This document shows positions 1-47,189 of a stretch of 47,189 nt of DNA, one piece after another; the first letter of the stretch is position 1, and the number at the start of each line of letters is the position of its first letter. Made by a program: the position numbers and the translations under genes. Location: the NCBI GenBank assembly GCA_902531985.1, contig CACAGG010000005.1, positions 1 through 47,189 on the forward strand, given 5' to 3'. Under the pieces are notes generated by a model. The model did no database searches, was not told where the DNA came from, and saw only the letters and a program-made list of their open reading frames with translations. Source of the DNA: an uncultured marine group III euryarchaeote (GTDB taxonomy: Archaea; Thermoplasmatota; Poseidoniia; MGIII; CG-Epi1).

Positions 1-462
1 GAAAGAAATATTAATGATACAAATGCAGATCGTATAGGCGTTAGTAATCTTACTTTTGTAAAAAGAAAGCGTGTTGCTGAATTAAAGAACACAGTTTGTA
101 ACAAATCATATAGAGTTGATGTATCAATTTCGAATGAAATTTCAATCGAAAGCCTTAAGAAAGCCTCGCAAAGGTTGACGGGCACAGTTATTGAACAGCG
201 GACACCCACACGTGTGTCACATCGTCGAGCTGACTTGATACGCCCTCGTCTTATTAATGATGTGGAGGTAACTTCACTTCAGAATGGTATGGCGGAACTT
301 GTAATCAAAGCTCAGCATGGGACATACATACGTGAGCTTGTCAGCGGAGATGAGGGACGTACTGTTCCAAGTCTTTCCTCGCTGGTTAATTCTGTATGCA
401 AGGTGGAAGTATTGGACGTCCTTCACCTCCATCTTGACGCAAAAGAGGAAAAAAATGTCTAA
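1..462 (+). CDS. pus10: tRNA pseudouridine synthase Pus10, C-terminal part (5' end outside window)
   Basis: Frame 1 is open from base 1 (ERNINDTNADRIGVSNLTFVKRKRVAELK...). It contains RTPTRVSHRRADLIRPR and GTYIRELVSGDEGRTVPSLSSLV, typical of archaeal Pus10. It lies directly upstream of L21e. Confidence 0.88.
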   Translation, partial: ERNINDTNADRIGVSNLTFVKRKRVAELKNTVCNKSYRVDVSISNEISIESLKKASQRLTGTVIEQRTPTRVSHRRADLIRPRLINDVEVTSLQNGMAELVIKAQHGTYIRELVSGDEGRTVPSLSSLVNSVCKVEVLDVLHLHLDAKEEKNV

Positions 463-748
463 AAGATCTCGTGGATTAAGGAGTGGCTCACGTCACAAGC
501 TTTCGCGCTCATCAAGAGAGCGAGGATTATCACCTATAACTCGTTCACTGCAGACATTTGATGATGGAGAGACTGTAAATGTAGTCATAGATCCTTCTTA
601 CCAAAGAGGGCAACCGCATCATAGATTTCATGGGCTGACTGGGAAGGTATTACGTTCTCAGGGTAAAGCATATGTGGTGCTTACTCGCGTAGGTAATATG
701 GACAAAGAGCTTATAGTCCGTCCAGAACATTTGAGAAAGGCAAAGTAA
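455..748 (+). CDS. rpl21e: 50S ribosomal protein L21e
   Basis: Starting at the internal ATG at 455: MSKRSRGLRSGSRHKLSRSSRERGLSPITRSLQTFDDGETVNVVIDPSYQRGQPHHRFHGLTGKV. Overlaps the pus10 stop. The tracked ORF start at 317 is too long. Confidence 0.95.
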   Translation: MSKRSRGLRSGSRHKLSRSSRERGLSPITRSLQTFDDGETVNVVIDPSYQRGQPHHRFHGLTGKVLRSQGKAYVVLTRVGNMDKELIVRPEHLRKAK

Positions 749-759
749 AGGAGATATTA

Positions 760-1257
760 ATGGAAGAATCACAACCTGAACCAGTTACGCTAGGAGATGT
801 TAAGGAACTTTTAGAAAAAGAGCTAAGCGTAAGGGAGAACAAATTGAGATGTATAGATTGTGGTCATTTTCAACCAGTTCCTGATGTTGAGCCAGAACCT
901 GAAGTTAAAGAAGAAGCTGTAGAGGGAGAAGAGGAAGAAGAAGGTCCTAAGGGTCCAACATGCGATTCATGTGGCTCTGAGCGAATGACTTTGATAGAAC
1001 AAATACAATATGAGCATAAATTAGCTTTAGACCATGTAAGGCTTTTATCTCAGAGTGATCCAGAGCATTCTAAAGCAATTATTGAAAAAGTTATTGTTTT
1101 AGAGCATGTAGATGACTATTATGCAGCTAAGATAGCTGATATTTTACCAATGCATCCAGATGAGGTCCGTTCTATTTTTGCTAGAGAACGTTTTTCATTA
1201 GGTAGGGATGAGATTGACTCCATAATAAGTGCTGTTAAGGAGACTACGGGTGCATGA
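760..1257 (+). CDS. rpoF: DNA-directed RNA polymerase subunit F (Rpb4-like) with inserted zinc-ribbon-like loop
   Basis: C-terminal half matches the Rpb4 pattern (EHKLALDHVRLLS...KIADILPMHPDEVRSIFARERFSLGRDEIDSII). Genomic context is L21e-rpoF-DUF655. Contains CIDC...CDSC separated by an acidic stretch. Confidence 0.85.
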   Translation: MEESQPEPVTLGDVKELLEKELSVRENKLRCIDCGHFQPVPDVEPEPEVKEEAVEGEEEEEGPKGPTCDSCGSERMTLIEQIQYEHKLALDHVRLLSQSDPEHSKAIIEKVIVLEHVDDYYAAKIADILPMHPDEVRSIFARERFSLGRDEIDSIISAVKETTGA

Positions 1258-1260
1258 TTT

Positions 1261-1800
1261 ATGGAAGATTACGCTTACGTTCTTGATGTATTGCCAGAGG
1301 GACGACCTGATAGTAAACGTAGATTTCGAAGAGAAGCTGTTGTTTACGGATTAGGTATTGAAGAGTTTAAAATTTTTGATATGAAGCCCATTCCTGGCTC
1401 AGCGATTAACATAGGAGACCGGTGTTACATTGGCAAAGAAACAGAGGAACGAAAACAAATAGATCACGTTAGAGCAAGGGTAAATTTCGTTGATTTAACA
1501 CATACTGCCCAATCTGAACTTAGTTTTGTATTGGATGAAATAGTCAAAGAAAATGAAGAAAAATTCATACAATTTTACAATCATGCAGGACCTATTTCTC
1601 GTAGATACCATTCACTTGAATTAATACCTGGCTTAGGTAAGAAAACCATGAACCTTATTGTTAGCAACAGGCCGTACAAGACTTTTGAAGAAATGCAAGA
1701 TAAAATCCCGAATTTCCGTAATCCTGAAAAATACATATCACAACGCATAGAAAGTGAAATTAGAGAAAGTGATCAAAAATATCGCTTATTTGTTAGATAA
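1261..1800 (+). CDS. DUF655 family putative nucleic-acid-binding protein (HhH-like)
   Basis: EDYAYVLDVLPEGRPDS...AINIGDRCYIGKE...LELIPGLGKKTMNLIVSNRPYKTFEEM; the canonical euryarchaeal neighbour of rpoF. Confidence 0.88.
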   Translation: MEDYAYVLDVLPEGRPDSKRRFRREAVVYGLGIEEFKIFDMKPIPGSAINIGDRCYIGKETEERKQIDHVRARVNFVDLTHTAQSELSFVLDEIVKENEEKFIQFYNHAGPISRRYHSLELIPGLGKKTMNLIVSNRPYKTFEEMQDKIPNFRNPEKYISQRIESEIRESDQKYRLFVR

Positions 1801-2781
1801 TTAAACAGCGTAGGTGTATTGTATAGCCCCCGCAATTCTCATTCTAACATAAGATTCTCCAGATAATGAAAGCTCAAAAGTCCAGTTTCCACTATCGCCC
1901 TCCACAGTACCTAAATCATTACGTATAACGCCAGGACTAAACGTTTCAACCAGTACTTCAGTACCTAGCTGATCTTTTAGTACTAATTCTCCACTCCCCG
2001 AGCTTCCCGTTTCTGCTTCCAGGAAGTAAAGTATGTAATTCCAATTACCATATCTTTCATGACCTTCATTGACATATACAGTATCATAAACTTCCAAGTC
2101 AGGTCCGTTGAATTCCTTGTCATATAAGTCTCCACCTCTACAGAAATAAGAATTACCTGTGAATCCACTTCCATAATTTGCTAAATTCATAGTAAGTTGA
2201 GATTCGCCGTTAGGATTTATGTATTCAAAATAGGACAACCATCTAGCTTCTTCATCAAAAATGTAACTGATTCTTGCACCACTATCGCTTACAGCAGAGA
2301 TTTCAACTTTTCCATTCTGAATTCCTATAACGCTAGTTATGAATTCATTTTCGCCATACAGGCTGAAGCTCCAACTCTTACTCTCCTTAAGAGGGAAATC
2401 AAGTATTTTTTGAGGTACATTATTTTCATATACTGCAAAATCTGACATTTGTATTCTTCCTAGAGCCGGATTGTGGTTTAGTACTGCATGTCTTTTTGCA
2501 TCTTCTAGTGAGCCTGCGCCAACATAGTAGTCAGTTGCGTCATTATCTACCGACACGACCATTGTAGTCGAAACTTCCAAATTTATAGTTTTAACACTAT
2601 ATTCCCAAAAGTCTCCTTTATTCCAATCTGGATTTGCTACAGAAATTGTATTTTCTCCTGTTGAAAATAATCCGTCACCTAAGCATCCACTTATTGAGGA
2701 AAGTGAAAAAAGACAACTAAAAATCATTGCAAACCCCTTATTCATCATTTGTTTATTTACACCCTCATAATTATAGTTCAC
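1801..2781 (-). CDS. Predicted secreted lipoprotein, function unknown
   Basis: Hydrophobic N-terminus ending in a lipobox-like SSISGC, then a beta-rich extracellular-type sequence. The start may be further in (MMNKGFAMIF..., ~2748). Confidence 0.6.
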   Translation of the reverse strand: MNYNYEGVNKQMMNKGFAMIFSCLFSLSSISGCLGDGLFSTGENTISVANPDWNKGDFWEYSVKTINLEVSTTMVVSVDNDATDYYVGAGSLEDAKRHAVLNHNPALGRIQMSDFAVYENNVPQKILDFPLKESKSWSFSLYGENEFITSVIGIQNGKVEISAVSDSGARISYIFDEEARWLSYFEYINPNGESQLTMNLANYGSGFTGNSYFCRGGDLYDKEFNGPDLEVYDTVYVNEGHERYGNWNYILYFLEAETGSSGSGELVLKDQLGTEVLVETFSPGVIRNDLGTVEGDSGNWTFELSLSGESYVRMRIAGAIQYTYAV

Positions 2782-3874
2782 TATATCCTTTTAACTTTAG
2801 GTAGGCTCTTGCTTCAGCTACTGTGTAAAATGATCCAGTTATCAAAGTTTTATTCTTTCTGGCATAATCCATAGCCTCTTTAGTATTCTTGAATTCTTTA
2901 TGATTAGTACCTATTTTATTACACATTTTAGCTAAGACCTTTGTTTCAGCAGCTCTTGGTGTTTTGAGTTTGCATAGCAATATTTCACATTCTTTGGGCA
3001 ATAGTTCAAGCATACTAATACAATCCTTATCAGACATCATTCCGATTATGATTTTATCATAAACGTTATCATTGGATAGCAAATATTTGATTGCTTGAGG
3101 ATTATGTGCGCAATCTAATACAAAAGAATCTACTTTCTCGTATCTGCCCGGGATGCTTATTTTTTCATCAAAATAGTTTAATTTTAGAGCCTCCATAGTT
3201 AATCTAGTCCATTCTTGGATAGAATTGCCGTGATGAATTACTTTACACTTAGGTATGTGTTTTTGATATTCTTTTTGCCATCCAGTTATTACGATGCTTT
3301 CATCTCTAGCAATCTTTGCTTTCGTGCCTGCGATACTATCTAAGTCATCTCCTAAATAATCCATGTGATCAAGTCCAAGAGTAGTTAATATTGCAATTTT
3401 AGCATTACCGATATTCACAGCATCCCATTCACCACCTAAACCTATCTCCATAATCGCATAATCCAAATTATTATTATTGAAATGTACATATGCTAATGCA
3501 GTTAATACTTCGAAATAAGTTGCTTGAATTTCATGCTTAATCATTATTTCTCTTATTTGTTGCATTATAATTGTAAAATCTTCAATATTGATTTTTTCTT
3601 TATCTATTTTAATTCGTTCCCTTACGCTATGAATATGAGGTGATGTGAAGCAACCAACATTAATTTCGTTTTTTGAAAAATTATGCTCTATGTTGAAACA
3701 AGTACTTCCTTTAGCATTTGTTCCCCCTACAATAATCAAATTTAGATTATTCTGAGGGTTTCCAAGTAAGTTCATTAATTTTTCCATGCGTTCAAGGCCT
3801 GGAACAATTTTATTTTCGTTTAAAGAGTCTAACCAGGCAATTATTTCAAAGTATTCCTTTTCTGCACGACGCAT
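2771..3874 (-). CDS. folC: Folylpolyglutamate/dihydrofolate synthase (Mur ligase family)
   Basis: P-loop VGGTNAKGSTCFNIEHN, TSPHIHSVRERIKID, EIGLGGEWDAVN, LDHMDYLGD. Confidence 0.87.
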   Translation of the reverse strand: MRRAEKEYFEIIAWLDSLNENKIVPGLERMEKLMNLLGNPQNNLNLIIVGGTNAKGSTCFNIEHNFSKNEINVGCFTSPHIHSVRERIKIDKEKINIEDFTIIMQQIREIMIKHEIQATYFEVLTALAYVHFNNNNLDYAIMEIGLGGEWDAVNIGNAKIAILTTLGLDHMDYLGDDLDSIAGTKAKIARDESIVITGWQKEYQKHIPKCKVIHHGNSIQEWTRLTMEALKLNYFDEKISIPGRYEKVDSFVLDCAHNPQAIKYLLSNDNVYDKIIIGMMSDKDCISMLELLPKECEILLCKLKTPRAAETKVLAKMCNKIGTNHKEFKNTKEAMDYARKNKTLITGSFYTVAEARAYLKLKGYSEL

Positions 3875-3884
3875 ATATAAAAGA

Positions 3885-4175
3885 TTATTCTATTGATTCC
3901 CACTCGACAGTATCTGGTGTAAGTATGCCTTGATCGTTTAGGATGTTCCTAAATGTGTCAGGCGATACGGCAGCTATTTCGGCACCTTTTGTCAATGTTG
4001 CTTTTCCTTTTTTGTACATTTCAACCGCTGAAGCATGCCTGAGATAATTCTTCTTTTCGATCAAAAATCGGAGGGCTTCTTTTACTACGTCGGAACGGCT
4101 ACTAAAGTGGCCTGAGTCGACGAGAGCCTCTATCTGCGAGATTAGTATAGGGGGTAGAGAATATGAGCTACTCAT
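3885..4175 (-). CDS. Ribbon-helix-helix (CopG-like) regulator with UPF0175-like C-terminus
   Basis: N-term SYSLPPILISQIEALVDSGHFSSRSDVVKEALRFLIEK is RHH-like. C-term YKKGKATLTKGAEIAAVSPDTFRNILNDQGI resembles UPF0175. Confidence 0.72.
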   Translation of the reverse strand: MSSSYSLPPILISQIEALVDSGHFSSRSDVVKEALRFLIEKKNYLRHASAVEMYKKGKATLTKGAEIAAVSPDTFRNILNDQGILTPDTVEWESIE

Positions 4176-4257
4176 ATAATAATAATTAGCAACTATTATT
4201 AATAATTATTCACTAAGCTTTATAACCTGCGCTCTGGTGAAAATAATAGGTATAGCA

Positions 4258-7200
4258 ATGAGCTTGAACTATAACAAACAGCTTGTAAACACATTAGCTT
4301 TCGTGCTTTTATGTGTAGGTTTTCTTCTAATCTCAGGTAATGCATCAGCTGATGCTTATGACCATAAGATGACTGTTAGTCCATCTACACAAAGCGGAGA
4401 TCCTGAAGAACAATTACAATATACAATAACTATTGAGAATACTGGAGATAATGATGACACATACGACATGACAGTCACCAACTCTACCATTCCAACGGGT
4501 TATACTGCATTTATCTTGCCATCTAGTCTTGCAGTAGAGGAAGATGAAAGCGGGACTGCAACTCTTTTCGTAAAGATTGCAAATAGAACAACAAATACTG
4601 CTGAAGGTGGAGATACAGCTCAAATTACTTTTAAATCTACATCACAAAATGTAGATGGTAAATCAAAAACTCAAACAGCTTCTTTGACTGTTAATAATGT
4701 ATACGGAACTACTCTTACTCCAAGTGTAGGTGAGCAAACAGTTAATCCAAATGAAAACGTAAAGTTTCAAGTATCTGTTAAGAATTCGGGCGGTAATACA
4801 GAAGACAGTGTAACAATTTCTTTTTCAGCCAATGGTGTAGATTCATGGGATATTACACCACAGCCTTCTACCCTAACTCTAGACATTAATGAAATTGGTT
4901 ATTTCAATCTTTCAGTTACTCCAGATATTGAAGCAACAGCAGGTTTGAAAAGTATTTCTATTATTTCTACTTCAGAAGATGGTCAGACTGTTGCTTCAAC
5001 TTCAGTTACCGTTAAAGTTAATCAACTTCCAGCACTTCAGGTAGATAAAGTAGGCTCAAGTTCGAAGGATGTTGAGGCCGGTAAGAGAGTTTATTATTCG
5101 TTCGAAGTAATCAATAAAGGTAATGCAGTGGATACGTTTAATCTTGCAGTAGATACCTCTTCTCTTCCAGAGGGTTGGGATGCTTCTTTAGACCAAGATA
5201 AAATTAGTAATCTTGGTGTGGACGATAACATAACTCTAACAGATGTTCTTGTGGTAAAAGCGCCAGATAATGCAGTAGCAGAATCTGAAACTAGTATAAT
5301 TGTAACAATCTCATCAGATTTTAATTCATCTGTAAATTCAACATATACTTCTAGATCTACAGTTTTACAAAAATTCGAGCCTAAGATCTCTATTGTTGGT
5401 GAAGATACGATGTCTGGAAAACCTGAAGAACAAGTAAATTTCACAATTAAAGTTGAAAATGATGGCAATGGTGAGGATGATATTTCATTGACTTTGATGG
5501 GCGGTAACTCTAGCTGGGGTCAGCTTGGAGACTCAGCATTTACACTTTCGGCAGGAGCAAACGCCACAACAACTCTCAGAGTAACGCCTCCTAAAGATAC
5601 AGAAGCTAAGAACGGTTACATTTTGATTGTTAAAGCTACTTCAGAAGATGATACAACTTCAGCTTCTCGAAACACATTCATAAATGTTGAGCAAATTTTT
5701 GAAGTATCAGTTCAAGTGGCAGGAGATAGCTCTAAGAAAGGAGATCCTGGAGATGAGTTAACTTATTCAATTACAGTAAAGAACAAAGGTAATGGTGAAG
5801 ATACAGTATCATTAACTTTAGAAGGAGACAAAGCATCTTGGGGTTCAATAATTGATGAAGTAGAGTTAACAAGTGGTGAATCAACTTCAGTTAATTTAAC
5901 AGTCAATATTGATGACGATGCAACAGTTGGAGATAATGATATTGTTGTAAGAGGAACGTCTGAAGATAATCCCAGTGCAAATGATACAGGTACTGTTAAA
6001 GTCACTGTAAACAAGCAGTTCAAAGTTGATGTTGTGGTTTCATCTAAAAGCGGAGATCCGGGTTCGACAATCACCTATCCAGTCAGAGTTCAAAATGAAG
6101 GTACGGGTGTTGACACATTTTCAGTTACAATCGATGATTATCCAGAGGGTTGGTCAGTTGACCCAGTATCATTCCAAGTTGAGGATATAGAGGCTGGAGG
6201 CGAACAAATAGTGAATTTAAATGTATCTATACGTTCAGGAGAAGATAACAAAGCTTTCTCTATTAATCTAACAGCTTCATCTGATGAAGCCCGTAAAGAG
6301 AATCCTCCAAAATATGTAAACACTACAGTAAGCATAATTACGATTGTTAATCAGGAATATTGGATTGAACTTGATTTGGATGATCCTGGAGACATAAATG
6401 TCGCAGCAACTGTTGGAATTCCAACTTCCGTTGATTTTGACGTTGTAAACAAAGGAACAGGCGAGGATGTTGTATCGCTCACGGCTACTGGTCCAGAGGG
6501 CTGGACCTCAGTATCTTTCAGTAGTAATTATGTAAGTGTAGCTGAAAATGGCCAAGAGGAGGTTTCTTTGTTTATTACAGTTCCAGAAGATACGGCAGAT
6601 CAAGTATATGATATAGTTGTAACTGGAGTGTCAGATTGTGATACTTGTGATGAAGAAGGCGCTCGATCTAATTATGCCATAACATTCAAAGTTGATGTTA
6701 CATTATCAAGAGGTGTTGAAATTAGTGCAGATGTTATTCAGGTATCAAAATTACCTGGAGCTGTAGCAAATTTCACAGTTGATTTGAAGAATGCAGGAGA
6801 TGGTTCAGATACAATATTATTATCAATTTTGGATGATGATTTATCTTGGGCTTCCTTGAATAGGACTCAAGTTTCGTTAGATAAGGAAGGTACAGGATCT
6901 GTCGTAGTTTCAGTTAGCTTACCTACTTACAACTTAACTGAGTTGTCAAATCAAGAAAGAACTGCATTACAAGGTAGTAGTTATGAAATTACTATTAAGG
7001 CTAAGTCTGCAGGAGATTTATCAGTTAGTCAAAATGTTGAATTAACGACAAATATCGGTCAAATATATGGGGCGAGTATAGAAGTTATTGGCGATAAGAG
7101 CGTAACGTCTTATCCTTCCACAGAGACCGATGATTCAGAGCGTACTGAAAAGTTTACTTTCAAATTGACAAATACAGGAAATAAGCAAGATGTAATTGAT

Positions 7201-9585
7201 GAAAACATAATTGCAACAACTTACCCTGATGAGTGGGACGTTACTTTGTATCAATCATCATCATGTACATCATCATTTAGTGGCAGTATTGGTGCAGGTC
7301 AATCTAAGTATCTTTATCTGTGTGCAGTACCAGATCAAGATTCCGATATAGGGAATTATACAATTTTAACAGAATTCTCACCAAATAGTGGTAGTGAACC
7401 TGCAGAAACAGTTTCTGTTACTTTAGAAGTTGCTTCGCCAAAGAGAGATTTGGAAGCTACAGCTATCGATAGCGCTAAGGAAATTTATCCTGAATATGAG
7501 GGATCTACAACTCAGAATAGCGTAAAATTCAAAGTTAAATTAGACAACACTGGGTCGAATTTGGATAAATTTATACCTGAAGTGGAGAGCAGTCTTGAAG
7601 ACGATTGGTCCGTTACATTCTGGCAGGACAGTTCAAAAACTCAAACTTGGCCAACTAGCGGTGTTGAAATTGAAGACGGCGAGCTAGACGATCTTTGGGT
7701 GTTTGTAGAAGTTAATGATGAAGCTGATGAAGGTAATGAGACTATAGAAATCTCAATACGTGATGAAGAGGATGATCCTAATGCACGTGCAGAAATTAGT
7801 TTAACTGTAACTGTTCAAAGGCCAGAGATAATGATTTCTGCTTCAAAAATATCGTTAGAGATTGATGGTGAAGTAGGAAATGCTTCAACAGTTAAAGAGG
7901 AAGATACCCTTGTTATTTTAGTTGACGTAGAAAACACAGGAACTGCAGATGCAGATGATGTTCGAATAGAAGTTTTCTATTATCCAAAGAAATCACCAGA
8001 AACGCAAAATGAAATTGATAATTTATTGATTGCAGGCTTTGAACTTGATGAAGGTAAAAACACGTACATCAAGACATTGTATGACAAGACAACAAATATT
8101 AAATCTAAGAATTTGAAATCTATTGCTTCAGATGATTGGTTGATTGAGGGTGGAGAATGGTATGTGGAGGCCCGAGCTGATTATGATGAAGACAATGACA
8201 ATGGCGAAATCTTAGAGCCCAATGAGAATAACAACGATGCACGATATTCAGAATTATTGAGAGTTAAACCAGATTTAATTATTGATACTATGAGAGTAGA
8301 TAGCAAATACAGTGGAGAATCTGCTCAAACACCTAATATTGATGATATTGTAACCTTCACAGTTACGGTAAGTAATACTGGTGCAGCAGATGTTAAAGGC
8401 GCTCGTTTGTATATTACAGCAGATAGTAGCGAAGATAATGAAATATTGAAAGATCGTACAAACAAAGACCATGTTGAATTCGATGTCGATGCAGGTGAAA
8501 CAACAGATGTCCGATTCCGTTGGAAAGCAACTGAAGAGGAATGGAGTTCCTTTAGAGCTGAAGTTAACCCCGTTTGTGAAGATTATAACATTCAAAGCTT
8601 CGAGTGTGAATCAGATGGAGACGGCTTTGCAGCTGAAACAGACCGCATGTTTGACGAATTAGGACGTTATGCAGATAATGAATATCCACGTACTGGCGTG
8701 TTTGAACAAAATGAGGTAGAGGTTAAGTTTGAAACTTTACCAGATTTCAGAATTAAGAAAGTTGCAATGGATCCTCGTGACCCCGAAGTCGGTGAGAGTG
8801 TTGAAATCACAGTTACATTGGAAAACATAGGTAATGCAGATTGGCAAATTAGTTCTAAACCATTGACAGTTAAGTTTGAAGATGGAACCGGTAACGAGTG
8901 GACTAGTTCAGTTGGCGAGTCTATTAATCAAGCAGATACTACAGAAGTGAAATTCACTTGGAAGGTTCCAGATGAAGATAACAAAGATGAACTTACCTTG
9001 ACTTGGACTATTGAAGCAGGAACTGGTAGTTTTGAAATCAAACAGTGTAATACTTGTGATGACTTTACTCTAGGTGGCGGTACGGATAATGATGAATATA
9101 CTCAGGAGTTAGAACTTGTACTTCCTGCAGTTCTCGGCGAGATAGAGTTCATTAATACATTGACTGAAAGAGAATTAGTTAAAGGAGTGCCATTATTGTG
9201 GCCAGTAGCAATTATAGTAGGAGCAGTTGTTCTTGGAATGGTAGCAGTCCCTATTCTGAGAAGAAGAGGAGGAAGTTCTTCATCACCAGATTCAGAAGGT
9301 TCAGACGACGAAGATTCAGGTGAAGATGCATCCGCAGAAGAAGCTGCAGTTCCTTCAAAAATAGGAGTAGTTATAGTTTCATCAGTTGATGGTAAGACTG
9401 CAAATGTGAAGGTTCCTTCAAATATGCCTGTTAATAAATTATTACAAAATTGTATTGAGAAATTCCAATTACCACATGCTAATTTTGCAGTAATGCTCAA
9501 TGGAGTACCCGTGGATGTTAATTTGTCATTGGCAGACGCAGGTTTGACAGATAGTTGCCAAATAGATTTAGTCCCACTTGAATAG
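4258..9585 (+). CDS. Giant surface protein: repeated NEW3/CARDB-like beta-sandwich domains, one TM helix, cytosolic ubiquitin-like (YukD-like) C-terminal domain
   Basis: Signal peptide MSLNYNKQLVNTLAFVLLCVGFLLISGNASADA. At least eight repeats of the type V(K/E/Q)N(K/T/E)G(N/T)GEDxxSL. TM LLWPVAIIVGAVVLGMVAVPILRRR. Terminal 76 aa SKIGVVIVSSVDGKTANVKVPSN...DLVPLE. ATG at 4258 preferred over the tracked GTG at 4237 because a TATA-like TTTATAA lies near 4219. Confidence 0.85.
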   Translation: MSLNYNKQLVNTLAFVLLCVGFLLISGNASADAYDHKMTVSPSTQSGDPEEQLQYTITIENTGDNDDTYDMTVTNSTIPTGYTAFILPSSLAVEEDESGTATLFVKIANRTTNTAEGGDTAQITFKSTSQNVDGKSKTQTASLTVNNVYGTTLTPSVGEQTVNPNENVKFQVSVKNSGGNTEDSVTISFSANGVDSWDITPQPSTLTLDINEIGYFNLSVTPDIEATAGLKSISIISTSEDGQTVASTSVTVKVNQLPALQVDKVGSSSKDVEAGKRVYYSFEVINKGNAVDTFNLAVDTSSLPEGWDASLDQDKISNLGVDDNITLTDVLVVKAPDNAVAESETSIIVTISSDFNSSVNSTYTSRSTVLQKFEPKISIVGEDTMSGKPEEQVNFTIKVENDGNGEDDISLTLMGGNSSWGQLGDSAFTLSAGANATTTLRVTPPKDTEAKNGYILIVKATSEDDTTSASRNTFINVEQIFEVSVQVAGDSSKKGDPGDELTYSITVKNKGNGEDTVSLTLEGDKASWGSIIDEVELTSGESTSVNLTVNIDDDATVGDNDIVVRGTSEDNPSANDTGTVKVTVNKQFKVDVVVSSKSGDPGSTITYPVRVQNEGTGVDTFSVTIDDYPEGWSVDPVSFQVEDIEAGGEQIVNLNVSIRSGEDNKAFSINLTASSDEARKENPPKYVNTTVSIITIVNQEYWIELDLDDPGDINVAATVGIPTSVDFDVVNKGTGEDVVSLTATGPEGWTSVSFSSNYVSVAENGQEEVSLFITVPEDTADQVYDIVVTGVSDCDTCDEEGARSNYAITFKVDVTLSRGVEISADVIQVSKLPGAVANFTVDLKNAGDGSDTILLSILDDDLSWASLNRTQVSLDKEGTGSVVVSVSLPTYNLTELSNQERTALQGSSYEITIKAKSAGDLSVSQNVELTTNIGQIYGASIEVIGDKSVTSYPSTETDDSERTEKFTFKLTNTGNKQDVIDENIIATTYPDEWDVTLYQSSSCTSSFSGSIGAGQSKYLYLCAVPDQDSDIGNYTILTEFSPNSGSEPAETVSVTLEVASPKRDLEATAIDSAKEIYPEYEGSTTQNSVKFKVKLDNTGSNLDKFIPEVESSLEDDWSVTFWQDSSKTQTWPTSGVEIEDGELDDLWVFVEVNDEADEGNETIEISIRDEEDDPNARAEISLTVTVQRPEIMISASKISLEIDGEVGNASTVKEEDTLVILVDVENTGTADADDVRIEVFYYPKKSPETQNEIDNLLIAGFELDEGKNTYIKTLYDKTTNIKSKNLKSIASDDWLIEGGEWYVEARADYDEDNDNGEILEPNENNNDARYSELLRVKPDLIIDTMRVDSKYSGESAQTPNIDDIVTFTVTVSNTGAADVKGARLYITADSSEDNEILKDRTNKDHVEFDVDAGETTDVRFRWKATEEEWSSFRAEVNPVCEDYNIQSFECESDGDGFAAETDRMFDELGRYADNEYPRTGVFEQNEVEVKFETLPDFRIKKVAMDPRDPEVGESVEITVTLENIGNADWQISSKPLTVKFEDGTGNEWTSSVGESINQADTTEVKFTWKVPDEDNKDELTLTWTIEAGTGSFEIKQCNTCDDFTLGGGTDNDEYTQELELVLPAVLGEIEFINTLTERELVKGVPLLWPVAIIVGAVVLGMVAVPILRRRGGSSSSPDSEGSDDEDSGEDASAEEAAVPSKIGVVIVSSVDGKTANVKVPSNMPVNKLLQNCIEKFQLPHANFAVMLNGVPVDVNLSLADAGLTDSCQIDLVPLE

Positions 9586-9594
9586 TAAGGTACA

Positions 9595-10773
9595 ATGCTT
9601 GATGCGTTAGTAGTAGGGGCTGGACCAAGTGGTTCTAGAACTGCTTGGAATCTTTCCAAAGCAGGCTATGAAACTGCCCTAATTGATAGAGTAGAAGTTA
9701 TTGGAGAACCTTGCCAGTGTGCAGGTTTAATTACTCCTAGAACTTTTGATTATCTTGGCTATGAAAGGCCAATATTACAAGAAATGGATGGAGCAAGATT
9801 ATGGGGCCCAAAAGATTCCTACTTAGATTTCCAAGCTTCAGAAACAAAAGCTTTGGTCATAGATAGACCAGATTTAGATAGATCTATTGCAAATCGAGCT
9901 GCAGATTCAGGTTCTCAATTGCTAAGTGGTCATACATATTTAGGCCATGAGAAAATTGACGGTGGAATTAAGGCTAAAATTAAGAATAATGAGGGTAAGT
10001 TTGAGATAAAAACAAAACTTTTGGTAGGTTCAGACGGTCCTTTATCAAGAGTGGCAAAAAATGCAGGAATAAGGAGTAGTAGAGAAGTTCTCACAGCTTT
10101 TGGGGCTGATGTGGAAGGTTATCAGGGTAAAGAAAGTCACGTGGATCTATTCGTAGGCTCAAATCTTGCCCCTCGTTTTTTTGGTTGGGGAATACCTACA
10201 GGCCCGAATGAGGGTCGCATTGGTTTGGCCACTACACTGCCTCACAGACCTATGTCTTTTTTCCGTAACTATTTCAAGAAAGGTGCACCTTCCAAACTAC
10301 TTGGCGGGGCTAAGGTGGTGAATCTTATTAGTGGAATGATTCCATTTGGGACTGCAAATCCAAGTTATACAGATAATGTGATTTTAACAGGTGATGCTGC
10401 AGGTATGGCAAAACCTACATCTGGAGGGGGGATATATTCTGGCTTAATATCTGCAGATGCGGCTTTTGAAATCGCAAATAAGGCTTTCCAAAAGGAAAGC
10501 TTAGATTCACAGACCTTGAGCCCTTACCAAGGATTACTGAAGCAAAGAATAGGTGGTGAACTGTCTAAAGGATATAGTCTTAGAAAGGCGTTTTTGAGTT
10601 TAAATGATGACCAACTGTCTGAGATAATAACAATGCTGGGAGAACCTAAAGTTAAAAAGGCAATAGAAAAAACAGGAGATTTAGATTATGCTTCCTTAGC
10701 TGCCTTTTCTGTACTTAAAGCGCAACCGAAGTTCATTAAATTTGCCCCTTTGCTTCTGAAGCCATTTATTTAA
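9595..10773 (+). CDS. Geranylgeranyl reductase family FAD-dependent oxidoreductase
   Basis: DALVVGAGPSGSRTAWNLSKAGYETALIDR; GEPCQCAGLIT; LTGDAAGMAKPTSGGGIYSGL. Confidence 0.9.
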   Translation: MLDALVVGAGPSGSRTAWNLSKAGYETALIDRVEVIGEPCQCAGLITPRTFDYLGYERPILQEMDGARLWGPKDSYLDFQASETKALVIDRPDLDRSIANRAADSGSQLLSGHTYLGHEKIDGGIKAKIKNNEGKFEIKTKLLVGSDGPLSRVAKNAGIRSSREVLTAFGADVEGYQGKESHVDLFVGSNLAPRFFGWGIPTGPNEGRIGLATTLPHRPMSFFRNYFKKGAPSKLLGGAKVVNLISGMIPFGTANPSYTDNVILTGDAAGMAKPTSGGGIYSGLISADAAFEIANKAFQKESLDSQTLSPYQGLLKQRIGGELSKGYSLRKAFLSLNDDQLSEIITMLGEPKVKKAIEKTGDLDYASLAAFSVLKAQPKFIKFAPLLLKPFI

Positions 10774-11508
10774 TTCAGGATAGTTACCTTCCTCTTCAAG
10801 GTAGAAAATAACAGATAATCCTGCGAATACTATTGTTAGTGAAACAAGGATGTATATTGGCCATTTTGGAATTGGTTTTTTAACTCCAAAAGAAGAATCA
10901 GGTATAATTCCATCGACGCCTAAAATATCTAAGTTTATGTTTCCGAGAGAGTCTGCAGTCACATTAGAAGTGGCTTCTTCCCATAGTTCCATATTCCAAT
11001 GACCTCTGGATTGCATTAATCTAGATGTGCCGTTATAATCAAAACTCATCGAAAATCTAACAAAATAAGTTCCTTCTCTCGTGTCTTCATCTGAAACTAT
11101 CTTAAATTTAAGAGTGAATGTTTCATTTGCTTGAATTGTAGCTAGACTGAAAGTGGCTTGTTCAACTTTATCGTTACTTTCACAAGTTTCCTCTGAATTT
11201 ATTGTTAAGCATTTATTACTAATGTATGGCCGCTCACTGGTAGGTATATTTTCAAATGTTTCACTCTCATCAATATCAGCTCTATGGTAAATTTCAGAGG
11301 TAATACTCACATTCCCTAATTGATATCCATATCTGTTATGTATGTCTAAGACGAAATTATCTTCGTCACCAGGTTCTAATTGAGGCGTTACGAAATTGTG
11401 AAAATTAGGGATGTTTCCGGGATGACTTACGTACGTATCAATCTCACTTTTAACAAGCGGTTGAGAGACCAAAGCAATCAATAAAATAACTCCTAAAATG
11501 TGCCTCAT
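10696..11508 (-). CDS. Membrane-anchored extracytoplasmic protein, unknown function
   Basis: Signal peptide MRHILGVILLIALVSQPLVKSE (ATG at 11508 preferred over 11547), NEW3-like exported domain, C-terminal TM WPIYILVSLTIVFAGLSVIFYL, basic tail. Confidence 0.65.
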   Translation of the reverse strand: MRHILGVILLIALVSQPLVKSEIDTYVSHPGNIPNFHNFVTPQLEPGDEDNFVLDIHNRYGYQLGNVSITSEIYHRADIDESETFENIPTSERPYISNKCLTINSEETCESNDKVEQATFSLATIQANETFTLKFKIVSDEDTREGTYFVRFSMSFDYNGTSRLMQSRGHWNMELWEEATSNVTADSLGNINLDILGVDGIIPDSSFGVKKPIPKWPIYILVSLTIVFAGLSVIFYLEEEGNYPELNKWLQKQRGKFNELRLRFKYRKGS

Positions 11509-11596
11509 TATTACGTCAATTAAAGCTCCCTTTAAAACCAGTTTCACTGAATAAGAGGTATGTATTGTATTTATATGGCCATTCTTTTAGAATATT

Positions 11597-13027
11597 ATGC
11601 GTATATTTAGCATATTAAGCGCTATTTTTCTTGGAGTAATTATTTTTTTGACAATCAATGCGGAAGCTGAGAGTTGCCAATATGAAAATTTTACAGTTGA
11701 AAAAGAGCAAGATTTAATTTTTGAAAATGAAGACATTTGGCTTTGTGGAGATATTTTAATTGATGGACATTTAGTAATTAAAGATTCCAATTTAAATGTC
11801 AACAGAACTTTAGATTTAACTACTTCAGAGATTAGAATAAATCCAGGAGGTCAATTAGACATAATTAATACTACAATAACAACTAGCAGGTATACATTAA
11901 GTGATAACATTACTACTGCTATATCTCCATTTACTTTAGTTTCGGATGCTGGAAACCTATCAATTTATGATTCAACAATTTACTATGGAATGATTTGGTT
12001 AGTTGGAGGAAATGCTGACATTACAGGTTTAGCTTTAGATGGTTTTGGCATGATTAACTATGGCATTTTTTCAGAAGATACAAATCTTACGGCTTCGGGT
12101 GTCAACATACGCAATTATACGCTGGGATTACGATCGATAGGGACAGAACCTGACCTGGAATCCATATTTTACTATAATTGTAGTACTCAAATGACACAAG
12201 AGTGGTGGATTACTTTTTCAGCTTTAGAATCTTCAACAAACTTGCCTATTGAAGGATTTGAAGTAAGACAGTGGAATGGTGAAATACTTGTAGGGTCTTG
12301 GAATTGGGCAAAGCAGTATGAGATAGATGGCGATGGACAAATAAGAGATCACCAATCTAGATTTACGTTTTACTTGAATCTCGGTTTCGGATACGTGGAA
12401 AAGTCTTGGGAGGGCTATGTAAGTAATAACACACACTTAGTTGAATATTTTGATTTAAATCATTCAAATGTGAAGTTTCAATCAGGCCTTATTTTTGTTA
12501 ATGAAATAGAGTATGTGGTAGGTGAAAAAGCACCCAAGTACTCTAATGTTAACTTTAGTTTTTCCATACTTAATCCTACAGATATTAATTTCAATAATTT
12601 GTATGTAAATCTCTTAATTAATACAGAAATTACTTCCTCAAGGACGAGCATACCACTTTATTCAAATGCTTTGCAAATTGCTAATGTATCTTGGGTTGCA
12701 TCTCTTGAGGGGCCACTTTCACTATCTGTAGAATCAGTTATTGTTGATTATAGTGACAATTCAACCGATGATTATACTATATCCTTGAACAAATTCATAG
12801 AGATTGAATCTAGAGGTGAGTTTTCAAAGTCGGACGGTTCCTGGCTTGGTTTATTTGCTATTTTTGCGATAATGAGTTTATGTAGTTACATAATTTACAC
12901 AGGTATGGAAGATGAAGTTACCGACTCATCTAAATCAGACGATAAAATCAATGAACCTGAGCAGAATAGTGAGGATGAAGATAAAAGGGAAATGGCTGTC
13001 CCTGACGAGGCTTCAGAGGAAGATTAA
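11597..13027 (+). CDS. Surface protein with right-handed-repeat-like N-terminal part, CARDB-like domain, C-terminal TM and acidic tail
   Basis: Signal peptide MRIFSILSAIFLGVIIFLTINAEAES; DGHLVIKDSNLNVNRTLDL...GGQLDIINTTI; TM WLGLFAIFAIMSLCSYIIYT. Confidence 0.65.
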   Translation: MRIFSILSAIFLGVIIFLTINAEAESCQYENFTVEKEQDLIFENEDIWLCGDILIDGHLVIKDSNLNVNRTLDLTTSEIRINPGGQLDIINTTITTSRYTLSDNITTAISPFTLVSDAGNLSIYDSTIYYGMIWLVGGNADITGLALDGFGMINYGIFSEDTNLTASGVNIRNYTLGLRSIGTEPDLESIFYYNCSTQMTQEWWITFSALESSTNLPIEGFEVRQWNGEILVGSWNWAKQYEIDGDGQIRDHQSRFTFYLNLGFGYVEKSWEGYVSNNTHLVEYFDLNHSNVKFQSGLIFVNEIEYVVGEKAPKYSNVNFSFSILNPTDINFNNLYVNLLINTEITSSRTSIPLYSNALQIANVSWVASLEGPLSLSVESVIVDYSDNSTDDYTISLNKFIEIESRGEFSKSDGSWLGLFAIFAIMSLCSYIIYTGMEDEVTDSSKSDDKINEPEQNSEDEDKREMAVPDEASEED

Positions 13028-13033
13028 ATCAAT

Positions 13034-14017
13034 TTGAGTGACATAATTCTAGGCGTTGAATCAACAGCTCATACAGCAGGTGTTGGGATCATAACTTCAG
13101 AGGGTAAAATTCTTTCTAACCAAAGATCAGTTTACATTCCTGATGAAGGCGAGGGTATACACCCTAGGGAAGCTGCGAATCACCATGTAGAAAAATTCCC
13201 AGAATTATTCAAGAATGCTTTTGAAGAAGCTAGCTTATCACCAAAAGAGATTACACTTGTTTCTTATGCGAGAGGGCCTGGATTGGGTCCCTGCCTTAGG
13301 ACTGGAGCTACAGCAGCCAGAGCCTTTGCCTACACACATAAAATCCCTATTTTAGGAGTAAATCATTGTGTTGCTCATTTGGAGATAGGATTATTGGAAG
13401 GTGCTACAGATCCGGTTTTGCTCTATCTATCTGGGGCAAATACTCAAGTTATTGCATATGCAGAAGGACGCTATAGAGTCTTTGGTGAAACTATTGATAT
13501 AGGTATAGGCAATGGATTGGATAAATTTGCTAGAGAAGCAGGTATGGGTTTTCCAGGTGGTCCTAAACTTGAGAAGATTGCTGAGGGGGACAAATTGATA
13601 GATTTACCGTATTCTGTTAAGGGAATGGATTTGGCATTCTCAGGACTGATGACTGCAGCAAAGCAAAAATTAGACTCAGGTCATTCTTTGTCTAGTGTAG
13701 CCTATTCAGTTCAAGAAACTGCTTTCGCAATGTCATGCGAAGTAGCAGAGAGAGCATTAGCCCACACAGGAAAAACAGAACTAGTTTTGGGAGGTGGCGT
13801 TGCTTGTAACTCACGTTTGAGGGAAATGGCTATGATTATGACTAAAGAGCGTGGTGTCAATTGTTTTGTTCCTGAAAGAAGTTTATGTGTAGACAATGGA
13901 GTCATGATTGGTTGGCTTGGTTATCAAATGATGTCTGCAAATTATCAGCTCGCTGAGGAAGACAATATGGTTAATCAAAAATATCGGACAGATATGGTAG
14001 AGGTAACTTGGAGATGA
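13034..14017 (+). CDS. kae1: tRNA threonylcarbamoyladenosine biosynthesis protein Kae1
   Basis: ILGVESTAHTAGVGII; NHHVEKFPELF; YARGPGLGPCLRTGATAARAFA; NHCVAHLEIG; GNGLDKFAREAG; LGGGVACNSRLREM. TTG start. Confidence 0.95.
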   Translation: MSDIILGVESTAHTAGVGIITSEGKILSNQRSVYIPDEGEGIHPREAANHHVEKFPELFKNAFEEASLSPKEITLVSYARGPGLGPCLRTGATAARAFAYTHKIPILGVNHCVAHLEIGLLEGATDPVLLYLSGANTQVIAYAEGRYRVFGETIDIGIGNGLDKFAREAGMGFPGGPKLEKIAEGDKLIDLPYSVKGMDLAFSGLMTAAKQKLDSGHSLSSVAYSVQETAFAMSCEVAERALAHTGKTELVLGGGVACNSRLREMAMIMTKERGVNCFVPERSLCVDNGVMIGWLGYQMMSANYQLAEEDNMVNQKYRTDMVEVTWR

Positions 14018-14616
14018 AATTTAGGGGTGCTGAGGCTATAGTGGAGACTATAGATTGGCAAGGGATTACTGCAATTTCTAAAGTTCGAAATAAGCGAGGT
14101 TATCGTCATCTCTCATTAGAAAAAAGGCTAGTTACAGAGAGATTACGTAGCGAATCACGAATAATGGAAAGGTTACTTTCACAGGGTATTTCTGTTCCAG
14201 CAATTTATAGCGTGAATCCGGTAGAAAATAGCATTATTATGGAATTTATTGATGGACAGACATTGGAAAGGGCATTGCGAACTGATGTTTTCAATTCACA
14301 TCTTGAAGATTTAGCTTATTTATTGTCTAAAATTCATTCTTTAGGAGTGATCCACGGAGATCCCACTACGAGTAATTTTTTAGTTAAAGATCAACTATAT
14401 GCTATAGATTTCGGTTTGGCTAGTATGTCCGATGATCCCGAGGGCAGGGCTTCTGATCTACGTGTTTTTTTGGAATCTTTAGATTCGCATCATTCTGAAA
14501 TAAATGGTAGAGAAATATTTCTTGATGCCTATTCTAAATGGAAAGATTCTAAAGCAGTACTTGAAGCCTTAAATGTGTTAGAATTAAGAGGGCGCTATAA
14601 CCTCATGAGGGGCTAG
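14014..14616 (+). CDS. bud32: KEOPS-associated kinase Bud32
   Basis: EFIDGQTLERAL; GVIHGDPTTSNFLV; AIDFGLAS. ATG at 14014 overlaps the Kae1 TGA (ATGA); the alternative start is TTG at 14008. Confidence 0.92.
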   Translation: MKFRGAEAIVETIDWQGITAISKVRNKRGYRHLSLEKRLVTERLRSESRIMERLLSQGISVPAIYSVNPVENSIIMEFIDGQTLERALRTDVFNSHLEDLAYLLSKIHSLGVIHGDPTTSNFLVKDQLYAIDFGLASMSDDPEGRASDLRVFLESLDSHHSEINGREIFLDAYSKWKDSKAVLEALNVLELRGRYNLMRG

Positions 14617-14670
14617 GCGCAGTGTAATAATCCCCCTACCATTACAATAATAGTTAAGGTAGGTGACAAT

Positions 14671-17247
14671 GTGAGAAGAATAAGTTTAGCAATAACATTT
14701 TTATTTGTTATTTTATTTACTTTTTCAAACGTTCATTCTGAGAAAGAGCCAGTTTGGCAATATTATTCCACGGATTCAATATCGTCCGTAGAAATTTCCG
14801 ATGATTCAGTAAATATATCTGCTACCTATGCTAAAACAGTCTCACTGTGGAGAAATGATACTTCAACACCTTACAACTCAAAAACAGTTGGTCTAGGTAT
14901 AACTTCTATGGATATGTCTGCCAACGGGAAATATGTAGTTACAGGAGAAGAAGCAGATACTACGATTACGCTTTGGGATGAAGGTTCAATGAAATGGGAT
15001 AAGACTGACTTTTTCCTGAGTCTCATTGATCTCGACATAAATCCAAATGGCACTCATATTGCAGTTGTTGATTTTAAAAATGTATATTATTTTTCTACTA
15101 ATTCAGATACAGAAATCTGGGTTGATAACTATGCAAGTGATAGTATGTCTTCCGTTGCTATCTCTCCAAACAATCAATACATTGCAGCAGGAACTGAAGA
15201 TGGTAATGTTTATGTTTACGATACTTCTAGTTCAGATGCAGCTTGGTACCATTCGAATACTTTAGATGGAAAAATAACGGATTTAGATTTTTCAAGTGAC
15301 AGTAATTATCTAATTATAGGTTCTGAAAATGGTAAAATTTACATTTACGATTCGGAGGGAGATACTCCATTACTAGAATATGGTCAGCTTGATTATGTGA
15401 CTTGTGTCTCAGGAAGTTCTAATCCAAATCACTATGCTTTTGGAACAGATGCAGGTTTGATTACTCTTTTAGATTTGTCAACTGATTTCAAATTATGGGA
15501 TAAAAATATTGGAGGTTCTATCAATGGTTTGGATTTTAATGGAGATGCAAAATATTTGGTAGCCGGTTCAAGCAACAGGAAATTGGTTTTAGTGAATGTA
15601 AGCGATGGAGATGAGCTGTGGAGAACATCAGTATTTGGGGAAATAAATGATTTATCTATGTCCTACAGAGGTCAAAATATAATTGTAGGGACAGATTCAG
15701 GATTAGCCCTTTATTATGAAAACCAGCTTGATAATCAAGCTCCAACAGTCACAATTGAAAACGTTAATCCGACTACAACATTACCCGGAAATTTAGTTAG
15801 CATGGTTGGTTCAGCTTCAGATTCAGATGGAATAGTTATTGAATATTTGTGGCATTCTAGTATAGATGGCAATATTTCTACTGAGTCTAACTTTACAATA
15901 TCCAATCTGAGCCAAGGCTACCATGTAATATCTTTCAGTGCAATGGACAATGAAGGCAAATGGAGTAAACCAGTAACAATTGATGTAGGGATTGGAGATT
16001 TCCCTGAAGCTACGATAGATTCAATTTCAGGTTGTAATTCAATAGATAATTGCGTTCTTAATGAAGGGACAATTATTGAATTTCAAGGGTCTGCAGTTTC
16101 GGAAGCTTCCGAAGATGCTGAAGTTATTGGATACCAATGGGAATCTAATTTGGATGGTTTCTTGTCGGACCAATCCTCATTTAGTACTTCTTCATTAACT
16201 TTAGGTTCACACATAATAATTTTTAGAGCTGTAAATGACATTGGCTTTTGGTCATCTAATGTAACCGCAAATGTTCTGGTTAATGGCGTTCCTGTATTGA
16301 ATTCAGTAAATTTTGATTCTAATGTAGTTGCTGGACAGAGTTTAGTGATGTATGCGGAAGCTTCAGATCCTGACGGAAATGAATTAACTTACACTTGGAC
16401 GTCTGAAACTTTATTTTTTGCAAATGGAGCAAATTTGTATGAAAGTTCAGAAAACGGATCCAGTGTAGTTACTTCAGATTCAGATATTGGTGAAAAGTTA
16501 GTTTATTTGATGGTGACCGACTCATTAGGGGCTTCAAGTGGATCATTTACAATTACAATTAATGTTCTTTCTCCTCCATTAGTATCGGCTATTTGTGACG
16601 AAGAAGCAGTACTTGATCAAGAATTACTATTTACAGCCATAGCTAGCGATAAAGGTGGAGGCAGAATTATATCTTATGAATGGGATTTTGATAGCTCCAC
16701 TGGCGATATTGATACGCTTGATTTTCAAGGGGCTGATTTTGCCACTTATTCATACAATTACACCCCTCCTGAATCTTCATTTTTAGTAGTAGTTAGAGTT
16801 ACTGACGATGATGGTCTAACGGCTAGAGATACATGTACAGTTTCCATAGTTGCAGACACAACGTCTAAATCTAGCGAAAGTTCATCTTCATCAGGTAATG
16901 ATCTGGGTTCTATTACAGAAATTGCAAACCCCCCAGTCATAATTGGAATTCTTCTAATAATTGGAGCCATAGGTGCTGTAATTTACTATCTAAATAGGGA
17001 GGAAGAATCGTCTTCTTATGAACCGTCTTCTAAACCTGCGCCAATCTCAGGTTCAGAATTTATGGATTCTGTAGTTCCAGAAAAATCCCCAGTTAAAGAG
17101 CGTAGAGTCAGAAAAAGGAAAGTTGTTAGAGAAACAATGACTATTGAATGCCCTGAGTGTGCTGCAAGAATGGACATTCCTAAAGTTTCAGGAACTCAGG
17201 AGATTAAGTGTTTAGAATGTGGTCTAGAGGGTGAAATAGAGCTGTAG
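14671..17247 (+). CDS. Exported WD40/PQQ-like beta-propeller plus PKD-like domains, TM helix and cytosolic C-terminal zinc ribbon
   Basis: GTG start; signal peptide ISLAITFLFVILFTFSNVHS; repeats such as SMSSVAISPNNQYIAAGTEDGNVYVYD; PKD-like SASDSDGIVIEYLWHS...; TM VIIGILLIIGAIGAVIYYL; tail IECPECAARMDIPK...IKCLECGLEGEIEL. Confidence 0.82.
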   Translation: MRRISLAITFLFVILFTFSNVHSEKEPVWQYYSTDSISSVEISDDSVNISATYAKTVSLWRNDTSTPYNSKTVGLGITSMDMSANGKYVVTGEEADTTITLWDEGSMKWDKTDFFLSLIDLDINPNGTHIAVVDFKNVYYFSTNSDTEIWVDNYASDSMSSVAISPNNQYIAAGTEDGNVYVYDTSSSDAAWYHSNTLDGKITDLDFSSDSNYLIIGSENGKIYIYDSEGDTPLLEYGQLDYVTCVSGSSNPNHYAFGTDAGLITLLDLSTDFKLWDKNIGGSINGLDFNGDAKYLVAGSSNRKLVLVNVSDGDELWRTSVFGEINDLSMSYRGQNIIVGTDSGLALYYENQLDNQAPTVTIENVNPTTTLPGNLVSMVGSASDSDGIVIEYLWHSSIDGNISTESNFTISNLSQGYHVISFSAMDNEGKWSKPVTIDVGIGDFPEATIDSISGCNSIDNCVLNEGTIIEFQGSAVSEASEDAEVIGYQWESNLDGFLSDQSSFSTSSLTLGSHIIIFRAVNDIGFWSSNVTANVLVNGVPVLNSVNFDSNVVAGQSLVMYAEASDPDGNELTYTWTSETLFFANGANLYESSENGSSVVTSDSDIGEKLVYLMVTDSLGASSGSFTITINVLSPPLVSAICDEEAVLDQELLFTAIASDKGGGRIISYEWDFDSSTGDIDTLDFQGADFATYSYNYTPPESSFLVVVRVTDDDGLTARDTCTVSIVADTTSKSSESSSSSGNDLGSITEIANPPVIIGILLIIGAIGAVIYYLNREEESSSYEPSSKPAPISGSEFMDSVVPEKSPVKERRVRKRKVVRETMTIECPECAARMDIPKVSGTQEIKCLECGLEGEIEL

Positions 17248-17300
17248 TCGAGGCATACTGCTATTTTATAGGGAATGTTGTATAGGGATTTATTGTAAAG

Positions 17301-17807
17301 ATGAAACGCGTAAAACTCATCAATGACCCTGCCGAATTAGTGGCACTTTTTAGAGCAGTAGATTCTAAGGAAAGACGTGATGTGCTCACGACACTAGCCG
17401 AAGGTTGGACTATGATTAGTGATTTGGTCTCTCAACATGGTGAGGGAGCATATGAAGCAATAACTTACTTTGAGAAATTTAAGTTGGTAGAATCAAGATG
17501 GGAAGTTAATAATGAAAGTGGTAGGCCTGAAAAAGGATACCGTACATTTTACAATGCATTTCAAGTTTCAACATCTTTAACCTTTGATGAAACGCAGGAA
17601 TTATTGACTGTTGTTCTCATGCCTGAAAAGAAGTTTAAAGATTTAGAATCGAAAATAGTTGAAATTATCGGTGATGAAGGTACATTTGCAAATGATGTTT
17701 CTAGAGATTTAGGTCTTACTTCGCTGACACTGAAAGGCTTAGTACGCCGTTCCGTTAAGTTTGATTTTAAAGGTCATAATTTAGTTCCATTGAAAGCGGA
17801 GGATTAG
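17301..17807 (+). CDS. ArsR-like winged-helix transcriptional regulator
   Basis: DPAELVALFRAVDSKERRDVLTTLAEGWTMISDLV...GAYEAITYFEKFKLVESRWE. Confidence 0.68.
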   Translation: MKRVKLINDPAELVALFRAVDSKERRDVLTTLAEGWTMISDLVSQHGEGAYEAITYFEKFKLVESRWEVNNESGRPEKGYRTFYNAFQVSTSLTFDETQELLTVVLMPEKKFKDLESKIVEIIGDEGTFANDVSRDLGLTSLTLKGLVRRSVKFDFKGHNLVPLKAED

Positions 17808-17818
17808 GAGGAATAATA

Positions 17819-18352
17819 GTGGATGATCTAGATATTGATGGAAGTTTACCGGGACAAGATTTAGAAGAAGAAGAGATACAAGAAGAGATTCGTCGTGAGG
17901 AAGATTCTAATGAACGCTTTACGCCAACATCCCCTCTTTCTATGAGGGGGACTGACGATAACGGAGATTCACAAAGGGGTATGTTGTATCTAATAGCAGG
18001 TGCAGGTTACGGTACTCTTGTAGTCTACTTAGTTTTAGTTATTCAGCAAGGAATGAATATACCTCTACTGACTTCTGGTGAAGTATCAGATAAATCAGGA
18101 GCTCTTTCTACAGCAGTCTTAATTTCTGCAATGGTTTATGTTACAATATGGTTTTTTATGTCTGGAAAAAATCATTCATTTTTCACGGAAGATCCAGACA
18201 AAGCTAAATTTTACGCAGGAATCATAGGTCTAGCTGCTTTAGTTATTATAGCGATTAGTTGGGAAGACCACCAAAGAGAGATGATAATTTCAGCAATTTT
18301 AACAGCCATTTCTACATGGTCTTATATCAGATCTTCTGAAATGAAAGCTTAA
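17819..18352 (+). CDS. Small multi-TM membrane protein, unknown function
   Basis: GTG start preceded by ggagg; acidic N-terminus then ~4 hydrophobic segments. Confidence 0.62.
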   Translation: MDDLDIDGSLPGQDLEEEEIQEEIRREEDSNERFTPTSPLSMRGTDDNGDSQRGMLYLIAGAGYGTLVVYLVLVIQQGMNIPLLTSGEVSDKSGALSTAVLISAMVYVTIWFFMSGKNHSFFTEDPDKAKFYAGIIGLAALVIIAISWEDHQREMIISAILTAISTWSYIRSSEMKA

Positions 18353-18353
18353 T

Positions 18354-19772
18354 CTAATGTCGCCACATTGGAAGAACTGAGTCATAGCCGGCAATTGGCA
18401 CTCCAGTCATAGCAGCAGTATTTTGATCATTAGTTCTAAGATTATCAGTTCCTAAATCATTTATGTTCCCAACACCCAAAGACCCAACAATTTTCGAGAG
18501 CTCCACACCGAAATCTTTTAGTTTTGAATTAGAACATTCAGTTTCCAGAAACATTCCAGATGCCCCTAATGCAAGTAATTTAGCAGCAAACTTGCTCTCT
18601 AGTTTTTTGCAAGATGCAAGTATGATTAAATTTTGGTTATGAGGTCTTGCAGCAGTTATTGCAGTTTCAATCGGCATTTCTCTGGAAACTAATATCACGC
18701 CTTCGGCTCCAGATTTTGAAATTATATTCAAATCGTTCTCCACATCTCCAGCTTCCAATCTGACCATTATCGGGATTCTTTTAGAAGTACTTTGCCTTAT
18801 TAATTCAACAATGAATGCTAAATCTGTAGGCCTTTTCATATCTAGTCTCCTATTTATTTCAGTAGCTTCCAAATCGATTATAGCCATATTAGCAGAATCT
18901 AGATTGTTAGGAGATTTGTCATTTATTTCCCACGTGGAATAACTAGGAGCATTCTTCCCAGTCCAAAGTAAAGGGATGGTTAGATTCAATGGTTCTTCTT
19001 TTCCTTTACCAATTGAAAGCGACATTTCTAAATCATCAAGGTGCAATGCTCTTGGCCGTCTACTAAGCTTAGCATTTACTAAAAGTAATGAGTCCTCAAT
19101 TGAATTATCATTTTTTTCTTCATTTTTTATACTTGTAGATCTAAAATTTCCCGTAATTGTTTTGAAATTTAAGCGATCGGGATTAACGCCGTAATCTCTC
19201 AATGTTTTCTGGATAACTCTCAAATCAGTTGGCGAAGTATTTTTAGCATTAAGATTTTGGTTTTGGTCAAATTCTCCGGCGATAAAAATTTTCCCACCAG
19301 ACATCATTTTCCCTATGTCTCCTAAAACATCTCCACAAACAATTATATTTCCTCCACTCATACAAGTAGCCAAGTCACCTCTTACATTTTCAGATATTAT
19401 TAGGTCTCCCCCCTTCATTGAAGGGCCTACATTACCTTCAGATGAACCTTGGATAACTATGATTCCTCCAGTCAAACAATGGCCAACGCCTTCATCACAA
19501 TTTCCATTTATTATAATTTCTCCAAGATTCATCCCATTGCCGACAAATCTTCCGGCATCTCCATTTAATATAATGTTAGTACCGTTATTTACTCCGGCAA
19601 AATTATCACCAGCTTCTCCATCAAAGGTAAGATTCTTTCCAGAAGGCATATTGACTGCAATGCAAGGTTGAGAATTTAGATTTGTTACTTTTGCAGAATC
19701 ATGCGTTTCAAGCCTTTTACGTAACTGCTCGTTTATTACGCTGGAACTCCAGGAATTTTCAGAATCTGGCAT
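18354..19772 (-). CDS. Glutamate synthase GXGXG-type beta-helix domain fused to a degenerate GltB/FMN-barrel-like domain
   Basis: GEAGDNFAGV...GDAGRFVGNGMNLGEIIINGNCDEGVGHCLTGGIIVIQGSSEGNVGPSMKGGDLII...GDIGKMMSGGKIFIAGEF. ATG at 19772, 3 bp beyond the upstream gene's stop, preferred over the tracked start at 19835. Confidence 0.75.
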   Translation of the reverse strand: MPDSENSWSSSVINEQLRKRLETHDSAKVTNLNSQPCIAVNMPSGKNLTFDGEAGDNFAGVNNGTNIILNGDAGRFVGNGMNLGEIIINGNCDEGVGHCLTGGIIVIQGSSEGNVGPSMKGGDLIISENVRGDLATCMSGGNIIVCGDVLGDIGKMMSGGKIFIAGEFDQNQNLNAKNTSPTDLRVIQKTLRDYGVNPDRLNFKTITGNFRSTSIKNEEKNDNSIEDSLLLVNAKLSRRPRALHLDDLEMSLSIGKGKEEPLNLTIPLLWTGKNAPSYSTWEINDKSPNNLDSANMAIIDLEATEINRRLDMKRPTDLAFIVELIRQSTSKRIPIMVRLEAGDVENDLNIISKSGAEGVILVSREMPIETAITAARPHNQNLIILASCKKLESKFAAKLLALGASGMFLETECSNSKLKDFGVELSKIVGSLGVGNINDLGTDNLRTNDQNTAAMTGVPIAGYDSVLPMWRH

Positions 19773-19776
19773 AACG

Positions 19777-20757
19777 TTAGTGACCTCTTGTAACCATGTA
19801 TTCCAATAATTCTTCAAATAATTGGCGAGCTTCATTTTGAGGATATTTAGATAGAGTCTTACGAGCTCCTTCTAAGTATCCATTAGCTTGTTTATGGCAA
19901 GCTTCTAAGGCTCCGCACCTTTCCATAATTATGACCGCTTCTTTTACATCTTTATCGTTATTTTTAGAATCTAGTATATTTATGAGTCTAGTTCGATCAG
20001 TTTCATTAGTTCGATTTAGAGCTTCAATAGCCAACAAGGTTCTCTTTCCCTGCCTTATATCTGAACCAGAAGGTTTACCTAGGATTTCTTCGGAAGCAGT
20101 TGCATCTAGATAATCATCCCAGATTTGGAAGCCAAGCCCAACATCGGTTGCCATTTGTTCTAATTCTCGGGCTTCTTTTTCAGTAGTTCCCCCTATTTTT
20201 GCACCTCCGTAAGCTGCAGCCCCAAACAAGATTGAGGTTTTTAATCGAATCATTTCTAAATATTCACTAGCATCTACGGTTTCCTCTTCTTCAAAATTTA
20301 TGTCCATTTGTTGTCCTTCGGCAATTTTCCTAACAACATATGCAACATTTTTTACTAAATCTGCTTTGATAAAATCTTCAACATCACTATCTGTTATCAT
20401 TTCGAAAGCATATGCGAATAAAGTGTCCCCAGCCAGTATTGCTGTTGAAAGGCCATATATCGTATGACAAGCATCTACTCCATGTCTTAAATCATCATCA
20501 TCCATTACATCGTCATGTACAAGTGTAAAATTATGTATTGTTTCTAAGGCCGTTGCAAAAGGGATTGCCTTATTAGAATCTCCCCCAACCATATCACAAG
20601 TAATCAGAGCCATAACGGGCCTTAATCTTTTACCACCTGCTAGAGGGATGTGTGCACTTGCATTGTAGAGCTTTTTAGGCTCTCTAATTCGGAGATATTT
20701 TTCAAGTGCATCATTTATTGGTTTGGCTTTTATAGCTAGTTTTTCTTTTAAAGTCAT
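19777..20757 (-). CDS. idsA: Polyprenyl (geranylgeranyl) diphosphate synthase
   Basis: GGKRLRPVMALI; first Asp-rich motif HDDVMDDDDLRHG; second WDDYLDATA. Confidence 0.93.
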   Translation of the reverse strand: MTLKEKLAIKAKPINDALEKYLRIREPKKLYNASAHIPLAGGKRLRPVMALITCDMVGGDSNKAIPFATALETIHNFTLVHDDVMDDDDLRHGVDACHTIYGLSTAILAGDTLFAYAFEMITDSDVEDFIKADLVKNVAYVVRKIAEGQQMDINFEEEETVDASEYLEMIRLKTSILFGAAAYGGAKIGGTTEKEARELEQMATDVGLGFQIWDDYLDATASEEILGKPSGSDIRQGKRTLLAIEALNRTNETDRTRLINILDSKNNDKDVKEAVIIMERCGALEACHKQANGYLEGARKTLSKYPQNEARQLFEELLEYMVTRGH

Positions 20758-21425
20758 TCACAAGTCCCCATATTATGCAATAAATTGTCTTCCACAGCAC
20801 TCAGATTATCTAAGGAGTTCCATATGTTGTTCAAAAAGTTTTCCTTAATCAACCGAAACCAGGGGCCGATTTTATTATTTTTATCATTAAATATGGCCTC
20901 TAGTTGCTCAGGATTAACATATCTTATTTCTTCAATTTCGATTTTATTTAGATTTGTTTCAAAATCACACATTATAGCAAAAATGTAATCGATTTCATGT
21001 TCAACCCATTTTGCATCAGCCCGTGCTTTGTATTTCATTTTAGTAATATATTGTAAATCATCAAGGTTTATCTTTTTGGAATCAATTCCAAGTTCTTGCT
21101 CAAGTTTCCTTTTTGCAGCACCTTTAGCACCTTCAATTCCGCTTATTTCAGAGTCCATGTACAAAGGATGGCTGCAACAACTGTTGGCCCATATTGAGGG
21201 AAAGGTAATCTTCTCTTTTGCTCTTTTCTGAATTAATAATTCTCCAGAAGTATTGAACAAAAGAACGCTAAATGCCCGGTGCAATTTTCCTTCATGCATA
21301 TGGCAATTAACTTTTGAATCCTTACCCAAGATGTTATCATTTTCATCAACAAGAATGCATTCCTCTTGCATCATTACAACTTGTTCAGCATCGTAACCTC
21401 CAAGTTCAGATTTTTGGCCTACCAT
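20754..21425 (-). CDS. idi: Isopentenyl-diphosphate delta-isomerase type 1 (Nudix fold)
   Basis: CHMHEGKLHRAFSVLLFN...LLIQKRAKEKITFPSIWANSCCSHPL...KWVEHEIDYIFA. Confidence 0.92.
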   Translation of the reverse strand: MVGQKSELGGYDAEQVVMMQEECILVDENDNILGKDSKVNCHMHEGKLHRAFSVLLFNTSGELLIQKRAKEKITFPSIWANSCCSHPLYMDSEISGIEGAKGAAKRKLEQELGIDSKKINLDDLQYITKMKYKARADAKWVEHEIDYIFAIMCDFETNLNKIEIEEIRYVNPEQLEAIFNDKNNKIGPWFRLIKENFLNNIWNSLDNLSAVEDNLLHNMGTCE

Positions 21426-21502
21426 TGCATTACTATCAAGAGTCTGATTAAAAGTATAATAGTCAAGCTAAGCTCTTTATTTTGCCTTTGGTCTAGGATA
21501 GT

Positions 21503-23014
21503 ATGAGTAACCTTGAATTTCTCAGCGAATTGGGTATTGATGACGTCAATTTAGGCGGTTTTTCTACAGAATGGTTTGGTTCAGGTAGTGATTTGGAATC
21601 TATAGCTCCAAGTACTGGAGACAAAATTGCTACTATTAGACAGTGCTCTTCAGGAGATTATGAAAGGATAATGCAAGATACTTCTAATATTTTTAGAAAG
21701 TGGCGTATGGAGCCAGCGCCAAAGCGCGGAGAAGTCGTTAGGTTATTAGCTAATGAGTTTAGAAAAAATAAGACATCTCTTGGTAAGTTAATATCATGGG
21801 AAATGGGTAAGATACAAGCTGAAGGTGAGGGTGAAGTTCAAGAAATGATAGACATTGCAGATTATGCAGTTGGTCTTAGTAGACAACTTTACGGTAAGAC
21901 TATGCATTCGGAACGGCCTAATCACAGAATGTATGAGCAATGGCACCCTCTCGGAACTGTAGGGATAGTTACAGCCTTTAATTTCCCAGGAGCTGTATGG
22001 GCTTGGAATGCAATGATAGCAGCAGTTTGTGGAGATGTAATGGTTTGGAAGCCCTCATCGAAAACACCCCTTACAGCAATTGCAATTCAAAAAATGGTTA
22101 ATCGAGTTTTAGATCCTTTGGGTTGGAATGGAGTAATGTCTCTATTGGTTGGTTCAAGTAGAGATGTAGGTGAAATGTTAATACACGATAGAAGAGTTCC
22201 TTTAGTTTCAGCTACAGGTTCTTGTAATATGGGGCGTAAAATTGGTGAGGCTGTTGCTAAAAGGTTGGGTAGATCTTTGCTAGAATTAGGTGGGAATAAT
22301 GGAATAATTGTTATGCCTGATGCAGATCCTGAACTAGCTCTTCGAGCAGTACTTTTTGGAGCTGTAGGTACTACAGGACAAAGATGTACAACAACTAGGC
22401 GTTTATTTTTGCACAAGGATGTTTCTGAAGAAATGAGTAAGCGTTTAGTAAAATCTTATTCTCAAATTAATATTGGCAATCCTTTAGATTCAGATACAAT
22501 AATGGGGCCTTTAGTTGATGGAGGGGCAGTAAAAGATTTTGAAAATGCACTAGATATAATTAAGAAACAAGGCGGCGAAATTCTTTGTGGAGGCAATAGA
22601 ATAGATATTCCAGGATTCTTCGTAGAACCTACCATTGTAAAAGCAAATCTTGAGATGGAAATTACTAGGGAGGAGACTTTTGCTCCGATATTATACTTAT
22701 TTGAGTTTGAAACACTAGATGAAGCCATTTCAGCTCATAATTCCGTAGATCAAGGATTATCTTCATCAATATTCACTAGAGATATGCAATCAGTAGAGAA
22801 TTTCCTTTCCCATGCAGGAAGTGATTGCGGTATTGCAAATGTTAACATTGGAACTAGTGGTGCTGAAATAGGTGGTGCTTTTGGAGGAGAAAAAGATACT
22901 GGCGGGGGTCGGGAAGCAGGTTCTGATTCTTGGAAAGCATACATGAGAAGGCAGACCAATACACTTAATTGGTCCGATGAATTACCTCTAGCACAAGGGA
23001 TAAAATTTGGATAA
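21503..23014 (+). CDS. Aldehyde dehydrogenase, ALDH7/antiquitin (aminoadipic semialdehyde dehydrogenase)-like
   Basis: GIVTAFNFPGAVWAWN; RSLLELGGNNGIIV; GTTGQRCTTTRRLFLH; IGGAFGGEKDTGGGREAGSDSWKAYMRRQTNTLN. Confidence 0.9.
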   Translation: MSNLEFLSELGIDDVNLGGFSTEWFGSGSDLESIAPSTGDKIATIRQCSSGDYERIMQDTSNIFRKWRMEPAPKRGEVVRLLANEFRKNKTSLGKLISWEMGKIQAEGEGEVQEMIDIADYAVGLSRQLYGKTMHSERPNHRMYEQWHPLGTVGIVTAFNFPGAVWAWNAMIAAVCGDVMVWKPSSKTPLTAIAIQKMVNRVLDPLGWNGVMSLLVGSSRDVGEMLIHDRRVPLVSATGSCNMGRKIGEAVAKRLGRSLLELGGNNGIIVMPDADPELALRAVLFGAVGTTGQRCTTTRRLFLHKDVSEEMSKRLVKSYSQINIGNPLDSDTIMGPLVDGGAVKDFENALDIIKKQGGEILCGGNRIDIPGFFVEPTIVKANLEMEITREETFAPILYLFEFETLDEAISAHNSVDQGLSSSIFTRDMQSVENFLSHAGSDCGIANVNIGTSGAEIGGAFGGEKDTGGGREAGSDSWKAYMRRQTNTLNWSDELPLAQGIKFG

Positions 23015-23015
23015 T

Positions 23016-23180
23016 ATGAGTGAAGACGAAAGACAATATATGAAAGTTCCGAAAGAACATGCTGAAGTTATGATGGGTAAGTTGGTTGATGCAGGCTTAA
23101 TTGATGAGGATGCAGAAGTTCTCTGGGAAGGGGATTTTGTTTCTTTTCCACTAATTTCCAGTTTATCTGAAGAAGATTAA
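23016..23180 (+). CDS. 54-aa protein resembling a free-standing Trm5/Taw2 N-terminal (D1) domain
   Basis: Not in the supplied ORF track. MSEDERQYMKVPKEHAEVMMGKLVDAGLIDEDAEVLWEGDFVSFPLISSLSEED*. Follows the ALDH stop by 1 nt. Confidence 0.6.
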   Translation: MSEDERQYMKVPKEHAEVMMGKLVDAGLIDEDAEVLWEGDFVSFPLISSLSEED

Positions 23181-24850
23181 GTTTGATAGCATATAGTTTC
23201 AGGTATAAGTTCTAATAATTCATTCCAATTTTGTGTGTTAGTTGTATCATTAGGGTTATTTGGAATTAGATCTATTATTTCGTCTACAGGATCAATTCCA
23301 GTTTGTTCATTAATTTCTTCCTCTGAAATTATAGCAATACCCATTGCCACAACGATTAAATTGTATTCAGGAGCTTTCCAAACTTCACCAATATATCTGC
23401 TTTCAGATCCTTTTGTCACACTACGGTTTAATTGTCCAAAACCAAATTCTTCAGTTTTTGCAGTTCCATTGTATATTGAGTATTGAGTACTATATCCTTG
23501 TTTAGTAAGACGACTGCCTTGTTCAATTTGGGAATCTAAATCAATTTCCTGATCAATTGCCATCTCCTTAAATTGGTCATCTAGAATACTTAACATATTT
23601 TCTTCTTCTAAGTTAAATGGAATTTTTATTGCCACTACAAAAAGCAAAGCAGGATATCCATCCTGATCTTCCTCCTGATCCATACCGTCATCGGCGTAAA
23701 GAACATACGAACTTGCAGCCAAGCCTAAGCCGTATTCACTATATTCATTCATCATGTTCTTCCAACCATTTCCAGAATCACCTTGTATGAGTCCTTTGGG
23801 AATCATAACTGAAGAAGTTTCATACAATGGAATCAGGGCCAGACATGGTAAGACAATTATAATGGCAACTGCACCAGCCCCAGACGCCCTCATTGCCATT
23901 CTCCATTTTTCTCTAGGAATTCCAGCTAAGATTCTGCCAATAAGATACAAAGGAATGCCTATGGATATGCTTTGAAGTAAGGGTATCATGCTTGACTGTG
24001 AGATTGTTAGTATTAGGCCAAGAAAAATACAAACGCAAAATATTTGGTACCCTATTCGCCTTGCTTCAAACTTTCTATTAAAAATTTCAAAAGACCAATT
24101 AGCTTTAATATATTCTACTTTCATAAAATTTAAAAGAGTAATCCACGCACTTAGTGTCCAGCCAGGGCTCGGATCCACTTTTCTAAATTCATTAGTTTTT
24201 CTTTTGTCTCTGTGTAATATGAAGAATCCGAATGAAGTTGCAGCGAAAAGAAATGTCCAAAATCCAGTTCCTAACCTAAAGGATCCCATGTAATATGATA
24301 GGAAAGCAAGTGTTGCAAACATCCATGCTAATTTAAGAACTCTTGATTCGTTTTCACCAACCAGAGTAAGTTCTAAATTTCTTACTTCTCCACCGTCCAC
24401 TAGATCTGCATCTAATATTTGCTTACCATCTTTTCTTTCAAGTCCAACAATAGAATTAGATCTTATATTTTCAATCAAAAGTTGAATGGTTTCAGTATCT
24501 TTACTTATTTTCCATTCTTTGCCTTGAATACCAATAATTAAGGCTTCAATTCGAACATATTGCCGAGCTACAGATAAAAGTAAAAATAAACCAAAAAACA
24601 ATGGGTTTGATACACTAATCATTGCCAAAGGAACAAAAATTAATTGCCACCACCATGAAAATCTAGGTATGAATGCCCTTCCAAGATAATCTATCTTGTC
24701 GGTTTGTAAATCCCATAGTTCATTTTTGTTTGCGATAAATATCCGTAAATTAGTCATTACAATTGAAAAGCCACTTCCTCGGTCTACATTTACCTCATCA
24801 TACTGTTTGAGAAATTTTTCTCCTGGCAGAAAGTTATCCGTGATGTCCAC
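23177..24850 (-). CDS. Multi-TM membrane protein with N-terminal GRAM/PH-like domain
   Basis: N-term GEKFLKQYDEVNVDRGSGFSIVMTNLRIFIANKNELWDLQTDKIDYLG; several hydrophobic segments. Confidence 0.6.
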   Translation of the reverse strand: MDITDNFLPGEKFLKQYDEVNVDRGSGFSIVMTNLRIFIANKNELWDLQTDKIDYLGRAFIPRFSWWWQLIFVPLAMISVSNPLFFGLFLLLSVARQYVRIEALIIGIQGKEWKISKDTETIQLLIENIRSNSIVGLERKDGKQILDADLVDGGEVRNLELTLVGENESRVLKLAWMFATLAFLSYYMGSFRLGTGFWTFLFAATSFGFFILHRDKRKTNEFRKVDPSPGWTLSAWITLLNFMKVEYIKANWSFEIFNRKFEARRIGYQIFCVCIFLGLILTISQSSMIPLLQSISIGIPLYLIGRILAGIPREKWRMAMRASGAGAVAIIIVLPCLALIPLYETSSVMIPKGLIQGDSGNGWKNMMNEYSEYGLGLAASSYVLYADDGMDQEEDQDGYPALLFVVAIKIPFNLEEENMLSILDDQFKEMAIDQEIDLDSQIEQGSRLTKQGYSTQYSIYNGTAKTEEFGFGQLNRSVTKGSESRYIGEVWKAPEYNLIVVAMGIAIISEEEINEQTGIDPVDEIIDLIPNNPNDTTNTQNWNELLELIPETICYQT

Positions 24851-24938
24851 AATTATTGGTTAACATACCACTATAATTAAGTTTTTTTGATTTTTAATAT
24901 AAGGAGGTAAATTAATAGCCCTTATTATTTGGATAGTT

Positions 24939-25856
24939 ATGGAATCACTTGATTGGATTCGCTTTTTAGCAGGAGTTTCGATGCTTTGCTATGGTTCATG
25001 GACTGATTTGAAAACCCGTAAAGTCCCCAATCAGGTTTGGATAATATCAGGCGGTTTTGCATCCTTATTATTAATTTTTGAACTATCACAAGAAGATTGG
25101 AGTTATTCTGTTTGGGCTTTAGTTTTTGCTACAATTGTATTATTTTACAATGCATTCATTGATGAGTATATTTTAGATGAAAACCAAATTCGGCTTTGGC
25201 AAGTTACACAATTTTTAGCAATTTTATCAGCACTTTACTTCCTAGTAAGCATAGATTCTGACGGATTTATTGATGATGATTATAGATTGCTTGACATAAT
25301 GTCAATTTCAATATTAATGATTTTAATGTATATTTGGTTTTATTTTGGACCTACCATTGGCGGTGCAGATGTTAAGGCTATAATGACTATTGGATTGTTA
25401 ACTCCTTTTACCTTTTCTTTTGGAGATAATTCTTTAATGGCTTTTGAGACGCGTGGTTTTCCGTATCCTTTTGTGGTTTTTATGAATTCGTTATTATTGT
25501 ATTTACTTGTACCTATAGGTCTAGCAATTTTTAATATTTTTAGAGGAAATACAGAAAAACCATATTTTCAAATATTCTTTGGGACAAAGATGATTATTTC
25601 TAAAGCTCGAAAAAGTTTCGTATGGCCAATGCAACAAATTATCGGTAATAAGGCGGTTATGGTGGCTTTTGTAAAGCACAAAGCAGATTCAGACTTGCAG
25701 TGGGATATGTTGGAAGAAAAAGGAATTAATGAACCTTGGATTACTTTCAAAATCCCATATATAATTCCATTAACTTTAGCATTTATAGTTTCAGCAATTT
25801 ATGGAGATTTATTTTCAACTTATTTGGTAGAACCCATAAATTCATTCTTTGATTAA
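24939..25856 (+). CDS. A24 family prepilin/preflagellin-type leader peptidase
   Basis: N-terminal catalytic Asp context CYGSWTDLKTRKVPNQVW and second motif GPTIGGADVKAIMTIGLL; multi-TM. Confidence 0.85.
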   Translation: MESLDWIRFLAGVSMLCYGSWTDLKTRKVPNQVWIISGGFASLLLIFELSQEDWSYSVWALVFATIVLFYNAFIDEYILDENQIRLWQVTQFLAILSALYFLVSIDSDGFIDDDYRLLDIMSISILMILMYIWFYFGPTIGGADVKAIMTIGLLTPFTFSFGDNSLMAFETRGFPYPFVVFMNSLLLYLLVPIGLAIFNIFRGNTEKPYFQIFFGTKMIISKARKSFVWPMQQIIGNKAVMVAFVKHKADSDLQWDMLEEKGINEPWITFKIPYIIPLTLAFIVSAIYGDLFSTYLVEPINSFFD

Positions 25857-26486
25857 ATCTAATAATTCGGACAAAACCGTAGCTGTAGCACCCCATACTG
25901 TTTTCCCCATGACTTTGAAAATAGGTACTTTCACTTGATTCCCTCTCAGATTCCATAGTTCATAGTATCCGTTATCAGCATCAATAAGTGTTTTCATTCT
26001 TAGTAAAATCAATTCTTCTACTTCACTTTCATTAATTTTCCACTTAGGTTCATCCTTAATTATTCCTACAAAAGGAAATATTAGGTAGTTTGAAACAGGA
26101 ACCGGTAATGGCGTTAATCCACCAATTATTTCAACATTGTCTGGTAAAATTCCAACTTCTTCAAAGGCTTCTCTTGTTGCAGTTTCTTGAATATCTTCAC
26201 CTTTTTCCATTGCACCTCCTGGAAGTGCAATTTGTCCAGCATGATTCTTTTCGTGCATAGGTCTTTTTATTAACGGAAAATACCATTCATTTTCCTTTTT
26301 AAACAGTCCAATAAGGACTGCTGCAGTTTTCATCTTATTTAATTTTTCTTTAGATAACCAGTCTTTATATTTTTGAAAGCTTTCAATCTCAACACTATCA
26401 CCTTCGTTAGACTTTACAGCCATTCTTTTCCAAGAATTTATTCCAGGCAATTTAGCTTCCAAATTTTTTTGAAGTATTTCTATCAA
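25842..26486 (-). CDS. Nudix hydrolase, CoA pyrophosphatase-like
   Basis: Nudix box GGAMEKGEDIQETATREAFEEVGI; NHAGQIALPGG resembles the NudL/CoAse group. Confidence 0.85.
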   Translation of the reverse strand: MIEILQKNLEAKLPGINSWKRMAVKSNEGDSVEIESFQKYKDWLSKEKLNKMKTAAVLIGLFKKENEWYFPLIKRPMHEKNHAGQIALPGGAMEKGEDIQETATREAFEEVGILPDNVEIIGGLTPLPVPVSNYLIFPFVGIIKDEPKWKINESEVEELILLRMKTLIDADNGYYELWNLRGNQVKVPIFKVMGKTVWGATATVLSELLDLIKE

Positions 26487-26493
26487 ATTGAAT

Positions 26494-27960
26494 TCACTTT
26501 TTTGCTAACTTTTCCAAAATTTTAAGTAATAAATCCCAGAATTTATCGACAGATTTTATTTCAACTCTTTCATCAGGTGAATGGGGGCCTTTAATTGTAG
26601 GCCCAAAAGAGATCATGTCCATATTATCTACTTTTTCACCTATAACTCCGCATTCCAACCCGGCATGAATTGCACAGATATGCGGTTCTTTGCCAAGTAG
26701 TTCCTTGTAAATTTCTGTTGTAGTTTCCAAAATTGCAGATTTTGGATTTGGAGCCCACCCTGGATAAGCTTCATCTTGTTTAACAGAAGCTCCATATGCT
26801 TCACTCATTGTGCAGATTCTCTCTCTTTGGGATTCTAGAGCTTCTGCAATAGAAGATCTTGTTGAGCAAGCAACAATAAAATTCCCATTATGCATTTTAA
26901 TCGAAGCTAGATTATTAGATGTTTCTACTAAATTTTCGACATCATGTGAATACTTTAGTACTCCATGAGGTAAAGTTCTCAATAATCCTATAATTCGTTC
27001 TTGGGACTTTCTGCTAAGATTAGTATCAGGCGAATCTTCTAATCCTGAGAAATTTATTCTTAGATTATTTTCTATGGAGCCAAATTCTTTTGCTAAAGCA
27101 GCACGTCTCCTTGATACAGTGTCTTGGGCATCTGAAACCGCTTCGGGACTAACGAGTATTGTAGCAAATGCTTCTCTTGGTATTGCATTATGTTTATCGC
27201 CACCAACAATAGAAACTAATCTTACATCACTTTTCTTTTGAATTGCATCAAAAACAGAAGAGAGAAAAACAATTGCATTTCCTCTGTCCTCATGTATGTC
27301 TACGCCTGAATGGCCACCCTTAAGCCCTTCAATAGATAACTGAAAAGAGAGAAAATCATTTGGGGCTTCCTCGTATTCTGTAGGTAAGGTTATAGTTGAA
27401 TCTCCTCCGCCTGCACAACCAATACAGATTTCTCCCCAATCTTCGGTGTCAAGATTAAGCATAGTTCTTCCTTTAATTATTTCACCACTTAGGGCGAAAG
27501 CTCCAGTCAAACCAGTCTCTTCATCAACGGTAAAGAGGCATTCGAGAGGAGGCAATACAGAATCAAGTGGCATATCTAATAATGCCATGGCTGCAGCAAC
27601 TCCAATTCCATTATCAGCACCAAGTGTTGTATCTCTTGCTTTCAACCAACCCTCTTCTATGTATAAATCAAGAGAATCGTTCATAAAGTCATGATTTGAA
27701 TCTCTATTCTTTTCACAAACCATGTCAACGTGACTTTGGATTACAACAACTGGTGATTTTTCACCACCCCCAGTACCTGGTCTTAGTATTACTATGTTGC
27801 CAGTAGAATCTTCTCTCATTTTTAGATTTTTTTCAGTAGCGAAGTTTCTCAAATATGTTAAAATTTTTTCTTCGTGTTTCGATGGTCTTGGAATCTTGGT
27901 TAAAGTTTCAAAATGCTTCCATACATTTTCAGGTTTTAGACCCTTAGTTACCGTTGTCAT
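26494..27960 (-). CDS. pepD: Aminoacyl-histidine dipeptidase (M20C, PepD-like)
   Basis: KIPRPSKHEEKILTYL; VIQSHVDMVCEKN; DNGIGVAAAMAL; VDEETGLTGA; LKGGHSGVDIHEDRGNA; IHAGLECGVIGEK. Confidence 0.92.
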   Translation of the reverse strand: MTTVTKGLKPENVWKHFETLTKIPRPSKHEEKILTYLRNFATEKNLKMREDSTGNIVILRPGTGGGEKSPVVVIQSHVDMVCEKNRDSNHDFMNDSLDLYIEEGWLKARDTTLGADNGIGVAAAMALLDMPLDSVLPPLECLFTVDEETGLTGAFALSGEIIKGRTMLNLDTEDWGEICIGCAGGGDSTITLPTEYEEAPNDFLSFQLSIEGLKGGHSGVDIHEDRGNAIVFLSSVFDAIQKKSDVRLVSIVGGDKHNAIPREAFATILVSPEAVSDAQDTVSRRRAALAKEFGSIENNLRINFSGLEDSPDTNLSRKSQERIIGLLRTLPHGVLKYSHDVENLVETSNNLASIKMHNGNFIVACSTRSSIAEALESQRERICTMSEAYGASVKQDEAYPGWAPNPKSAILETTTEIYKELLGKEPHICAIHAGLECGVIGEKVDNMDMISFGPTIKGPHSPDERVEIKSVDKFWDLLLKILEKLAKK

Positions 27961-27991
27961 GTTTTATTATGTGAGAACGCTAAAATAAAAT

Positions 27992-28495
27992 TTAGTTTTT
28001 AGAGTAATAATTAATTTCAATAAAAATGTATGGTTCTAATAATGTTCTTTCAAATGTATTAACAATCTGGTTATTTACAGTCATTTCAATAGCGTGCTGT
28101 TCATCGGCATCATTACCTAGTATTACATTTTTTGAAAAATCTTCTCCCCAAATATCAAAGAAGAATCCTAGTTCAGCAGTGGCATTCTTTGTCGTTTCCA
28201 CATGTACCCTTCCACTATTATCGTAAGTATGGATTGGATGCAAAAATAAGGTTTCATTATTTTCATTTTTTTCAAAACCTATATTGGCAGGTATAACAAT
28301 ACGTTCACCATCTACAGTTATATTCAATTGTAAATGGTAATGGTAATCGGATTTTATTCCTTGTAGTGCGTAATAGCATATTTCACTTTTTAGATAATTA
28401 TTTCCCGTTTCAGTTTCATTAGTTTCTGATATGTTGATATAGTAGACACTCGTTAGTATCATAATAGAGATTAAACCTAAGAAGAGTGCTTTCAT
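27992..28495 (-). CDS. Membrane-anchored exported protein, unknown function
   Basis: N-terminal TM MKALFLGLISIMILTSVYYI; ATG at 28495 preferred over the tracked start at 28534, which overlaps the upstream gene. Confidence 0.5.
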   Translation of the reverse strand: MKALFLGLISIMILTSVYYINISETNETETGNNYLKSEICYYALQGIKSDYHYHLQLNITVDGERIVIPANIGFEKNENNETLFLHPIHTYDNSGRVHVETTKNATAELGFFFDIWGEDFSKNVILGNDADEQHAIEMTVNNQIVNTFERTLLEPYIFIEINYYSKN

Positions 28496-28511
28496 TAAAT
28501 CTTGCTTTTGC

Positions 28512-29144
28512 TTAATCTTCTTCTTTGCTACCAAAGATAATCATGCCTCCAAGTATTGCAGCACCTACTCCGGATCCTGCTGCAATAAATAGCAGAAAAG
28601 CCGGTCTTTCTTCATTGTTGTTGTTCTCTTCATCATTTATTACATTATCTTGGAATCCAGCCCTGAGGTGAAAATCTGGATTAACAGTAACATTGCCATA
28701 TACCTTTTCAGTTTTTCCTGAAGTTTCATTAAATATTATATCAACAAAAGCGTATGTTCCAACTATGTTGTAATAGCTCATATTCATTGTAGTTTCATTA
28801 AATATGATATCAAAATATGCATTACAATTTTCATCTACTTTTGTTCCGTTTATATGTTCGCATGAGTTGGTTAAATTTCCAGAATCCCAATCATCTTCCC
28901 CCTGATATATTCCGTCTGAATTTGCATCTACCAATATTCTATGAGTTACATTCTCACGATCATCAACATTAATCCATCGTGCAGTGTCATTTACTCTCAT
29001 TTGGGCATTCCCCGGTACTACACTATCTTCCCTTACGATTAATGTAAACATTTCACCAGTGTGTGCAGACGCTAAGGGAAACATTATTTGGAAGCACAAG
29101 ATAAGTGCTAATATTGTGGCCAAAACAGTTTCCTTTACTTTCAT
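28512..29144 (-). CDS. Exported cupredoxin-like protein with C-terminal TM anchor (putative)
   Basis: Signal peptide; FTLIVREDSVVPGNAQMRVNDTARWINVDDRENVTHRI resembles a plastocyanin-like fold; C-term TM FLLFIAAGSGVGAAILGGMIIFG. Confidence 0.5.
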   Translation of the reverse strand: MKVKETVLATILALILCFQIMFPLASAHTGEMFTLIVREDSVVPGNAQMRVNDTARWINVDDRENVTHRILVDANSDGIYQGEDDWDSGNLTNSCEHINGTKVDENCNAYFDIIFNETTMNMSYYNIVGTYAFVDIIFNETSGKTEKVYGNVTVNPDFHLRAGFQDNVINDEENNNNEERPAFLLFIAAGSGVGAAILGGMIIFGSKEED

Positions 29145-29195
29145 GTTCGTCCATTCTAAATAGGCTATAAATAAAAGCTTATACTGAGTAAAACA

Positions 29196-31004
29196 ATGCA
29201 GACTAAAGAGATGGCTCTCGCAGCTTTAATTGTTCTTAGTTTAATTAGTGTTACAGCTTATTTACTCACACCAGAGGACAGTGCAGATTCTTCGGATGTG
29301 ATTTTATTTATTGATGAAGATCCCTTGATTCAAGAAGAGGGGCATGATCATATGGACGCTTCAATGCATAATATGAGTAGTGGAAATATCGAGCAAATAT
29401 CATACAATCCTCTAACAAATGGAGGTAATGCAGAAGTCACAGTTGCAGATTCTCCAGATGGGAGAACCTATGCCTATCAATCAGGCTGGTCTGAATTTCA
29501 TATAACTGATGTGACTGATCCATACAATACGACTGTAACTGGAAAATATACAGATCCAAACACTCAACTCCTTGACATTAAATATTTAGAATTTAGTGGT
29601 AGAGAGTATGTAATTCTTCAAAATCAGTTGGTTGACCCTGGCTACACAGATCCTCAAGTTGGGGAATGGGGTGATCCAACTCAAGTAAGCGTTGTACTAG
29701 TGGATGTAACGGATAAGACAAACCCTGTTTGGGTTGATAGCTGGTATGATTCAGATCATCCCAGTGGACCTCATAATCTTTATACACATATGATTGATAA
29801 TGAATGGTATATTTTTGTTGCAAATCCAGATTATGAGGGTTGTGATATTGCCGTTGGTGAAGCTTGTGGGGGCGTTACTATAGCTCATTTGAATCTTCAA
29901 GGTTCAGCAGCTAGAACTTTAGAGGGAGTACCCGGTTCAGGGTATGGTCACACAATAATTAAAGTTGGAGAATATGAAGTGGCTTGGGAGACAACAAGAG
30001 GTGGTTGGATTTATATCCATGATATGACAGTTCAGACTTGGCCAGGAAATGACCCTTTAGATCCACGTTATGGACGAACTTATGTTTATGGAGCTTATTG
30101 GGAAGCAGGTGTTAGAATTGGTGATGTTACTGATGTACCTCATCCAGTTAATAGTCCTGAAAACTATTTATTTTATGGATTAGGGTGTAAAAGTACAGTT
30201 GGTTCTCCAGTTACCTGTTTGTGGAGAGCTCCAGAAGTAGGTTATTGGATGGATTTTGCAGATTTTGATGGCGATGGAGAACCTGACAGTGGTTCTACAG
30301 GTAATGAAAATGGAGGTCGTTCATCCTACATACATTATACTGAACCTTACCCTGAGATGGTTGATATATCTCATATTCGTCCAGAATTAGAGGGCGAAAG
30401 GCATCTAATTACAGCAGCAGTGGAAGTCTTGTCAACATATGTGGGAACAGGGATGATTTATGTCATTGATAATACAGATTATGAAGTAGTAAACGGTAAT
30501 CTACGGTTCTTACCTAAGCTAGTAGGAGACTGGGAAATTCCAACATCAGGTTTGCACTGTTTTGGTTCTTCATGTGAATCCCATGCCAATGGAGATGAAT
30601 GGTTACTTTTTAGCCCGCATAACTTAGATTCAGGCCACTTTATCACAGATGAAGAAAAGCCAGATCAGAGCTATGGAGGTGGGTGGGATGGAAGATTATA
30701 CATTTCTCATTATCATGCAGGATTATGGATTGTTGATGTTGAAACAATAATTGCCACAGGTAATTTTGAAGATAGAAATGCTTCTCATTTATCTTCAACA
30801 GTTGCTTACATTCTCCCTCAAAATGGAGGTTATGGCGAACCATTGGATTCAAATTTTTATGATTTTGGCTGGATACCCTTCTTGTGGGCAGCAGAATATC
30901 ATGATGGATATACTTACCTTTCTTGCATAACTTCAGGCTTGTATATTGCTCAGTTAGATATAGACATACCTTACATGCAAGAAGGTTCTTCTACTGACGA
31001 TTAG
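29196..31004 (+). CDS. Exported LVIVD-repeat/beta-propeller-like protein
   Basis: N-terminal TM/signal; repeated ...ITDVTDPYNTTVTGKY..., VVLVDVTDKTNPVWVDSWY, LWIVDVETIIATG. Confidence 0.72.
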   Translation: MQTKEMALAALIVLSLISVTAYLLTPEDSADSSDVILFIDEDPLIQEEGHDHMDASMHNMSSGNIEQISYNPLTNGGNAEVTVADSPDGRTYAYQSGWSEFHITDVTDPYNTTVTGKYTDPNTQLLDIKYLEFSGREYVILQNQLVDPGYTDPQVGEWGDPTQVSVVLVDVTDKTNPVWVDSWYDSDHPSGPHNLYTHMIDNEWYIFVANPDYEGCDIAVGEACGGVTIAHLNLQGSAARTLEGVPGSGYGHTIIKVGEYEVAWETTRGGWIYIHDMTVQTWPGNDPLDPRYGRTYVYGAYWEAGVRIGDVTDVPHPVNSPENYLFYGLGCKSTVGSPVTCLWRAPEVGYWMDFADFDGDGEPDSGSTGNENGGRSSYIHYTEPYPEMVDISHIRPELEGERHLITAAVEVLSTYVGTGMIYVIDNTDYEVVNGNLRFLPKLVGDWEIPTSGLHCFGSSCESHANGDEWLLFSPHNLDSGHFITDEEKPDQSYGGGWDGRLYISHYHAGLWIVDVETIIATGNFEDRNASHLSSTVAYILPQNGGYGEPLDSNFYDFGWIPFLWAAEYHDGYTYLSCITSGLYIAQLDIDIPYMQEGSSTDD

Positions 31005-31527
31005 TAGGCCATTCAATTGGCAGGTGTATTTCATTTCTCCTCGCAAATGGGAGCGTAGTCATTGGATTATCATAGACAGCTAATTTTGGGACCCCCTTCT
31101 GCTTCAATCCTTCAGATTTAATCAATTTTTGAAGTTTTTGTATCAGTTTTTCAGTTCGTGTATTACCAGAAAACCAAGAAAACTTTAATACAGCTATAAA
31201 CTTGCCTTCAACCTCTAGTAATTTTACCCTACTGCTGTTTGGTTTTGGCAATTTCTCAATATTAAATTTAGAAGGCATTGTAAAAGCCATTAAGGTTTTA
31301 TCATTCTTATTCCAAGTGTGAACTGGAGCAGTCATTGATATGTTTTGAGACTTATTGTTGTTGCCAAAGATATAGCTTGCAATTTCTCTAAAATGAGTAC
31401 TGGAACTTACTTCTTCAGTTGACGGTGAAGCTACTTGTGCTTGTATTGTATCAAAGTATTTCCTAATTTCAAAATCAGAGTATTTTTGAATAACCTCAAA
31501 TATCGGTTCTTCTAAATTCTCTGCCAT
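30991..31527 (-). CDS. SOUL family heme-binding protein
   Basis: EEPIFEVIQKYSDFEIRKYFDTIQAQV; YIFGNNNKSQNISMTAPVHTW; FAVLKFSWFSGN-type C-terminal half. Confidence 0.87.
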   Translation of the reverse strand: MAENLEEPIFEVIQKYSDFEIRKYFDTIQAQVASPSTEEVSSSTHFREIASYIFGNNNKSQNISMTAPVHTWNKNDKTLMAFTMPSKFNIEKLPKPNSSRVKLLEVEGKFIAVLKFSWFSGNTRTEKLIQKLQKLIKSEGLKQKGVPKLAVYDNPMTTLPFARRNEIHLPIEWPTNRQ

Positions 31528-31536
31528 GCATTCTTA

Positions 31537-32040
31537 CTATATTTTTGTCACGGATATTATTTGTTGATGCTTAACTGGCTTGTCATTAGGTCCGGTCTTA
31601 CAACTTTCAATTTTTTTAACAACCTCCATTCCATCTATTACCTTTCCGAATACAGGATGTGCAGAAGGCGTAGATCTATCCCACCAATCAAGGAATGAAT
31701 TATGTACTGTATTAATAAAAAATTGCGAACCTCCACTATTTGGCCCTGCATTTGCCATACTTAAAGTTCCAATTTCATTCGAAAATTTTGCACTATCTAA
31801 ATGTTCATCTGAAATTGTGTAACCAGGCCCTCCTGTTCCACATTTATTACTATTTGGATCTTTACTGTGTGGGCATCCTCCTTGAAGCATGAATCCTCTT
31901 ATTACTCTATGAAAATGTAATCCATTATAGTATCTTTTTTCTACTAATTTAAGGAAATTTCCAGCAGTAATAGGCATACTATCGGTATATAATTCGATTG
32001 TAATATCTCCAGCACTCGTTCGCATTAATACATTGGTCAT
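31537..32040 (-). CDS. Cyclophilin-type peptidyl-prolyl cis-trans isomerase
   Basis: [83 protein letters not shown]. Confidence 0.95.
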
Positions 32041-32110
32041 ATTTTCATATTAAAGGCGTCAACAAAAAGTTTGACCCTATCTTTTAACAATACCTCTTTT
32101 TGAGAACATT

Positions 32111-32713
32111 GTGGAAGACCCCGTAAACACTGCTGAATTTTGGGAAGCCTGTTACGAAACAGACAACGATGGTTGGGACTTAGGAGGCCCTACACCTTTC
32201 TTTCAAAGAATCGCTTCTGAGATTCCTAAAGGAAAGATATGTGTAATTGGTTGTGGTCGAGGATATGATGCAGTGACTTTTGCTAAAGAGGGTTTTGATG
32301 TCACGGCCATTGATTTTGCAGAGCCTGCAGTTTTAGAGGCTCGTGAAAGGGCCAGAAAGGCAAACGTCTCATTGAGAGTATTACGTGAAAATCTTTTTGA
32401 TTTACCAGAGGAACTGCATGGTAAATTTGACTATATTTTAGAATATACTTGTTTTTGTGCAATCAGTCCAGAAAGACGCTTTGAATATGATAGGGTAGTT
32501 TGGCAATTGCTGAAAGCTGGAGGAAGTCTATTGGGGTTGTTTCTTCCTTTAGACAAGGAAATTGGCGAAGGAGGCCCTCCATGGGGTGTAGACATTATGG
32601 ACCTTCATAAATTATTCGGGCTGCATTGGGATTTAGAAGAAGAGGAAATGCCGCCAGAGTCTATAGAACATCGAGCTAATCGAGAAATATTTATGAGATG
32701 GAAAAAGAGATGA
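32111..32713 (+). CDS. Thiopurine S-methyltransferase-like SAM-dependent methyltransferase
   Basis: GTG start; FWEACYETDNDGWDLGGPTPFF; ICVIGCGRGYDAVTFAKEGFDVTAIDFAEPAV; GLFLPLD. Confidence 0.85.
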   Translation: MEDPVNTAEFWEACYETDNDGWDLGGPTPFFQRIASEIPKGKICVIGCGRGYDAVTFAKEGFDVTAIDFAEPAVLEARERARKANVSLRVLRENLFDLPEELHGKFDYILEYTCFCAISPERRFEYDRVVWQLLKAGGSLLGLFLPLDKEIGEGGPPWGVDIMDLHKLFGLHWDLEEEEMPPESIEHRANREIFMRWKKR

Positions 32714-33045
32714 AGGATATATCAAAAATATATGAGAATCATTTTGACAATACTAAAATTAAAGATAGTGAAGGTGAACTAGTAGTCATCTTTTCTGCCG
32801 ATTGGTGCCCTTATTGTGTATCTTTTTTTAATAATTGGAGGGAGTATTCAAAGGTTGGAAAAACCAATATTGCAGACATAACAGATGTAGATTCAGCATT
32901 ATGGGATTCTTTCGATATAAATGTAGTACCTACAATGGCGATATTCAAAGATGGTAACTTAATGAAGAGATGGGATGGCATTATTGGTCAAGGTCTTACT
33001 ATAGATCAAATAGAGGATGTAAATTCTTTTTATTCTAAGTTTTAG
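32698..33045 (+). CDS. Thioredoxin-like protein
   Basis: LVVIFSADWCPYCVSFFNNWREY...VVPTMAIFKDGNLMKRWDGIIG. Confidence 0.82.
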   Translation: MEKEMKDISKIYENHFDNTKIKDSEGELVVIFSADWCPYCVSFFNNWREYSKVGKTNIADITDVDSALWDSFDINVVPTMAIFKDGNLMKRWDGIIGQGLTIDQIEDVNSFYSKF

Positions 33046-33488
33046 ATTACCACTCTTAATTCTTCTTTAACATTATTCAAAACTAACGAGGTACTTGTCC
33101 TTTCAATATTTTTTTGAGACAATATGGTTTTTATGAATTCGTCCATCTCCTTTCTGTCTTTAAATCTTGCAAGTACTAAAGAGTCCCATTCTCCAGTTAC
33201 ATCATATACTGCATATACTCTATCATGTTTTGCAATAGTGGCCTGGACTTCCATGATTTTACCTTTTGTTATTCTTAGATGAACCATTGCATTTAGTGTA
33301 AATCCTACTTTTTCAGGATCTATGTCTGCTGCATAACCTTTGATTATTTTATTTTTTTCTAGTGCCTTAATGCGATTACTTACCGTCCCCAGTGCAAACC
33401 CTGTTGCGGCTGCAAGCTCTCTTTGTGAAGCTTTTCCATTTTTACTTAGATGTTTCAAAAGTTCAGAATCTTTATAATTTAATTCCAT
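33042..33488 (-). CDS. Lrp/AsnC family transcriptional regulator
   Basis: N-terminal wHTH DSELLKHLSKNGKASQRELAAATGFALGTVSNRIKALEKNKIIKGY; C-terminal RAM-like domain. Confidence 0.9.
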   Translation of the reverse strand: MELNYKDSELLKHLSKNGKASQRELAAATGFALGTVSNRIKALEKNKIIKGYAADIDPEKVGFTLNAMVHLRITKGKIMEVQATIAKHDRVYAVYDVTGEWDSLVLARFKDRKEMDEFIKTILSQKNIERTSTSLVLNNVKEELRVVI

Positions 33489-33510
33489 AAAATGAACGTT
33501 TGCACATCCT

Positions 33511-33518
33511 ATATATAA
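33511..33518 (-). promoter_or_regulatory. TATA-box-like element for the Lrp gene
   Basis: atatataa about 25 bp upstream of the Lrp ATG (33488, minus strand). Confidence 0.45.
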
Positions 33519-33582
33519 ATATCTATGTATAAATTCAATTATTTTTATATTTTTAGTTCTTTTTAGCAGTTTTAGGGATTTT

Positions 33583-33592
33583 TTTATATAGT
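33583..33592 (+). promoter_or_regulatory. TATA-box-like element for the GSII gene
   Basis: tttatatagt ~26-30 bp upstream of the GS ATG (33618). Confidence 0.5.
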
Positions 33593-33617
33593 ATGTTTCG
33601 ATGTAAGATTGATTATT

Positions 33618-34625
33618 ATGAGTAAAGTCTCAAAATTAGAGTACATTTGGTTAGACGGCTTTGAGCCAACACAGAGTTTGAGGAGCAAGACATTAATTCG
33701 AAGAAAGTTTTCAGGAAAATTAAAGGATTGTCCAGATTGGTCATTTGACGGTAGTTCAACTCGTCAGGCTGAAGGAAACGATTCAGACTGTATTTTGAAA
33801 CCAGTAGCAATATTTCCAGATCCGGATAGAAAAAATGCATATTTAGTTATGAACGAAGTTTATAACGCAGACGGCACGCCTCATGCTACAAATGCCAGAG
33901 CTACCATTGATGATGATGATAATGATTTTTGGTTTGGTTTTGAGCAAGAATATTTCCTTTGGGATCCTTCTACAAATCTCCCTCTAGGATTTCCTAGAGA
34001 TCAAACACCACAGGGTCAATTTTACTGTTCAGTTGGTGCAAAGAACACTTTCGGGCGTGAAATAATTGAAGAGCATCTGGACATGTGCTTGGATGCAGGG
34101 TTAAATGTTGAAGGAATAAATGCAGAAGTTGCTGCAGGTCAGTGGGAATATCAAATATTTTCTAAAGGAGCTAAAAATGCAGGTGATGAGATTTGGGTTT
34201 CTCGTTATTTGGCTGAGAGAAATGCAGAAAAATATGGGCTGGCTATAGAATGGCATCCGAAACCGTTGGGAGCAACCGATTGGAATGGTTCCGGTATGCA
34301 TGCTAATTTCTCAGATAGTACTTTAAGAAAATGCGGTGATGAAAAAGTTTTCAATAAAGTGTGTGAAGCTTTTGGGAAGAACATTAAGAAACATATGGAT
34401 GTATATGGTGCACACAATGAGCAAAGATTAACAGGTTTACATGAAACACAATCTATTCATGAGTTTTCATATGGTGTATCAGATAGAGGAGCCTCCATTC
34501 GAATTCCTGTGGGGACAGTTGAAGATGGCTGGAAAGGTCGTTTAGAAGACCGTAGACCTTCTTCTAATGGTGATCCATACAAAATTGCGTCAGTAATCAT
34601 AACCACTACAAAATCAGCCTATTAG
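33618..34625 (+). CDS. Glutamine synthetase type II (eukaryotic/bacterial GSII-like)
   Basis: LEYIWLDG; CPDWSFDGSSTRQA; FGFEQEYFL; EGINAEVAAGQWEYQI; TDWNGSGMHANFS; DRGASIRIP; LEDRRPSSNGDPY. ATG at 33618 preferred over the tracked start at 33609. Confidence 0.93.
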   Translation: MSKVSKLEYIWLDGFEPTQSLRSKTLIRRKFSGKLKDCPDWSFDGSSTRQAEGNDSDCILKPVAIFPDPDRKNAYLVMNEVYNADGTPHATNARATIDDDDNDFWFGFEQEYFLWDPSTNLPLGFPRDQTPQGQFYCSVGAKNTFGREIIEEHLDMCLDAGLNVEGINAEVAAGQWEYQIFSKGAKNAGDEIWVSRYLAERNAEKYGLAIEWHPKPLGATDWNGSGMHANFSDSTLRKCGDEKVFNKVCEAFGKNIKKHMDVYGAHNEQRLTGLHETQSIHEFSYGVSDRGASIRIPVGTVEDGWKGRLEDRRPSSNGDPYKIASVIITTTKSAY

Positions 34626-34654
34626 AATTTCAATATTAAAATTAAAGAGATAAG

Positions 34655-34730
34655 TGGTGGCCCCGCCCGGATTTGAACCGGGGTCTATGGCTCCCAAAGC
34701 AACAAGGATACCAAGCTACCCCACAGGGCC
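34655..34730 (-). tRNA. tRNA-Pro(UGG), CCA encoded
   Basis: Reverse complement GGCCCTGTGGGGTAGCTTGGTATCCTTGTTGCTTTGGGAGCCATAGACCCCGGTTCAAATCCGGGCGGGGCCACCA: acceptor GGCCCTG/CGGGGCC, T-arm CCCGG-TTCAAAT-CCGGG, anticodon loop TTTGGGA, discriminator A then CCA. Confidence 0.9.
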
Positions 34731-34738
34731 TAATTATT

Positions 34739-35251
34739 TCACGGGAGGGGTTGATTTAAGACCTGTTTGGTTAATTCAAAGTGAGGTCTTATCTTAGTGT
34801 CACCAATACCCTCAACGTAGTAGGGCTTATCATCAACTTGAGTAAAACCTGTTTTTTCTAGTACTTGAAATGGAGCTTTGTTATCTTCATGAGTAGCAGC
34901 CCAAATTCTATTCAAGTTCAGTTCATTAAATGCAAATTGTTTTATCCTTTCTATTGCCTCTGAAGCAAATCCCATCTTCCAGTAATTAGTTCCTATCCAG
35001 CATCCAATTTCACCATTCTTGCTTATTTTAAAAGATCCAATAAGAATACTTTTCTCTTTTAGCGTAATGGCAAATTGATGCTTTTTTTTAGATCCTTTTT
35101 TGAGCCACCATTCAGCATGTTTTTCCAAGTATGGATAAGGTAAATTATCAATCCATTTACTTATTTTCTCATCATTTAATAAATTAATTAGGGCTTCTTT
35201 ATCTTTTATTTCGAATGCACGTAATTTTAGTCTTTTAGATTCAAGAATCAT
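34739..35251 (-). CDS. GNAT family acetyltransferase (RimJ/RimL-like)
   Basis: ESKRLKLRAFEIKDKEALINLLND...GEIGCWIGTNYWKMGFASEAIERIKQFAFNELNLNRIWAATHEDNKAPFQVLEKTGF. Confidence 0.9.
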   Translation of the reverse strand: MILESKRLKLRAFEIKDKEALINLLNDEKISKWIDNLPYPYLEKHAEWWLKKGSKKKHQFAITLKEKSILIGSFKISKNGEIGCWIGTNYWKMGFASEAIERIKQFAFNELNLNRIWAATHEDNKAPFQVLEKTGFTQVDDKPYYVEGIGDTKIRPHFELTKQVLNQPLP

Positions 35252-37274
35252 TACTCATCATCAACCATTTCAGCATCTTGTACTTCAGGTTTTGATAAAT
35301 CGATTACAGGTTCTTCTTTCTTTTCAGGTCTTCTATAAAGAGCATCAGTGTCTACTACTTCTACGTCAGCAACAACGGCTTCAGCGACAGGTTCTTCAGT
35401 TTCTACAGGTTCAGCAATAACGGCTTCAGCGACAAGTTCTTCAGTTTCCACAGGTTCAGCAACAACGGCTTCAGCGACAAGTTCTTCAGTTTCCACAGGT
35501 TCAGCAACAACGGCTTCAGCGACAGGTTCTTCTGTTTCTACAGGTTCAGCAACAACGGCTTCAGCGACAGATTCTTCTGTTTCTACAGGCTTGTTTTCCT
35601 TTTCTCCATCAATAAGATTTACAAATGTAGATAGTAAATTTCGGTTACTTCCATCCTCAAATTCTAGCTCCAGCTTGTAATTGTCTCCTTTGGGTTGGCT
35701 ATCCTTAATCAATCCGGTACCAAATATTTTATGATTAACTTTTGTTCCAGGAGCATAATCTCCATAATCAGCTTCTACAGCTTCGGCTACCACTGAAGCA
35801 ATTATCTCTTCTTTTTCTTCAGGCTCAGTGTTTTTAGCGTTTTCACTCTCAAGGGAAGCCTCTTCTTCTATATTTTTACTTTTAGGTTTTCTGAAATCCT
35901 CTTCACTTGCGATAGGGGCTTTCTCACCTCCTTTTTTAGTAAGGAATGTACCAAGAATTCTTCGTTTTCCCTCATCAAAATTCACTTCAACAGACCAGTG
36001 GTTTCCTGCCTTTGTGCTATGTATAACTTCACCTTTACCATATACTCCATGGGCCACTAATTCACCCACATTAAATGGGGATTCTAAATCAACACTAGAA
36101 CTAGTTTTGGCTTTATTTTCAGTAACGGCTTCAACAGTTTCTTTTACTTCTTCCTCGGCTTGTTCATCTTTGATGACTGCCTTTTCAAGTTCTTCAACAG
36201 TTGTTTGTTTTTCTTCGACTGCCTTTTCAAGATCTTCTGCAGTAGTTCCCTCATCTTCGGATGTAGTTTCTACAGCCTCAACAGTTTTCTCTTCAGCTGT
36301 AATAGCTTCAGCTACTATGTTTTCAGATTTTTCTTGAACCTCAACGGCTTCCTTTAATTCAGTTACAGCTTCTTGAATTTGTTCCTCTTCAGCTTCCTTT
36401 TCAACTAACTTGCTAACTTGTTCCGTAGCTTCAATAACAGCTTCTGCAGCAATACTTTCAGCTTTAGCAGCCTCTACTACTGCGTCTGCAGCTTTAGATT
36501 CATCTTTCACAGCTTCAGCGTATGCTTCTACTGCATCGGCCTCAGCAGCCACAGCTTCAACAATATTCTCAGAAGCTATTTCATCAGCAGTTGAAGCTTC
36601 TTCTAAATTTTCCTTTGCAATATTTTCTGCAGCAATTGCATCAGCAACAACAGCTTCAGCGACAGCTTCTTCAGTTTCCACAGGCTCAGCAACAACAGCT
36701 TCAGCTTCGACAGGTTCTTCTGTTTCCATAGGTTCAGCAACAACGCTTCAGCGACAGGTTCTTCAGTTTCCACAGGTTCAGCAACAACAGCTTCAGCTTC
36801 CACAGGTTCTTCTGTTTCCATAGGTTCAGCTTCCACAGGTTCTTCTGTTTCCATAGGTTCAGCAATAACAGCTTCAGCTACATCTTCTTCAGTTCCAGTG
36901 ATATTTCCCTCACTATCTTGTACAGCAATAGCAGTCCCATCATCTTCAGAATCAAATGAATCTATTTCCATATCCCATTCACTTTTAGTCTCAACAACAT
37001 CAAGCTCAGCAGCTAAAGGTACAGCACTAGCTGCAACTGGAGAAGGATCTATAACTGCAGGAGCAGCTTCCACAACTTCGAATTCATCTTCAATTTCAAC
37101 AACTGAAGGGAGAGTACTAACTTCTTCTTCAAAATCACATGAAAGACACAATACAGTGGTTTCATATGTATAACTAAAAACAGCGTTACAATTACGGCAA
37201 ATTTTTACTTTCTCGTTTCCTAAGTTGTCTAGGAAATTTCTCACAGAATTATATTTTTCCCGAGGTGGTTCCAT
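35251..37274 (-). CDS. Repeat-rich acidic protein with N-terminal zinc ribbon and two UvrD/PcrA-tail-like (Tudor-like) domains; reading frame split by a -1 frameshift near 36745
   Basis: ORFs 36603..37274 and 35251..36729 join if one base is restored at ~36745 (2024 nt + 1 = 675 codons). N-term CRNCNAVFSYTYETTVLCLSC; domains NVGELVAHGVYGKGEVIHSTKAGNHWSVEVNFDEGKRRILGTFL and APGTKVNHKIFGTGLIKDSQPKGDNYKLELEFEDGSNRNLLSTFV. Confidence 0.72.
35366..35588 (-). repeat. ~5 tandem copies of a 45-bp coding repeat (PVETEEPVAEAVVAE)
   Basis: Unit acaggttcagcaacaacggcttcagcgacaagttcttcagtttcc recurs at 45-nt spacing. Confidence 0.88.
36640..36880 (-). repeat. Second block of the same degenerate coding repeat family
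   Basis: ggttcagcaacaacagcttcagcttcgacaggttcttctgtttcc-type units, some shortened (PMETEEPVEAE). Contains the frameshift site. Confidence 0.82.
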
Positions 37275-37339
37275 TTTCTAATGCATTCTCCGTGTTTTGT
37301 ATACTAACTTTATGGCCATCTTTCACTGTGTATAAAATA

Positions 37340-38446
37340 TTAGGTTAGCTTTTTGATTATTTTAACCAGTTCGGTTTCATTTCTTTCCCAAGTAAATTTG
37401 TCAATCACGAATTTCCTTCCATTTTCTCCCATTTCTTCTAGTTTCCCATCCTCAAAAAGTTGAATTATACAATTTGCTATTTCTTCAATATCTGAAGGGT
37501 CTACACATTTTCCACACTTCCCTAAGTTAAGTATTTTTTCTACGTCTGGGTTATTATGGCAAATTAATGGAGTTTTCATCATCAAATATTCAAAGACCTT
37601 TGTTGGAAAACCTCTTCCATATCGGTCTTCTATTTTTCCAGTATCATTTTGTAACAAACTTAAACCCAAGTTAGCCTTTGAAATTAAAGGAGCTAATTGA
37701 GTGTATTCAACCCATCCTTTCCAGTTCGTACAAAGATTATGTTTTTTATCATATTCCATAGCCCATCTTTCCAATTCAGAGTCTTCAAATCCTCCAACTA
37801 TTGTTAATTTTATATCTTTTTCTTCTCTTACTAATTTCATTGTCTGAAGCATTATCTTAAGTCCTCTTTTTCTTGTAAGACTTCCTACATAGATAATTTC
37901 GTTTTTACTTTTTATATTTTTATTTAGGCTTGAATCAAAATATTTTAAATTTGGATAGTTTGGTAAAACAGTAACTTTGTTGTATTTTGAAAGTTGTCGT
38001 CCTAAATCATTATCTACAGTAATAATATAGTCCAATCGAGGAGCTACAATTTCCAGGACTATGCCTGCAAAAGTTGCAGCTAAATTACCCTGCAACTCTC
38101 GTTTCATAGGTATTAGGTATTCATGGCAATCCCACATGATTGGTTTCCTAGTTAGCTTTTTTAGTAAAAACCCGTAAAGTAGAGGATCAAATTCATGGCA
38201 ATAGTACAAATCATAATTTCCATTTAGCGCTTCCTTAATTAAGCGGAATGAAACCATTCCTGGCGGTCCTTTGGTTGAGAAGCATCTAATTATTATATTA
38301 TTTATGGAAGTTTTTTGCGTAGTATGATGAGGAGTTAATATTTCAACATCGTAACCAGCTTCAGCCATTGTTACAGCACTTTTGTAGACACGCTGATCAA
38401 TCGGATCTAAAAATTCTCTATCACAAATTATTCCAATTTTTGCCAC
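37340..38446 (-). CDS. Glycosyltransferase family 4-like
   Basis: KNEIIYVGSLTRKRGLKIMLQTMKLVREEKDIKLTIVGG...GFPTKVFEYLMMKTPLICHNNP. Confidence 0.88.
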   Translation of the reverse strand: MAKIGIICDREFLDPIDQRVYKSAVTMAEAGYDVEILTPHHTTQKTSINNIIIRCFSTKGPPGMVSFRLIKEALNGNYDLYYCHEFDPLLYGFLLKKLTRKPIMWDCHEYLIPMKRELQGNLAATFAGIVLEIVAPRLDYIITVDNDLGRQLSKYNKVTVLPNYPNLKYFDSSLNKNIKSKNEIIYVGSLTRKRGLKIMLQTMKLVREEKDIKLTIVGGFEDSELERWAMEYDKKHNLCTNWKGWVEYTQLAPLISKANLGLSLLQNDTGKIEDRYGRGFPTKVFEYLMMKTPLICHNNPDVEKILNLGKCGKCVDPSDIEEIANCIIQLFEDGKLEEMGENGRKFVIDKFTWERNETELVKIIKKLT

Positions 38447-38450
38447 ACAC

Positions 38451-39134
38451 TCACTTTGACGTAGACTTTATATTTTTTTCCATAAGTAATTCTTTTGTCT
38501 TTGGGTAGCCATTTATAAATATTGAATGTAATATTGAATAATTTGTTAAATTAGTATTAGGATTAAAGGTTGAATATGTGATTTTAATGTCATGTTCTAA
38601 AAATAATTGTCTATCGTTGTATTGCTCTGCGCCAGTACCTGATAAGTAAGTCTTTGCATCAAAATATTTACAAATATTTAATAATCTTTCGTTTCGGCTT
38701 CCGGTATCGCACTCCATTTCACTTGAAATATAAGTTTTAGTTCTAATTTCCATTTTATTTAACAAATATTTTATTAGATTTATGTTAAAGACGCTCAGAA
38801 GTTCTTCGTTATTTTCAATATAAAAGCTTTTTAATTCAGGATAATAGTATTCAAAAAAAGGCTTGTCTTTTAGATTGTCTTCCAAAAAATTAAGATGTTT
38901 TACTTTCCATTCATTGTTGCTAGGAAGTAGTATTTGATTAATAGGGATGTTTTTTTTTCCAACAGGAACTGTTAGATATTTTTCACTTTGAGTGGTTTGG
39001 AATAACGTTCTTTTAACATAACTTATCTTACTTGATTCGACAGAATCCAGAAAAACAAATGAATCTGAATGCAAAATTTTGTAAAAATATCCTGCCCACG
39101 GCAAGTAATTTGGCTGATGTATTGCAACAATCAT
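38451..39134 (-). CDS. WbqC-like family protein
   Basis: From the internal ATG at 39134: MIVAIHQPNYLPWAGYFYKILHSDSFVFLDSVESSKISYVKRTLFQ...YLSGTGAEQY. The longer tracked start overlaps the divergent gene. Confidence 0.82.
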   Translation of the reverse strand: MIVAIHQPNYLPWAGYFYKILHSDSFVFLDSVESSKISYVKRTLFQTTQSEKYLTVPVGKKNIPINQILLPSNNEWKVKHLNFLEDNLKDKPFFEYYYPELKSFYIENNEELLSVFNINLIKYLLNKMEIRTKTYISSEMECDTGSRNERLLNICKYFDAKTYLSGTGAEQYNDRQLFLEHDIKITYSTFNPNTNLTNYSILHSIFINGYPKTKELLMEKNIKSTSK

Positions 39135-39187
39135 CAAGTATTGGATTGGAGGCAACAGTTCTAAAACCTGTGCATTACTGCTAATTT

Positions 39188-40303
39188 GTGAAAGTTTTGA
39201 TGGTAGCCCCCTCAGTGAGGGTTCCGGACAGTTTAGGTCAAACGCTTCATCAATTAGCATTAGCTAATGGCTTAGCAGAAGCAGGGATGGAAGTCACACT
39301 TCTGTGTAGATATGATGAAGAGGGAGCAAAAGATTACAACTTCCATCATAATTTAAGATTTATATCAGTGATTAATCCGGGCCTACCTTTTGAGAGATTA
39401 CTTTTTACAAAGCATTCCTATCAAAAAGCGATTGAGATTCTTAGATCTGAAAAATTTGACATAGTGCATGATAGAGGCTATATATTTGCAGGTTCAGGAG
39501 TTCAGGCAGCTTCAGAATTAGGAGTTAAATCAATACTCCAAGTTGATGATAATTGGATGCGTTCAGAATTGTCAGCTACAAGACTTGCTAGGTTGTGGCC
39601 TTATCATGAGAAAGCTATACGTTCATGCCGCAATCAAATCGAATTGGCAGACGGTGGATTTACAGTAAGTTCAATTTTGAGAGATCAGATATCTGAATGG
39701 AATGTCAAAGCTAAATCATTCAAAGTAATACAGAATGGCTATGAGGATGATTTATTCAATCTCAATGTTGAACCCTTAGGGATTAAAAAGAAATTAGGGT
39801 TTTATGGCAAAATGGTAGTTTTTGTTGGCGCCCTTGGGCCTTGGCATGGGGTTGAAGAATTAGTAGATATAGCGAGGTTGAATCCAGATGTAAATGTAGT
39901 AGTAGCCGGCGGCGGCTATGGTAAAAGCATTCTAGGTTCACCTAATTTGCACCATATTGGCCGGCTTAGTAGATCGGAAGTTCCTGGTCTCTTGGTGGAA
40001 GCAGAGATAGGTCTTGCACCTTATCCAAATCTCGATTATGGATTTTCACCTTTAAAAATTTATGAGTATATGGGCTGTAAACTTCCTGTCGTTGCTACAC
40101 GTTTGCCTTCTGTAGAAGAAGCTACACAAGGTCATGCATTACTCGTTCAACCAGGTCAAATGGCGAATGCTATTTCTAAAGTCATAAATAATGAAAAACT
40201 ACTATCTGATTTATCTGAGTCAGCTTTTACATATGCTTCAAAGGAGCGCACTTGGGCTAAAACTATAGAGAAAACTAAAGAGCTTTATGAGGAGATATTA
40301 TGA
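39188..40303 (+). CDS. Glycosyltransferase family 4
   Basis: GTG start; KVLMVAPSVRVPDSLGQTLHQLALANGLAEAGMEVTLLCR...VVFVGALGPWHGVEELVDIA...FSPLKIYEYMGCKLPVVATRLPSVEE. Confidence 0.9.
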   Translation: MKVLMVAPSVRVPDSLGQTLHQLALANGLAEAGMEVTLLCRYDEEGAKDYNFHHNLRFISVINPGLPFERLLFTKHSYQKAIEILRSEKFDIVHDRGYIFAGSGVQAASELGVKSILQVDDNWMRSELSATRLARLWPYHEKAIRSCRNQIELADGGFTVSSILRDQISEWNVKAKSFKVIQNGYEDDLFNLNVEPLGIKKKLGFYGKMVVFVGALGPWHGVEELVDIARLNPDVNVVVAGGGYGKSILGSPNLHHIGRLSRSEVPGLLVEAEIGLAPYPNLDYGFSPLKIYEYMGCKLPVVATRLPSVEEATQGHALLVQPGQMANAISKVINNEKLLSDLSESAFTYASKERTWAKTIEKTKELYEEIL

Positions 40304-41109
40304 GTTTTGCTCCAGGCCACATTAGTTTAACTTTTGCAATTTGGGATGGTGAAGACGAGCTATCTAAAGGATCAACCGGTATCGGTTTAATTATTCCTCA
40401 AGGCGTACATTGCGCTATAGAAAAATCTAAAAATAAGAAAAACAAGATTATTAGAAAAGGAAAAGAAGTTGATGATTTAGTAACTCTCAGAGCAGTTCAA
40501 TTATTGGGTTTTAAAGATAAAGGTCTAGTAATTCATCAAAGGCATGATTTACCGCTAGGTTCGGGTTTTGGTATATCTGGAGCATCAGCATTAGCTGCAT
40601 GTTTAGAACTAGAAAAAGATATTGATGAATGTGTTAAAGCCTCTCATCAAGCTGAAGTAGAATTTAACACAGGATTAGGTGATGTAGTTGCTATTGCAGA
40701 ATCAATTAAAAAGACGAGTTTCCCTTCCATAATCATTAGAGAGACTCCAGGATATCTTGGAAAAGTTACCTGCGTTCCAATAACTGAAAAATTTGTAATT
40801 TGTATATCTGGATTAGGTAGAAACACTTCAGAAATAATTTCTGATAAAAGTTGGATTGAGATTATAAATTCAGCAGCCTTAGGAATTCAGTATACTAATG
40901 TAAGTTTGCGTTCAGCAATTAAAATAGGCCGTTTGTTCACACAGCGAACAGGTCTCATTAATGAAAACATATCTCAAATGATAGACACTCTACCGCTTGG
41001 TTCGGTATCTTCCATTGCACATCTCGGTACTTCAATTGTTGCAACTTCTGATGATATTCCAAATTTAATTGATTCGCTCCAGAAATTTGGAGACGTCAGA
41101 GATTATTAA
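40300..41109 (+). CDS. Pantoate kinase (archaeal CoA biosynthesis, GHMP family)
   Basis: [16 protein letters not shown]...[12 protein letters not shown]...[21 protein letters not shown]...[10 protein letters not shown]. Confidence 0.87.
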
Positions 41110-43058
41110 GCAGTAGGATTCCCTAATTTATTGGAAACGTTAGAGCCTGGTAAAAATTTGGCTAAATTTTCTAGAAGCCCGTCTTTTCTTGGCCCTGCAA
41201 CTAGTATATTGTCTAAGACTTCTTTTAGTGTTGCTACAGGTACTACTTCTACCATGTCTTTGTATTTAGAATCTAGAAGAACATCTTGCATATTCATTGC
41301 AGGAATTATTACCTTAGTAACTCCCGATTCTGCAGCAGCTTCAATTTTCGCAGTAACTCCTCCAACGGGAAGAACTTGTCCTCTAACGCTTAGAGATCCC
41401 GTAAGAGCTATTGTTTGGTCTACTTCAGCATTTTCCAGAGCCGAAATTACAGCTGTAGCTATTGATACAGAAGCGGAATCACCCTCAACACCTTCATAAG
41501 CACCTACAAATTGAACGTGGATATCATATTTGGATATGTCTGCTCCAGTATATTTTTTGATTAAAGCAGATACATTTTCAACAGCTTCTTTTGCTATTTC
41601 ACCTAATTTACCAGTTGCCACAACCTTACCTCTGTCTCTAGATTGTGCTGGTGTTACTTCAGCAACAATAGGCATCATTATTCCAGCCATTTCGGACATT
41701 CCTGAATTTGCACCCATCACTGCTAAACCATTTACCATACCTATTTCAGATCCCTCTATTGAATAAGTTTTGTAGTCTTTTCTACGCTCTACATAGCGGT
41801 CTGCTATTTGTTGCTCTAAAGGTTTGGCAATTGTTTTTGCCCTAACTACATGCTCTCCTGTAACGGTATCTTCATCTAACTCTCTTGCTATATCCCCAGC
41901 TACCCTGACAAGACCTCCCAATTCCCTTAGTCTAAGACTTAGGTGCATTTGTCTTCCAGCTCTACGCTGAGCTTCATGAATAATTTCACCTATTGCTTCT
42001 CTAGAAAAGTGGCCGATTTTTTCATCTTTAGCTACTTCTTGAGCAATGAATCTAACTAATTTTTCTCTATTTTCTTGAGAATCAGGTATTGTTGAATTCA
42101 TATAGACTTCGTATCCGTATCCTCGAATTCTGCTTCTAAGTGCAGGATGCATTCCTTGAATTGCATCAAGATTACCTGCAGCAACAAGAATGAAATTACA
42201 TGGTACTGGTTCAGTCTTTGTCATTGCACCTGCGGATCGTTCAGATTGTCCTGAAATAGAAAATTCACCTTCTTGGATTGCAGTCAGAAGAGATTGTTGA
42301 GATTCTATCCTTAGTAAATTAATTTCATCAATGTAAAGTACGCCTTTGTGAGCTTTGTGTATTGCTCCGGCCTCAACACGGTCGTGAGCAGGAGTTTCAA
42401 GTCCTCCTGATTGGAAAGGGTCATGTCTTACATCTCCTAAAAGTGCTCCGGCATGAGTTCCAGTAGCATCTACAAATTGAGCATTTTGATCTCTATCGTG
42501 CAGCACCAGACCCTTTGGAATATTTGCATTTTCGTTCCTTTGATTTGTATATCTTAAAGCCATAAAAACAAAGGCTGCAGCGATTAGGGAATAGAATATC
42601 ATCATTGGATTAAAACCAGTACTTATGAAGAAAAGAATTCCAATTCCCACAATTGCAAATACGAGTAGCATCTGAGATTTAGCTCTTTTTTCTTTTTCAA
42701 TCATAGCTTGAGCTTTCTGGACCTGAACAATTTCTTTACCTTTTCCTGCAGGAACAACCCTAATTCTAGGTTCATTATTATCTTCATGATTATTGTATAC
42801 TAAAACATCTTGCAATTCTTCTTTAGGTAATAATTCAGAAATAGACCTAGCAAGCATTGATTTTCCAGTTCCAGGATCTCCAATGAGCATTACGTGCCTT
42901 CTTTGTTCAGCAGCTTTCCTTACTATTTCAACGCCTTGTTCTTGACCAATGACTTGGTCAATAAGCATTTTAGGAACAGCAATGTCTTCTGTTGATTCTA
43001 TATCTAAACTCTTTACCCATTTCCTAGGGTCTTCTAATTTTTCACCTTTTTTAGACAT
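41106..43058 (-). CDS. lonB: Archaeal Lon protease (LonB), membrane-anchored
   Basis: Walker [16 protein letters not shown]; Walker [13 protein letters not shown] pair [17 protein letters not shown]...[16 protein letters not shown]; catalytic [18 protein letters not shown] and [14 protein letters not shown]. Confidence 0.96.
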
Positions 43059-43104
43059 CGTACAAGCAGGCCCTGTTGACTCCAGATATATAAGTTTCTA
43101 AAGC

Positions 43105-43557
43105 CTAAACTTCAATATCAGTTATGTTTCCATCTTCATCATTTGTAGTTTCTAAAGATTCATCTAAGATGAACTTGGTTCCATAGTGTAGAATTCCACT
43201 TTCACTATCTTCTCCTAATTTTCTGAAAACAGATTTGACCTTCATTCCAGGCTTAACAATCTCAGGTTCACAATCAACAATCTGAGTAGTTATTTTTGGC
43301 CCCTCATCAAGTTCTATTATAGCAATGCAATAAGGTCCAAACATTTCATAACCCGTTTGAGCTTGATGAACTACTGTTGAACTTACTACTTCTCCAGTAC
43401 CTTTGAATTGGTAATCTTCCATGCTGCCTATTGATTCTCTTCCAGCTTCAGGATTAAAACTTCTTCTTGGATAATGGTATGTCTTAGTTATCTTACAATA
43501 AGAACCAATCAAATTATATCTTGTGTCTAATTCTCTCCAAAAACGAGGTACTGACAT
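43105..43557 (-). CDS. DUF35 OB-fold protein of the thiolase/HMG-CoA synthase complex
   Basis: VPRFWRELDTRYNLIGSYCKITKTYHYPRR...GEVVSSTVVHQAQTGYEMFGPYCIAIIELDEGPKI; cluster position. Confidence 0.9.
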   Translation of the reverse strand: MSVPRFWRELDTRYNLIGSYCKITKTYHYPRRSFNPEAGRESIGSMEDYQFKGTGEVVSSTVVHQAQTGYEMFGPYCIAIIELDEGPKITTQIVDCEPEIVKPGMKVKSVFRKLGEDSESGILHYGTKFILDESLETTNDEDGNITDIEV

Positions 43558-44723
43558 TATTCACCCTCCAAAATATGAACTACAGCAGTTGCAGCAGTAC
43601 CGCCGTGGTTTTCCGCCATTCCTATTTTAGCCCCTTTGACTTGTCTTTCACCAGCTTCTCCTCGCAGTTGTTGTACTAATTCAATAATTTGAGCAATACC
43701 TGTAGCTCCTGGTGCATGGCCTCTAGCTTTTAGACCGCCGCTTGTATTTGTAGGGATTTTACCACCCAATTTTGTTTCACCTTTAAGAATATTTGAAGCA
43801 GCTTTTCCGCGTTTAAAAATTCCTATTTCTTCAAGAGCTATAATTTCAGATATTGTGAAGTTATCATGTATTTCTATTAAATCTAAATCAGTAGCTTTTT
43901 TTCCACAACTTTTGAATGCTCGCTTTGCAGCAATCTTGATGGCAGGCATTTGGTTTAGATGCTTACGGTGATGTAAACTTAGAGTGTCTGATGCTTGGCC
44001 AGATCCAATAATTTTTACTGCTTTTTTCTTATATTTTTTAGCCCTTTCAGTAGCACATAGTACTACTGCAGCAGCCCCATCACTATTTGGGGCACAGTCT
44101 AGCATTCTCAATGGACTAGAAACCATTCCAGAATTGGAAACTGCTTCAGCACTGATTGCAAACGGAAACTGGGCCATTGGATTCATAGACGCATGATAAT
44201 GATTTTTTTCAGATACGGCCGACATTTGCTCTCTAGTAGTTCCATATTCTTGCATGTGGCTTTGTGCAATCATAGCATGTAATGATGCAAAAGTCGCTCC
44301 AGCTTTAGATTCCCACTGCTCATCAGAACCCATACTTACAGTATATGATGATTCGGAATCACTTACATCAGTCATTTTTTCCGCACCACCTACAACTGCT
44401 ATATCGATAAACCCTCCAGCTATAGCCATGTAAGCCTGTCTGATTGCTAGGCCTCCTGAAGCTGATGCAGCTTCTACCCTAGTTGCAGGCACATTTTGTG
44501 CAGCTAACCCGCAGTAGTCCGCCATCAATGCACTGACGTGCTCTTGTTGCAATGTTGATCCTGCAGCCATGTTTCCAATGTAAAGAGCATCAATATCTTT
44601 ACTTGTAATTCCAGCATCTTTTATTGCAGCGAGGCCTGTTTCGAGGCCTAGTTGACGTAATGATTTGTCCCATAATTCGCCAAATTTTGTAATGCCAACA
44701 CCAATAATGCTAACTTCTCTCAT
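43557..44723 (-). CDS. Acetyl-CoA C-acetyltransferase (archaeal thiolase), Ser at expected nucleophile position
   Basis: REVSIIGVGITKFGELWDKSLRQLGLETGLAAIKDAGI; ATRVEAASASGGLAIRQAY; IEIHDNFTISE; ARGHAPGATGIAQI; ENHGGTAATAVVHILEG. Confidence 0.92.
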   Translation of the reverse strand: MREVSIIGVGITKFGELWDKSLRQLGLETGLAAIKDAGITSKDIDALYIGNMAAGSTLQQEHVSALMADYCGLAAQNVPATRVEAASASGGLAIRQAYMAIAGGFIDIAVVGGAEKMTDVSDSESSYTVSMGSDEQWESKAGATFASLHAMIAQSHMQEYGTTREQMSAVSEKNHYHASMNPMAQFPFAISAEAVSNSGMVSSPLRMLDCAPNSDGAAAVVLCATERAKKYKKKAVKIIGSGQASDTLSLHHRKHLNQMPAIKIAAKRAFKSCGKKATDLDLIEIHDNFTISEIIALEEIGIFKRGKAASNILKGETKLGGKIPTNTSGGLKARGHAPGATGIAQIIELVQQLRGEAGERQVKGAKIGMAENHGGTAATAVVHILEGE

Positions 44724-45766
44724 TTAGTAGCTCCCATGTTCAACTTGCCTCTATATTTTGCATATGTAGCATAGTTTATGATTTTCATCCTTGAAACCAT
44801 ATTTTCTACAGTTTCGCTACGATCCATTTTATCAATTTCATCTGTAACAGTTATATCAAATGCATCACTTCCTGCACCCGATCCGTATGCTACGGCTAAG
44901 ATCCTATCACCTGGTTTTGCTATATCTAATATGGCAGATAAGCCCAAGAATACAGCACCCGAGTATGTATTTCCTATTCTAGGAGTTAATAATCCAGTCT
45001 CGAATTGCTCATTTGTAAAACCTAAGGTTTTTGCAGCCCTTATTGGAAATTTACCGTTTGGTTGATGTGTTACCACATAATCATAATCTTTAGCTTCAGT
45101 TCCAGCTTTTTGCATCATCATCATACCACAACTGACAACATGTTTGAAGAAAGCTGGTTTACCCGTAAATCTTCCTCCATGTCTAGGGTATTTTTGCCCT
45201 TCTCTTCTCCAAAAGTCAGGAGTATCTGTTGTGTATGAAGTTGTATGGTTTATTGTTGCAATTATGTTTTTATTTCCGATTACAAGAGCGCCGCCGCCTG
45301 CTGAAGCACTATATTCTAGTGCATCTCCTGGAGCTCCTTGAGAAGTATCGACACCTATAGCAATTCCATTTTCGATTTGATTGTCTCCGACCATTCCTAG
45401 ACAAGTCTGTATTGCAGCAGTTCCAGCTTTACATGCAAATTCAAAGTCAGCAGCAGTCAAGTTAGGTGTGGCACCTATGGCTTCAGCTACTATTGTCGAG
45501 GTTGGTTTGACAGCATAAGGATGAGACTCAGAACCAGTATAAATTGCACCTATGTGGTCTCCATTTAATTTAGCTCTTTTCATGGCCTGCCGTGTTGCTT
45601 CTACAGCAATAGTTATTACGTCCTCATCTGGACCAGGTACAGATTTTGAGTAGACGTTTAGATTTTTAGCCCAAGCGCTACCATCAGCACCCCACACGGA
45701 GGCTATTTCTCCGGTTTCAATTTTATGTGTAGGCACATAAGCGCCATAACTTACGATTCCATTCAT
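44720..45766 (-). CDS. Hydroxymethylglutaryl-CoA synthase
   Basis: GIVSYGAYVPTHKIETGEIA; FEFACKAGTAAIQTCLGMV (catalytic Cys present); VVTHQPNGKFP; GNTYSGAVFLGL. Confidence 0.95.
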   Translation of the reverse strand: MNGIVSYGAYVPTHKIETGEIASVWGADGSAWAKNLNVYSKSVPGPDEDVITIAVEATRQAMKRAKLNGDHIGAIYTGSESHPYAVKPTSTIVAEAIGATPNLTAADFEFACKAGTAAIQTCLGMVGDNQIENGIAIGVDTSQGAPGDALEYSASAGGGALVIGNKNIIATINHTTSYTTDTPDFWRREGQKYPRHGGRFTGKPAFFKHVVSCGMMMMQKAGTEAKDYDYVVTHQPNGKFPIRAAKTLGFTNEQFETGLLTPRIGNTYSGAVFLGLSAILDIAKPGDRILAVAYGSGAGSDAFDITVTDEIDKMDRSETVENMVSRMKIINYATYAKYRGKLNMGATK

Positions 45767-45779
45767 TTTTTTATCTCCT

Positions 45780-46466
45780 TTATTTTAGATACCTCAATTT
45801 TTGAATAATTGTTTTCTCGTCAAGCTGTGTCTTAACAAGTACAACTCTTTCCATGTCAGCTAATTTAGGGGCTAACTGATCAACAGTTTTTGGCTTTATA
45901 TAAACTACCATTCTTGGTTTTACTGGATGAGCTCTCACAGCAATCATAGGTGATCGTCCATAATGTACTCCTGAAAAGAAAACGGCCCTTTCATTAGACC
46001 AGCCATACATTTCTCCAAAAGCGTTGAAAGTAGTAATTGCTTTTAATGAGTCAACCATAGTATAACCATATATTGGTCTATTGAGAAGTTCCTCTTTCCC
46101 TGCTAGAATTTCACCTTCAATAGTCTCTAGCATATCTTCTATAGGCATTCCACTAGTAAATTCTTTGATGCCTACTATTGCCTCATTTGTTTTCCTTTCA
46201 GACATGCTGTTTACAATTTTACCACCGTGTGCAGAATCGTAGTCGACCATCGTTTCCACAAATCTTCTAACAGTACCTATTCCTGGGGAAGCCCTTCTTC
46301 CTTTTTCAAAATCACAAACAACTGATGGTTTTACTTCTAAAAGGTTTGCAAACTCTTTCTGTGATAAATGGAAAATTTCTCTCCATTTTCTCATAGTTTC
46401 ACCAGGTTTCTCTGAAACTACGATTTCTCCAGCAATACGCCTAGTCAGTTGTTCTTGCACGTTCAT
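45780..46466 (-). CDS. HTH (XRE/Cro-like) transcriptional regulator of the HMG-CoA synthase cluster
   Basis: EKPGETMRKWREIFHLSQKEFANLLEVKPSVVCDFEKGRRASPGIGTVRRFVE; directly upstream of HMGCS in the same orientation. Confidence 0.85.
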   Translation of the reverse strand: MNVQEQLTRRIAGEIVVSEKPGETMRKWREIFHLSQKEFANLLEVKPSVVCDFEKGRRASPGIGTVRRFVETMVDYDSAHGGKIVNSMSERKTNEAIVGIKEFTSGMPIEDMLETIEGEILAGKEELLNRPIYGYTMVDSLKAITTFNAFGEMYGWSNERAVFFSGVHYGRSPMIAVRAHPVKPRMVVYIKPKTVDQLAPKLADMERVVLVKTQLDEKTIIQKLRYLK

Positions 46467-46567
46467 CGATTTTGGAGTAGGTATTTAATTTTATGTGTAT
46501 TTTAGTTCGTCAATTAGCTTATTTTTGGTCATGGAAATATTAAATAGGTGGAATTTTAGACTAAATA

Positions 46568-47125
46568 GTGAGTCTAGCCAATTTCGTTCCAAAAAAGATT
46601 TTTTTAACTAAAGGTGTTGGTTTTCATAAAGAAAAATTAGCATCATTTGAATTAGCTCTCAGAGAAGCAGGTATTGCTCCATTAAATTTAATTACAGTTT
46701 CCAGTATATTGCCGCCAAATTGTGATTTCATCGATAGAAATGTTGGTGTTAAATTATTGGAACCAGGCCAGATAGTTCCAGTTGTGTTAGCTAAATCAGA
46801 TAGCAATATTCCTTCTACCTTAGTAAGTTCAGGCGTGGGTGTTGCAGTTCCGCGTGATAAAGGGCATTATGGATACTTATCAGAACATCATTGCACGGGA
46901 ATGGATGATAATAAAATGGAAGAGTATGTAGAAGATTTAGCTGCCGAAATGCTTGCAACAACTTATGGAATAAAGTTTGATCCGGATGCTTCTTGGGATG
47001 AAAAAAGAGAACTTTGGAGTATAGATAATAGAATTGTAAAAACGAGGTCTGAAGTTCAAACAGGAACTGTAAACGATGAAGGACATTGGACAACTACAGT
47101 TTCAGCAGCAGTTCTGATTCTTTAA
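46568..47125 (+). CDS. Pyruvoyl-dependent arginine decarboxylase
   Basis: GTG start; KIFLTKGVGFHKEKLASFELALREAGIAPLNLITVSSILPPNC (SS self-cleavage context); EHHCTGMDDNKMEEYVEDLAAEML. Confidence 0.93.
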   Translation: MSLANFVPKKIFLTKGVGFHKEKLASFELALREAGIAPLNLITVSSILPPNCDFIDRNVGVKLLEPGQIVPVVLAKSDSNIPSTLVSSGVGVAVPRDKGHYGYLSEHHCTGMDDNKMEEYVEDLAAEMLATTYGIKFDPDASWDEKRELWSIDNRIVKTRSEVQTGTVNDEGHWTTTVSAAVLIL

Positions 47126-47148
47126 TACAAATTGACCAAATTGCTTAA

Positions 47149-47189
47149 ATGCTACAAGAACTTGGTAATTTAGATTCATGCGCGAAACA
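47149..47189 (+). CDS. Possible start of the next gene, truncated by window end
   Basis: ATG then an open frame MLQELGNLDSCAK to the window edge. Too short to identify. Confidence 0.3.
   Translation, partial: MLQELGNLDSCAK

Follow-up and report, generated by a model that had tools for sequence, protein, structure and literature searches.

The archaeal RNA polymerase subunit Rpo4 (RpoF, the homologue of Rpb4; Pfam PF03874) is small and conservative in structure, in the archaeal as in the eukaryotic polymerase. Among the PDB matches, the archaeal Rpo4 chains have 107-122 residues, and the matched NCBIfam RpoF models have 105-120 positions. CxxC...CxxC ribbons are found in the polymerase-associated proteins RpoP, TFS and Spt4, but these are encoded by separate genes. 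The zinc ribbon of TFE-alpha, a separate winged-helix protein, docks on the stalk subunit RpoE, that is Rpo7 (PMC7704642). Spt5 and FttA are located at the archaeal stalk or next to it, and FttA contacts both RpoE and RpoF (PMC11616081). TFE genes were reported to be missing in Thermoplasmata (PMC4495717, PMC7289017). The Rpo4 described below resembles TFE-alpha in that it would place a (predicted) zinc ribbon on the Rpo4/7 stalk, but here the ribbon is part of Rpo4 itself and TFE-alpha is undetected in the lineage concerned.

We analysed a window of 47,189 nucleotides (the whole stretch of DNA under study) from a genome whose lineage is marine group III (MGIII) and not Poseidoniales; among named genomes, CG-Epi1 and CG-Bathy1 are its nearest relatives. 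The start codon of its rpoF gene is the ATG at position 760, with AAGGAGATATTA 5' of it (please see Table 1 for the features of the locus). The order Pus10(-like), L21e, rpoF, DUF655 is the usual rpoF context, and the L21e-rpoF-DUF655 order is kept in the window and in most MGIII loci having enough flanking sequence. The protein matches PF03874 with 28.5 bits (E 2e-6), above the cut-off of 25.6, and NCBIfam PRK14981 RpoF models match its residues 73-161 with E-values down to 6e-21, under their full-length cut-offs. It is an Rpo4/RpoF orthologue: the gene and its place in the operon agree with those of the known proteins (T. kodakarensis 4qiw_F, M. jannaschii 1go3_F, P. furiosus 8cro_F), and so do the helical core and the predicted fold. 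The original prediction, made from the letters of the window, was of an Rpb4/RpoF of 165 aa carrying an inserted CxxC-acidic-CxxC segment, and it is confirmed by the open reading frame, by Pfam and by the invariance of the motif in MGIII. Elsewhere in the window, positions 4237-9585 (+) encode a 1782-aa predicted secreted protein with repeated domains, a C-terminal membrane segment and a predicted cytoplasmic tail that looks ubiquitin-like (KIGVVIVSSVDGKTANVKVPSNMPVNKLLQNCIEKF...).

Table 1. Features of the rpoF locus. Positions refer to the window.
Feature	Position	Strand	Evidence
rpoF/Rpo4 (Rpb4 homologue), RNA polymerase stalk subunit with insert, 165 aa	760..1257	+	Pfam PF03874, NCBIfam PRK14981, AlphaFold/Foldseek
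Rpo4 N-terminal segment and helix 1, ancestral part, residues 1-25	760..834	+	Alignment to helix 1 of other Thermoplasmatota Rpo4
Rpo4 insertion, about residues 26-80, helix 1/helix 2 junction	835..999	+	Gap in most aligned non-MGIII Rpo4
Knuckle 1, C31-x2-C34, then G35	850..861	+	Invariant across MGIII; codons TGT/TGC
Acidic linker, residues 42-64, predicted disordered	883..951	+	pLDDT below 50 for most; pN/pS 0.48; charge composition
Knuckle 2, C68-x2-C71	961..972	+	Invariant across MGIII
Conserved helical core, residues 81-165	1000..1254	+	Profile matches of other families start at or near here
Ribosomal protein L21e gene, upstream of rpoF	455..748	+	Pfam PF01157, E 1e-32
DUF655 gene, downstream of rpoF	1261..1800	+	Pfam PF04919, E 3e-52

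In order to place the insert, we used a local-pair alignment of 24 proteins. About 55 extra residues separate helix 1 (ending ...LLEKELSVR) from helix 2 (QYEHKLALDHV), bounded by R25, the terminal Arg of helix 1, and by the initial QYE of helix 2; this is what the window protein has in addition to the known chains. The insert of the window protein consists of a CxxCG knuckle, an acidic linker and another CxxCG knuckle, in this order. The range first proposed for it, 850-972, does contain the four cysteines (residues 31, 34, 68 and 71), but the peptide quoted along with that range, which runs to CGS at residue 73, ends at nucleotide 978, 6 nt beyond. The CxxC...CxxC arrangement of the four cysteines of the protein was obtained in only 40 of 200,000 shuffles.

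The insert is present in all 21 MGIII genomes examined (19 from the genome search and two read directly), with all four cysteines invariant. Scanning one genome per species gave 20 loci with the insert, and named loci include the MGIII euryarchaeotes CG-Epi1 and CG-Bathy1 as well as the single-cell genomes AH-321-L02 and AG-343-N02. One locus (PCCQ01000080.1) lies in a bin named Neomarinimicrobiota, yet its DNA is MGIII-like, with rpoF followed by DUF655; this contig is probably mis-binned. None of 12 Poseidoniales genomes has the insert. Among the matches listed for 390 Thermoplasmatota genomes, uninterrupted full-length profile matches occur only in MGIII; the other listed matches begin at about position 60-90, at or near the core, except for two that cross stop codons. 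Likewise, no CxxC...CxxC pattern was seen in more than 100 non-MGIII Rpo4 sequences read directly from nearly 40 Thermoplasmatota families. These results support an insert that is clade-specific to MGIII within the sampled Thermoplasmatota. The proposed lineage specificity thus holds for all MGIII against Poseidoniales and the other families read: within Thermoplasmatota the insert is not already widespread, and its cysteine pairs are conserved in the 21 orthologues. Since the same insert recurs in many independent MAGs and SAGs, it is due neither to chance nor to assembly error, and we ruled out a sequencing or assembly artefact. A donor gene was sought among the zinc-ribbon genes of the same genomes and none was identified; the matches were weak, one overlapping TFS (E 0.015) and one to an ORF in a single genome (E 2e-4).

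We then considered the predicted fold. The AlphaFold2 input alignment was shallow (19 MGIII sequences of one clade), and confidence was moderate, with mean pLDDT of 73 for the whole Rpo4 and 66 for the insert modelled alone. In the whole protein, helices were predicted at residues 11-25, 80-96, 101-111, 119-128, 133-142 and 149-163 and strands at 28-31, 37-39 and 76-78, with pLDDT of about 75-80 in the ribbon and below 50 for residues 44-62. The insert alone gave the same three strands and a pLDDT near 80 at the knuckles. Foldseek matched the full model to 9bct_F, 4qiw_F, 8orq_F and 1go3_F at probability 1.00 (target TM 0.72-0.76, E 0.003-0.04). For the insert, almost every one of the best PDB matches is of zinc-ribbon or rubredoxin type: MCM N-terminal domain, HypA, Trf, rubredoxin, ChsH2/DUF35, eL40 and Sir2, together with chemokine and melatonin receptor structures, which carry a rubredoxin fusion. 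Not one of these matches reaches E 0.001. No Pfam zinc family matched the Rpo4 insert at its own cut-off. The models thus give good, though not conclusive, support to a zinc ribbon, predicted to hold one Zn ion. The putative zinc ribbon with an acidic tongue put forward in the original prediction is supported by the sequence, by selection and by this predicted fold.

The explanation that we favour, with somewhat better than even confidence, is that a zinc-ribbon insert with an acidic loop was gained a single time on the MGIII stem and is a docking knob of the stalk. An insertion of about 50-75 residues would have entered between helices 1 and 2 and would fold as a small zinc ribbon of two CxxC knuckles and three strands, interrupted by a disordered and strongly acidic loop. 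The ribbon would then serve as a rigid knob on the stalk, and the loop may modulate electrostatic contacts to some basic partner close to where the RNA exits. Candidates for this partner are the Spt5 KOW domain, FttA (a termination nuclease), the clamp base and proteins bound to nascent RNA. An accessory docking domain on the stalk is the most likely function of the insert.

Neutral expansion of a permissive loop is the simplest alternative, and we consider it unlikely. In this case a real zinc-stabilised ribbon would close a tolerated, solvent-exposed turn without having any partner, and the cysteines would be retained since without zinc the insert would unfold, to the detriment of the subunit. 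The turn between helices 1 and 2 is indeed an insertion hot spot. The aligned non-MGIII Rpo4 proteins are gapped there except for a few residues in family f28 and for the Thermoplasmatota family f11 (L081-L085), which has an unrelated insert of about 40 aa (PSVIYTGPEDDGLTPR...); some members of f17 have a short insert at the same place. Rpo4 therefore tolerates extra sequence at this turn. The f11 insert is like that of MGIII in position and acidity but has no cysteines, and by content it is independent; it indicates that the loop tolerates expansion and that the acidic part may be mere filler. As a separate observation, Poseidoniales Rpo4 (L001, L011, L025 and others) has a short insertion of its own between helices 2 and 3 (SDHRNGYKT type), which is missing from MGIII and from the other aligned families.

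Selection on the insert was assessed with 19 MGIII sequences. From uncorrected Nei-Gojobori counts, with synonymous sites near saturation, pN/pS was lowest for knuckle 1 (0.17), followed by helix 1 (0.19), the core (0.20), knuckle 2 (0.28) and the linker (0.48); knuckle 2 was looser (0.47) in a subset of four deep-sea MGIII sequences. Each of the four cysteines is encoded by TGT in some sequences and by TGC in others, and never gives way to another residue. Length and sequence of the linker change rapidly in evolution, which would fit neutral expansion, but knuckle 1 is under purifying selection equal to that of the core, and the insert is kept everywhere in a lineage having small genomes of roughly 1 Mb. 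Besides the cysteines, R30, G35, F37, Q38, P41, G65, P66, S73, E80, Q81 and I82 of the ribbon are invariant in MGIII, which argues against pure neutrality; the Gly that follows the fourth Cys varies (CDSCSS, CEKCDS, CEKCES). The insert is a real and selectively kept elaboration of the polymerase stalk.

It could also be supposed that, after the loss of TFE, the MGIII ribbon bridges stalk and clamp in cis, as TFE-alpha does in trans elsewhere; it would lean against Rpo7 or the base of the clamp and favour clamp opening in initiation. In Poseidoniia, PF02002 (TFE-alpha) gave sub-threshold or marginal matches and none at 1e-5; the best one, of 22.5 bits to a 1787-aa ORF, barely reaches the cut-off, and only with neighbouring pieces summed. 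Several other Thermoplasmatota families gave clear matches, and TFE-alpha was detected in the control archaea. Very large MGIII ORFs of about 1780-1840 aa (L101-L105, L107) match the TFIIE-alpha winged helix weakly, with 16-22 bits, and are probably not TFE. The MGIII stalk thus bears a predicted ribbon while apparently lacking TFE. The Rpo7 gene is of normal length in most MGIII relatives; it was not found in the window's own genome, which is 75% complete. MGIII Rpo7 retains the hydrophobic residues Y95, F98 and L107 of the TFE docking site (as aligned without gaps to the chain of T. kodakarensis), but these residues are also part of the S1 domain. Residue co-change in Rpo7 at this site was uninformative, the residues being kept in MGIII and Poseidoniales alike, and the core of MGIII Rpo4 as well as Rpo7 are otherwise ordinary. 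The ribbon-less Poseidoniales also lack TFE-alpha and have nearly the same Rpo7 residues, hence the correlation is unspecific, and a role in replacing TFE is possible but not supported. The window Rpo4 itself has no match to PF02002, which covers winged helix and zinc ribbon. We regard the substitution as improbable, in spite of the seat of the TFE-alpha zinc ribbon on RpoE (PMC7704642) and the reported absence of TFE from Thermoplasmata. Among RNA, TFE and ribosomes, which the original prediction offered as possible contacts of the insert, TFE is unlikely because TFE-alpha is undetected in MGIII and TFE reported missing from Thermoplasmata (PMC4495717, PMC7289017).

A reading that we hold to be just as improbable takes the acidic loop as the working part, a nucleic-acid mimic which recruits basic proteins (Spt5 KOW, FttA or the ribosome) while the zinc knuckles merely clamp its base. 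The segment between the Cys pairs is 29-52 aa long in the MGIII orthologues and has 8-18 Asp/Glu and 0-2 Lys/Arg in every one of them; its acidic character persists in all lineages while sequence and length drift. The location of FttA and Spt5 at or next to the archaeal stalk (PMC11616081) would suit this reading. However, constraint on the protein is weakest in the linker, and neutral processes can give rise to low-complexity acidic loops. A redox-sensitive stalk switch, in which the four cysteines bind iron or Fe-S or form disulfides, is very improbable: formally, CxxC pairs could bind iron in the rubredoxin manner, and rubredoxins are among the Foldseek matches of the insert, but a CxxCG knuckle followed by a strand is typical of a structural zinc ribbon, and the archaeal transcription proteins having the same CxxC...CxxC pattern (RpoP, TFS and Spt4) bind zinc.

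We also ruled out the insert as a substitute for one of these zinc-ribbon polymerase parts. The Pfam search was too insensitive for RpoP in most MGIII and a later search detected it; since the RpoP, TFS and Spt4 genes are all still present in MGIII, the insert is no replacement for them. In the deep MGIII genus g2 (L109, L111 and L114), the fourth zinc-site Cys of Spt4 is gone (HNCPTG or HNCPSG vs CPRC), and a nearby His might replace it.

Full-text searches of the literature, with subscription papers outside their reach, gave no mention of an Rpo4 insert, and the words zinc and insertion are absent from a 2026 survey of archaeal polymerase small subunits (PMC13257274). The MGIII Rpo4 ribbon is therefore apparently previously undescribed. 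A ribbon that is kept by selection across a whole clade offers a natural experiment on the docking partners of the stalk, within a phylum whose best-studied class reportedly lost TFE, and the way in which polymerases without TFE open the clamp becomes a testable question. Moreover, the insert cleanly marks off MGIII from MGII (Poseidoniales) at the molecular level.
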